Source of the DNA: Tubiluchus corallicola | Lineage: Eukaryota; Priapulida; Priapulimorpha; Priapulimorphida; Tubiluchidae | DNA: 64,000 nucleotides | Direction: 5' to 3' | NCBI GenBank assembly: GCA_030141605.1 | Contig: JAQGDQ010000010.1 | Coordinates: 1,117,501-1,181,500 of the forward strand | In this document: positions 1 through 64,000 of the stretch, one piece after another | Position numbering within the stretch: the first letter of the stretch is position 1 | Layout: every line of letters begins with the position of its first letter | Translations under genes and position numbers: made by a program | The notes under the pieces: generated by a model | Database searches by the model: none | The model's input: only the letters and a program-made list of their open reading frames with translations | Told to the model about the DNA's origin: nothing

Positions 1-115
1 ATACATTTATTCAAAGCTGTTTGTGATCCTGTGTCCTTACTGGTGTTTCTGTGCTTGGACATTGTTGCCAAGTATCACACTTGTATTAGATTGTATGTAT
101 CAGTCTTGATTCCAG

Positions 116-3100
116 GTCGAGCAGCTGGATGCTCAGAGAAAGCTACTGCGTGATGAACTGAAAGAGTACAAATCCATCGAAACTCGAATGTTGCAAGATT
201 ACTCCGAGCTAGAAGAAGAGAATATCATGTTGCAGAAGCAAGTTTCTGCTCTGAAGTCTAATCAGGTAGTTACAATATTTGTATGCTCACTAAAATAATT
301 GATATTGGTTTGTGAAAGTCATGTTTGAAGTTGTAGATAACTCACTTTGTAGAACAAGAATAAACAACTATACTACATATTTGCACAAAAGCACAAACGT
401 GTTTATTAGACTACATACACATATGTAGAATGACTGCTGCACTGAACACTGAGAACAAGAGTGTCCTGCACTGAACACTGATAGTTAGACAGTGACTCGA
501 AAGTAAATCCAGTCAGTATATATAAGCAGTGGCGTCGTGCCATAGGGGCCCGGGCCCCCCCAATTTTTTTTGGTGCACGATGCCCCTGTATATAGGTATA
601 GGTGATTATGCAAACTTGGCTTCACAAAAACCATTACTGTAAAATAGGGGGAGATCCAATGAATATGGATTCACTGGACCGTACAATTATACTGGGGGTG
701 AGTTTAGCTAGTAAAATGTAAAATTATTAGTTCATAGATGGCAGCACCTAAAAAATGTACAATTACAACTTCCACATAGTTAACAAGACAGTAAGTAGGT
801 AACCATCGTTAATTAGGCCTATGTAAGGTCTCTTGCCTCTGTTTTATTCTACAGTAATTTGTAAAATTGTTTTTAGAAATTTTGTATCTTTAGAAAGGTG
901 GATGATGTAAAATGCTCATCAAACATGCTGCGTACAATTGATTGAATCATGCGTTCATGCACACTCCATGTAAGACTCCTGTTTATATAAGTACGGGAAG
1001 ACAAAAATGAACAAATATGTGTACAAAAAGATAAATATCGTAACAATTGAGATGCGCATAAGTAACAACTCAAAGCTGATAGAGTTATTTAAAGTCTAAA
1101 ATCTGCTAGAGGAAAATTATTCACACCAGTGAACGTTCAGTAAAAACTGCTTGTAGCATTTACTATAGAAAGAGCTGATTGGAAGACATGTATATCAGAT
1201 TCTCTTTTCTGTCTTATTGCCATTGGATGAGTTTTGACCTTTTGCTAAGTCTTGGGAATTTTCTCTGACCTCATCTGATAAACATCTTTTTAGTTAGCTA
1301 CCCTCTATATACCAGGAATAAGTTATGTGTAAGCAAGACATGACTGTATATGCCTAGAAATATGCATTGAATTGATTTTTTATTACATACATATCACTTT
1401 CTAAATAAAAATTTTATTATGGGTTGATGTAAAATGGCTTATTGTAATTTGGAAAGTCCCCTGATTTTAAAGTTCTAGAACAAACACTACACTGAAAAAT
1501 AATTGATTAACAAGCAACTACTTTTTTAAATTTGGTTAGGTTGAGATGGAAGTCTGGCGTCATGAGAACATACGACTTCATGAAGAAGTTGAGGTACTCA
1601 ATGGTCAGGTGGATGAGTTGAAAAATCTCAAACGAATTGCTGAGAAAAACCTGGAAGAGGCGCTGGAAGCCCTGCAGGTAGAGTAAGAAGTGTAAACAGT
1701 TTGTTTGCATTTGGCTTAGCCATTTTAACATTGCTATTAGAAATGTTGGAGTTTCTCGCATGGGAGCTTATGGAAGTGTGGGTTGTTTAATGGTTGTATT
1801 ATATTCACATGTTCTGTTTCTGTTGTAACATTAATTTAGTGCTCTTAATTTAGTAATTGTTTAAACTGCTTGTGAGTAGCTAAATGCAGCAGTGTTAATC
1901 TTTTTTTGTTAATTATGTGTTTTAGTTGCAATTGCAGCTATGCATGCATTGTTGTGTTTTGTTGTAAAGCAGTCTGCATTTACTCCACTGTAAAAAATGA
2001 TTCCTGTGTACATCTCTTGTTAATACATCTCTTTGCAAAGCCCTTTTGTAAAGCATGTTAGCCAGCTTTTATTACATTGTTTTGCTTGTTATTCTGTTGT
2101 TGTTGTTATGTTATGCTTTAAGTTTGTTCTTCTGGGATTGACTGCAAGATTACTTCTAAAATGTAGAAGCCTAGATTTCACAGACAGCAACACTGTGTTT
2201 TTAAATTGCAGGAAGAGAGAGAACAGAAACATGCATTCAAGCGTGAACTCGACCAATGCAAGAATTCTGAAGCTTTATTTAACTTCAGCAACTTGGCATT
2301 TAATACGTTCAAGGGAGGAAGTACCACAAATGTTGAAGGAAATGCCAATGCTGCTGGAGACATGGGCTTTGATCATGAGGATGATGATATTGCTCTAAAA
2401 CAGTAAGTAACTACATTTCATCTGATGTCTTAAAGTCCATAAATATAAAATGCTTGTAGCTGTTTTAAATGACCGTTCCATAAATTCTTAACAAGCATTC
2501 GATTAAGTACAGGATTTTCTCATTTTTTCCGTACATGTGTAACAAAGCTTTTTGCAAACCTAAATCCAGTACCCAGCAGCAGATTTTTGCTGATTGAATG
2601 TTGTACTCGGAGCTGGAATCGAGCTTCTTAACAAGAATAATCTTCTAAAATGAGACACTGGACCAGCCGAAGTGTTTTGCCACTTTCATGTGTATATAAG
2701 TCCTCCCTCAATGACAGTAATAGCCGGCTAAAGTTTGATTCAAAGCTTTCTGGCTACACTTTTTCGGGATGAATTTGTTTAGCTGAATCCATTGCTGCTT
2801 CACTTCTGTAGTTAAGTACACACCTGCTATACTGCCTCTAATTTTTTATCTTGCTGTGCGAAGATGTATAGATGCAGATCTGAATTAACCAAGCTAAAAC
2901 ACTTTTGCCGGTTTAATACAGTAGGCTCCACTTAGTAGACTCACGGTTAATAGGCTCAATCGCTTAACTGACTCAAAAACGCCTGGAATGGACCGCTTCT
3001 ATTCAAATGTACATAAAAACTATCGGTAATTAACTCGAATAACTCCACATAATTGACTAAATATTTTCCTTCACCTACTTAAAATAAGACATTTGTATGT

Positions 3101-6100
3101 GCCCAAAGACCCTTTCTTAGTTTTATGTCATCTTTACTTCCCTTTTGTGCACTAGGTATACAGAAACAATCATGTTAAGTACCGTTTTGTTTTTAAGCAG
3201 GTACATTTGTCATGCGCTAATACGCTAGCATAGCGGTTTTGCTTTGAATCTGTTACCCGCTCGCCCATGGTTACCCAAAGAATTTCTGGAAGCTAAACAT
3301 TTAAACGCTAGCCTAGCGGCTTCCTTTTGATGCTGCTGTTGTCATACATGATGAAAGTCATACTTTCATACTTAATGAGTTAACTTCAAAGATGCAGGTA
3401 CAGTAATCAGCTGGTATTCCTTGTGACTTACAAGAGTAAACATAGTACAGCAAATAAGAGCAATGTAAGTGAACTGATGATTCAGAACTGTTTTAGTCAC
3501 ACACAACAACAGATTTTCAACGTTTTTATAATCACGAGAACTTTGTGGGTGAACTTCTTCGCGAGAAAATGAAGCAGCCAACTTTGAAGGAATTTTTGTA
3601 ATTTTGCAAATAAATTATACTTTTTAGTTTATCGCTAATTCACTTATATAAATTAATATTTTAAAATTTTTTTTCTGATTTTTAACTGCACAGAGAAATT
3701 TATGGAATTACTTCGTTTCTAAAATTCATTAAAAACCTTTGCAGTACATAGTAAGCTGATGACTCTTACATTCTGTACCTATAACTACACCCATCGGTTA
3801 ATAGGTTCACTCGGTTAATTAGGTCAGAACACGTTGGTCCCAAAGTGAGTCTATTAAGCGGCGCCTACTGTATATAGTATTTTTAGAGAAATCTTTGATA
3901 ATGAAACCGATTACAGTCCTGCCACAACTGTATACGCTCATATCTCGGTTTGTCGGACCTCGCTTTTACGGATATCGGAAGAATCGGACAAAATCTGGAC
4001 CTTTAAAAAGTCTGGCACACTACGGACACAGTCCATTGTTTCACGAACTGACCGCTAGTTGGCGGACCGTCATTTTGTGTACATCATTACATCAGTGCAA
4101 CCACGTGTATATCTCTATATATAAAAATTATAGAGTCAATTTTATATACTTTTGCATAGGAGTTAGTTTGCAAGTTAGTAAGTTTGCACTCTCACTGCTT
4201 TATCGTTTTTGCATTAATTAGTGTAAAACACTCCTATCTTTGAGTTGTCTAAACCCTGAAGTTCCTCATCGGATTATGTCACAATCATAAGCATTTTTGG
4301 ATGTGTATTCTGGCTTGTTGTGTGCCAAACTATTATTTCCATTACCAGTCACTAGCGATCAAAAATTATTAGATACTTGACATAACAATGTTTCACATTA
4401 GTGCTTTAAGGTATACCATATTTTTGTGACTAAAATTGATGTATTATCAACCTTCCCATACATACTGCACTAATTTCTTTTCATTTTTCGATTATCATCC
4501 AAATCGGTGTTTACAAATTTTCCTTAACCATATTACTTTTATTAATTCTTTTCACTTCATTGCAGATTTGATGCTGATTTTGCTGCCAGAACTGAAGATG
4601 ACATACCTCGATCGAGCTTGGCCAACGAGCTGATGAGTGAGCTCCACATGACAGAAATTCACAAGCTCGAGCAAGAGCTAAACAAACTACAAGAGGAAAA
4701 ACTACAGCTTGCAAAAATAATACAGGAATGGGAACGGAAGCTGGACACCATGCACAGCGAGCTTGCTCATGGAGAATTGTCCTCGCGACTCTTGCAGCTA
4801 GTCGAGGAGATGAAAGAAAACAACACTGCATCTTTGGCTGACGAGAACAAAGACGGAGAAAGCGAGTCCCCTGAAATACTCAAGCTGTCTAAATTGGTTC
4901 GTGCCAGTGAGAAAAATTATGCTCTAGCTTTAAAGCAAATTGTCGAACTGGAGTCTGAAGTTGCTAAGGCACAGGATGAGGAAAACAGTGTGTCGCATCA
5001 TCACGAGTCATTTGTCAAAGACCTTCAGGATGATTTTGCCAAGTTGAAGAACAGAGTTATTGAATATGAGGAGAAGGTGAAGTATCTGGAGGAAGATCTG
5101 CAGACGATGAGCGAAGTTGCCGGGGAATCACAGAAATGTCTGACTCACACACAAGATGAACTGTTAAACATCAGCGAGAACATAGCACAGTTATATCACC
5201 ATGTGTGTGTGGCCAATAATGAAATGCCAAACCGTGTTGTGTTGGACCACAACCGCGAAAAGGGGAAACTGTTCGAACCAAGTAAGAAGGACGGTGCTGA
5301 TGCTAATGTCAAAGCTGAAGTAAAAGAAGAGAGACTCGATGAAGCGACTGAAGAAAAAATTGTTCCGGAAAAGAAAGCCATCATTGAAATGAGAAAGAGA
5401 TTATCTGGGTCAGAAGAAGCTAAAGGTGACCCAACAACTTGCCGAAAACTACTTGATACCATAAAAGATCAAATGTCTTTTCTTGGTAAGGCTGTCGGAA
5501 CGACAATAGAACATGCTCGATTAGGTTTGGCCACTGATGATCAATCCGTGGATGTTCAGGAGCTGCAAGAACAGATACTGAAACTCAAGGCGCTGCTGTC
5601 TACGAAACGGGAGCAGATTGCGACACTGCGCACAGTTTTGCGCGCGAACAAGTCCACCGCCGAAGTTGCCCTGGCCAATCTCAAAGCAAAGTATGAAAAT
5701 GAGCGAGTTATTGTCACGGATACAATGATGAAGCTGAGAAACGAACTGAAGGCATTAAAAGAGGATGCTGCCACATTTGCTTCATTGCGTGCCATGTTTG
5801 CTAGCCGATGTGAGGAATACGTTCAGCAGTTAGATGAACTGCAGCGACAGCTAAATTCCGCCGAAGAGGAAAAGAAGACTTTGAATTCACTATTGCGAAT
5901 GGCAATCCAGCAGAAACTGGCACTAACACAAAGACTGGAAGACTACGAGTATGACAGGGAGCGCCACCAGTTGCGGCGACAGGGTGGCGGAGCAAGGAGG
6001 AATAACCCCCCTCGGGTAGGTTACAATCCCTACACTTTTGTTATGTCTCGACGTGATAATAGTCAGAATGCATCTGTGAGTAACCGTCGTGATCACTAAC

Positions 6101-8612
6101 CTATGGCTTAGCTGTCAGGTGGTGGTACTAACTGACAAACATCTGTCAAGTAGAGAAACAGCATAGCTGTAAGCTAGTCTTATAATCATGTCAGAAACCA
6201 GTGTTTTAGGCTAATTGTGACTTGACGATCTCATTTTAATAATAAATGCTAGGATATAACGAAACTAGAATGTTTGAGCCTCCTGTCTGCAAGCACAGTT
6301 TTAAAACACAGTACACTCCTAATCACACCTTAAGGTTAATTCACCTTTTTAACGTGATCTAGCACATTACTGTAAATTGTTCTTGGCTTGTGTCATTTGG
6401 CCAGAGTGCAATTAAACCTTCCTGTTGTTGAAAATTTTTATTGTTTGTTATGAATACTGTAGTGATATTAAGCACACAACTCTACTGTAAGTTACAGTAG
6501 TCCTGCCTAAATCTGTTGATAAAATCTATATTTTTGTTAGTTTTTAATAATCGTAATATATTCAGGGAAATGCACTTGATGTTGTGTATTATTCAGCACT
6601 ATAAAAGAAAGCATTTTTATCTTTACTCTGACAATGTTTTTGTTTGTTGTAATAAGTGTTTACAGAAATGTTTAACTTATTCCTAGAATTTTTTTTACTA
6701 GAATCTAGGATGTAGATTGTATTTATTTTAATTGTGTATTGCAATTGCAGTTTATTAATGTGTCTTATGCTTCTCAAAATTTGTTGCAATAATTTGCTCA
6801 TGCTTCTTTTTTTACCTAATTTATTATAAAATAAAACTATTAAGAAAAGCTTTTGCTCCGTTATTGTATTTTAGTTTGTCATTTGTGGGTTCATTATCAT
6901 TTTTCTTGTCATTACCATCAGCTGTTGTATATCTTTCATTTTTAGCAAGCTTTTTGAATTTTATCTGAATAAAATATCTGGCATATTCGTTTTGCAATTT
7001 TAACTCCATTAGTCACAAATTTTTGTGTTTCTACATAGCAGAAGTCTATTAACGTACTTCCAACTGTAACTTGTTGCTAGTGGCAATTTGTCTGCTAATA
7101 ATCTGCTTCGGGGCTGCTCCATTCTTTTTAACAGTTTTCATTCTATTAACACATTGTAAATGTGCATTTTTTTCATGTTTAAACTGACCGGCTCTTATTT
7201 TTCAGGGGAGTCCTGGTCAGCGGTCGAGGGGTACCCGAGGCAGATCTAGCGGACAATTCTCAAACAGTCAGACAGAACAAAATAACAATTACAGCTGTGC
7301 TCGTAAGTCGCTTTCTTTTGATAGCAATCCAGTAGCAGACTCGGCACCTCAAAAGTCAGCAAATGCAGCCAACAAACAAGGTAAAATATTAAACGATGAC
7401 TGTTCGAATGCCCAAACTGATGAGCATGACATTATTGTGTTATATGATGGCAACACCACTGGTGAATCATCAAAACAGCAATCTCCTCCAAGCCTTAAGC
7501 ATCAAGAACCTTCAAGGGTGAACTCAAAGACTCGCAGCTCGCATCCATGGACTTCCAAGCAGAAAGAACAGGTGTTAACAAGCTCCCAGCAGCAAAGCCC
7601 ACCTCCTTTAATGAGCTTAAAAAACTTGAGGCCTCCGCCGTTGCTGACCACTAACAATATTCCTTCTAAGTCATTTCCAGAAACATTAAACACGGTCATG
7701 TCTCATCCTGTTGAGAGACCTACTTCTAAATCAAAGAAACGGCGGAACAAAGGTCATTACCAACCCACTTATAGCAACTTTGGATACAATTTCTCTCCAG
7801 CCAACAAAGAAGCAACTAATTACAATTTCGTTTCTGATACACATAATAATACGGATAAGCAAAGAAATGTTCCAGATTCTTTTAGTTCAGAAAATCGAAT
7901 TGGCGAGGGTAAAGGTAGTAGGGGTCAGGCTAGCCCACGGGCTCGTGGATCTCAGAGCAGAGGAAAGTATCAAATGAGAAGGTTCCCCAATCCATACTCA
8001 TCAAGAACAAAAGGTAGGTACAGTAAGGGAAGTTACCACAACAGTCCATTCAGTGCTTCAAGTAAATACTCAAATTTCCGTATCAGTGTGAACGAACAAG
8101 ATGGAAAGAGGCGGTTCCCAGATCCGGACATTTCTAGAGCTGTTGAGTCCGAGAATTTACTATCTGACAGGTCAGGGCAAGGGAGGGCACTGCAAAGGTC
8201 AGATGATGTGTCACAGAGTAGTCCATGCCGAAAACCAGCATTACCATCAATGGCCAGGTCGTCCAATAAAACACAAGATAGTCCATCTGGGAAATCACCC
8301 AAGCCATCAAAGTCCAAAATGGACTGCAGGTCACACAATGCTCCAAACCAGAATGTACCTGCAGCATCACCGTCGAAATTAGACAAAGACGATGGGTCAC
8401 GTGATCTTCAACCTGGAAAAGTGCTATCTACAGCAACTACATCCAAATTGGATAATAGATCACAAGATACTGTCCACACAAAAGTTTGCATGACACCTGC
8501 ATCCAAGCCAGGCAGCATGCCAAAGAATCCTCCCCACCGGAAGTTGCCATCTGCTTCATCGCAAGATCCTTCAAATTTAAATGCACAAACATCTCCAAGC
8601 AAAAAATATTGA
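116..8612 (+). CDS. BICD: Bicaudal-D family dynein adaptor, 5'-partial, long isoform
   Basis: Coiled-coil adaptor that links dynein-dynactin to Rab6-type cargo. Exons: 116-265, 1540-1677, 2212-2402, 4566-6015 and 7206-8612; upstream exons lie outside the window. The first exon carries the family-typical DYSELEEEN block. The 4566-6015 exon holds the second and third coiled coils, including an [19 protein letters not shown] stretch and the C-terminal cargo domain with [27 protein letters not shown] and [17 protein letters not shown], nearly identical to vertebrate and fly Bicaudal-D. Phases close: 50 codons, 46 codons, 63 codons plus 2 nt, then 1 nt plus 483 codons. The last exon joins in phase 0 and adds 468 residues rich in Ser, Lys, Pro and Arg, with no domain I recognise. 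About 1,111 residues are visible. Identity is very secure; use of the last exon is inferred from the frame and the TTTTCAG acceptor. Confidence 0.95.
530..600. repeat. G/C-rich interspersed repeat fragment
   Basis: Within a BICD intron: a GTGGCGTCGTGCC start, then a run of G and C (GGGGCCCGGGCCCCCCC) and a T-run, unlike its A+T-rich surroundings. The GTGGCGT...GGGCCCCCC layout resembles ends of dispersed elements seen in many invertebrate genomes. I could not find a second end. Confidence 0.3.
2919..3870. mobile_element. Non-autonomous pogo/Tigger-like DNA transposon
   Basis: A 952-bp insertion in the BICD intron. The left end, starting CAGTAGGCTCCACTTAGTAG, and the reverse complement of the right end, CAGTAGGCGCCGCTTAATAG, match for about 26 bp with four mismatches, and both are flanked by TA. 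Sub-terminal GGTTAATAGG-type units recur inside both ends. TA target duplication with CAG-type termini is typical of the pogo branch of Tc1/mariner. I see no transposase. Confidence 0.75.
4566..6099 (+). CDS. BICD: Bicaudal-D large exon read through to a short-isoform stop
   Basis: If the donor at 6016 (CTCGG|gtaggt) is not used, the cargo-domain exon stays open for 27 more codons and stops at 6099. This gives a C-terminus of ordinary length for the family, directly after the coiled coil. A canonical AATAAA follows at 6241-6246, so a complete short transcript is possible. Spliced instead to 7206, the same exon yields the extended protein. The two forms share the whole Rab6/Egalitarian-type cargo-binding coiled coil and differ only afterwards. 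Which form dominates cannot be read from DNA. Confidence 0.7.
6241..6246 (+). promoter_or_regulatory. Poly(A) signal, short BICD transcript
   Basis: Exact AATAAA 142 nt after the short-isoform stop and inside the intron before the 7206 exon. It fits alternative polyadenylation as the switch between the two C-termini. Confidence 0.55.
7206..8612 (+). CDS. BICD: Alternative 3' exon: 468-residue disordered Bicaudal-D tail
   Basis: Open for 1,407 nt in one frame, preceded by a strong pyrimidine tract and cag acceptor. It begins Gly-Ser-Pro-Gly, then an Arg/Gly/Ser patch ([11 protein letters not shown]), later [11 protein letters not shown] and KGRYSKGSY, two related RRFPNP/RRFPDP motifs, and a terminal Ser/Pro/Lys region with recurring SKLD-type units. 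No coiled coil, membrane segment or known fold is visible; composition predicts disorder with net positive charge. Vertebrate and fly Bicaudal-D proteins end soon after the cargo coiled coil, so this is an addition. A stretch this long open by chance in A+T-rich DNA is very unlikely. Confidence 0.8.
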   Translation, partial: GSPGQRSRGTRGRSSGQFSNSQTEQNNNYSCARKSLSFDSNPVADSAPQKSANAANKQGKILNDDCSNAQTDEHDIIVLYDGNTTGESSKQQSPPSLKHQEPSRVNSKTRSSHPWTSKQKEQVLTSSQQQSPPPLMSLKNLRPPPLLTTNNIPSKSFPETLNTVMSHPVERPTSKSKKRRNKGHYQPTYSNFGYNFSPANKEATNYNFVSDTHNNTDKQRNVPDSFSSENRIGEGKGSRGQASPRARGSQSRGKYQMRRFPNPYSSRTKGRYSKGSYHNSPFSASSKYSNFRISVNEQDGKRRFPDPDISRAVESENLLSDRSGQGRALQRSDDVSQSSPCRKPALPSMARSSNKTQDSPSGKSPKPSKSKMDCRSHNAPNQNVPAASPSKLDKDDGSRDLQPGKVLSTATTSKLDNRSQDTVHTKVCMTPASKPGSMPKNPPHRKLPSASSQDPSNLNAQTSPSKKY

Positions 8613-11600
8613 AATAACTAGCAATAGTAAATTTTGCCTGTGGCAGATTGATAGCTGTCGACGTGAATTGGAAAACGGTGTAATTAATGAGTGATAGCTA
8701 TTACATAGTGTAATGACTTGAGCACTCTTACTTTCCTTGGTTTTCCCTTTCTCGAAGTTCCTTCAAATTTGTGAAACGATAATTATTCATAACAAAAAAC
8801 ACAATGTAGCCCTTGTCATAACTGAGTACGTCCTGGGCTTCTTGTTGTTTTATTACTGTCACTTGCACATAAAAACTAGTTATGCATTCCTACCAATAGG
8901 ATAGTTAATATTCAGCATTTGCGATATGGTCTCTATAATCTTCCAGATATACTTCTAGCTAAAATAAAGCTCCAAATTTGTGATTACTAAAGTGAGCTTA
9001 TTATTTTCGTTTTGTTTCTAATAAAAAGAAAATAGGCTATTAAGCTACTGAATATTTAATACACAAGAGAAGTCAACCCATTTTTTATATATCATTACTG
9101 GTGAAATATGGGTTACATATTAGGCTTATCTGAATAATGTAAAATATAACAAGGTTTTTGCCAAGTGAATATCCTATACTGTAACTGCTAATTATACACT
9201 CAATTGCTGTACTCACTTTACAGTAACCTTAGTTACTTGCATAGTCATCCTATTGGTAAAATTTGACTCAATTACTTGCACTACCTGAAAGTTAAAGCAA
9301 GGATTTCAATAGTTATTGTATTTGAATGAAATTATATGACATGAAGGTGCTGACGGTCTTCGGTGAAGCAAATATCATTAAAATCCACTAAAATGTTTTG
9401 ACATTGTGGCTCTGAAACAAAGGGCAGATTGTTGTATTCAGCAGCTTGTCTATGACTATGTTGTCTTGGCCTGCATTAAAGAAGGGTCTATTTAATAGGT
9501 AGGTGTTAAATCAATTTAATATCACTTATTTTGATGAAAAAAATTTACAAAAATTTGTTTAGTCCCTTTATTACTGTTTCAAGTGCCTATAATTGTTGTT
9601 CTTTATTTTTAATGCAACAAGAAGTATGCCTTATTTTTCACTATTTATTACTTTGTTTTAATAAATATTGTGCATTTTTTATTTTATCAAAATGTTTTTC
9701 ACTAAGTGCCTAACTAATCAAAAGTGCTATAGTCATAATGGTGGTAGCAGATATCTAAATTAAATGATGGTACTAGTAATTAGTATTAATATATTAGAAG
9801 TTGACAAATATATTTACATTGGTTATTTTTAGCCATAGTTATTTTAATTAAGTTTATGATTCTATAAAATCAAAAAGAGAATTTCAGATTCCAAATGCAT
9901 TATTCGTTTTAATTACAGCAAATCCGAAATTTAATTTGGTATTCAAGCTCTATTTCTGTTCTTTCCTACAATATTGTACTAAATATAAGTCATTGTTTGT
10001 AATCCATCTTGTTCAAAACATAATATTAGTTGTCGTACATTAATTTTATCATTATGAATTTAAACCAGCAAATTAATTTTATGATAGTGTTTTCACTATT
10101 CATTAGTTTTACACATAGATTTTATTGCCTGTTTGTTATCTGCTTTTCTACGAAAAGTCATTTTGCAATTATCATTCTGCACAGTACTTTCGTGTAAAAT
10201 GTACTTTTTCATAATGCATTTTTAGATTTTTATATTGTAAGTCTTATAATGCAGAATCCACACTTTATATTTGGTGTATTTTATATGTATATCATAATAA
10301 CTTTTTTGGCAATTTTAAAATACTCTTTGATGATAATAAGTCTCCAAAATGAAGCAAAATGTTTGACACCACCACAGTAAACTAATGACACACATTATAA
10401 CATAGCGCAGAGTTTATTTATAAATATTATATGTACGAAACCAGCTATACTGTACATAATCCTATAAATAACTGTTGTTAATACTTACACGACCACGTAA
10501 ACAAATAGCGAAATTAATTTTTGGTATTTAATCACAGTAAGATAAATAGAAAAGAAAACAAAAATCACATCAACACACAGTCCTGCCTTGTAAACGTAAC
10601 AGCAAATGAAGGTAAAGTTACAAAACAGCGGAAATGTGGAATGCGGCTGAAGCCCTTATACAGTTAAATACTTAACTGCAGTTATAAACGTGTCTTATGA
10701 CTATGTACAAGTAGTTGGTGGTATAGAAGTTGAACTACCACATTTGTCAGACTCATCAAAAAACAGCAAACATTAGTTTATGCAAAACAATCTCAAAGAA
10801 AATTCAGTGGAAGTGAAAAATTAGCAGACAAATTTGATGATGATGCACACAAAATAATGTAAAAATTTTGAAGAAGCCAATGACTTAATGCTGCTTTACC
10901 GTTACACCTTTAATTGTTACCAAAAAGGAAACACTCATTAGAACATAATTTAAATGCTCAACAAAGTAAAAAATTATTCACATCTTTATACGGTGAAAAT
11001 ATTTGCACGTGAAAAAACTCGTATTACTTACTATAGGCCAACTTCAACATAAACTATTCATATTGTGAATAACAAAAAATTATTCTGAAAGACAATTTCA
11101 GCTGACTCTGTATTTACACTGTCAGTAAATATGACACAGCTATAAATATTCTGAAATGGCCGTTTGTGCAAGTAACGAAAACATCAGCTCACAAAAAAGA
11201 GAAAGGTACAATTAAGGTGCTGCTTTGTGATGGGTAAAGTATAAAAAAGTAAGTGTTGAGCCTTAACACAAAAATTGTAAGATATAACTGACAGATCATC
11301 TAGGTAAACCGTTCAAGCCAGTTTATGACAACAGGAGCGAATAAATTGCAGACTAATTGTCAAGATCCTATAGCTGCCGTTAATAAAAGCAGATATCGCA
11401 CGACAAAATTTCAAGAAACTTGGAAAATTATAAGTAACGAAAGCAGTATTTTAATAAATCATTTTATAATTGATAATTGAAAAAAACTTATATGATTGAA
11501 GCATTTGTGTATAGAAAAGCTCGGTGTATATGAAAGTTGCATTAATAATAAAAAAGACTGTATTAGAATCGCACAGTGTGGCTGGTAACATAAACGTAAA

Positions 11601-11780
11601 GCATTTTGCTTTGGTTTGTTTATTTCTGCCTGATATTTCAATTTGTTATAATATTACAAACTAGGAAGCAAGTGATCCTGTAATAATTGTACAAAGGATG
11701 AAAATTATTATGAGAATATTGGACGAATACACTTGGTGATAGGATGGTGATGATGACGGCAGCGATGCCAGCTTGCTGCT
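8613..11780. other. Convergent 3' UTR and spacer region
   Basis: Very A+T-rich, with no credible ORF. It holds the 3' end of the long BICD transcript and, on the other strand, the 3' UTR of sortilin. A minus-strand AATAAA (10413-10418 on the plus strand as TTTATT) is a candidate sortilin poly(A) signal, giving a 3' UTR of about 1.4 kb. Confidence 0.5.
8963..9025 (+). promoter_or_regulatory. Poly(A) signals, long BICD transcript
   Basis: Two AATAAA copies, at 8963-8968 and 9020-9025, lie 350-410 nt after the stop at 8612. They are likely 3' end signals of the long transcript; the choice between them is not visible. Confidence 0.5.
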
Positions 11781-14700
11781 CTATTTGACTTGCAGCAGTA
11801 ACTCCTGGAAAATAAACAATGGCTAAGTTATTTATTGGCCAAAAAAAAGATAACGAAAACAAAAACACCAAACGTCTCTGACGAGTGATCAGCGACCAAT
11901 ATCAGAAACCTTTTCCCAGCGCAGCAAACGTCTCTAATGAGTGATCAGTGACCAATATCAGAAATCTTTTCCCAGCCCAGTATTATCTATACGAAATGTG
12001 GTGTGCCTAGAGATCTCAGAGATACAATGTGCACTATCTAAAGCTGCTTCTTGTTTCCCGACTTTTCCTTCATTTGTAGACTTAGGAAGAAATGATAATA
12101 GTTTATGACAATAAATTTATGAACGGAAAAACTGCAAATAAGAAAAATGTGCTTCACACGTAAAACCTAGTTATTAGCAGGGAAATGCCGACACGAAAAC
12201 TTGTGTTCCAATCCGATCCGATTATTTTTACATATTAGCCGATCCGATGTTAGATCCAATTTGATCTCAGACGTAATCTGATATGATAGCATTACAACTG
12301 CTTGCAACAGGCAGTAATTTAAAGTTTAATGCTTACTCAATGTCACTTTGCTTGGCTGCTGCTGTGCATTATCAGATGTAATTAGTTTATTTCTGTGATA
12401 GCAGAACAATTCACGTATCTGCAAATGCTTAATTTTACTTTCATGCAGACAAACACCTCATAATGCATTAGAAAGGATACAAACTGTCTTCTGGCGGTTA
12501 ACTGATTTGTTACTTTTCTGTACAGTTTCGTTAACTGTCACATAAATTAAGTTCAATTACTATTTATTTTCACTTAACTGCACACCGTTAGACTAAGTCC
12601 CATATTAAAATGTATCAGCCCAATCTGCGATCTCTTCCGAAATGCAAGTTTGCTTACCGATCGCCAATTATTTATTGGATCGGCATATCTCTGGTTGTTA
12701 GTCCCAGATCATAGTGTATCTTAAGGTAATTTCTGGTAATTTACCTTATATAAATTTGCAAAAGAAACTCTTCTTTGTATATGTTAAAAACAACATTCGT
12801 ATAAGTTAAACTTACATCGTCTGAGTCATCATCAGCTTTTTGATACGTGTTTGGAATTCTGGAAGGTTGAGGACCGTTTGATGTAATGCCACCTGCATCT
12901 TGCTCCTGGAAATGGAAAATATATTAATTCAGATCATATGGAATAGTAAGAATTAATGCAGTAGCTAAAAATAAGCCAGTAATGACGGTTTAGCAATTCC
13001 GGTACAATATAACCAAAACATTCAAAACTAAAAATGCAAAATTACAGCAGAAATTAGCTGTCACTGCAGAATTACAGAATCATCTATCAAATGCATAGTA
13101 TCAAAATGTAAATTACAAAAAATTTCAACCAACAAAAACAAGAACCTTATATTGATAGTTATCTCCGTGTTCCTCGTGGTCGGAGTACGGACTCGACGCA
13201 GAGCTCATGAGACATGTCTGTTCGTCGTCTTCAGAGCCCAGATTGACCGCTACCTGCTCACCTGCACTCAACCTTGCATACCTGTATCTTCCTGAGCTGT
13301 AACATACATTCAAAAATAAGTACCTAGAATGATATATTTTTACTATTACAAATGAACATATTAAAAAAAAGTAGCACAAATACTGATAAACTCATATACT
13401 CAGCATCAGATCAATGTCCAAGTTGCATAATACCCATGTCCCTTTGCCATGCTGAATGGCATAAGAATGCCCGATACCGTGCTTATTACATAGTGCTCCA
13501 TTTTTCCAAATTCAAAAATACAATTATCATAATAATTAATACCCATTTATACCTTGACGAATATCTAAGAAAAACAGACGTTTTTAGCATAACACCTTAA
13601 AGTTCATTACGTATTTCCACAGCACCTGCACTGATTGAGGCAAAGACCAATCAATTAGACACTCACCCAGCTCTGATCTGATACAGCTTCCTTGCAAACA
13701 ATATGATCATGATGATAGCCAAACAGATGACAGCTATTACTATCAGAGCAATGATAGCATTATTCATAGACTGAAGAAAAAAAACAATTTTGTTATGTAT
13801 TAAGTTAACTAAAATAGCTGTTACTCAATTTACCTACAACGGTTCCAGAAAATCACTTTAAAATATCAGTCACTACAGTTTTCCATCAATTACGACTTTC
13901 TACCAAAGAATTAGCAGATAATCTAGCAAGCTGTTAATGACCAGTTAGTAATAAATTAAATAACTGCAAGAGCTGATAAGTGTGATAACCTCAGCAGTCT
14001 AAGAAAACCACTAACAGGTGATGTACTGAGCTAAAAAAATGATAAATAGTTTAACACAGTGTTGCTTATAGGTCACGACACAGTATGACCACCCACCCGG
14101 TCACAATACATTCAGCATTCAGTGTCTGTTCTTACACTGGCCAATGACAACTGAACCTGTAATTATGACACAACATCGCTGATGTTTACAATCAAAAAGG
14201 CTGTTTGTAAGTTTAGCCCTCAACAGAGAAGAGTAACTGAAATGTTGGGAAAGCATATTGAGCAGTTCTTACAATGTAAATAAAAGCAAAACTTAAAGGA
14301 TGCTGTGGGTTTTTGTCAGTTTAGAAAATTTTAACTTTTTTATGTAGACGGAATTAAAAACTATAAATTTTACACTTTTTATGTAAAACATGGCATTAAT
14401 CATAATGTTATGCTATTTTCATGGTAAAGAGTTTTATTCCAATGTAAAGAGAAATAAATATTTAATAAATTCTTTAAAATGGCTCTTACTTTTTTATGTC
14501 CACCCTTACTTCCTCCCTCTACAAGATTAAACAGCTACACATATAAATGATACCACAAAAAGTGTATCAAATCCAAGTCATTCACACAAAATTTGGGCAC
14601 CTTATCCACTTAGCAACATTGCCACAAATTATCATTAATTAATTATCTAATTGAACTTATGAAGCAACTTGTGTTACTTTACACAAAGTGGTTTCTAAAG

Positions 14701-17700
14701 CAATTTTTTTGTAGAAAAGAAACTAGCCACAGAGAAGAAAATCAATATAAAATTTAATGCTCACCGAGTCTTCCACTGATTTATCTACACTAGGCTTGGG
14801 AACAATATTAAATCTATCTTTAAAAGAACAATTGGCAGCAAGATCTTTGATTTTGGTCAGATCTCCAGGACTATAACCATGTTCGCACTGATCCCCTGGA
14901 ACTTTCCTATAACTGCAAGTAGGAAAGTGAGCTTAAGACCAAGATTACAACTTTCAATCAAAGATAAAAAATAACCACTATGATGAAACACTCAAATAAA
15001 TATAAAATCAAGACAAGACAACATAGCAACATTCATTTTGCCTACACACATATAAAAAATAAGGCACAAAAATATGTGAACTCTTTTTCATCATGACTAA
15101 AACTGTAAGAATGCAAGATTAAAACAAAACCAAGAATGGAAAGTTTCAACTTGAGAACAGTCTTGAAACCAACACCAATTTCAAGACGCTATCTTTGCTA
15201 AGCATATAAACAGTGAATTCAGCTGCAAGACTGACGAAATGTATTAATCCACTAGATTTGACAAAATGATAAGGAATGACATAAGGCGACACCTACCCGC
15301 TGCTTTGCACCAGTTTCTCACGACCTCTTTCACAAATTTTTTCTGTAAAGTGAGGGTCCTGCACACACCTCAAGATTCCATTTGAATTATTGGTTTCCGG
15401 CTGGTAAAAACCATATTCACTACAAAAAGCATATAACGGCGATTAACAGGGAAAAGGTCTCAGGTCCCAAAAATGTATTACACTATTTGTCTATACAAAA
15501 GAGTAATGTACTGTAAAAAGGAATACAACGTGGGAGTTTCAAAGTTCAACAAATGGTCAGTAAATTTATTTTGTAAATTACCATTCATAGTCTGCTATAG
15601 CACACGGACATTTAGAGCCTGACGTTGCCAGGTGGGTCATATCACCAATGTAACACCACGTGTCTTTTTTGCGTTTGTATGTTTCCATCAAGCCCAACAC
15701 ACAACCGTTAGTCTGGAAAATGTGAGGCATCCAGCTGGAAAAATCCTCGTTGCTACCTGACAACAACCATCATTAACCATTATCCAAGTATTTAAGCTTA
15801 ATAGCAAAATCAACAAAAATTAATTATAAGATTTCAAGATTTATTTCGCCTAAACGTAAAAAAATGGGAACACATACAGATTGAGTATTTATGTAATAAT
15901 TTAAAAAAATTAAATTACGTATATAAAAACTGAGTTGGCTGAGGAGACCTAAAAATGACAATACGGCTGCATAAACTAGAGGCCATCTCAAGAAGAAATG
16001 AAAAAGGAGAAAGAGGGGATGGATGAAGAGAAAGAAGGAGAAGGCACAGAGAAACAGAAACGTTATGTCGATGTGAAAACCGATGCTGCGCCAAACAATT
16101 ACATTAATGGCCAGGCCATTATTGGTTTTTACTATCTACATATTTACATTTTCTACAATCCATATTTTTTGTAATTTTTATTGCATCTACCGATTGCAGT
16201 TTAACAAACGTGAATTTTACATCACCTAAAATGCTACTAAGGCGGTCTCATTAGATAAACAGGCAACCTCTCATTTTTCTCTCACAAATGCCAGCGACAG
16301 GCAAAGTTTAGGGTCACACAAGTAACATGTCTACAAAGTAGTTATTCTAACAAAACCTCAATCATTTTTGACTATCATTCTCAAAAAATAAACTTTGAGG
16401 TTTTGAGAGTAAGAGCATAAAGTTTTGAGAGTATCAACAACATGAATTATCTAAAGGTTGTGCAAAGCTATAAAGCAATGTTTATTTGAAAAGCAATTTT
16501 CCACCAAATGCACTTACAGTTAAAACTATCGCAGCTATTTTTCATAAGAAACATCGCAAATGTTCTAACAACTTACATTTTCGTTCTAACACATGTCTAA
16601 AATCAATAGTGATCACAGACCAGTGACCAGAACCTTCATAGCCCCAAAGATTGACGACCAGCGTTTTTGATCCAGGTTCATTAAGCAAACCAGTAAAATA
16701 AAATGTCTTGTTTGTAAACTTGTAGCAGCTCCACGTTGTGCCTTCATCCACTGAAAATCTACAAGAAAATAATATTGCACTACATACCAGTAATAATAAG
16801 GGAAACCTGATCCAGGTATCTAATCATGTGTAACAAATTAAAAGATATAAAATATGACAGAAACTGACACATCCGGAGACTTGCCATCTTTAACATATAA
16901 AAAAACGTTGAATGCCTTTTACAGTTTCACAGTGATTTTAATTATTTCATAAGCTTTTGCCCTAATGGGCTTCATCAATTGAACAGACTGAGCTGCTAAC
17001 CTGAGAATCAAGATTAAAGTCACTAACACTCAGGTTACCAGCAAAGTCTAATCAGCTGAGGCCAGTTATGGTGAAAACTCCTGAAATACTGTTAGACTGT
17101 AAAGAGCATTCAACGTTTTTTTATATGTTAAAGATGGAAAGTCTCCGGATTTGTCAGTAAGTCACCGCTAAGCTATAAAGAACAATCATTGTTTTTTATA
17201 ATCAATCGTAGATAAACCAGCCAACTGAGAAAGTCAATTAGTCAGTAAACTAGTCAAGTACAGATTAACCAAACACTTCATGCCATGAAATTAACCAAGT
17301 TGTAGTGAATGTTACTACAGAAAGAACAATAAATGGAGTGTTCTGGATCAAACACAGTCACAGAATGGAAGGGGTTTATTAAAGCAAATCACTTCCTTTA
17401 CTTCAGAATGATCTTGCAAGGGTACTGAGTTCAAATTTAATTCAATTCGGTTCAATTTATTCGTCTCTTTTACACAATATAACAATATATATGTTATATA
17501 TAGAGATATATAGTAATATATAGATTACCTCGTAGGAAGATGTAGCTATATACATCTAGACTATATACATCGTCGGTCATTTTATCTCTCTTCTTAGAGT
17601 GACTCATGTAATTTACCTGATTGCTTTGCATGCCAACTACATTGAATGTAACTTAGCAAACATTGTAATAGCTGTCATCCTTAAAACCCATAATGTTAAT

Positions 17701-17877
17701 AAAATGTAAATTTGTTTTTGTTCCTTAAGAGTGCATGATTATATCCAGGATTATCACTGACTCATTGATTAAGTACCAGTGTTTTTAACGTTACTGCGAT
17801 TCTTATATACTTTAAGACTTTAGCATTATCTGAGCACACTACTGCTGCTGCTGCTACTGCTACTGCTACTGCTACTG

Positions 17878-17922
<45 letters not shown>

Positions 17923-20900
17923 TACTACTACTACTAATAATAATAATACTACTATGACTAATACTACTATGACAATTGAGACAAGTAGCAAAAGACCGAG
18001 AGGATTCAGATGAACTATAAGCTTTTAACTAGTCTTGTAAGGTACAACCTAGTACGGCTATTCATTTATTAACTTACAAAGAAGAAATAACGGCAATTAA
18101 GACTCAAAACATTATTTCTTGTGTTTTCTCTCTCTCCCATGTTGATTTTTCTCTGTCGTGCTCTCTTTCTAATGTAAGAAAGCTAGTTCTAAAATACTTA
18201 ATACTTACTTCAGGGTGTTAGCTTTATGGTCAGCGGAATGTGGCACAGCTACGATGAGCCCACCATAGTCTAGTATAGCGTAATGGTGCTGTCCATCTAA
18301 TGCTTTAGACCACGTGTAACCACCATCCACAGTTATGTAAACATCTGAATCACTTTCAGTTGTTTCACCAACAGATCCTAAAATCACAAAAAATAGTTGT
18401 TTGAATATACATAAACTATTACATAAAGCTGAAACTACACTTTCAGTTCAAGAAGAATCACACATATGAAGTATCTTTATCAATGACTTGTTGAGTGCTT
18501 ACTGATGGTTCTAGGTGTGTGTGTCTCACTTGAATTCGTGTGACAATTGCCGCATTGCCGCATTAGTAATTTTGTATTGGGTATTCATAATGTGTTAAAA
18601 TGTCATTTATTTACCTTGCTTAAATAGAAAACTAAATGATACCCTCAAGGAGTCTAAGGAGTGTCCTTGCTACAAGATGAGTTCATCCTGATTCATTGGG
18701 TTTTTGGAAGATCATAAAATATAGCCATATAGAGATTCAGAGAACTATACCAAATTTTGCAAATTGTTTAACTAACCTCATATCTGTCCAACATACAGTA
18801 CTTTCATATACTTATAGCAGTTACAGACACAGTGTCAGTCGTCAGTGCAATGTGCTTGGTAGTAATAACAATATAGCAGAAAAACAAAATAAAGCAAATA
18901 TACCAGACCACATAAATAGTAAAAATTGTTCTTTACTTATTACAAACAAAATGGTAAAGGGATGGCTATCAACTACTATGTACAAATAGAGTGTCTTCAA
19001 AAAAAGTTAAGTAATTGTTGAATTCACAGGTTGCTCATATTTTGCCTGTGAGTGAAGCAATAACGCAAGTAATGATTAACTTACATAGCTACATAGAAAA
19101 TAGTAGGAAGTTTATCTACAATATTATGTATACCACAAAAATTCACATCACTAGTAAAACCTATTAGAAAAGTAGTAAAAAGCATCAAAGATGACGAGGG
19201 TTTTGCAATCTGTAAGCCAGCCCTCTTGTTGTAAAAAAGCATTAAATAAAAAAACTTTGGAATCTGAGATAAATAAAGCACCGCATAACAGACACTGTGC
19301 TAATATGACTATAATGTAATAAAAAATATTAACATACACACCATGTACCAAGATAATTCCTAAAGCATTTTCAGATGATAATGGCTCTACTGCAGGAACA
19401 AACTGTGATTTGCTAAACTGGTAGTGTATGTTGAGATTGCAAACCTACATGAATAAAAGTAGTTAACAATAAGTAAAAAACCACTGATAATTTATTAATA
19501 ATATATGACAAAGTAGCTCTGCATTATCTACAAAAAAAATCATGGTAACTGAAGCCATAAGCTATATCTTTTAAAAAAATGATCACAAATCCAGTCTATA
19601 TCCAAAGTAAAAATTCTGAGACAGAAAATCAACTAAACTCACAAAGAAATCCTTTACACTTTGAATTCTGGTTGCTAGTATTAAAATGTTAAGAACCTGG
19701 GAAAAAACAATGCAAAAAAAATCTTAAAGGCCAAACATCTGAAGCAGACCACATAGCAGATCTGAGCTCAAATAGTGAACAATATTAATAAAATTCAGCC
19801 CACAAAACTTTATTGTACACTACATTTTACTATTTACTTCTTACCGCTTTGTCTTTCGAACAGTCAGATTTGAACGGCATTGCGATGGTCTGCCAATGTC
19901 CACCTCTGTTGTACGTGATCATCGTTTTCAGTGTGTTGTCTGAGACAACCGAAACACATGAAAAAATTAAAGTTATGTAGTCAATGAACCCTACTACAGC
20001 CTGCCACCTGGCGACATATACTGCAATGGCACGTATAGATGTACAGATATTTAAAGTAATTTTACATGCCAATACATTCATTTAATCTGGGCAGTATCTT
20101 AACAAAATATATACAGATTAGAAAATGTTCATTGTGCAATCAAATAAACTCCTTTATGAACTTTGTGTTAAAACACACCTAATGCAGGGCACTTGTTCTG
20201 AATTCAGTACTGTAAATTTTCCCATTTTAAAAAAATCATGACCTGAAGTCCAGTTCAGCAACACTGAACTAGTTTTAAGCTGCAACCTTAATGCATCTCT
20301 TACATTTTTGAACCTGATTCCCGAACAATGAACTCGGATAAATTAAATGATGAAAGTACTACCTTGTGGCAATAGTAACAAAAAAGACAAACCTGGTTCC
20401 ATTAACTGGCTTGTAAAATATACTCCACGCAGAGACTGGACTTTATAGAAATCAGTCAAAGCATCTTGATTTGTGTATAGGTGATCTTTCAGAGATAAGC
20501 TATATATTATCCCATCTCCATCAGAAGTGTACAGTTGCCCCTTGCCAGTATCACCAGGATCATCCACATGCAAAAACACCATGCCTTCGGTTCCATCCAA
20601 AACTGCAAACAAACAATAATGGAATGAGTGAAAGTAGGATTTGGAATATCCGACGTACATGTTTTTTGTGCTGCTGAACTTGTTATTTGTAAACATTGAC
20701 TTTATACAGATGAATACGCAGAAACGATTTACTATATAAAAGCTACTGAGATCAATTCAATGAGCTATTTGCAATTATAAAACACTATGAGTACGCGACA
20801 AGGTTACGAAGGCTATGTTTGTTTTACAGGCACTTTTTGTTTGCAGAATACAGACAATGACCAAACTCAAGTAGAACAAATATGTCGATTAAACTGCCTC

Positions 20901-23900
20901 ACATAGCATCTTAAAGGAAAACCAGATGACTGTATAGACATTAGTTCAAAATAACGTATACTCTAAAATATTGAAAACTACAACAGCTTTTTTTAAATCA
21001 AAGCTTAGATTAAATAATACAGTTGTTTTCAACCATAATTCATTCCTAAAAAGTGTTTGAAAACTGATTTGGTTGAGTACCGAATCATTTATTCCCATAA
21101 GAAATAATGTAAGAGCAAATAATCCGTTCTCAAGCACCAAATGAACTGTAAAGTATTACTAAAACGAAATATTATAATGCAAAATGTTTATCCAAACAGT
21201 AAATATGATATAATTGATACGAAAAACATAATAGAATTACTTAAGGAAAAACATAATTATTCCTGCATGAAAGAAACCTTACGTGTTGTTAGCAGTGTGA
21301 TGGCATAAATACGCTAAGTGGGTGGGGTGGGGAAGGGAGAAAGTTACAGCTTAGAAGGGGGGAGTCCCCTTCCATTTCGTTTTCCTTTGTCACCGTCACT
21401 TGAACTCTTCTTAGGAGACATAATTGGGGCTAAGTATAACACAAAAATAAGCGGTAATCTAGGAAAAATAAGCAGAGAAAGCAGTTAGCGATGTTAGCCG
21501 ATTCAAATGTTGTGTTGTGCGTGATCCTTTTTTGGGCGCGGTCGGTTATGCTCGGCTCGCCGCGCATGCGTTCATCACGTGTTTGGCGGTTGGTCGAGTA
21601 CCTAAATTCCGGTCGAGAGCGGAGACAATAACGGCTGAAATTTTCTGGTCGAAAACCAATTTGTACTAGTATGGAGACGTTTGACAACGGAGGTATGACT
21701 GTAATTACCTCGGACAGTTAATTTTGTTAAACTTTCTAAGCTATGCATCGCTCAGCGAATCCACCAAGACTGGCAATGGTGCCTTTTGGACACATTCGCG
21801 TGGCTGACAAATAAGTGCAGTACAGTGATAAGCATGACCAAGAACTGCAGTGTTCGTCTGTGATGTCTGTATGACGTAGAGCTCATTTTTGTGACATCAC
21901 ATCAGTGTCTTATATAGCAATCTTTGGTTACGCAAATGTGCTTGAAGCGCAGGGAAGATGCCTACCATTGCACGAATTGCGGTTAGTTTGTGAACAAGCG
22001 ATAGCTGTGTTCACTTGCCATTAATTCACTTTCCAAGGCAATTATTTAAATATTAGAAACAATCACCAACTTTTATAGGCAAGAAAGTGTATATCGTGGA
22101 CAGTAAATCAAGCTGAGAGCAAGTCTAATCAATCATCTGGTTTTCTTATAATATGGTAACAGAGAAAATGTGGCAAAAATTAAAAAGACGTTAATATGAT
22201 ATTGTATTAAAGTACTGTTTTTCATATGATGATCACTGATAAACTGGTACACAGCTAATACTTACTTTCAAAAACAAACATCTTCCTAAAAACACCCATT
22301 ACTGATTTCAGAAACTACTGTCCACAGTTACAAAATCTATTTCAAACACTCCCTCTTCTACAGTAACAACATCTAAATCAATTAACATTCCACTTCCATT
22401 ACCTTATTATAAAAACTTTTCTAAAATTACACAAGAGGCAAACAAAGGTAATGAACATAAAACACACCTGTAAAAAACTGTTCATGACGAATCGAGGGCA
22501 GCTGAGGTTGATCCCAGGTTTTTCCACCATCAGTAGAAACGTAAAGTGTGCGATTACGCGTTCCGTGCGTATCAAGTACAGATGCAAACATGAATTTGCC
22601 TTCAATGCCGAGACCATGCACACCTCTTAGTATTGCTGTAATGAGAAACATAGGATTCATGGTCAGGAAAATAAACAAATAACAACATTATAAGTAATTT
22701 AGCAGTTAATGCATGCTTAATATTTCAATTCAAAGCTGAATAGTAAGCTATGCCTAACCTATACCATTCCACGCATCATTTGTTGCAAAGTATTCTTCGA
22801 AAAGAAAGTTAACAGGTTTTTTAAAACCAGTCTTCTATGAGTCTAACAGTTAAAGATTGCACTGGTTAAATTGTAACATGTCAGAAATAAAGGTAAATCA
22901 CTGGAGATGCACTTCAGCACTGTCGTTTTGCAAACAGTTTCCGATTTAGTCTGCATAAAACATGATGAAAGATTATTTAAAAAGAATTCCCCTGCAAGAC
23001 AATATAAACATGAAAGATTGCAAAAAAAGATAGAGATATCTCTGGCCATTGAAAAGTTTACAAAAGTCTACACGTCTAAAATGTACAGACCAATAATATA
23101 CCAGCAACAAAGTAACAATATTGCAGACTAAACTTACTATGAAATGTTTTCCCGAGATCAGTGGACCGGGATACAGTTGTATTTGCATAATAACCTTCTT
23201 CATTCTCCCTGTTTACATCTTTAGTATATGTAATGAATATACATTCATTCGAATCCTCATTTTTTCTCCCCCTAAATTATAAAAAACATTGTTGCACTTG
23301 AGAAACAACAAGACATTTATTGGAATGACCTTTTTTGTTACGACTTTTCTACTGCAAAATAACATACAGCATATAAATTAGAAATCACCATTTTTACAAG
23401 TGTAAATTTGCATTGTAATAATTTTAAATTATAAGAGTTCGATGATACTGACAAAAATTGGAGTTCAAATGTAAAGGTGAGATTTACTTACATTTCTTAA
23501 AATAATAAGAAATGTATACGGAGTTGAAGTATAACAGCTGTGATAAAAAATGACAATATCATTCGTTATTTTATGGTCACCAATAATGTTTAAATTTGTA
23601 ATACAAAATGACTTTTATTAAAAAAGAAGCATTTCATAGGATTGAGATTACATAAAATCTGCATATACTTTCAAAAAGTTAAACGCTTTTAAGTAACATA
23701 GTGTATAGAGACTCACCACTTAAAGTCTTTAACATATGATGCTATCTTTTTCCAATTTATTCCAAAATCTGTGGATATGTACAAATTCCTCTAGAGTAAA
23801 AAACAATTGTATCAATTGTATCACTGTGTAAAAATGCTATCAATTTTACTTGCTAGATTTTTAAAATCTGATTTTATGCTGAGGTTTTTAAAACTGGACT

Positions 23901-26411
23901 AACAGGGAACACGAGTTATGTACGAAACCATAAGTTGCAAAAAAAAAGGGCAAATGCCACATCATTTCATTACTAGGGTTCAAATGAACAGTAAACTCTA
24001 TTATTAAAAAATTACACATATTCCCTTATCCCTCAAGCTTCTAGAGATCATTCTTTCTATATAATTACATTTCAAAAACATTTTCCATCATTACTCTTAC
24101 GAATTCCTATCTTGACAAAATGTGAACAGACCACCACCTTTTTTAGTAGTTAGGTTTTCTGTTTACTGGTTATCAACCAAAAAGGTTAGTTACTGCAAAT
24201 GCATTCTTCATTGGATAAGTTTTTAAAATAAATGAGCAGACTATAATAATATATATCAGTTTTCACTTCCTCATTCAGATATCCAGATGATTTCTAATCA
24301 GCTGCAGTTAACAGCCAGACTACAACAGCACGTGGAACAAAAAATGTCAAAATAATAGTGCTGCCACGACAATAACTAGAGAATTAGCCAACACTTTTCC
24401 CAAAGAAAAAAACAACAAATTCTGCCGCCTACCTTTGCATCAAGAGACCTCGCCAAAACATAGTCTGGTACTGTGTGGTGAAAGACGAATGAACCCAAAA
24501 GCTCAAAAGGAAGTTTTGCCTTTATGAAGCTGAAGCCAGCATCTTTGGTAATGAAGATGTCAGTTTCAGTTGAAGACAAAGAAAAACTACGCCCAACAAA
24601 GATAAACTAAAAAAGAAAAGAAATCTTGAGTTGTTCGTTATGGATTTACTGCTTGGTACAATCCGCACAAACATGCAAAAAATTAGGATACGATTATAGA
24701 GATTTGGGGTTAATAGCTTCAAGACAAAATTATTAACTTAATTCTTATCCAGTGATTATCCACTTTAATGCTGAATAATACTGTAAAACCATTAAGCCAA
24801 GCAAATTAGTATACGTGTTACTTCCACTAAAATATAGCAACAATTTTACAACTTAAAAACAGCAAAAAATGTAATGAGAATGCTGAGTAAACAGAGTAAA
24901 TTGTCCATTACTAGAAAAGAAATTGCACAAAGCTGTACAATAATGACGATCATTGCACTAAATTATGAATGGCAAATTTCTGATGTTTAAAAACTTTAAA
25001 ATGTCCAAGTGGCCGCCTTGTATATACACATTGCAGAAGTGTATAACTGCCTTGTCTTAAATTATTGTAATTAGTTTTACTTTTTGAAATTACTTAATAT
25101 TAATTTTGACAATTTGAAAAACGAAACTAGTAACATGTACATTCTGATGCAAATACAAAGAAAGCAAATGATATTGATATCTCTCTAAGAAACACAAAAA
25201 TTTAGTACTAAAACTTTCACCTTTACCTGTAATATTGCTTTATGATATGACCTATTATTGTTATTGTAGAAGTGTTATAATGATTTGATAAGATCTGGGG
25301 CTAATAACCTATGTATATTCTTTAATTACCTTCAAAATTAATTATTTAGTTAAATTGCAAATTACTTATAAATTACTAAAATGCTGTAGTGCATAACTGC
25401 TAAATTACGTAAAATACCTTTTGGCTATTGTTATTTTTCGGGATAATTTTTTACTGTCCTGATGGAATGCAACGTTTAGAATAAAAAACGGACAATAAAT
25501 ACTGAGAAAATTTCATAATCAAGGCATCATATTTTCATATCATCTTTAAAAAACCAAACAGACACAGTTACCCGATTTTCGTCGCTAGTACATTTTTGAA
25601 AGTTACTTTGCAGCTGTACATCAGGATCAAGCTCTGTCACAGGCTCATAATGTCGGCCTCCATCCGTGCTGAAAGCAATTAAGCGGACTGTAAATGCTTT
25701 GTTGTTTAATAATTCTAAAAAACGCATTCTTCTAAATTCTAATACAACTAAACTCTAAAAAAGTCTACAGAAAAGACAAAAACGTACTAATGAAAAGCAG
25801 TCTAAAGTCAGCCTATTAAAAATGCAAGGTGAGTTTTTCAATTCTTATCAGAGAAAAGACCCTCAGATTTAGTCTCTACGGTCAGCATTGCCCAAAGTTT
25901 TGATGTTCCTAGCTTTCATTTAGAAAATGGCTTGGACAGTCGTGTTCACAGGTTTTGCTTTAAAAACCTTTTACTTGAACAGGTGCTGATTTTTCCTCTC
26001 CTCTTTACACAAAGTGTTATTACTGTTCATCCACTTATACATGACCTTATAGAAGAAGAATGACATAATTTTTTTCCAAAATAACAACCAAATTTCAAAT
26101 ATCTTTCAGTACTTAACTTGCACTACTAATGTGCTAAATTTCACTTTGCTAAAATAATTCAGTCTACACAGTCACCATATTTACCTTATGCAAGTGGTGT
26201 AGCAATAAATTTCAACTAAATAGTTGCTTTTCACCTTTTAGTAAACAAATAAAGGATAAGTGTAAACAAAAATGTTTGAATTACATGAGCTGTAAGAATT
26301 TTATAGTTAGAAAACTATAAACATTAGAAAGGAAAGTATAGATTCTAAGCGAGCAAAGTGTCAGATTCTACGTGATTTTAAGCGAGCAAAAGTTGAAGAA
26401 AGAGAGGGGGA

Positions 26412-26446
<35 letters not shown>

Positions 26447-29170
26447 GGAGAGAGACAGAGAGAGTGAGAGAGAGAGAAGGAGAGAGGGAGGAACAGAAAG
26501 AAGGCGAGAGACAAATGTGTAGTTGATGCTGTCTTGTTCCTAACTATTGGTATGATCAAAAGATCACACTACAAAACACCTAAGTAAGTCCTTGCTTAAC
26601 GATGCTAATGCGTTCCAGCAAAATGCGACATCAAGCGAAACATTGTAAAACGAAGCCAAGACTTCCATAGAAAGTAATGTAAAAAAGCTAAGATACGTTC
26701 CAGAGGCAAAAATCAATGCTGCTTAAATCATATAAATTAAAAGGTTTTATGACTGTTTACTTATGTCACTACTGATTAATTTCTTTCTGTTTGCTCGAAT
26801 CCATCTATATATCTTGCTAACCTAGCTAGGAGTTTCTCTTTTGTTAACATTTACGTCTAGGCAGTGATTAAACAATAAACACTGTCGTTACGGCAGCAGA
26901 GTCAAAACCAAGCGCTGGGCAACCTTGGGAATTTTATCTTGTCTGGTTACTACAGGCTGCAGGTAGAATTCCTTGCAGCTAGCATTTAGTGGTCAGTCAG
27001 GAAGCAAAAATGTATACTGTACTTGTATAATAATTGCACTGTTTAGATTATTAGTACGTATTTAGAACAGAATAACGCAATGTGTGCTGTTTCAATGCAT
27101 CGAATTAAGTAAAAAAGTTGTTGATAAAATAAAATTCACTTAGAGCAAAGTAAAAAAATGTTGTTAAAATGAAACAGTTCGTCCTTAGTCCTTACGTGAA
27201 AAAAGGTGTCAAATGCTCAGTTGAAATTAAATTTCAAATGTTAAAACGAAATGTCACTTAAACAGGGAATCGAGTGAATGCAATCAGAAAAACTTACTTA
27301 AAATATTCTGTGCTTATGCAAAAAATAAAAAATAAAAATAATTTAAACTCATTTAAATGAAAATGTAAATAGGACCTTCTGTATAACTGGACATAATCTT
27401 TTCCACTAGATGCTGACAGCTGGGTAGACAAGAGAAGCATGACATTGTTGGGTGCCCATGTTAATGCAATGCTGAAGCTGTTCTTATCAAGCTGAAACTG
27501 AAAACAGAGGACATTAATTATAACTGACAACATGCAATAACAGAAGTCTTAAGGAGAATAATTAAGAAGCCTTTAGAAATTGTCACAAATATTTCTTTTT
27601 AATAGATTTTACTTAAATATTACGTATATGACACAGGTACAGCTGTCATGTTAAACAACACATTTACACACACATTTTTTTACGAAATAAAAACTATAAT
27701 TAATTTTAAGCTAGCCAAAATATCTACCATGCTATGGACAAATACTGATAAAAATGCACCACTAGTGAATTTAAACAACCTAAAGCAAAACAAGATTCAT
27801 ATCCTACCACATTTTGAAGTGTGATAAGATAAGACATATATAATGCAGATAACTGTATTAAGGTAATTTCTATATCGTTTGTATTCTACTCCAGATATGT
27901 TATTATCTGTCTTGTTCACCAGCAAATGATATATTTCATTTTTCCATTTAACACTTTCTAAAATGGCTGCAGTGATCCTGGGTTTTTTGTGGCTTTATGA
28001 TTATTATTGCCTTTCTGTATTTTAATATGTTTGTCATAGATATGCGAAAGTTTAGTATGAGATAAGTTGTATACATCTTCGGTATTAATTGTAGAATATA
28101 AATCTCACCAATCACATTGATTCAAATCTCGGATAATTTTGTTTTTTATATGATCATTATAAATACGTTTGTGCATGTATTGCTTACTGAATGTTTCAAT
28201 TTTGAGATCAATGATTAAAAAAAATTGGAAGGTGGTCTGTTATATCTGTTAGAAAAATACCCAATTTATATTTATAGTCTAATAAAAATATTATCGATTA
28301 GTGTTGCTGAGTAAGGCGTGATTCTTGTTGGTCTTGTAACAGTAGGGAACAGAAAATTGGTTACCATTGTGTCTAGAACGTGCCTGGCTTCATTGTATGA
28401 AGCATGGTTTATTAAGTTTATATTATAGTCGCCTGGTAAAAAAAAATATATTTTATCTATTAACAATTGCCATAGTGTACTGTATTATGTCTGTAAAATA
28501 ATTAGGATTTTCACCAGGTGGTCTATATATTACTCCCATTACTGTATTTTTTTCTTAAAAGGTATAATTAGGCATTTACATCACAATAGTGATAACCATA
28601 CTTATTGTAATGTACCTTTTCTTCAGTTTTAAGGCAATCTGCTTATTCAACATAACAAGTTAAGGATGTAAATCTTAGTTCACATGTAAGATGTAAACGA
28701 TGATTAAGATTATACCTAATCAAAAACTGGTACAGAAGCATGACTACGTTTATCTCAACTTAAGATCTTTAGTTATAGACACTAAACTTATAATTACAAT
28801 AATTATGAATTAATTTTACTCGGATGGCCATAACAAAAAACAAAGAGAAAAGAAATTCCCGTACAGACTGAGCGGTAGCATCTAATTTCGTCTTAATAGT
28901 GTAAGGATCTGCGTGATTAATAACACAACTCTCACTAGATTCGGCTTCCCTTTTTTCACGTGACGCTGACTCAGATCTCTTTTCAAATTTTTGAAATCTA
29001 ATAGTTTGGAAGTAAGAGTGTTGAGAAAGAAGTGTGTTTTGTCTTTGATTCAAAGGAACCGGATTATATGCACCGTTATTTCGCGAAAAAGAACTACAGT
29101 AAACTGAAGATAATGAGAAACACGAAAAAGAACACACGGAAAAAATAACAAATTCTACTGTTATCGCCAT
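11781..29170 (-). CDS. SORT1: Sortilin (VPS10-domain receptor), complete, 19 exons
   Basis: Type I sorting receptor moving ligands between Golgi, endosomes and cell surface. Coding exons 5' to 3': 29170-28865, 27497-27376, 25668-25572, 24606-24433, 23790-23717, 23271-23138, 22635-22468, 20602-20393, 19939-19845, 19444-19342, 18377-18209, 16758-16577, 15756-15582, 15419-15297, 14912-14765, 13770-13667, 13296-13146, 12905-12816, 11804-11781. Phases all agree; 2,649 nt, 882 residues (human 831). Order: signal peptide (about 1-25), propeptide ending at a furin site REKR (71-74), VPS10 beta-propeller with repeated Asp-box motifs (STDGGRHY, STDLGKTF, STDGGKTW, VDGGYTW), the 10CC cysteine module (about 610-760), membrane helix 765-786 and a 96-residue tail. 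The tail keeps YARL (801-804) and an acidic DDELL near the end, both known sorting signals of sortilin. It shares its promoter region with RPL37A. Confidence 0.96.
11869..11980. repeat. Tandem duplication, two 56-bp units
   Basis: The unit around AACGTCTCTGACGAGTGATC is repeated at a spacing of 56 bp with about five substitutions, up to a shared TTTTCCCAGC tail. It sits in the last sortilin intron. Confidence 0.8.
12178..12693. mobile_element. Non-autonomous hAT-like DNA transposon
   Basis: Ends read CAGGGAAATGCCGA and, reversed, CAGAGATATGCCGA. They are flanked by GTTATTAG (12170-12177) and GTTGTTAG (12694-12701), an 8-bp target duplication with one mismatch. Repeated GATCCGAT units lie inside the left end. 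An 8-bp duplication and CAG-type termini are the hAT pattern. The 516-bp insert has no transposase and lies in the last sortilin intron. Confidence 0.7.
16863..17158. mobile_element. Inverted-repeat element (MITE or foldback) in sortilin intron
   Basis: The left arm from ATCCGGAGACTTGCCATCTT at 16871 and the right arm ending GTCTCCGGAT at 17150 are near-perfect inverted copies over about 46 bp, including a shared TTAACATATAAAAAAACGTT core. Similarity continues outward into ACTGAC/GTCAGT. The centre (about 190 bp) is unrelated to coding sequence. No clear target duplication is visible, so the family is open. Confidence 0.8.
17430..17530 (-). repeat. LINE-type 3' tail fragment
   Basis: The sequence TTCAATTCGGTTCAATTTATTCGTCTC resembles the tails at 48.66 and 62.03 kb. 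In minus orientation it reads as the A+T-rich end of a non-LTR element closing in AATTGAA units. No coding part remains. Confidence 0.4.
17838..17960. repeat. Trinucleotide repeat (CTG/CTA/TAA)n
   Basis: Runs of CTGCTG, CTACTA and TAATAA merge into each other in a sortilin intron; it is partly interrupted. Confidence 0.9.
21530..21700 (+). promoter_or_regulatory. CpG-rich islet inside a sortilin intron, possible plus-strand promoter
   Basis: A sharp rise in CpG density within A+T-rich intron. It contains GCGCATGCGT (21562-21571, NRF1-like) and CACGTG (21576-21581, E-box). Just downstream a plus-strand ATG at 21671 opens seven codons (METFDNG) that run into a donor-like G|gtatga at 92/93. I could not find a partner exon downstream, so this is only a candidate nested or alternative promoter. 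Confidence 0.3.
26396..26514. repeat. (GA)n microsatellite
   Basis: Long AGAG run with GGGAG and GAGACA interruptions in a sortilin intron. Confidence 0.95.
27880..28560 (-). mobile_element. Degenerate LINE fragment: endonuclease and linker
   Basis: Read on the minus strand in broken frames: GVIYRPPGENPNYF, then PGDYNINL, TRPTRITPYSATLIDNIF, DITDHLPIFF, and further on NPRITAAILESVKWKNEIYH. These are, in order, the hallmark blocks of the apurinic-type endonuclease of non-LTR retrotransposons and of the linker before the reverse transcriptase. Stops and frameshifts interrupt it and no reverse transcriptase remains. It sits in sortilin intron 1, same strand as the gene. Confidence 0.85.
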
Positions 29171-29263
29171 TTTACAAAAACAGCCAGTAGGTGGTGCAAC
29201 GCGAATACGTATAGTGCCATCTGTCGGTGGTGTGTCTTCCTTTTCAAGTTTTTGATACGAAAA
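29171..29263. promoter_or_regulatory. Divergent promoter between sortilin and RPL37A
   Basis: Only 93 bp lie between the two start codons, so this interval must contain both 5' UTRs and most likely the core promoter, unless upstream non-coding exons exist. It holds several CpGs, a GCCATCT block (reverse of the YY1-type AGATGGC), two GGTGGTG copies and the pyrimidine tract of RPL37A. There is no TATA box. The sortilin start itself lies in AAAATGGCGAT, also YY1-like. Confidence 0.65.
29236..29263 (+). promoter_or_regulatory. TOP-like 5' leader of RPL37A
   Basis: CTTCCTTTTC directly precedes a short leader ending at the ATG. A C followed by pyrimidines at the mRNA cap (5' TOP) is the usual translational control element of ribosomal protein genes. 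The exact start site is inferred. Confidence 0.6.
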
Positions 29264-32186
29264 ATGGTTTGTTTAGTTGAGAGTTTGTCTAAAATCCTCT
29301 TCAATCTTACTTATTTGACTATAAAACTAGACAGATTCGCTCCCTGTTTGTAACATAATGTCTTTTGTTTGTCTTAAGAGGCAATTTTAGTGCTACAGCG
29401 AGTTTAGTTCTTAATTATACAATCTTTCAACATTAATTCATTTATTGGTGTACGACTTCTATTAATCAATGCAAAAAATATTGCAAATGGATTATATTAC
29501 ACTAACCCTACGTACAAATAATGGATGACTTAAAATGCTAATAGTCGTATTCATTCCACATTGGATAAAATATATAGTATACATTCAAAAACAATTATAG
29601 TCATGCTGTTATACTGTCATAATTAAGGGTTAAGCGAGTACATTCATAGAAACCCCAAATTTTTCCGTAAAATAATTAACAATTTAAACTTTACTGTGGT
29701 TGGTGTGGCAATCACCATGGCAGGCAGATTCTTCTATTGATTCACAAGTCTCATAGAAAATGAATATTTACGAATGTCAAGACTTGACCGCTCTTTAAAC
29801 AGTTTCAAATAATGTCTTCTGGTTCTAGAATGATCAACTAAATTAAAGAATTTTTCAGGCAAAATGTTTACTTTTCTAGTTAATATTAATACATTCATTT
29901 AAAGAGTACAATTAACAGTTTAAACCTTTCAGCTTACAGATTACTCCTTTCAAATTTTCAGATCCTTTTCAAAAAACGAATAAGTATTATTGTTGAAGGA
30001 GGTTCATAATAATCATAGCTTCTTCAAGTTTTTCAGTTGGAGGGATTGTTCTCATAATGCTTATTGCATTACCTCTTTATAAAGCAATGAATAAACATTA
30101 GAATAAAAAACTAGTTGACCTAGTCTTCCCTGTGGCCCATTAAATACATTTGCCTAATGTGCTGATGAATTTCTTCCTTTCAGTACAAAGGGTACCAAAG
30201 GTTTCAATGTTAATTGGCCGAGAATGGGATGTTGGCAAAAGATTTTTGTATTTAACTAGAACACCTTCTAATTTTAGCTAACTGAGTCGCATAATAATAA
30301 TAATAATAATAATCTTTCGATTCTTTACACTATACCATTGAATTGTTTAGTGATGCTATAACCTATAGTCATGTTTGAGTGCCCCATTCTCGTTGCACTT
30401 TTGAATTTACTTATGTTCTATGAAGTTGTATTATGAATTATGACAACGGAAATGCAGAAACGCTACTAAAATTTTTAACCTCAAAATGTAAAACTGAGAT
30501 TTTGAGCTGGTAAAGAGTCTGTGTGTATACACCACTAACTCTGGGTGTATTTGCCGACTCGGTGAGGGGAACAGACGGAGAGAGCCTGGCATTTGTTATT
30601 TTCAAATTGCATTTTTCTTTTTAACCAATTTTATTATAGCTCATATTTGTTTCAGGCTAAGAGGACGAGAAAAGTTGGCATTGTGGGCAAGTATGGTACC
30701 CGGTATGGTGCATCTCTGCGTAAAATGATAAAAAAGATGGAAATCACTCAGCACTCAAAATACACATGTACATTTTGTGGAAAGGTGAGTAAAAGTGATG
30801 TGCTTTAATTATTATTGTGTATCTAGGAGTGCATAATTTTTTGTTGAACACGGATTAAAGTTTCTTTTCTACGTGTCAATACCAATGTAATACCTGTATG
30901 TACAAAGGAACATCATTATCGTGTCATTTCTGTCATTGAAATAACTGCATTGGGTACTTCCATAACTGACGTTTAATGTGTGATTGTACAAAAAGAATGT
31001 TAACAATAATCAATCATCAATTTTTCTCAGTCCAATTCAATTTTAGACCAATATAGCTTTTTTGATTAAAAATAAATTATAAAATTTAATTAATTTTAAA
31101 CACATTACTGCTAACCATTAAGAAATGAACAAGCTTTGATTTCAAATAAATTAAAACATTCTATGATTCAGATTTAAATATTCACAAAGCTCGAAAAAAT
31201 ATTTTTCTTCCCTTGCTGCTGACATTTTTTGAGCCATGTCTGGCCCATGCATAATGTGCATTCATTGTTATGATGAATTTTGCAATGTGCATGTTCATTC
31301 TCCAATGTGCAATTGTGCATGAAATTTGTTCATCCGTTTATAAACAAACAAGTGTTGTTGATTGTTTACTTGCCATTTAATTCATGATGAGTGCTTGCGT
31401 ACCATAAATATTTCTATACATGATGGTTTACGGGATATTTCATTGTTGTTACAGGATGCAATGAAAAGGACATGTATAGGTATCTGGAAATGCAAGGGCT
31501 GCCGTAAAACTGTAGCAGGTGGTGCTTATGTGTTTAGGTAGGTATTTTCTATAATGGCTAAAACCGATTGTTGCTTAATAGCGTTTATTTTTTAAAGAAA
31601 AAACACAAATGTAGTTATTTTATAACTCATTGTTTCTTCATATTTCTAAACTTTTCCAATACGGATCTTTGAAGCGTATGAAGCTGTGGTATCGGTACTA
31701 TAAATTGTTGCAGTCAGTAATCAATGTTTAACTGTTAAACTTAAATAACTGTGCACTATGTGCTAGTGTGGTAAAGTAACAAGTATTATGTTTTGGTGCT
31801 TGTTCTGAGTAATCTTTTCAGCTCTGTTATAATATAATAGTTTTAAGAGACATTCTTTGCTGTTCGTCAAGATTATATTTCAAGTAACACTGTCGAATCA
31901 GACTGCATGTCTAACAAAGTTTACAGTTACATTTTAGTATTTTGTTCATACGTGTGTACATGTTTTACTCTATGAAACCAGAACTATGATGATCTGTGTG
32001 TCTCTTTATTAATGAGACACAATCGTGAACAGGTTGGCATGACTAGTTGGTATTCGTGTATAGGTATATATTCGCATAATGCAAAAAATTAAAGGTAATT
32101 GGAGTTTTCTTTACATTTTTAGCACCACATCAGCCGCTACTGTCAGAAGTGCTGTTCGGAGATTGAGAGAGATGAAGGAATCATAG
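29264..32186 (+). CDS. RPL37A: Ribosomal protein eL43 (RPL37A)
   Basis: Small zinc-ribbon protein of the 60S subunit. Exons: 29264-29266 (ATG only, then gtttgt), 30656-30784, 31455-31537, 32123-32186. Together 279 nt, 92 residues, the same length as human. The product starts [20 protein letters not shown] and carries the zinc pairs C39-x2-C42 and C57-x2-C60, the GIWKCKGC block, TVAGGAY and a basic C-terminus. Exons 2 to 4 are certain. The ATG-only first exon is inferred from the need for a Met before Ala-Lys-Arg, the pyrimidine leader and the donor; an intron right after the start codon is common in ribosomal protein genes. The first intron would be 1,389 nt. Confidence 0.95.
30290..30316. 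repeat. (AAT)n microsatellite
   Basis: Short ATAATAATAAT run in RPL37A intron 1. Confidence 0.85.
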
Positions 32187-32860
32187 ACTGTAATGTATAT
32201 TGTCTGTACATCAAATCCATCAAGTTTTAAATAATAATTTATCTCAGAATGTCTTTATGCAGTTTTTTTGTTTTTAGAAAGCATCTGATCAATCGTAATG
32301 TCGGCATAACAGAAAAAAAATTTGCTAGCGTTGTTGTTTTTTTACAATTTAAAATGCAAAACATGAAATCATTCTTGTGAAATTCAACATGAAACTAATT
32401 TATAAATAAGCAAATAGTAATTCAAAAGGAAAAACAAATTTCAATGCCTGTGTTCCAATGTTCAAACTTATAAAAGTTAAAAATTCTTAAATCTTCATCC
32501 TCAATGTCGAAGTCCTTTTCATTTTAATAAATACATGTCAAATACCATTAATAGTTTTAAACCATAGGTAAATGTAATTATTTTATACAATACCACATAA
32601 ATTGCAGATTTACTTTTTCGTTTGTGCTGCGGCTACCTGTTAATTCTTTTACCTTCGTTGTTTACATTTTAAACAGGAGCAAAATACGATTTTCATTCTT
32701 TGTATATATATAACTGATACACCAGAAACTCAACCTGTACAATTACCATTCATTGATAGAAAACTTATATCTACAATATAAATAGATGCAATATCATTTA
32801 GCATGCTTAGTTTTACTTTTCAGTCTTATGGGTGTTTGCTATACACGTGATGCTATCACA
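32187..32860. other. Convergent spacer, RPL37A and membrane-protein gene
   Basis: A 674-bp gap between two convergent stop codons, A+T-rich, no ORF. A plus-strand AATAAA at 32526-32531 may end RPL37A transcripts, although 340 nt is long for such a gene. Confidence 0.5.
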
Positions 32861-35800
32861 CTACAGTACATTGCTCACTGCACCACCTTGCGTCATCACT
32901 GGAACATTGGTGTTTATCGCTTGTTCGTAATCATCGACTGTCGTTGGGTTGAGGGTAAAATAGTGGTGACTGCCCTCCTCCTGCGGTAGTGGCATTTTGC
33001 CCCGATTTTCTAAACTGGTAATGGTTCCCACTTTGTCCGACGGCATTGTGTAGCCACTATCGTCTATCGGTGTTAGTTCATTGTAGTACGGATATTTAAA
33101 CATCTCATCTTGTACTGAGATACCTGGACTATTCGGCCAGGGCATTGGTGCTGAAGTGCTGCCTACAGTGCTTATCGGTGGTTTATTGCTAAACAAGGAA
33201 GAACATTTACATAAAAGAAAACATAATTACATTGTGTATGTGAGAAAAAAATCATCCACATACATGCATGTGTAATACAATAGTAATGACCTCTGTTGGA
33301 GCTATATACTGAAATTAAAATTTGCTTTAAACACTTTGTTTTCCCAAAATTTTGTTATTTATAAAAGTTATCCTTTTCATTTGCAGCTCAGAAAGTTGTG
33401 GCTGCCCGTATGTGCCATTTTGTAGTCCAGTAAAAAAAAAACCAGTGTTTTTAATTCGCACTGATTTGTGCACTAGCATCACTGACTGACAGTGGCTTTA
33501 AGTTGACGGAGAGTTGTTTAGCAGCTAGTCAAAATTGCTTCTTTTTGCAGCATGTCAATATCATGAACGTATGATTGCACTTGCAAAAAGATTTTGAGAA
33601 TTAGCATAATATAGACAATATGAACTCCCAGACTTGCAGAAACCTGAGTACTAGCATTACCTGTAGTCTCAGATATTTATTCAGAAGCCAGGGTGGTGAC
33701 TCTGTTAATGTGCATATATGTGCAACATAGATGTGAGTACGAATGGGTGAAAATTGCAACTTGGCAAATTTTGCAATGCAAATTTAGAACTGCCATGTTA
33801 GATCAGTGTCTCAGTCTAGAAATTTTACCTTGATAGTGGGCTAGCTTCCAATCCAGTCACTATCATCTACATGTTCATTAAGTAGGTCTGACCCTAATAC
33901 GTAAAGGTGACTCACTTTTTCCACATGTAGAAGACCAGACCTGCAATGATCATAGCAATAAGAGCAAGCACACCTATGGCAATTCCAATCCCCATGGCAA
34001 CGTCGGAATTGCTCGCACCGCTTCCGTGATCATCAGGAGTTTCAGGATCTTTTGGTTCAGCAACTGTAATGATAAAAGCACATTTAGCATATGACAGTTA
34101 CTGCCCCAGTGGTCCTATTCATGCTTTACTCCTGTTCAAATAAGCCGTATTTACACTTAGATGGCATGGTATGTCTGTTAAAGTAATCTATATTCAACTC
34201 AGTGGGTACTGGGTATCAAAATTTAAATTTAGAAATTGTACATTTAGATAATAATTACAAGGTAATCTCACTTTTATTCTTTATTTTAGATTTATGTGCA
34301 TTCACCAACATTTATTGCCAATGAGAGCATTAGTGTTTTTTTTGTAATTCATAGTGCTCATTGCTAGTTTTTGGTAATGCCATTTTTCTTGTTTTGTACA
34401 CACATTAAGAAATCTATTTCAGTGATATATTTTAAGTGCATTTTATTTAATTTTTACATGCACTACAGTTCCATCTGTTGTCAAAAAATAGAATAATAGG
34501 ATCGTAGTCCAAAGTATTCATTTTGGACTGATTTTAGGTCTTCCATGCAAAATTAAATTACATTATTGTAAAACATAGAGTCATAAGTCATTTAGTAGAG
34601 TAAATCACACACTCATGTATCGAAATAAATCGTAGCAGGTTCCTTTATTACCTGAAGAATTTTTATGCTAAAATCACTACATTTTGTTGGTGTATACTAA
34701 CACTTGTAGATGGTGCCACCAGTTTTGTAACAAATTGTTGGGTTTGTTATGACATTGTAAAATATGGGCACTTGTAGTACCTTTTATTGTCAATGAAAAA
34801 ACTGTAATCAATACGCACTGCATCTGGGTTCTGATCCAAAAGCATACTGCCACGTGGCATCCTTTGTGTTGTCACTGCACTCGCAAGTCATGTTGGGACT
34901 TCCGCTCAACCTTGTGGAATCGCCATCGCAACTGATAGTGACGTTCACACCGCATTCACAGTGGTGTTGGTCGCAGCGGTCAGCCGGGTATGGAAACAGC
35001 CTTGTGTCCTGCGTGCTGTGCTGCTTGATTTTCTGACACCCACCTTTGGAAGAGAAAAACAATTTATCTTTGCAAGTTATTGATAAATTCCTTATTAGCG
35101 GGGAAGAAAACGTGTCATTCATTGCTCATCTACTAATAACCATTGTAACTGTTACAGTACTGATAGTGAGAGTGAGAATCACCACTTTGATAGTAGTGTA
35201 TAGTCTACAATATTGAAAAACTAACAACTGATTTTATTTAGAAATATTTTGTTTTCCACACCTTGGAGCCCTAAGGCATGCCAGTGGTAAGTTGTTTCTA
35301 AGCCCAATTTTTATTTGGTCACTACGTATAACTGAGTGTACGTGGTTATTTATGTACTCACGACATGCAGGTTTCATCACCCATATTGGTGGCGTGCTGT
35401 CACAACTGCACCGTGCCGTGTTGGACCCGGCAATTGTCATCCCCTTACCGCATGTGTAGGACACATTCGTTTGACATGGACATGACGTGTCGCTGCAAAC
35501 ATCTTTTGGAAAGTCCACCACTTGAAGCTTGTGACCATCCCCACCATGCACGTAGACTGTCTCAGCTTCTGCTCGCTTGCAAGATACTAGAGAAACACAA
35601 AGCAGTTGACATTCTGATATTTTGTGTGACATCACTGGGATGTATTACAATTACTGTGAGATAGGCACAATTCCATAAACTTGTAAGCAGTCTTTTTTCA
35701 TTACGCTCATTTTGAATTTAATAAATGGCCACTTATTATTATTACATGTATCACAAGAGTTTCGGCAAAGGTATTTGATTAGAGCCTGCGACTTACTTTC

Positions 35801-38780
35801 ACGCTAGTGATATAAGTACTTAAAATTTGACTGAACCGAATTAGCAATCACGTGTGAGCTTGGCATGAATTGGTTACATAATGGGCAAGGTGGCCATCAA
35901 AATTTTTTGTCAAGTTCAACCCCTTGCGGTGTTCAATTGCAAGCGCAGGATATTGTCAGCATGTCAAATAATTTATAGAGAAAGACATGTTTAAGCACCA
36001 CAACTTTTCACTTGTCCTCCAAAAAAAAGAAATCAGCATTCGGACAGAACAGAAAACTGTGCCAAAAGGGAACTAGAGTCTACGACTGCATTATTGCTAC
36101 TCACAACATCTTGGAAATGGTGACAGTGCTGTATCCCGGCCCTGCAGGCACTGGCAGTCCACAATAGCATTTCCTCGCAACGTGAATCCTAGCATACACT
36201 CCACTCGTAGGCTTTCATTACAGGGTAGAAAACTGGTCTCTGGGATGAGTCTGAGATTGGTATGCCTGTCTAAACTAATTCTGCATCCTGTAATACACAG
36301 ACGATTTTGAATACCTCCTCTTTTAAAGACTTTACAATCACAATAATAAATTAATACAGTGTATATTTAAATATTTTTGAAATTGCAAACACAGTGGTAT
36401 TTTGACGTGTTAAAATAAATAGGCGAATTATTGTCTATGTAACATGTTTTGTCACTCGCTCAAATCGGGCCAAATCGTATGCGTATTCCTAATATACCCT
36501 TGAACAATCGGGATTTGGAACAGACTTCCACCCAAAGCAGTAAACGTTATTTCCTTAGACATTCCGGCGACACTTCATACTTTTGTTTCCTGAGAATTTA
36601 TTTGAATTAGGCTATACTAATGGCATAGCATAGTATTTATTATTGTTAATTATTACATAAATGTTATTTATTGTTAATTAATATGATAAAAATGCGCGTA
36701 AGAAAATGATGACATATTTTATTTCGAGCTATGGGAAATCTTGCAAGATAACCTATACATTAGATAGTAACGCTTTCTTAGTTGCTTACGTAATATTGTC
36801 TTTAGAAACGTCCATTGTTTTCTACGTTTACAAAATTCTTTCTAGATTCAAGTCAATTCATGTTTCAAAGGTTAAATACTGTAAACGAATCGTTTTAAGG
36901 TTTTATATGAGATAGTCAGCTTTGATTTAGGTTTCATAGTATCACAGCAGCGCACATTGTAAAGTTCTTGCACTAGATGGCACTATTCCTGCACACATGG
37001 AAGGATTGTCATTTGTACAAGATTTTGTATGCAGACGAATAACAGCACTCAACACCTTGTTCATTTTGAGATATGGAATGGCCACGCACACGTTGACGTC
37101 ACCATTCCAATTTGGCTTTTTTGGGCTTCTGAAATTAACGACTAAAGAGCAAAGAATGGAGATTTCCCCATTACAACTTACCATTACGACTGAATCCAAA
37201 AGGATCAGTTCCTCCAGCACGTCCTCTGCTTTCTGTCCAGTTTCCTATAAAAGTCACAGATTTTTGAATTGCAAACTTTGACGAAGTAAGGTTCTGCTTT
37301 AACATCAGATAAATATTAGCAGAATAGTAATAGTAAACATAAAAGGATATGCAAATTCTCGAAGTTTCTACTAAAAAATTATATAAAGCGATTCACAAAA
37401 AATAATCAGAAAGCTTTCCCCAGAAAAATCGATAGTGCTAAATCAGACTGTTTGTTGAATATCTCACGCAAAACGAAAATCTCGTCAAAAGCTTAGAGTC
37501 GTTAACGTTAAGAGTTAGGTGAATATGATATAATACAGGCCATATAGATTTCAATTTTAAAATGTCTGTGTGTATTTGAAGACTATTATTTTGTAACTAA
37601 TAATTTGCTGGAGTGTAGTAGCTTATTGTAACTCTTCTGACTCCTTAATTTGATGGGTCAATCATGCATTTGCATACAAACAATTTACAGAAGTTTATTG
37701 CGAGATAGAGTTGAATTTCAAATGGCGTGTGAGGTGCAGTCTACAAAGCTATACTACTGAAATGGAAGGTCATATTATGTGTCGGGAGACACAAAAATAT
37801 GCTACACAATATCGGGTAGCCTTGCAGCTACAGCACCATACTACTGACATGCAATGTCACCTGGGTTCACAAGTCGCTAGCGTCACGTCAATAACCTAAA
37901 AAGTAATTATATGCTGATAATTAATGACAGATAAACTTCAACTGCACAGAGTTATTACTGTATCAAGTATCATGGTATCAAGAGGTAGTATCAAGAAGAG
38001 ACAAATGGGCATTGTTTTTAATTTAAATATTTTTATATATAGAAGACCTTAATTTGAACTACACTGATGATTGAAACAAATCATTTTTAAATTAATTTCC
38101 TGTTCTGTCTGTGTTATTTTACTGTCTCTAGTCATAATTTTTGTGGTCGGGAGAATTACTGTGATCTTTGTAGCATTAAATTAAAGTGGGCGACACGATT
38201 GCTTTCATACTTGTTCTTTGCAATTATATTACAAAAGCGAAGTAGTACGCTGCTACTTTTTGGGCCTTTATACAAAACCTTCAACCACTACATTACAATT
38301 GTTTTATTTTGAGGCTTTCGGTAGAACTCCATCCATTTTACTTTACCAATGATTGGACGACATGACTTCATCAAATAACGTACTTCGTTGTGACTAAGGG
38401 CCTAATTAGCCCTGAACTGCTTTCAGAATAAAACAGCAGACCTTGATTATAGTACAAACTCGCAAGTAATTAAATTTTGTTACAAAACTTGAAAGACAGG
38501 AAATGTGAAAAAATTGGGATACCGCCTGGATATGAAATCAAGGAGCTTCTGCTTACAAGGCAGATGCTTTAGACCACCGTATCACCAGTCATTAAGACAG
38601 TCCAAAGTTCATCACGGTTGACCTTAATACACCTAGGTTATATGTACCTGAAGTGTCGTTCGCAGGAGTATCATTTTGTGTGGTCATTGTAGTTGCCGCA
38701 GTGACCTGCATGATGACCATCACAGTCGACCAAAAAGCGGTTGCGGTCATACAAAAAAGAGAACATCGCTGTGGCGTCAT
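32861..38780 (-). CDS. Type I membrane protein with three cysteine-rich CCP-like modules
   Basis: Not a family I can name. Exons 5' to 3': 38780-38648, 37244-37182, 36287-36105, 35586-35362, 35043-34819, 34063-33916, 33188-32861; phases close to 434 residues. Signal peptide about 1-29, then a Thr/Asn-rich linker. Three modules (about 67-126, 129-201, 204-276), each on one phase 1-1 exon, end in a pattern like sushi/CCP domains: aromatic or hydrophobic-x-C, G, then C-x-C and a final P-x-C. Modules 2 and 3 have eight cysteines, module 1 six. Seven N-glycosylation sequons are visible. Membrane helix about 298-323, followed by a 111-residue tail with YNEL, YTMP, YFTL and YEQA. This suggests a surface receptor or adhesion protein; the ligand is unknown. 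The start Met follows from the signal peptide; an upstream start is not excluded. Confidence 0.8.
38518..38583 (-). pseudogene. tRNA-Thr(TGT)-like pseudogene or tRNA-derived repeat
   Basis: Minus strand: the anticodon arm TCTGC-CTTGTAA-GCAGA is perfect with anticodon TGT. The ends GATACGG and CGGTATC pair with one mismatch. The D arm is about seven bases short and the T loop (ATTTCATAT) has lost the TTCRA motif, so a working tRNA is unlikely. It lies in intron 1 of the membrane-protein gene and may be a relic or a SINE head. Confidence 0.5.
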
Positions 38781-40550
38781 TTCAAGGATCACTTTTCCAC
38801 GAACAAGTCGATTTTTTATGATCAAATTCCTTAGGCAACTCGTTTAATCGATCAACAAATCTTTTGGTGAAAAACAGACGCACAACTTAAAGATTCTGCT
38901 AAAAATTCATCTAAAAACACTACACTGTAAATTTATTCGCCTATATTTTCTGCATTTCTGCATTCTTGTCTTTTCGTGTTATACATTTTCATACATTTAC
39001 ATCAATTCCATGTACAAAAGTACACAATCCTGCATGAAACTAAATCGTTTGCTGATAATTTTACACTATCGTAAAATCTAAATTATTAAATTATAGCTAT
39101 TCAAGTTGTAGAAGTTCTGTTATTCAAATGCACATCCTGAACTTCGACGGTGACTGGAAAAATATCATCGGTATACGACGGGAAATAGGAAACGTATTTC
39201 CTCGAGGTTCCATCAACGTAAGGAGTGAGCCATCATCATTCAAGTACGTCATCAGATAGGCCTAGTTACATGTTCCATCGCTTGTAGAAAATGCACTTAT
39301 ATTTGTACGCCCATCTTTTCTAATGTTAAGTTTTGTTGCTATCTTAGACCTAATTTTAACCACTTCTTTTTAAGCGTTTGCCATTGCAGCTTTAACATTA
39401 CATTTTCACAATAGAAACAACGGTTTTAACGTATATGGTAGAAAAACAATGCCTCGTTTGGCTGTCTGACATACATTTCGTGATATGCGTAAACTCATTT
39501 AGAAAACTCACTAAAATGCCAGTATGACAATAAAATTGTGCATTTATTACAGTTATTATAGTAATTATCGTGTCTCTGCTATACGCCTGAATATGAATAT
39601 GAAAATATAATAGTACCAACTTATTCTCTAAGGGCTTGTGTAGATGGCGCAGCTGTGATTGCACGGTTTCAAAATCGAGATCTTGTAAAGTAGAATAGCT
39701 TAATAGGAGTACAGATATATCCGTAAATTCCATCCCTTACGAACTCAGAGACAAAACTTTACCTACAAAAAAATTAATGTCTTCATAAAAGACTACTTAT
39801 GCGCCTAATCTAAGCTTAGTAGACTACAAAGCGAAATCTGACAGCCAACAATTAAGCTAAATATTAAGGGTAATTCTTTAAGATGATATACTGAACCGAG
39901 AAAGATATCTGAGCCAGGTACGGACGTATATACATCCTTCCTCATCAACGTACATAGAAGGACACAGTACTGATAGATGAAAGCATCCAGAAAAAAGTAG
40001 TTTTCCCCGAAAGTTGCCAAATCCTTTACTAAATTTGCTGCTGCTTAACTAGGATGACACCTGTGTTAATATGATTCAGATTTCAATAACTGATTTTTAA
40101 CGATCGAATCAACTTATAATTATTTTTGACGCGTGAGTTATGTAGCTATGAAAGGCAGGTGGTGGATTTGAGTTAGATTGCGCATGACTCTTACGGGGTA
40201 GCTTACTATTCATTTCTTCTTTTTCTTCACTTCTTTGAAAGCTTTCCTTGCTCGATTTTTATTAAATCGTTTTTTTTCATAAATTTGTTTCTTAATTCAT
40301 TCATTTATTATTCATCCATGCCTTCCTTCATTTATTCATTCATTCTATCATTTTTCACTCATTTATTCATTCGTCTAATTATTCATTAAATCGCCTATTT
40401 TATTCTACAGATATTCTACCAAAATCATATTCTAACGAAATGCCGTTATGGATGAAACGCGTTTTCTTCTACACTCAGCATTAAGAACTTTCTGCAAGTC
40501 AGGACTTATTTAAAATTGCCACTTCGAGATGCTTTCTTGATTACTTAGAT
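38781..40550. other. Upstream spacer of the membrane-protein gene
   Basis: No credible coding sequence. It includes the presumed promoter of the minus-strand gene ending at 38780 and a degenerate ATTCATTC run at about 40290-40390. Confidence 0.4.
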
Positions 40551-40564
40551 GGAAAGCCGAAATT

Positions 40565-40912
40565 TTGTTTATATTTTGCCAGGCGTTGGGAAAAACGTCC
40601 CCATTTCCATGACAACGGTTAAAATAGTCGACAGAAGCCAGCCGATGGCTTCATCGTGCACTGTGTGATGCAGCTGTAGAGAGTGTGGATTGTGGAGCCG
40701 TGTGTCGCTTCTCTTTTCTCCATCTGTATCGATTTGGAGGGTTTTACATTGAAAACACGCAACGCGAAGAAGACGTCAATCTTTGCAATTTAAGCTTTCT
40801 GGCCAGTTTAAAGCAACGGTGTTGGTTTAGTCACATGCAGCACTGGGTCTGCTCATTCATCTCTGTCATGTATTTATTACTCTTGCAGCGTCTTAGCTCT
40901 ATGGAAACTGTG
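40565..40912 (+). promoter_or_regulatory. CpG-rich block ending in a donor, possible 5' UTR exon
   Basis: More CpG than the surroundings (ACGCAACGCGAAGAAGACGTC and others), closing at ACTGTG|gtgagt near 40912. The open frame inside shows no recognisable protein. It could be a non-coding first exon and promoter, perhaps of the Kv2 gene whose coding exon lies 11.7 kb downstream on the same strand. Confidence 0.25.
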
Positions 40913-41059
40913 GTGAGTGATTGCGCTATTTTATCCGCTAAACTGTTCGCTAAATTTCTCTGTCAATGCAAAATTGCGAAACCACAAAATGCTAGTGTTT
41001 ATGCTGGCGATACCACTGTTATAGCCGATGCCTGTACTTCGACCGTCGTGTTCTTGTAA

Positions 41060-44000
41060 GGTTATACTACCGCTAACAAATTGAACCGTGATTTATCCGT
41101 ATTGATCTTGACAACATAGTGCCTATAAGCTCGGGATGATTACTCGTGAATACAATGAATTCGTGTGTGAGGAATGGCGAAATTGTAGCTGGTTAAAGTA
41201 GACTTATATGAAGATATGAGCTTGCCAGATCATTTGTAGGTTCCTCTGTTTATAGAATTTTTATACTCGTACTTGTTGCGATCATAATTATGATAAGCTG
41301 GGAGTCGTGATGCGTTAAACTTAATTTTAGGTTACACATTAAATTTTACATAGCGTAGCATGGTCAGGACTTGCTTCGAAGAAAATAAACATCTTCAATA
41401 AAAATTTCCAACATTATCTGTGGTTTGATTACACTGAAATTTTTAAGACTTTGTCTTACGGAGGACGGCAACGAGAGAATAAAAATTTGGAGTATTAGAA
41501 TATCATTAACTACACGAAGGCTACACGTTATTATCTAACGTTCAATAAATTATTAATCTCGGGGAAAAGAAGATATATAATAAAGCCAAATTTGACAACA
41601 ACAATGGAACACTTTCCCTGTTTGCCCACCATGCACTGTTTCATTTTTTATCATAATTTTTGCTTTCCTGCGTATTTTCGTAGTACAAAACGGATTTTTG
41701 GCGACCCCCTAATGTATTTTTTAAACTATGGGCATTTTGCGCACGATGCCGGAAGCTGCTCGCTTGAAGATCTTGTTATACCTCAACGCGCGCCTAATTT
41801 TAGTCTTGTAAATCATAACTGCAGTGGAGCCGACGCAGAGTATACGAATCTATGTTTGTCTTTTTTGCAGGTTCATGTTTTTTGCAATTTCGACACGCTT
41901 CAGGCGCATTTTTAGTACGAAAGGGTAAATGCTTGGTACTAGAGAACAACTCATCCCCCGGGAATTCTGTTTATGAGATTTGTTTTAAAGAAAATCTCCT
42001 GACATCATTTTTGCCAGCGTCCGAAGACTCAACGTTATGCTTAATCAAAGTTGTCAAGCTTGTAGATAATCACCTAGCCTAATATCCAGCAAGACCCCTT
42101 CAAAAGACTTTTGAAGGGGCCTAGGGGTCCAGTAGGCATTGTGGTATATACTCGATGAAAGTGCCTCGATATTCTAAGCAGTCGTGGAGTTTTTGGAATG
42201 TGAGTTTGGTTGCGGCTTAAAATGTGACCTTAGGCTGGCATGTGTAAAGAATTATATCTCGCGGAAACTCTCAAGAAAGCAAATTGAACAGTCATGTTCA
42301 AATGCACTTTGGCATTTGATGTGAACCAAAATTTGATTTTTGATAAAGAGTTGTGCCTTCACTGCCTTGCAATATGTCGTTTTATATATACAGTAAAATA
42401 GCGAGGGATAGTGAGATGGGGTCGGGTATGGGCTTAACCAAGGAGATATTTCACTATGAGCTTGACTCGTTTACGGAAACTAACAGCAGATTATATAACT
42501 AATAAGTAGATATTTGAACAATTGATTTAACATCAGAAGCAAGACTATAGGCGGTTGAACCGTCGGCAGCCATCTTGAACGAATTATTGAATTTAATTTT
42601 GAACGTATGCTTGTTTACAAAAAGCTGATACTTTGTAATTACCTTTGTAATTGTAAATTTACAATCTACACCTCCCAAAGGCTTTAAAATGCTATTCAGC
42701 GTCAAAAATCAACGTGAATTTTCCATGGGAAGAAAAATGCTACATGAGCCACGACAATAATATCTTATTACACGGAGCACTAAAGGCTTAATAAGTATTC
42801 TAATGATAATTTGGTAGAGCTGACTTGTAATTGCATCATCATTCGAGGCATTCCTAATGTCACTAAGTAACCTTTGAATGCATATTGTTGTACAGAGGAG
42901 ACTATTGGTTCAACGAACCATTGTCCCGAACGTCTAATGATTGGCCTGACAGCTGCAAATTTGTTCTACTTTGTGCAGGAAGTAGGTCGTGTGACAAAAG
43001 CTTTACGTCCAATAATTAAATTCCATTTACCAAACTCAAGAATGCTTACATGGCGTCTTTGGTACCATCATATCATTTCTCTCACTTAGTACTAGATGCA
43101 GCCGCGAAAGCCATGCAATTCTTCACTGTCGTACCCTTCAAATATGTCTTCTTGCTTGTCTCAGCAAATCCGCTTGAATTTTGTATCTTTGAACAAAATC
43201 TGCTTATCCGTCAAATCAATCAAGCTTTTCTGCCGAATTTTTCAGACTGATGGAGGTTCCTCTATCTAATGGGTGCGAAGAAAAACCTTGTGATAATAGC
43301 TATCACGGTTTTGCCAGTAAACACATAGCGATGCTCCAGAAACTACTTTTAGAAAAAATTCTTTGTCGTTTTTGCTGTTTTGAACGACCTAGCAAAAAGT
43401 TTCCTTTTCTGGATCAGCACATTTCTGCCGACAACACAGCACCAGTATTCCCTGGGGATACTGGGTCTCTCTAAACTTCGCTTCAATATGAGTTGATGTC
43501 CAGAAGTTATTAACGATTTTATTCAGTGCCCATATTCCCTCAGCTGCAGCGCCGTTTCTTCTTCATTAATCTGAGTGCTGCCATGATGCCATTTTAACCA
43601 GCCATCGCACCAAATTGACAATGCTCATCTTAAAGGGCCTTCAGGCCTAAACTCTCGCGTATAATTAGCTGTACCAGTTGCTTTACATGTTTCCTTCTAA
43701 CTAGCATATGCTGGTGATCACTGATTTTACGTTAACTTTTGTGACATTTTTGAAACCTTCTAAACAGCTTTGCAGAAAGTGGCTTGAAAAATTGGCCAAA
43801 GATCTTCTGGATTACGGTAGGAGTCTGCTTGGTTTTCACTTTCAATGTGCCAAGTAAAAACTTGCAGCTACTATTAAAACCACAATATTGTATATTTTTA
43901 TTTACTTTCCAAAGCACTGATATCTTTATCAGATTATGTTTATGTCGCTACTACGAATAACTAGATTTCCTTCTTCACATTTCTTTTTTTATAGTCTTCT

Positions 44001-45170
44001 TTTTCTTTTTTAAAAATTTCTTAAAAGCTTACTATTATTCCTATTTTGCAGCGTTTCATCGACATACCATTGTGCAGTTTAGCCTTTCATCAGTAATATC
44101 ACTGTCACTCCGATAAATATTCTTTGTAGAATTTTCTTTGATACATGCCGTTGAATCAGATCCAAGAAAGCTTGCGTAGTAGTTACCTATCGAGTAGCTA
44201 ACAAGCTTTTTTCCTGACTCCTAAAGTTGCACAAGTAAGGTTTTCTGAAGCTTTTATTGAGCTGGTATATGTAACTCACTTGCCTTATAGCATAATAACT
44301 AAACGTAGTAACCTAATTACTTTATTAAGGATATCTTTTCTAATACTCGGACGTTAAATAATCCACAATCAGTGATAAGCATGAAAAGGCTAAAAATTAG
44401 AGGCACATATACGCGATTCTGAAACGCTCAACTTGCTCAATTAAGAGAAATGGATTTTGGAAATGCTAAATGGAACTTTTGACGAAAATAATTTGAAACC
44501 CAAGAGAGAGTTCAAATGAAAACATTTGTACTTGACATAAGACCGGAAAATGTGTTTGCTGTTCGCTTAACATGCGTGGCTAAGCTTAGTGGTCAATAAA
44601 TTCAAGTTTTTGAAGTTAAATGAAAGCGCCATATTCAGAATTCTCTTGACGAATGTTCTTCGCCGTTTTGTCGTGGTTTTTGCTGCAGTGACCTCCAGTG
44701 TTTCATTGGTTTGGCGCACGTATTTATCTGTCTCAACGCCAGAATTCTTAACGTATTTATCTGTGCTAATCTCTCGCCTTTGTGTCTAATGGCTTTTCTA
44801 TTGCATCGATCTCAGCTTTAGTATAAAGCAAAGGTTGTCAGCTTCCGAAGCTACTGCTGCCATTGCTGAATTTGGCAATCATACGTTTTCATTTAATGCC
44901 TCTCTTAAGTAGTTGCAGTGTGCCTTGATAGTTCTGTCACTGCTTTCTGATTGACGTGAATACGCCGGTACGTTGTCATTATTTATCTTTCATTTTTTTT
45001 ACGATGAATTTGATAGGGCCTCACATATTTCGTGTCAGATATGCTTTTTCAACGATTTCATACAAGTATATTTCCAATGCCCCACCTGCCTTATAATCTG
45101 GTACTGATGCGTAAGCACGCCTGATATCATTTATATGGAATTCGCTCCCTGGCCGGTTCCCTATCTTCTT
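41060..45170. other. Non-coding spacer
   Basis: About 4 kb with only short open frames of no recognised family and no consistent splice context. It contains the perfect hairpin at 42095-42119. Short pieces at 43.0-43.9 kb look like eroded coding sequence, but I cannot assign them. Confidence 0.35.
42095..42119. repeat. Perfect short hairpin
   Basis: CCCCTTCAAAAG, one base, then CTTTTGAAGGGG: 12 bp perfect inverted repeat. No T-run follows and no gene is adjacent, so its role is unknown; it may be the tip of a mobile element. Confidence 0.85.
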
Positions 45171-45179
45171 TTGAATCGA

Positions 45180-45420
45180 TTATATATTTATTTATTCATT
45201 TCACTTTTATATAATGTACACATTATAAAATATAAAAACAAATTCTAGAAAAAATTACAATCTGCTAAAATAATTACCAAACAGGTTCGTAATTAAGTAA
45301 AAGGGAAGGAAAGGCAACCCTCCCATAGAGTCCATCTCATTAAGCAGCCTCTTGATTAGCTTGAGTCTGGAACGGCAATGATACGTCAAAGGACACCTAA
45401 ACAGAATTAGCTTTGACACC
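45180..45420 (-). repeat. LINE 3' end-like fragment
   Basis: In minus orientation the stretch ends in an A+T-rich tail with ATGAATAAATAAATA, after a non-coding part ending in a stop-rich region. The layout resembles the 3' UTR of a non-LTR element; no protein part supports it. Confidence 0.35.
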
Positions 45421-45910
45421 CAAAGGTTTGTTGTTTGTTTGCCTGATTATTTGTATGTTCGTTGTTTTGTTTGTTTCTTCGTTTGTTTATAACTTTAACA
45501 CAGTAGGTTAGAAAAGCAAATCAGCTTAACGTAGTAATGTCCATAAAAATGTCATTTCTAAAAAGAAAAGTAATTTATAAAAAGAATTTTTAAATTAACA
45601 AGATGTTTGTTCTTTCAAAAAGTACAATTCTTGATTGAGATTGTTGCTAAAATGCGCAATACCTTTTTTAAATAATCTCTCTCAGACAAGAATGTTATCG
45701 TGTGATTTCTAAGCTTTTTATTGCTTGAAATAAGTATTGATTGCCTTTTTTGGACATTAGTAAACAAGTAAGCAAATGATTTATTTATCACCTTTTAATT
45801 TCCTCTCATAAGGGCCTGATTGGCTCTGTGATAACAATTAATCTTTATTTGAAAAAAGTCGTTCACAACTGTCTATTTGTAGGGAAGATTTTTACGAAAA
45901 CACGTTATAA

Positions 45911-46108
45911 CGTTGTTTATTTCGTTAAACTTTTAAATGGGTGAATGCCTAAGGTTATGAAGAACAATGTACGAAAATTCGAACAATTTTCATAAGTTTT
46001 ACCATACAACATTGTTTATTTCGTTAAACTGTTAAATGGCTGAAGGCCTAAGGTTATGATGAACAATGCATGAAAATTCGAACAATTTTCAGAAGTTTTA
46101 CCATACTT
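45911..46108. repeat. Tandem duplication, two 99-bp units
   Basis: The unit starting TTGTTTATTTCGTTAAAC and ending TTTTACCATAC is repeated at a 99-bp spacing with under ten differences. Confidence 0.9.
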
Positions 46109-46808
46109 AACATTTACCTTACAATGATGTTTTACCCAAAAAAGAAAACAAAACATTTATGCAGACTAATATTTGCAGTATTATTTATCATCATTCTAAT
46201 AGTTTTTTCACGTTTATTTCCTTTACAATATTTACGATAATTTTACATTCATGAGTGTTCGTTTCACTTAATTTCTCTCTCTAGTTCAAACATGAAATTC
46301 CGTTACGCAGTTATCTTCGTTTATCAATCTACAACAAAATATCAAATGTTCAGGAGTTTCTTCTTTTCTGTGGACTCTGAGAAAGCTGATTTTTTTTCTA
46401 AAACTAAATTAAATTCATATTTTACTGATACGTTAAAGGCTAAAACCATGGACTTGCATATTAGTATATAAAGCAAGAATAAGTTGCTGGTGGGGCCATA
46501 TTGCCTTCATGCTACAATATATGGCACCTATGAAGTTGCAATAAGGGCAAGAAGAAACTTATGCACGTATAGTTTGCTATGATGCACTATATGTGTTGAC
46601 TCCTTAGATCACGAATTGAGCATAAAAGTAATTATACAGTTTTCCCGCCCATTATTTATTCATGCGTACAGTTGCACGGGGACATCTGGCGGCTGAAAGC
46701 GCGTTTCAACTCTCGAAACTTATCGTGCGATATTGCCTGGCTGTGCCATTAAAATTGCAAGAAGTAAAAAGAGCTCAAAGCTCTTGACACATTCAAAGTG
46801 ATATTAAG

Positions 46809-47134
46809 ATGGGAGATGTTAACAATTTTAAAGCCAGCGGCAACATCGCCTTAAAACCACAGCAGCATCTGGAGAGGCAACTAATTATAGGCGTTAGCAA
46901 ATGACTGATGAGTTTAGAGTAAATAAAGTTCGAGAAAATTTAATATTAGACAACGTGTGCTATGGATGCATTACTACATGCATCGCCTTGGTCATAGCTG
47001 CCGTTTTCAGCTACATTGCCATTTCTATATCATCAATTGACTTGATTGTCATCAAGAACGTTGAGGAGCTTGTCGATGACGCCCAACAAACCACTACTTA
47101 TCTGTTCCGATGGCGTATTTGTCCTGAATGTTAA
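46809..47134 (+). CDS. Candidate small membrane protein with overlapping upstream ORF
   Basis: The ORF at 46901-47134 encodes 77 residues with one hydrophobic segment (about 22-46) after a charged N-terminus and before an acidic VEELVDD stretch. Just before it, an ATG at 46809 opens 31 codons that end at a TGA overlapping the next ATG (ATGA). A TATATAAAG sits near 46466 and local CpG is raised. No family is recognised. It could be a real small gene, a coding pair, a frameshifted relic, or chance; with no homologue in view, confidence is low. Confidence 0.25.
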
Positions 47135-47249
47135 CACCTAGTTGAAAAAAGATATATATGCATTTGAACGTAGCTGATTTAATATGCCATCTTGAAAAAC
47201 TGCTTTTGTGAGCTAGACTTGCCGATAATCTGCTAAATATTTGTTGTTG

Positions 47250-47345
47250 TGATCATTACTGTCATTGTTGTTGTCCTCATCATAATCACGACTACCATCA
47301 TCATTTTCACCGTCACTTCCATCACCATCGTCATCATCATACCCG
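47250..47345. repeat. Degenerate CAT-rich simple repeat
   Basis: Repeated CATCATC and CACCATC units, imperfect. Confidence 0.7.
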
Positions 47346-47579
47346 CAGAAGAAAATTGCAATTCAGCAATAGAATTTCTCAACAGGCAACCAACATAATT
47401 TCGCATAATCTATGCCACTTAACATGTACTAAACTCTATTAATCTATGAATTAGAGTGGCAGAATAATGACCACATGGTCTTTCACCGCCTTTAATTCTT
47501 TACCGCTAACGTGACATTTTTCCTGTATTTGAATTTGTTATTGTTACATACTTTGAGAGGACAGTGTATGTGTGTTTTT

Positions 47580-47820
47580 AACTAAGCCTATCTGTATATG
47601 TCTACGCCTGTATTCTTGTCTATTTCTATATCTATCACAATCTACGTCACTATTGTCTGTGTGTACTGTCTATGTCTATGTCTACGTCTACATCTATATA
47701 TATGCCTGTCTATATCTACGCCCATGTCTATGTCTATGCCCATTCATATGTGCAAGTTTTCCATATCTATGCCTGTCTTTTCTTTCTATGTCTGTGTTGT
47801 GTCTATGTCTACTTCATCAT
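47580..47820. repeat. Degenerate (TCTATG)n repeat
   Basis: Hexamers such as TCTATG and TCTACG recur for about 240 bp. All three forward frames are open because of the repeat, which produces Tyr/Leu/Ser/Met-rich false ORFs. Confidence 0.85.
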
Positions 47821-48998
47821 CAATATTGCCACAATTCAAAATTGTCCTGCTTATCCTCCTTGTAGTCATCGGCGTGAGCAGGGCCAAAATATTCTGTTGC
47901 TGTGCATCCTCTTCATGGCAGCTACATAATTCTTGTATCGTTTGTTGGCAACAAAAATATGGTAGCAACAAGTACAAATTATTCCCGGGAAATATAGTCT
48001 GGCGTCAAATTTATGATATCATTTTCACCATAATTGTTCGTGTTTAATTAAATTCAAACTTATGTCACTTCAGCTGCTCTGTGGGAGCCTCCTGAGTCAC
48101 TGCAATTAACAGTAACCACTCTGTACGGATTAGTTTTATACGGGCTAAATAAGTTTCTAAGCTTGAAATATTTTCTGTTAATGGTAACCTAAATGAAACA
48201 CAAATGCTTTTTTCAATTAAAGTGGAGAAGCAATTCGAACTAGGTCCTGGTTACAACTTGTTATTCTGAACAATAATCTGTCAAGCAGTTTATGAAAAAC
48301 GCAAAAACGAAAATACTTTGCAAAACATTATAACAGATTATTTGTTACATTTTGTCGAAAGTTATAGAAATTGCGCGATATGATAAATGTCTCTTGTTAC
48401 TCGCTTTAGGGTTTTATCGTGTGTTTATGTGTTTAGTGACCGAAGAAAAGCAACACTGGGTCTGGTATTAAATGAATAAGTAACTGTCGGAAATCATTTT
48501 AATAAGGTTTCGTTTGCCATACTGCTTCCAGTTTTTGGTATACATAGCTTCGTGTGCACATCATTTGTTGCACTGGATTTTTCTCACTTGTTTGATATCT
48601 TGGAATATTAAGGTTTTTATTGCTGTAATAAATAATAAGTAATAATTATTTGTAATTGTCGAAAAATGTAGATTCAATTCAATAATTCTTTATTTGGCTG
48701 ATTTGAACACAAAACATTAAACTATTTACATAATGAAAATAACAATGCAATAATAAAAACATTAACAGTTTGGAAATTGTACAAATCAGCCTCGAGGAGA
48801 GTAGGAGAGTGAGCTTTCGAGACTCACCCCGAGACTGCGCAAACACATGTAGTACATACAAAATAGCTCAAAGTTAAAACAATATTCAGCTATAAAAGTA
48901 ATTAATGATAATAATACAGACAAATGAGATTAGACGTATTTAAAAATGCCAATCAGTAGGTTAGGTAACGTATTAGTAATAAATCAAATATAAGCTTT

Positions 48999-49667
48999 TT
49001 AAAACGTTGTAATTAAAGTTCTTTTGCCCAAGGAGGAATTGAGCCCATTGTAGGATAGCAGTATATGAGGGATTTCGGTAACCGTAACAAGTGCTTTCAT
49101 TATCCTATCCTGAAAATTGTTATACATTTCTTCAGGATCAGCTATCAATTGAAGTTCAGCAGAGAATTCTGCCATTGAGATACATATGTCGTTTTTCAAA
49201 ATTTGTTGTGAACAGCCTTTTGAAATCACGAATATACATAGGCATATTAACTGAATCATTACAATTTTTCTTGTTAAAAACACAGAAAACCCCCAATGGT
49301 CGCTTATATCATAAAGGATTATTCCAGCATCAATTTTTAACTGAAGGTTGTTTGTGTATATGTGGTCTAGATATGACGGGTTTTGGTTTGCCACAATTCT
49401 GGTTGGCTTCGTAATTAATGACTTATAGGAGTTTGACCATATCATATTTACATAGTTAAAAATCACCTCATTAGTTTCATAGTCAAGAATATTTAAGTTC
49501 ATATCACCCATAATATAGCATTCTTTGTTTTCGCTATTAATTTTTTTGAGATTAGAGCTTAACAAATTTGTCAAATTCTCAATTTCTTGTTTTAGGGTCC
49601 GAGGACGACAATATATCAAGCCCATTATTAAGTTTTTTTCAGCGCTTGCTGTGATATTTCTATCCAA
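48999..49667 (-). pseudogene. LINE endonuclease fragment
   Basis: Blocks GLIYCRPRT, GDMNLNIL, TKPTRIVANQNPSYLDHIY and DISDHWGFSVF match in order the endonuclease/exonuclease/phosphatase fold used by non-LTR retrotransposons to nick target DNA. The start region and the catalytic N-terminal part are missing or frameshifted, and the frame ends soon after the domain. Confidence 0.88.
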
Positions 49668-50137
49668 ACATTTTCACAAAACGGTATACATAATTTTAGG
49701 TCAGGCCTAGATCACATATTTTTAAAACAACAACCCCCACTTGCTGTAGGAGAAACATCACGTAATTCACTACTTATAGGATAACCTTTAATGTCTGTAT
49801 TAGTTATTGTTTCGCCAGAAAACTTCGTCTCTGAAATTCCTACAAGTTTTACCGATTTTTAATGTCCTTCAGCAGTTCACACAATAATTCATGTTTGTTA
49901 GCGTTCAGGCGACACAGTATTGAAGTGCAAAATTGCGAAGTTTTGGGCATTGTTATTTAATCTCTCTTTAAGAGCTTCCTTTTCGTAATACATTGATGAT
50001 TTAATGAGTTATGATCCTCATTGTCTAGAGTTTGAATGTTCAGCAGGTTCGTGTCGAGAAAATCAGGTAAGGAAACACTGTTGAAAGATATTTGGTTAGC
50101 GTCATCAGCCTGTGCACGTTGAGATGTGGAAGCCATA

Positions 50138-50862
50138 TTAGGAGTTTAGGCGACTTTCTGCTGCTATGTATTCGCGGCAGTTTTTGTCCCAAGCGGCATG
50201 ATCTTCCTCGCAATTTGCACATTTACATGCAGTTACGCCACACGACTTTGTTTCGTGATCACCCGCACATTTCCCATATTTGGTATTTTTGTTGCACCAC
50301 TTTGCAACATGATTAAAAGCTTGGCACTTGTAGCAGCGAGTTGGTTTATTCTTCATTATCAACTCCTCCACATTACACATCATTTGACCTATAGGAATAC
50401 CCTGGTCTATAGCCTCTTCCAATTCATCTCTAGAACGAAAGATCAGTTTTCCTAATGGATATATGTAGGCATCTTTACGCTTGAAGCGTTCAAATTTCAC
50501 ACCATCATAATATCTTGCTATATCGCTAGCAACATCTTCATCAGTCAGTGTCACATCGCAATCTCTTAGAAGACCAACATGCTGAATATTAGGCTTCCGG
50601 TTAATAATTTGGTTCCTAAATAATTTGGCTTCCAGTTTGCTATTAACTCGTCAGCAGATGCTTTGTTCCTTAATTGTAATTGAATTTTCCCTTTAGCTGT
50701 TCTGATAGCCACGTCGAATTTGGTTCTGGGATAATAGTTACTTGGATTTTTCTTAATGTATGCACTAGTGTTTACAAAAGACTTGTCTTTGACGTTGTCA
50801 ATGACAACTGTTCGTTGTGGGTCATACTGAACTTGCATAGAGACTTTACATTTAGGTTGCAT
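50138..50862 (-). pseudogene. LINE ORF1 (nucleic-acid chaperone) fragments
   Basis: Two adjacent frames. The first (50862-50566) looks like an RNA-binding region; the second (50554-50138) has a perfect CX2CX4HX4C knuckle (CYKCQAFNHVAKWC), a second knuckle that lost its first Cys (YGKCAGDHETKSC) and a third CANCEEDHAAWDKNC. Three knuckles in this spacing are typical of ORF1 in R1/Jockey/CR1-type elements. A frameshift separates the two parts. Confidence 0.82.
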
Positions 50863-51724
50863 AGATTTGGAAAGACTTATACTTTGCGAGGAAGTAGATT
50901 TTACAATTTCGCTATATGATAAATTAGATCTATTCGTGTTCTTAGCTAGGTCTGTTACTTTTTGGACGATTTTTGCAGCATGTCTGTCATATTCGTTATG
51001 GTCTTCGTAGCAGTATTACAATTTGTTTCTCCACGTAACTGCACTTACTGCCTTACTGCACTTAAAGGTCGTTCAACCGTATTTTCCTTCTGTATTAGCT
51101 GTATTGCTTCAGCTTTTAGCTCCGTCAAAGAATTGATGTCTAGTTCTATGTCTAATGAAAAATGTTGGAAGTTCTGGTCTTCCTCATTTGTATGCTCATT
51201 TGCGTATGTCGCGCCATCTTCTGTAGTCGAAATATTCTGAAGGTCTAAATTTGACGCGTGTTGCGCCAAGTGCTTAGTATACATTTATCGCACGTGACTG
51301 CAACTATTTTCCTTAATTTAATAGACGTGTCTATTTTTCTACACAGCTCACAGCTTTTTCTGTTTATTTGTTGGCTATTCAACTGTCTGTCTTCCCACAA
51401 TATGGCCTGCAGGACTTGTTCAATACTTAGACTGGATATCCAACAATAGAGTAATTAGGCCTTAATGGCCGTTTAGCTGTAGGGTTCAAATTGGTTCTCC
51501 AGCTCAGTTTTAGTCATTGTTACATGATATATAAATAAATATCGACAAATTTTCCTCGACATCACCAGAGCTCTTTAATATCCAGTTCTTGAACCAATTT
51601 TTTTGAATTTTCTGGTTGTTCACAATCAAAAAGATATAAAATTCGTACATCAACACTGTCCTATTGTGGTAAAATTTGGCATAATTAAGAGAGCACATAT
51701 TGTCAACATCTATTCACATGCACA

Positions 51725-51736
51725 TGCGCATGCGCA
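51725..51736. promoter_or_regulatory. Palindromic NRF1-type site
   Basis: TGCGCATGCGCA is an exact NRF1 consensus palindrome in an A+T-rich area, about 0.9 kb upstream of the Kv2 coding exon. It may also be chance within a CA/TG-alternating stretch. Confidence 0.3.
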
Positions 51737-52214
51737 CCAGCAATGCCAAATTGGCTACATTCTAAGAAATATCTGTTGCGCATATGTCGCGATAATGTCT
51801 TTTTTGTAAGCTAATGTTCATAAAACCGACCTAAAGGTAAATTTGGCTGAACCTGCTAGTGTTTTGCAAAAGCACAAAGAATGAAATGAGTTGATAAATG
51901 AGGTCATTTATTAAGATGACAGTATATTCAATATTGCAAGGTAAAAGGGTGGGGCACACCCAAATAACCACCCAGCCAATACGTGACTGTACTAAGCACA
52001 GTATTGCTTGCGTTTATGATGACAAACATAATAAAGCATGGTTAGCAATACTACAGTACATTACAAAATTATACCAAACGCTTTGTAAAGCAGTTTTTAA
52101 CAATATACAATGGTACTTTATAATACATAAAAATTCCACATTACACAGGAAAAAAACTGCAATGTTAAAAGTAACTAAACCTAAAGTTCACACAAACATT
52201 ACATTCCTACTTTA

Positions 52215-52588
52215 GTAATTGGTGACGAGAGGGTGGGTTTTCACATCCAGGGACAGCAGGCAAATGGGTGATTTTCGACAAGACGACGGATGTCATTCGT
52301 TGATTGGTCGCTGCGCGCGCATGCTCACGAACATTCCTTACAAAAACTCATTTATTGCTATACTATCAATAAATTTACCTTTTTTGCCATATTATTTTAT
52401 GATTAACGCTGAATTTAAACTGTAATTACATAAAAAACCGTTTTCTCTATTTTTCAGGTGTAAGAATCACGAACATTTTGCACTTCCATTTTGATGATGT
52501 AGCTCTTTCAGATAATGGCCATGTTTGGGGGATCATGGCCGCCACTGACTTTATAGTTTATCTACCCAATTTTGGGAACATCAACTAA
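52215..52588 (+). promoter_or_regulatory. Kv2 upstream region: CpG-rich block and 5' UTR exon
   Basis: A CpG-rich block (52215-52335) holds ATTGG (reversed CCAAT) beside GCTGCGCGCGCATGC (NRF1-like). A strong acceptor ttttcag ends at 52457, so the coding exon may begin at 52458 with a 131-nt leader spliced from an upstream non-coding exon; alternatively transcription starts locally. An in-frame TAA sits immediately before the ATG at 52589. Confidence 0.4.
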
Positions 52589-53239
52589 ATGATTTCATGT
52601 TGGGCGACCACTGGTGACCCTAATCTTGCCCCTGATTGTCAGTACGAGAGTATGGGTGAAACTGGCGCTGGAGGTGATGCATACCTGGACAGGAAGTGGT
52701 CGCAATCAGTCACACAACTCCGTCCGGATGAGTTTGCCATTCTACAAAGCCGATCGGTCAACCGCCGTGTTATCATCAACGTCGGAGGCGTCAAACACGA
52801 GGCGCTGTGGAAAACACTTGAGCGTCTTCCGAGAACGCGCCTTGGACGCCTCAAGGAATGCGAGACTCACGAACAGATCATGGAGATCTGTGACGATTAT
52901 TCACTCATCGACAATGAATACTTCTTCGACCGGCATCCCAGGAGCTTTGCTTCAGTTTTGAATTTTTACCGCACCGGGAAGCTCCACCTAGTGGAAGAAA
53001 TGTGCGTCTTGTCTTTCTCAGATGATCTTGAATACTGGGGCATTGATGAATTGTACCTAGAACCATGCTGTCAGCACAAATTCCATCAGCGAAAGGAGCA
53101 CGTACATGAAGAGATGAGAAAAGAGGCAGAGAGTTTGCGAGAGAGGGAGGAAGAAAATTTTGGCGATGGTGTTTGCTCACCTTACCAAAAGCAAATATGG
53201 GATCTTCTAGAGAAGCCCACATCAAGCAAAGCTGCACGG
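52589..53239 (+). CDS. KCNB: Kv2/Shab voltage-gated potassium channel, first coding exon (T1 domain)
   Basis: Encodes 217 residues, the cytoplasmic N-terminus of a delayed-rectifier channel; the membrane part is outside the window. The T1 tetramerisation domain starts at about 60 ([12 protein letters not shown]) and includes [28 protein letters not shown] and [17 protein letters not shown]. The zinc motif of Kv2-4 subfamilies, HX5CX20CC, is exact at H133, C139, C160, C161. The linker [19 protein letters not shown] followed by WDLLEKP is diagnostic of Kv2, close to fly Shab. The exon ends at SSKAAR|gtaagt in phase 0, where vertebrate Kv2 genes also have an intron. Start: ATG 52589 is preceded by an in-frame stop; Met22 is an alternative. 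Confidence 0.96.
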
Positions 53240-54836
53240 GTAAGTTGCCTGTTTTGCTTTTTGTCTTGACTTGTGTTGAATCTTGCATTTTTCACTTCCT
53301 GTTTTTTCTGTTCGTCACCATCGTCTTCATCATATTGTGTTCATATAGTGGCATCGTTTTCACTAAGAAAAGGACTCAAAATCTGCCTCGCTTTAGAACT
53401 AAAGATCTTTGTGCACTCGTTGGAGACTTTGTCGAATTTTGGATTTGACGTCATCTTCTACCCAAATCTCCCTAAAATTCCATTCTCACCGAAGGCCCTA
53501 AATTAAAGCAAATAAAAATAGCAATCATTGCTGCTGGTGACTTGCCTAAATTTGTCATTGAGTCAAGACGTGCGCTTCGTTTCTTTGGTTCTAATTTCAT
53601 CAAAAAGAAGAAGCGGTCAAAGTTTCGTTTCCCACATTGGCTTTTTACGAATTCCTAAAATGAAATAATTAACAAACAGTTGAATGAAGTGAAAAGTGAA
53701 CTGCAAAAAATAATTTTAAATATTTGCTATAAACTTAGCTATCATGTTTCGCTGGACGGCGTGCAGAATCTATTAATCTTGTTAAGCCCCAGAAGTCGGC
53801 ACTTATTGAAAAGACATGTCTAGATGTGCGAATTGTTCTGTTGATATAAAATACCGAGAAAAAAACGGTGATCACCTGAAGAAATATTTACTGTTGAGCC
53901 GTGGATCACTGATGGAAACCGATTTTGTTAATTATTACATCCTGCCTGATAACACGTGGTTATTATTTATTTATTTATTGAACCGAAGGCAATAACTAGC
54001 AGGAAAAGGCGTGAATGTCCTCCGCAGTATGTCTGATATTTTGCCCGTAAAATACTTTGAATGCATCAAATGATGCTGACATCATTAGAGTTTCTTGCTA
54101 CTGAACTCAAAGTACGTTGGCATTGTGCTTAGACCACGTTGCGAAAATAACCATATTTGAAAGGTTTTCTCGTACCCTTCTTGATACATTGTATGCCATG
54201 TATTTCTAATAGCTTTTTCTGACAAATAAGTGAAATAGCTTGGGTGTCACTCATTACATTTGTAGCAAAGGTTATTCTACTTAACTTTAACAGAAGAGCA
54301 TTGTTAGAGGAACTGACTAGTTTTTTGCACTATGTATTATTGGATACTAGTCATCTGACCTTCGAAGATAGTAGCTACTTTTTATTGTGTTTTTGCTTTA
54401 TACAGAAAAAAATTAGTTTCCAAAATACAAATGAATGGTTGGAAGTTTTGAACACATTTATTATAAGCTAAAAAGCTGCTGAATTAATTGGTCACAAAAA
54501 TGGTTGGAAATTTTCTACCAGCTCTTTTGTCGTACGACATATTTATTGATTTATTTTATTGATAATAATAGTCAACAACACAAATTTTTACAAAGTGTAA
54601 TACAAAAATATAGTGACGTGATTTTAAATAAATGAGAGTAAGATATAAAAACAACCTAAAGAAATATTACAATTATTACGCAGTAAAATGTTAGTTTAGA
54701 ATGGTTACTATGGCTGCCTGTACAAATGAATTCCATCCAGAACTCGACATCGGTTAATTCCCGATGGAAAAATTTGAGGCAGAAATAGAGAGGGAGAGAG
54801 GGACAGATTATTATAACTCTTTTTTGTGATAAATAA

Positions 54837-54855
54837 ATATATATATATATATATG
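54837..54855. repeat. (TA)n microsatellite
   Basis: Uninterrupted TATATA run of about 18 bp. Confidence 0.85.
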
Positions 54856-55195
54856 TAATGATTTGTAGCGAGGTGTTCCTACGTGCATTTATAATACGAC
54901 ATTATATATTGCATATTATATAACAACATAGTTGCCGTCACAAAATTATTAGTATTATTTCGAAACTATATGCATTGTATAAGAGAGAGGAATGAAGAAA
55001 AAGAGAAAAAGAGAAAGAGAGAGGGAGCGGGGTTATGGCATTTAACAATGGCCATAACAATTATATTATAAACTGTGGCATTTGGATGTCTTTGCAAACC
55101 AACTGCAAAATTGCAATATTCAAACAATACGAATTTGTCAGATATCAATCGTTCAATGTACAAATACACGCGGAAATGCAAGATGGGCTTTACCC

Positions 55196-55342
55196 GGCTT
55201 TGTCGGCGGACAAAATCAGGTGGAAATCGGATCGTGTAAACTTAGCAGGCGACGTCCTCCGACACTGGCCCAACTGTATCCACCAACATCCGATTTTGTT
55301 TGCCGGCAAAGTCGGATGAAAGTCGGATCATGTAAATCAGAC
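55196..55342. repeat. Element with nested inverted and direct repeats
   Basis: The arm GGCTTTGTCGGCGGACAAAA (55196-55220) is inverted at 55290-55314 with few mismatches. Each arm is followed by a direct repeat of GAAATCGGATCGTGTAAAC type (55223 and 55319). Probably a small foldback or MITE remnant. Confidence 0.65.
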
Positions 55343-57460
55343 TTTAGTGTCTAGAGTATACAAATGATCTAGTTCTAGATACGACGCCTTATAAAACAAG
55401 GTTCCGGTGACTAAATGGAAGACATAAATTGTTACTAATGCCCTGAATTTGGCAGTGAGGAAGCAAGTGCAGACTATAATCGTTCAACTGCTTCAATAAG
55501 TAGATCATTGGAAGTCTGAACACCTGCTACAATGTCCGTAGCAAGTTTACACACATATTACATGTTATATACTGTGTCATATGTTAGATATTACAGCGAG
55601 AAGCCAGAATAACGAATTCCTAGGCTTGCAAAACTGAGTCAAACAAAGAGCTGCAAAACATCGGAAATCAAAGTTTTGTCAAAAATTAAATAGTACTGAT
55701 TCATACCAAAAATTAATACTGAAACAAAGATATTGGAATATTATAACGGCAATAATAAGTGCACTTATTATTGCTCCATATTTTATTAATTCTTTTCTTT
55801 TTTGCCAAACTCTGCGCGCCTAACAAAATTAGTTAATTTCAATATTTTTTAATGTATGACTGCACATGCTTACTTTGTAGTATACGTAAAGCTACTGAAA
55901 TATGACAAAATAAGTCTGCGTCTAAGATTATGTATACTGCAACTGTATGTAGTTGAATATACCGCAGGTCGTACAACTTCGTTAAGTGCTATTGAATTCG
56001 ATTAAACTGCTAGCTTTCTCGATCTTCTGTCGCTTTCAATAATATTTCGTCGAAACGGACCAAAAGTAAACTGCATCTTGAAGGTACGCACGGCAGTTGG
56101 TAAAATAAAATTATTACTTCTTCTGCAATTTCGCAAAATATGCAACAATAAATTCAGTTAATGTCTGTCTTTCAACATTTTTTATGTCGTGTTATAAAAT
56201 TGCAAGAAAAGTGCCGTCCAAAAAGAATTTGGGAAACAACGATGACACGAAAGAAAATTTGCCAGAGGAAAACAGAACGTTTCCACTTGAATGAAGATCC
56301 ACTTGCTGCGAATTGTTCTGCTTTCTGGGAATCCCGCCTGCTTGCTATAATAATAAGTGGTTTCTTATGGGCGTGAAGGTAAATTGCCCAGCCAGTTAGT
56401 GAGTCTGGTTAACCGACTGCAGGTGTGGCACGCGGTACATGGTTGTTTTCCACAACAGTCGGCCTCATTAAGAAATATATAATATGGCATGTTTCTAGGG
56501 GTCTGACGGTTCCCCGTAGAGAAACGTTCCCAGAAATAGCGATCTGGTTGAGAAATTCTCAGACTTCTGTAGGTCATCATCATACGTAAATAGCCTAAGC
56601 GCATGGAAATACATAATTGCTTTTTTCAATGTTAAAAAATTATGGAAAGCAAAAATGCCACTCTGTTATCATCTCGTATGCCGAAATGTATAAAAAAATC
56701 TTTTTTAAAACTTACACAATTTTGTAAAGGACAGTGAGATATGCTTTTGCGTTATTGGCCTTTTGTATGAAACTCTATGTCTTAACAGGCTTTTTAGAGT
56801 ACGTAGAAGAAGTGTGAAACTTTTGAGTAAATGGCAAATGAAAATACCAATTTTTCTTTTAAATAGTTGTGAAGGCGAACAGCTAGCGAAGCGTATTTTT
56901 TCAGTGATATTAGCGTTTTGTTTATTTACAAATGTCGTGTAACGTCTCACTCGTCTCTCGAAAGGCTCGATGCAACGTGGTAGCTTTCTTTTTTACAAGT
57001 ATTTTGTTACGTGCGGTAATTGAACTCGTGCCACGCACTTGTAAAGTTGACTCTTTAGATCTCCTGTTACTTTGTACTTTTGGTTAAGGTGAACTGGGTT
57101 GAGAAGGCCTTAGGCATTGGTGCATTTAAACAACCGTCTCGTTATTTTAAATTCATGGGTCTACGTTAGGTTAGGCTTTATTACGCCTATATCAATAAGG
57201 TTATATTACGGTGAAAGCACAACAACTGCTATGCTTTCACGTTCAAACACGTACATGTACAAATGCTTTTAATTTGATGTGCATTGGTGGCTATGTACGT
57301 AGGAAATGCTGAAAAGTCTTCTCATTTTGTCAAAGTTTTGCCACCCCTTTGTGTGGGTGCCATGAATTTTAGAACGTACACTTAATACACGGAATAATAG
57401 GACAATGTTAAGTCGTTTGCATTTGACCCAGTAGCCAAGCAGTGCGCTGGTCTCTGTCCC

Positions 57461-57635
<175 letters not shown>

Positions 57636-58949
57636 GTTACACCTAGCCTAATCAACTAATTATTTGCTTTCCTAGCCCCGTCACCTTGTGTATCAAACAT
57701 GTTGTACTAAACATGATAATGAAGCCTATTTACTTCTACTCGCCAGCTGGCAGAAATGAAGCCATGGCTGTGCTCTATATGGTGAATGTATTTATACAGG
57801 CGTGCACTGATTGAATATATCGACCAGGCTGACAAAACTCAGTAATTGTCGGGGTGATATATAATTTAATATTAACGATGCTCACAGCAATGGTAATGGC
57901 TTAATAGCGTCGGGAAGCAGAAGCCAGTACCACTGTAATAATTATTTAGAATAGACCTAGGTACAAAGTTGCACAATTGTTGAGAGACAGCTGTTGGCTG
58001 TCATTTTACAGAATCTGGTGCGAAAATTTACTATGTTCTCAACATGGGTCTGTTAAACAAAAAGATAAAAAGGAACAACTGCAATGGCAGTTTCAACGAA
58101 AACAGAAACTCCAATAGTATTATTATAATAGTATTAATGAACGATTATGTCAGTTGTGTAATTGTCGTGCTATCGAGAATGAGATAACCTGCTTGATGTA
58201 TTGCAATGTTTTTTTGACAATGAATGTATTAATTTGATAGATTCTGTAGTTCAATACGCAGCCAACTTTAGTAACTGGAATGACTTAGGTAAGTGTCACC
58301 TTTTCTTTCATTGTGTCATTTTAACTATGTAAAATTTTGGTCTCTTAAGGCTCAAAGTTGAGCTCCTATTTGCTGCAAATGAGCAGCATTTAGTACGTGC
58401 CTCGTTATGAAAAAAGTGATGGCTCTTGATAAACGTACAACAAAGATCATGAAAGTATTTAAGAAGCAAAACCAAACAGTAGTTCATTTATAAGATGCAT
58501 TAAAGATTCGTTAAGCACAGCTGGGGGAATAAAATTTGTATTTTTGTAACTTGTACTTCTACTTTTTCGTTGAAAAAGTATCACGGTTTCTTAATAGTTC
58601 GAGTAAATACGTTTGAAATGTAGCTATAAGTACATTTACATAGTAAATGTAAATATCTTAATATATACGCAATTACACATTGGATGAAAACTAACGATCT
58701 CAAAAGGCAAGGCATCTTACCTGGACACTTTTCTGCTAAGTTTAGACATGTTTTATTCACTTATTTCAATATCGTGTTGCAGACGGACATGAGCTGGCCG
58801 GCGCAGGCGTTCTATTTATTAGCAATTTATTTACAACAAGCATGTAGAATTTATGGAAGCTTAATTACCTACATAACTAGTTACATCCACAGTTGGATTT
58901 CGGCCGGACTGTACACAAAAAAATTTATCTTAAAATCCACTGTTGACAA

Positions 58950-60110
58950 AACTTGATATGTTGGCTTTAAAAAAGCCTTTGCTTCGGTTGGTAAAAGGTG
59001 TTTGAAATACAAACTCAGTATATTAGGAATCAAGTATATTAGTTAAAGTCTTGCGCATTAATCAAAAATCGGTATATACCTGTACCAAAAGCTGTGTAAA
59101 AACGGAACATGGTGTCACGGACGCGTTTTTTGTTAATTTGGGTGTGTTGTAAGGATGTCTGCTTTCTCCTATGTTAACTTTTTTTTCATTGTATCTTAGT
59201 GATTTAGAAGAATTTCTGCCATTTGATGAAATAGATCCTGTCTTACTAGCTGTTGTTACCTTATGTTTGCTAATGTTCGCCGATGATTTAATTTTAATGA
59301 ATAACGACTTTAGTATTTAAAAAACAAAAAATTAGGTCTGAACAAGTGCATTTCATTTATGACGGTAATACGTTAGAGCACTGGGCTGAATATAAGTATC
59401 TCGGAGTATATTTCACTAAAAATGGATATATCAACAAAGCAGTAGACTACATGATATTCCAAGACAACAAAGCCAATTTGCAGTTCACAGTAAAGCAAAA
59501 ACAAGTGGGTATTTTAGCATCGGGCAAGCAATGCCGTTGTTTGATGTTTACGTTAAACCTCTCTTGGATTATGAATGTAACGTTTATGGACATAAAGAAT
59601 TTGATGACTTAGAAAGGGCATGTTTAATTTAAATTATTACAAATCGGTGTCAGGAGCAAAAACTTTAGAAGAGTTCAACCCTCACACCAGCTGTATTAGG
59701 GGGGATGGCGCAGATATCTGTTAACTATCAGTTAAAATAAGGATCATTAAGTACTGGTTACGTTTGGTTTCACTGCCGGATAATAAGTTGTGCAGGGAAT
59801 CTTATATTTTGTCTAAACAATATAATTTACTGTTGCATCTAGCGTTAACAAAAATACTATCTGATATTAATGTAGTGTTCTATTAGAAAACGATATAGTG
59901 TCATGAATACCTTGTATATTCCTGAAGCAAGGTTACACGCTTGTTATGTTACTAAGTGGAAAAATTCATGAGACGAAATGTCAAACTTATCCATTTATAG
60001 TAAATTTAAAACTTCCTTTAAATTTGAATCGTATCAGGTAAATGTAAAGAATGTTAAAGATCGAAAAGCGATTAGAAAACTTACTTACTTACTGCCTATT
60101 GAAGCTAGGT
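58950..60110 (+). mobile_element. Degenerate LINE fragment: reverse transcriptase and 3' part
   Basis: In order, in broken plus-strand frames: VGFKKAFASV (from DxxKAFDxV), GCLLSPMLTFFSLYLSDLEEF, the catalytic FADDLILM (FADD at 59276-59287), then HFIYDGNTLEHW and EYKYLGVYFTKNGYI, and near 59750-59810 KYWLRLVSLPDNKLCRESYI. These are conserved blocks of non-LTR reverse transcriptases and their C-terminal region. Several stops, including one replacing the Gln of the usual QGCPLSP, show it is inactive. Truncated at the 5' side. Confidence 0.88.
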
Positions 60111-60764
60111 GATACATGATACTACGTAAATGTACTTCAAATTTTTTTTATGTAAGCTTGTAATTTGTCCGGTCCTGTTGACCAAAAATCAGTACTGTAA
60201 ACTACTGCATTAGTTACATCAGCATGTCCAAGAGGCGATTTATTCCGCTACTACGTTTATTACTATTTTTCAGTGCAGCATCTATCTCTCTGCGGACCGA
60301 AAGCATTTATCGCTGATTACTGTATTATTGTCATAAATTTGCACGTCGTGCCAATAAACAAGTTTGCATCCTACTGTCTCTAGTGTATAATAATAGTATT
60401 GTATACAGTTCTCCCTGCCTTTCTATGCGCATATCTTTCCTGACAGAATAATGTGGTTGTTCAGTTGCTGTAAGAAATGGCAGTAGTTACCTCGACTAGT
60501 GAACAGCAGACTGAGAACAGACACAGCTTTAGCAGACGAATAGCACGGCGATGAATTACGGGGGCAAGTGTACTTATTCAAAGTAGCTTATTCGAAATAT
60601 ATATTCATCATGAGTACATGTGCATTAAAAATTAGCTTCCATATCTTCAAACATATGGAGACTCTTTTAGATGTTTCAGTAAGAATCAGTAAGATTTTCA
60701 TTGTTGATTGGCTTCAAATTTACAAATGCGGTGCTTTGGGTGGATTATCGCAGCAGCTGCTGCT

Positions 60765-60850
60765 GCTATTGTTCTTCTTGTTGTTAATTTTGTTTTTGTT
60801 GTTGTTGTTGTTGTTGTTGATGATGATGTTGTTGTTGTTGTTGTTGTTTG
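60765..60850. repeat. (TTG)n repeat
   Basis: Runs of TTGTTG with TGATGATG interruption, creating Leu/Val-rich and Thr-rich false ORFs. Confidence 0.9.
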
Positions 60851-62023
60851 TTGCTGTTCCTCTTGCTGAATGCTTCTACTATGACTGTTACTGTTGTTGT
60901 TGCTTGTTTCTGTTGTTGTCATCGTCGTAATTGCTCTCATTATCGCTGTTGCCGTCATTATGGTTATGGTGGTTGCATTTGCCGTTGTCGTTTTCCTTCT
61001 TCTTCTTTCTCTTTTTTTCGTTTAATCATACGTCGACACAAAGCAAAGAATCAACGGGTTCTACAAATGCTTGACTTAAAAATACTTCACTCGTTTTCCA
61101 ACTTGAATTGTACTAATATTTGCAATTTTAGTTAATATTAATACGGCAGTTGTATTTACAGTGCTACCTGGTTTTTCTTAGAGAAAGAGAGAGAGAAAGA
61201 TTTTGTGATTGTGTTATATTTGTTTATTGTATAATCAGACGAACATTTCATGGAATTAAATGGAAATGCAGCAACATGAACTTACTTGCTACAATAATCT
61301 CTCTTACGAGCCGTTTTGACTGAAATTTCACTTCAGTTTGACTCAGTACACTGAAGTCATCTCTGCCGATAAGGAATGCACTGTCAAGAAGCCAAAATAC
61401 ATTGTGTGTGTGACATTACAAAACTGTTTGTAATGCGTATATAGAATAGCACCATAAAAGCAGCGATTCTTCATGGCTATAAAAATTACAATTATTGATA
61501 GAAAAGAAAAATTCGGCCAAGCCGACGCAGGCTCAAATAATTAGCCTCACGTAAATGTAAACAGTAGGATGGGACTTACCACAAAGAACTAAAAAAATGA
61601 AGAAAAGGTATAATTATGTAAAGTCTCGGCGGACAGCGTTTGATGAGAGTGCTCGCCTTTCTGACTAGCTCGACAAGTGTTGAAAATTATAATACTATAT
61701 GCATTATACTGTATACTGTGTATGTTCAAGTCTTATTAAAATGATGTTAACAGTTACTGAAATTAAGTTAGGGGAAGGAAATCAAGGGAAAAATACACCG
61801 GAGCAGAATTACTTGAAGGATAATGAACAGTGGCAACATAGCCTCATAGGGGGTGACAATGCAGAATCAGCACACAGTCTGATAATTACGGAATTGCGTG
61901 AAGATTTCAGTATTTCTGAATATGCACATATTCCTTCTTCTCGCGTAAGACATATTTCACAGTACTTGCAAGTGGAAACTGGGCGTTGCTAATATGTTGA
62001 CCGTGAAATGCAACTTTGTGAGT

Positions 62024-62110
62024 TCAATTCAATTCAATTCAATTTCAATTTATTTATCTCTTTATAGTGTTACAATAAAACATGATTAATAAAAGAATCT
62101 CTAATAAATT
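62024..62110 (-). repeat. LINE-type 3' tail with AATTG units
   Basis: (TTCAA)4 followed by TTTATTTATCTCTTTATAG, the same tail type as at 48.66 kb (in the minus direction). No coding part beside it is recognisable. Confidence 0.5.
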
Positions 62111-64000
62111 TTGAAAATGGTTAAAATATATAGATCTAGAATTAGAGAAAGGATAGCGAAAGGACTATAAAGTCACCTAGTCTGCTATTCTTTACCGAAT
62201 ATAGATAGAAAGATTTTTTAGACACTGGTGGGCATTAATGTTATCAGTTTAATTTAGGAAACATTAGTAATTTTTAAAATTATGACATTTTCTATATAAT
62301 CCTATATGAGTGAGGTTTAAGTGCTCAAACTGAAAAACATGTAATGTGTAATTGTACAGTAACTGAGAATTTACGTGTTAAACACACAGGTCAGACAATT
62401 ATTGATGTTGACGCTTTATGGAATTTAGACCCAAAGATTATTTGTCATGTCTTATCTTCTTGGAATACTCAAATTGAAACCTAGAACACGCCCATTTATA
62501 CTTGTCTGTACATGCCCATGTCTATACTTTATAGTTTTATATGCATTTCGTTTTTGGTATTTTGCCAAGTTAGGATGCATGCCTATTTATGTTAATTGTT
62601 ATCGTATTGTTATGCTATTGCTGGACCTATTGTCCAGTGATCAATACGATAAACTAACTAATTAAGACCCAACATAAAAGTCTGCGGCAGATGAATGGAG
62701 AAGGGAATTCAATGTTTAGTCTTTATTCACTCACGTCATAAACCAAGTTTGGCTTAGTACTGTACTTGTTTCATTACTTGCGTAGGTTTACTTCAACACT
62801 CAATGGTTAAACGGTAGCAGTGAAATGAATCTGACGTTGGCAATGACTGCTGCACACTGCAAATACTGTTAGAGGTGTTGCAGTGCATACCTCTGTAGTT
62901 TACCTGCGCTCTTCCACAGAATCGGAGAGTTGAGCAGCTTTCTTGAGTGCATAACAAACAGAATCATGCTCAGCACCTAACAAGTACAATTGAAGCCGTG
63001 CATTGATACCATGCATTAAACACTATTGACAAGGCACTTGCGTAAAATTCAGTTTTTGAAGTCTCGCTGATCTGGTGATTTAATTACGTATAAAAAACTG
63101 GGGAAAGTAGTAAAGACTGTAATTTTACAAAAATACTAAAAATTATTAAATACATAATGTCATCTGAAAAGACCGTTGGCAAAAACATAATAAGTTTGTC
63201 TTTGTAAAGCTTGATTTAATTCTTCTTCCCAAAGTGGCATTTTCTGGAGTTGGTTTACGTAATTATTGTCATTCACTATGTATGTGAGTATTGTTTCAAT
63301 GTAGATGAATATATAGCTTTATATAGCAAATGCGTTAGCAAGACTAAAGACATGCTAATGTGTACTATACTGTGAGTGAAGCGCTGAAGCAAATAACAGA
63401 ACAGACGAGTGGCCGCGGGAACAGAAGGTAAATGACAAAAGCTACAATTACCATAAGCTGTATGAACAGCATTGACGCGTGTACAAGAAACAACAGTCGT
63501 CTTAGATTTGCAATAATTACTCATTACGGCGGCTTCTTATACTTCTAATATTCGTGCGTCTGAATTCACAGTTTTATCGAAATTGCCATATTTTCCCTAG
63601 ATTTGTCCATTTTGCGCAATTGGCCATGAGCACTTACCGAGCCGAAATTGCTAACCAAAAAAGCTCATTGCTTTTGACAAAATGTTTTACGTACGCTATA
63701 CAGGCTTTGGTTAGTGTTTACTTCAACATGTCACAAGATGACGGAAATGTTAACTTTGGTGCGTAATTGACGAAAAATTTTAAGACAGCCACTGAGCTTA
63801 AACGCTTAGATTTTGGTTTACTGCTTTCTAAACAGCGGCAATATGGAACTTCTGTGTTATATTTTGCACATAAAATAAAAATTTTCAGGGCAATTACATT
63901 CTGACTTGACTGATATGTTTACAGTTTTCCTCGTTCTCTTTGGCGTGTGAAAAGCTCTGAAACCACAGAGAGTAATATGTCCTGCCCGATTTATGATTCT

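Follow-up and report, generated by a model that had tools for sequence, protein, structure and literature searches.

A Bicaudal-D gene with an unusually long C-terminal exon in the priapulid Tubiluchus corallicola

Structure and identity of the locus

The window analysed here is a stretch of 64,000 nucleotides of genomic DNA from the priapulid Tubiluchus corallicola. Its left end is occupied by a seven-exon Bicaudal-D gene, which lies on the plus strand, starts 1.1 kb upstream of the window and ends at position 8612 (Table 1). The start of the gene was located in the 30 kb fetched upstream of the window; exon 1 is taken to begin at the ATG that fits the alignment with fly BicD, and the model covers the coding part. 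All six modelled introns are bounded by GT and AG, and the reading frame is unbroken across the seven exons. The spliced long product, in which exon 6 is joined to exon 7, comprises 1255 residues.

Table 1. Features of the Bicaudal-D locus. Positions are those of the window unless a contig is named; slashes mark exon borders.
Feature	Position	Strand or placement	Basis and remarks
Bicaudal-D exon 1	contig C1461:1116370-1116585	upstream of window	gene model
Bicaudal-D exon 2	contig C1461:1117083-1117298	upstream of window	gene model, Pfam BicD match
Bicaudal-D exon 3	116..265	+	gene model, Pfam BicD match, fly BicD alignment
Bicaudal-D exon 4	1540..1677	+	gene model, Pfam BicD match, fly BicD alignment
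Bicaudal-D exon 5	2212..2402	+	gene model, fly BicD alignment; ends in phase 2
Bicaudal-D exon 6, coiled coils and cargo-binding domain	4566..6015	+	Pfam, PDB
Intron 6	6016..7205	+	donor CGG/GTAGGT, acceptor TTATTTTTCAG/G, branch-like CTGAC at 7183-7187
Possible read-through end	6016..6099	+	open frame of 27 codons closed by TAA; the product would have 814 residues
AATAAA, candidate end of a read-through transcript	6241..6246	+	motif scan; weak, motif frequent
Exon 7, 468-codon basic, predicted disordered C-terminal tail and stop	7206..8612	+	gene model, coding tests
Last third of tail, remnant of frame-preserving tandem duplication	8181..8609	+	offsets of 60 and 189 nt
AATAAA motifs, candidate ends of the long transcript	8963..9025 (motifs at 8963 and 9020)	+	motif scan

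The identification of the gene as Bicaudal-D, proposed in the original prediction, is borne out by database matches. The cargo-binding domain, which lies inside an open frame at 4546-6099, matches the Pfam family BicD (PF09730) at 1.5e-115, with 387 bits against a cut-off of 27.9, and exon 6 spans positions 247-717 of the 718 in the profile. Compared with the PDB, exon 6 matches human-type BICD1 (2.8e-41) and BICD2 (6.1e-39) and fly BicD (2e-82); the matches to BICD1, BICD2 and fly C-terminal-domain chains are all at 6e-37 or better, side matches to Hip1 excepted. The product of exons 1-5 aligns with residues 11-297 of fly BicD (1.8e-62) and the N-terminal part also matches the BICD2 structure 6pse; exon 5, scanned alone against Pfam, gave no match. 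In Bicaudal-D proteins the AAxxG motif of the N-terminal coiled coil contacts dynein, and AAQYG, which fits this motif, is found at residue 35 of the gene product. At the cargo site in exon 6, residue 754, within QQKLALTQ, is the lysine that corresponds to fly K730 in the alignment; mutation of K730 is lethal in fly, according to an excerpt of PMC10022797. Judged from these alignments, the locus is an orthologue of the known adaptor Bicaudal-D, otherwise ordinary, with an unusually long C-terminal exon. By homology, dynein, dynactin and cargo would be bound as in other animals.

The assembly searched amounts to 343.5 Mb in 2344 contigs and encodes animal proteins. At least five Pfam BicD matches are present genome-wide, four of which fall in this gene and one, a weak match, on another contig (C2050:287117-287338, minus strand). 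The latter lies in a coiled-coil frame, scores 28.8 bits against the cut-off of 27.9 and is perhaps part of a BICD-related protein. Among the matches listed, no other locus in the genome represents a complete Bicaudal-D gene. The assembly gave no match to mitochondrial cox1. Relatives of the cargo domain were also sought in bacterial and archaeal contigs and in viral contigs, where none of the 54 and 15 pattern stretches, respectively, was confirmed, and an Rfam search of the whole window gave no match.

Other elements were noticed in the window and the genome. On the minus strand, the open frames at 48999-51015 resemble by eye, in their endonuclease-like and zinc-knuckle-like stretches, fragments of a LINE-type retrotransposon, and the Cys-rich frames at 34808-35644 have the appearance, by eye, of repeats from a secreted or complement-type protein. 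On the plus strand, an exon at 52589-53269 resembles by eye the T1 (N-terminal) part of a Shab-type Kv channel. Six contigs (C1974, C2072, C2074, C2107, C1752 and C1831) share an identical kinase match (E 3.9e-25, 95.7 bits) in a frame of 325 residues that contains one TAG, suggesting a repeated element with a kinase domain.

The exon 6-exon 7 junction and the coding status of exon 7

The cargo exon had been predicted to splice in phase 0 to a 1.4-kb exon consisting of a single frame, and the signals at the junction agree: a GT donor follows directly after 6015, the last base of the AG acceptor is 7205, both sides are in phase 0, an agreement with a one-in-three probability by chance, and 468 codons and a stop follow. 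Of the 191 AGs between 6016 and 9020, two pass a pyrimidine-tract filter, and 7205 alone is also accompanied by a branch-like CTGAC, as judged by the general consensus for branch sites. The open frame of exon 7 begins 18 nt upstream of the exon start. The junction between exons 6 and 7 is, on these signals, very likely real.

From stop to stop, the exon 7 frame measures 474 codons. No frame of this length arose in 1000 order-2 Markov sequences trained on exon 7, the longest reaching 278 codons, and the longest open frame in 30 simulated 64-kb windows was 216 codons. Coding potential was scored with a phase-specific model trained on kinase-domain stretches from the same genome; 30 loci were fetched, two with stops were left out and, of the 28 tried, one was dropped and 27 were used. 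In its own frame exon 7 reaches 5.27 bits per 100 nt, and none of the other five frames exceeds -0.39, while the best-of-six score in 300 first-order composition-matched sequences did not exceed 0.56. The true frame also ranks first in five of six 234-nt parts of the exon, scored separately.

The score of exon 7 is nevertheless far below that of exon 6 (14.77) and that of the Kv channel exon (12.96 bits per 100 nt), and even the lowest of 13 held-out kinases, scored with a smaller first model, stands slightly above it at 5.61. A low score is what a disordered region of odd composition would be expected to give; it is also a caution. Synonymous codon choice, taken by itself, offers no support for coding, with -1.8 bits in frame versus +30.8 in the +2 frame. 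The length of the frame, its rank among the six and the acceptor argue that exon 7 is very probably coding.

A possible second C-terminus

The original prediction gave the gene two C-termini, one produced by splicing into exon 7 and the other by reading through the donor to a nearby stop followed by its own AATAAA. The spliced end stands, whereas the read-through end and its AATAAA do not rise above chance. Among 4000 random intron points, 15.8% are open for at least 28 codons, and a read-through of 24 codons also follows exon 1 of this gene. The coding score of the read-through is equalled by 36 of 460 stop-free noncoding frames. The AATAAA at 6241 is weak evidence because the motif is frequent in this stretch: 16 copies occur on both strands of 4404 bases versus 9.2 expected, a count reached by 3 of 200 shuffles, and further plus-strand copies are located at 6830 and 6968, both within intron 6. 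The GC content is 39% in 6016-6241 versus 30% in 6270-7180, and 83 of 664 overlapping noncoding windows are equally high. A donor after the cargo domain followed by an open read-through is a BICD2-like feature that this gene does display, and the 814-residue end is possible, within reach of chance by length, AATAAA, coding score and GC.

These figures bear directly on an alternative in which the long form alone is normally made, the read-through and its AATAAA belong to an ordinary intron and exon 7 is a plain last exon. Such a gene would show the chance-level values just described, and the splice signals of intron 6 are good. Against it, fly BicD (782 residues) matches the short form in size, and human BICD2 makes both ends, the intron after the cargo exon being retained or removed (PMC11207751, in part). 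A gene with one C-terminus is a serious contender, to which we give somewhat less than an even chance. The human and fly precedents render the idea of two ends plausible. It is not new in kind: the BICD2 isoforms described in an extract of PMC11207751 already show such a choice after the cargo exon. By analogy with them, the production of both C-termini in T. corallicola is weakly supported.

Composition and history of the tail

The description of exon 7 as a 468-residue basic disordered extension has held up well. Lysine and arginine number 73 versus 38 aspartate and glutamate residues, the pI is 10.1 and the tail is disordered by charge-hydropathy. AlphaFold2, run on the single tail sequence, returned a mean pLDDT of 40.5, with 432 of the 468 residues under 50; low pLDDT from a single sequence without an alignment is weak evidence of disorder. 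The tail is thus predicted to be disordered, and exon 7 very probably adds a basic, disordered C-terminus of this length in phase 0.

The most abundant residues are serine (17.5%), proline (9.4%), lysine (8.3%), asparagine (8.1%) and arginine (7.3%). The tail had also been labelled Arg/Gly- and Ser/Pro/Lys-rich; the basic, Ser/Pro/Lys-rich character is evident, whereas the Arg/Gly character is only mild, with five RG dipeptides versus 1.8 expected (p 0.03), no RGG and no RGG cluster of the kind used to recognize an RNA-binding region. SP and TP are not enriched. A motif scan of the tail found no EB-type SxIP ([ST]x[IL]P) and no dynein-light-chain-type motif; it found one KKRR stretch resembling a nuclear-localization signal, together with patterns of kinase or 14-3-3 type, which often arise by chance. 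No match to the tail was obtained in Pfam up to E 1 or in the PDB up to E 10, and its single match in the genome is the tail itself.

The last third of the tail retains traces of duplication. Its DNA autocorrelation at 189 and 60 nt was reached by none of 500 codon shuffles, and the protein offsets of 20 and 63 residues stand out (p 0.004), the region having been selected by eye, after inspection. A gapped block test of this third was negative, 84 of 300 shuffles being as good, and Tandem Repeats Finder reported no repeats in the tail; a repeat search of the tail DNA returned three two-copy families of 15-22 nt, one of which has a spacing of 189. Identity between the copies at codon positions 1, 2 and 3 amounts to 20, 27 and 25 of 45 codons in one comparison and to 20, 27 and 23 of 43 in the other. 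The divergence between the internal repeats therefore shows no third-position excess and, with it, no sign of amino-acid constraint. Neither the synonymous-codon test nor repeat divergence gives any sign of selection on the tail.

An old in-frame duplication signal, copies without a third-position excess and the lack of a known domain in Pfam or the PDB would all suit a tail that is expressed without a selected function of its own, a disordered extension that drifts fast, owes part of its length to tandem duplication and is tolerated at the C-terminus. A frame that has stayed open over 468 codons, on the other hand, fits selection against stops, and we consider an idle tail rather unlikely. 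If the tail is unconserved, the gene would be an ordinary case of a drifting disordered C-terminus.

Proposed working of the long form

Bicaudal-D is a model activating adaptor for dynein, and its choice of cargo is thought to sit in the short C-terminal coiled coil. The best explanation of the present gene, which we hold slightly more probable than its negation, centres on a basic tail that would act as a weak multivalent arm at the cargo site and allows for two alternative ends. By homology, the N-terminal part would recruit dynein-dynactin and the coiled coil of exon 6 would bind cargo adaptors. The sequence strongly suggests that splicing joins exon 6 to exon 7 to yield the long protein, in which the coiled-coil dimer would bear the flexible basic tail twice, at its cargo end. 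The tail would then most likely behave as a loose arm, its stretches rich in Ser, Pro, Lys, Arg and Asn touching RNA, microtubules or ribonucleoprotein cargo through weak electrostatic interactions; these contacts might be controlled by phosphorylation, with dynein activation unchanged. Binding of RNA or microtubules is here proposed by analogy, with the disordered KIF1C tail and with fly BicD, which has been found in an mRNA-bound proteome (PMC4937569, in part). If the donor at 6016 were skipped and the transcript ended in the intron, a protein of 814 residues, the usual size for Bicaudal-D, would result, and the presence of the arm could be governed by splicing; human BICD2 offers a precedent.

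A bolder version holds that exon 7 splicing makes Bicaudal-D itself an RNA-binding adaptor: the basic tail would hold mRNA directly, alongside an Egalitarian-type partner or in its place, and membrane cargo would be left to the short form. One splice choice would then decide whether dynein transports RNA or vesicles. In fly, Egalitarian connects BicD to RNA, as stated in an excerpt of PMC10948360; we regard direct holding of mRNA as improbable. An open frame by itself is no proof of a junction, but the notion that 7206-8612 is a separate or nested gene unjoined to Bicaudal-D is highly improbable, given that the junction is flanked on either side by RG-rich sequence and that the intron upstream is AT-rich and devoid of long plus-strand frames, and was rejected on the matching phase and the acceptor with its branch-like site right at the start of the open frame.

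The gene is of wider interest: in a natural Bicaudal-D with a tail of about 60% of its remaining length, it can readily be tested whether a disordered arm broadens the range of cargo or binds RNA directly.

Comparison with known systems

Drosophila Bicaudal-D (782 residues) aligns along exons 1-6, including the cargo-site lysine at fly position 730; it differs in that its chain continues for just 22 residues past the aligned region, without a long tail. In the open-licence full text searched, no report of an invertebrate Bicaudal-D with a long C-terminal extension was found. The long isoform of human BICD1 has 975 residues, with about 140 extra residues past the cargo domain, and would be another Bicaudal-D extended in this direction; the same kind of literature search found nothing on this isoform.

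A disordered tail on the motor side is known from KIF1C, whose tail is rich in Pro, Arg, Gly and Ser, forms condensates and takes up RNA (PMC11294625, in part). KIF1C is a kinesin with no shared sequence shown, and Pro and Arg make up more of its tail than of the one described here.

Human BICD2 belongs to the same family of dynein adaptors, and its C-terminus is likewise set by the retention or removal of an intron after the cargo exon. The part of PMC11207751 consulted describes an isoform 1 that retains the alternative intron 7 and thereby gains 31 extra residues, and an isoform 2 in which this intron is spliced. The retained tail of 31 residues is comparable with the 27 read-through codons of T. 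corallicola, whereas the outcome of splicing is reversed: it gives the shorter protein in BICD2, and here it adds 468 residues.
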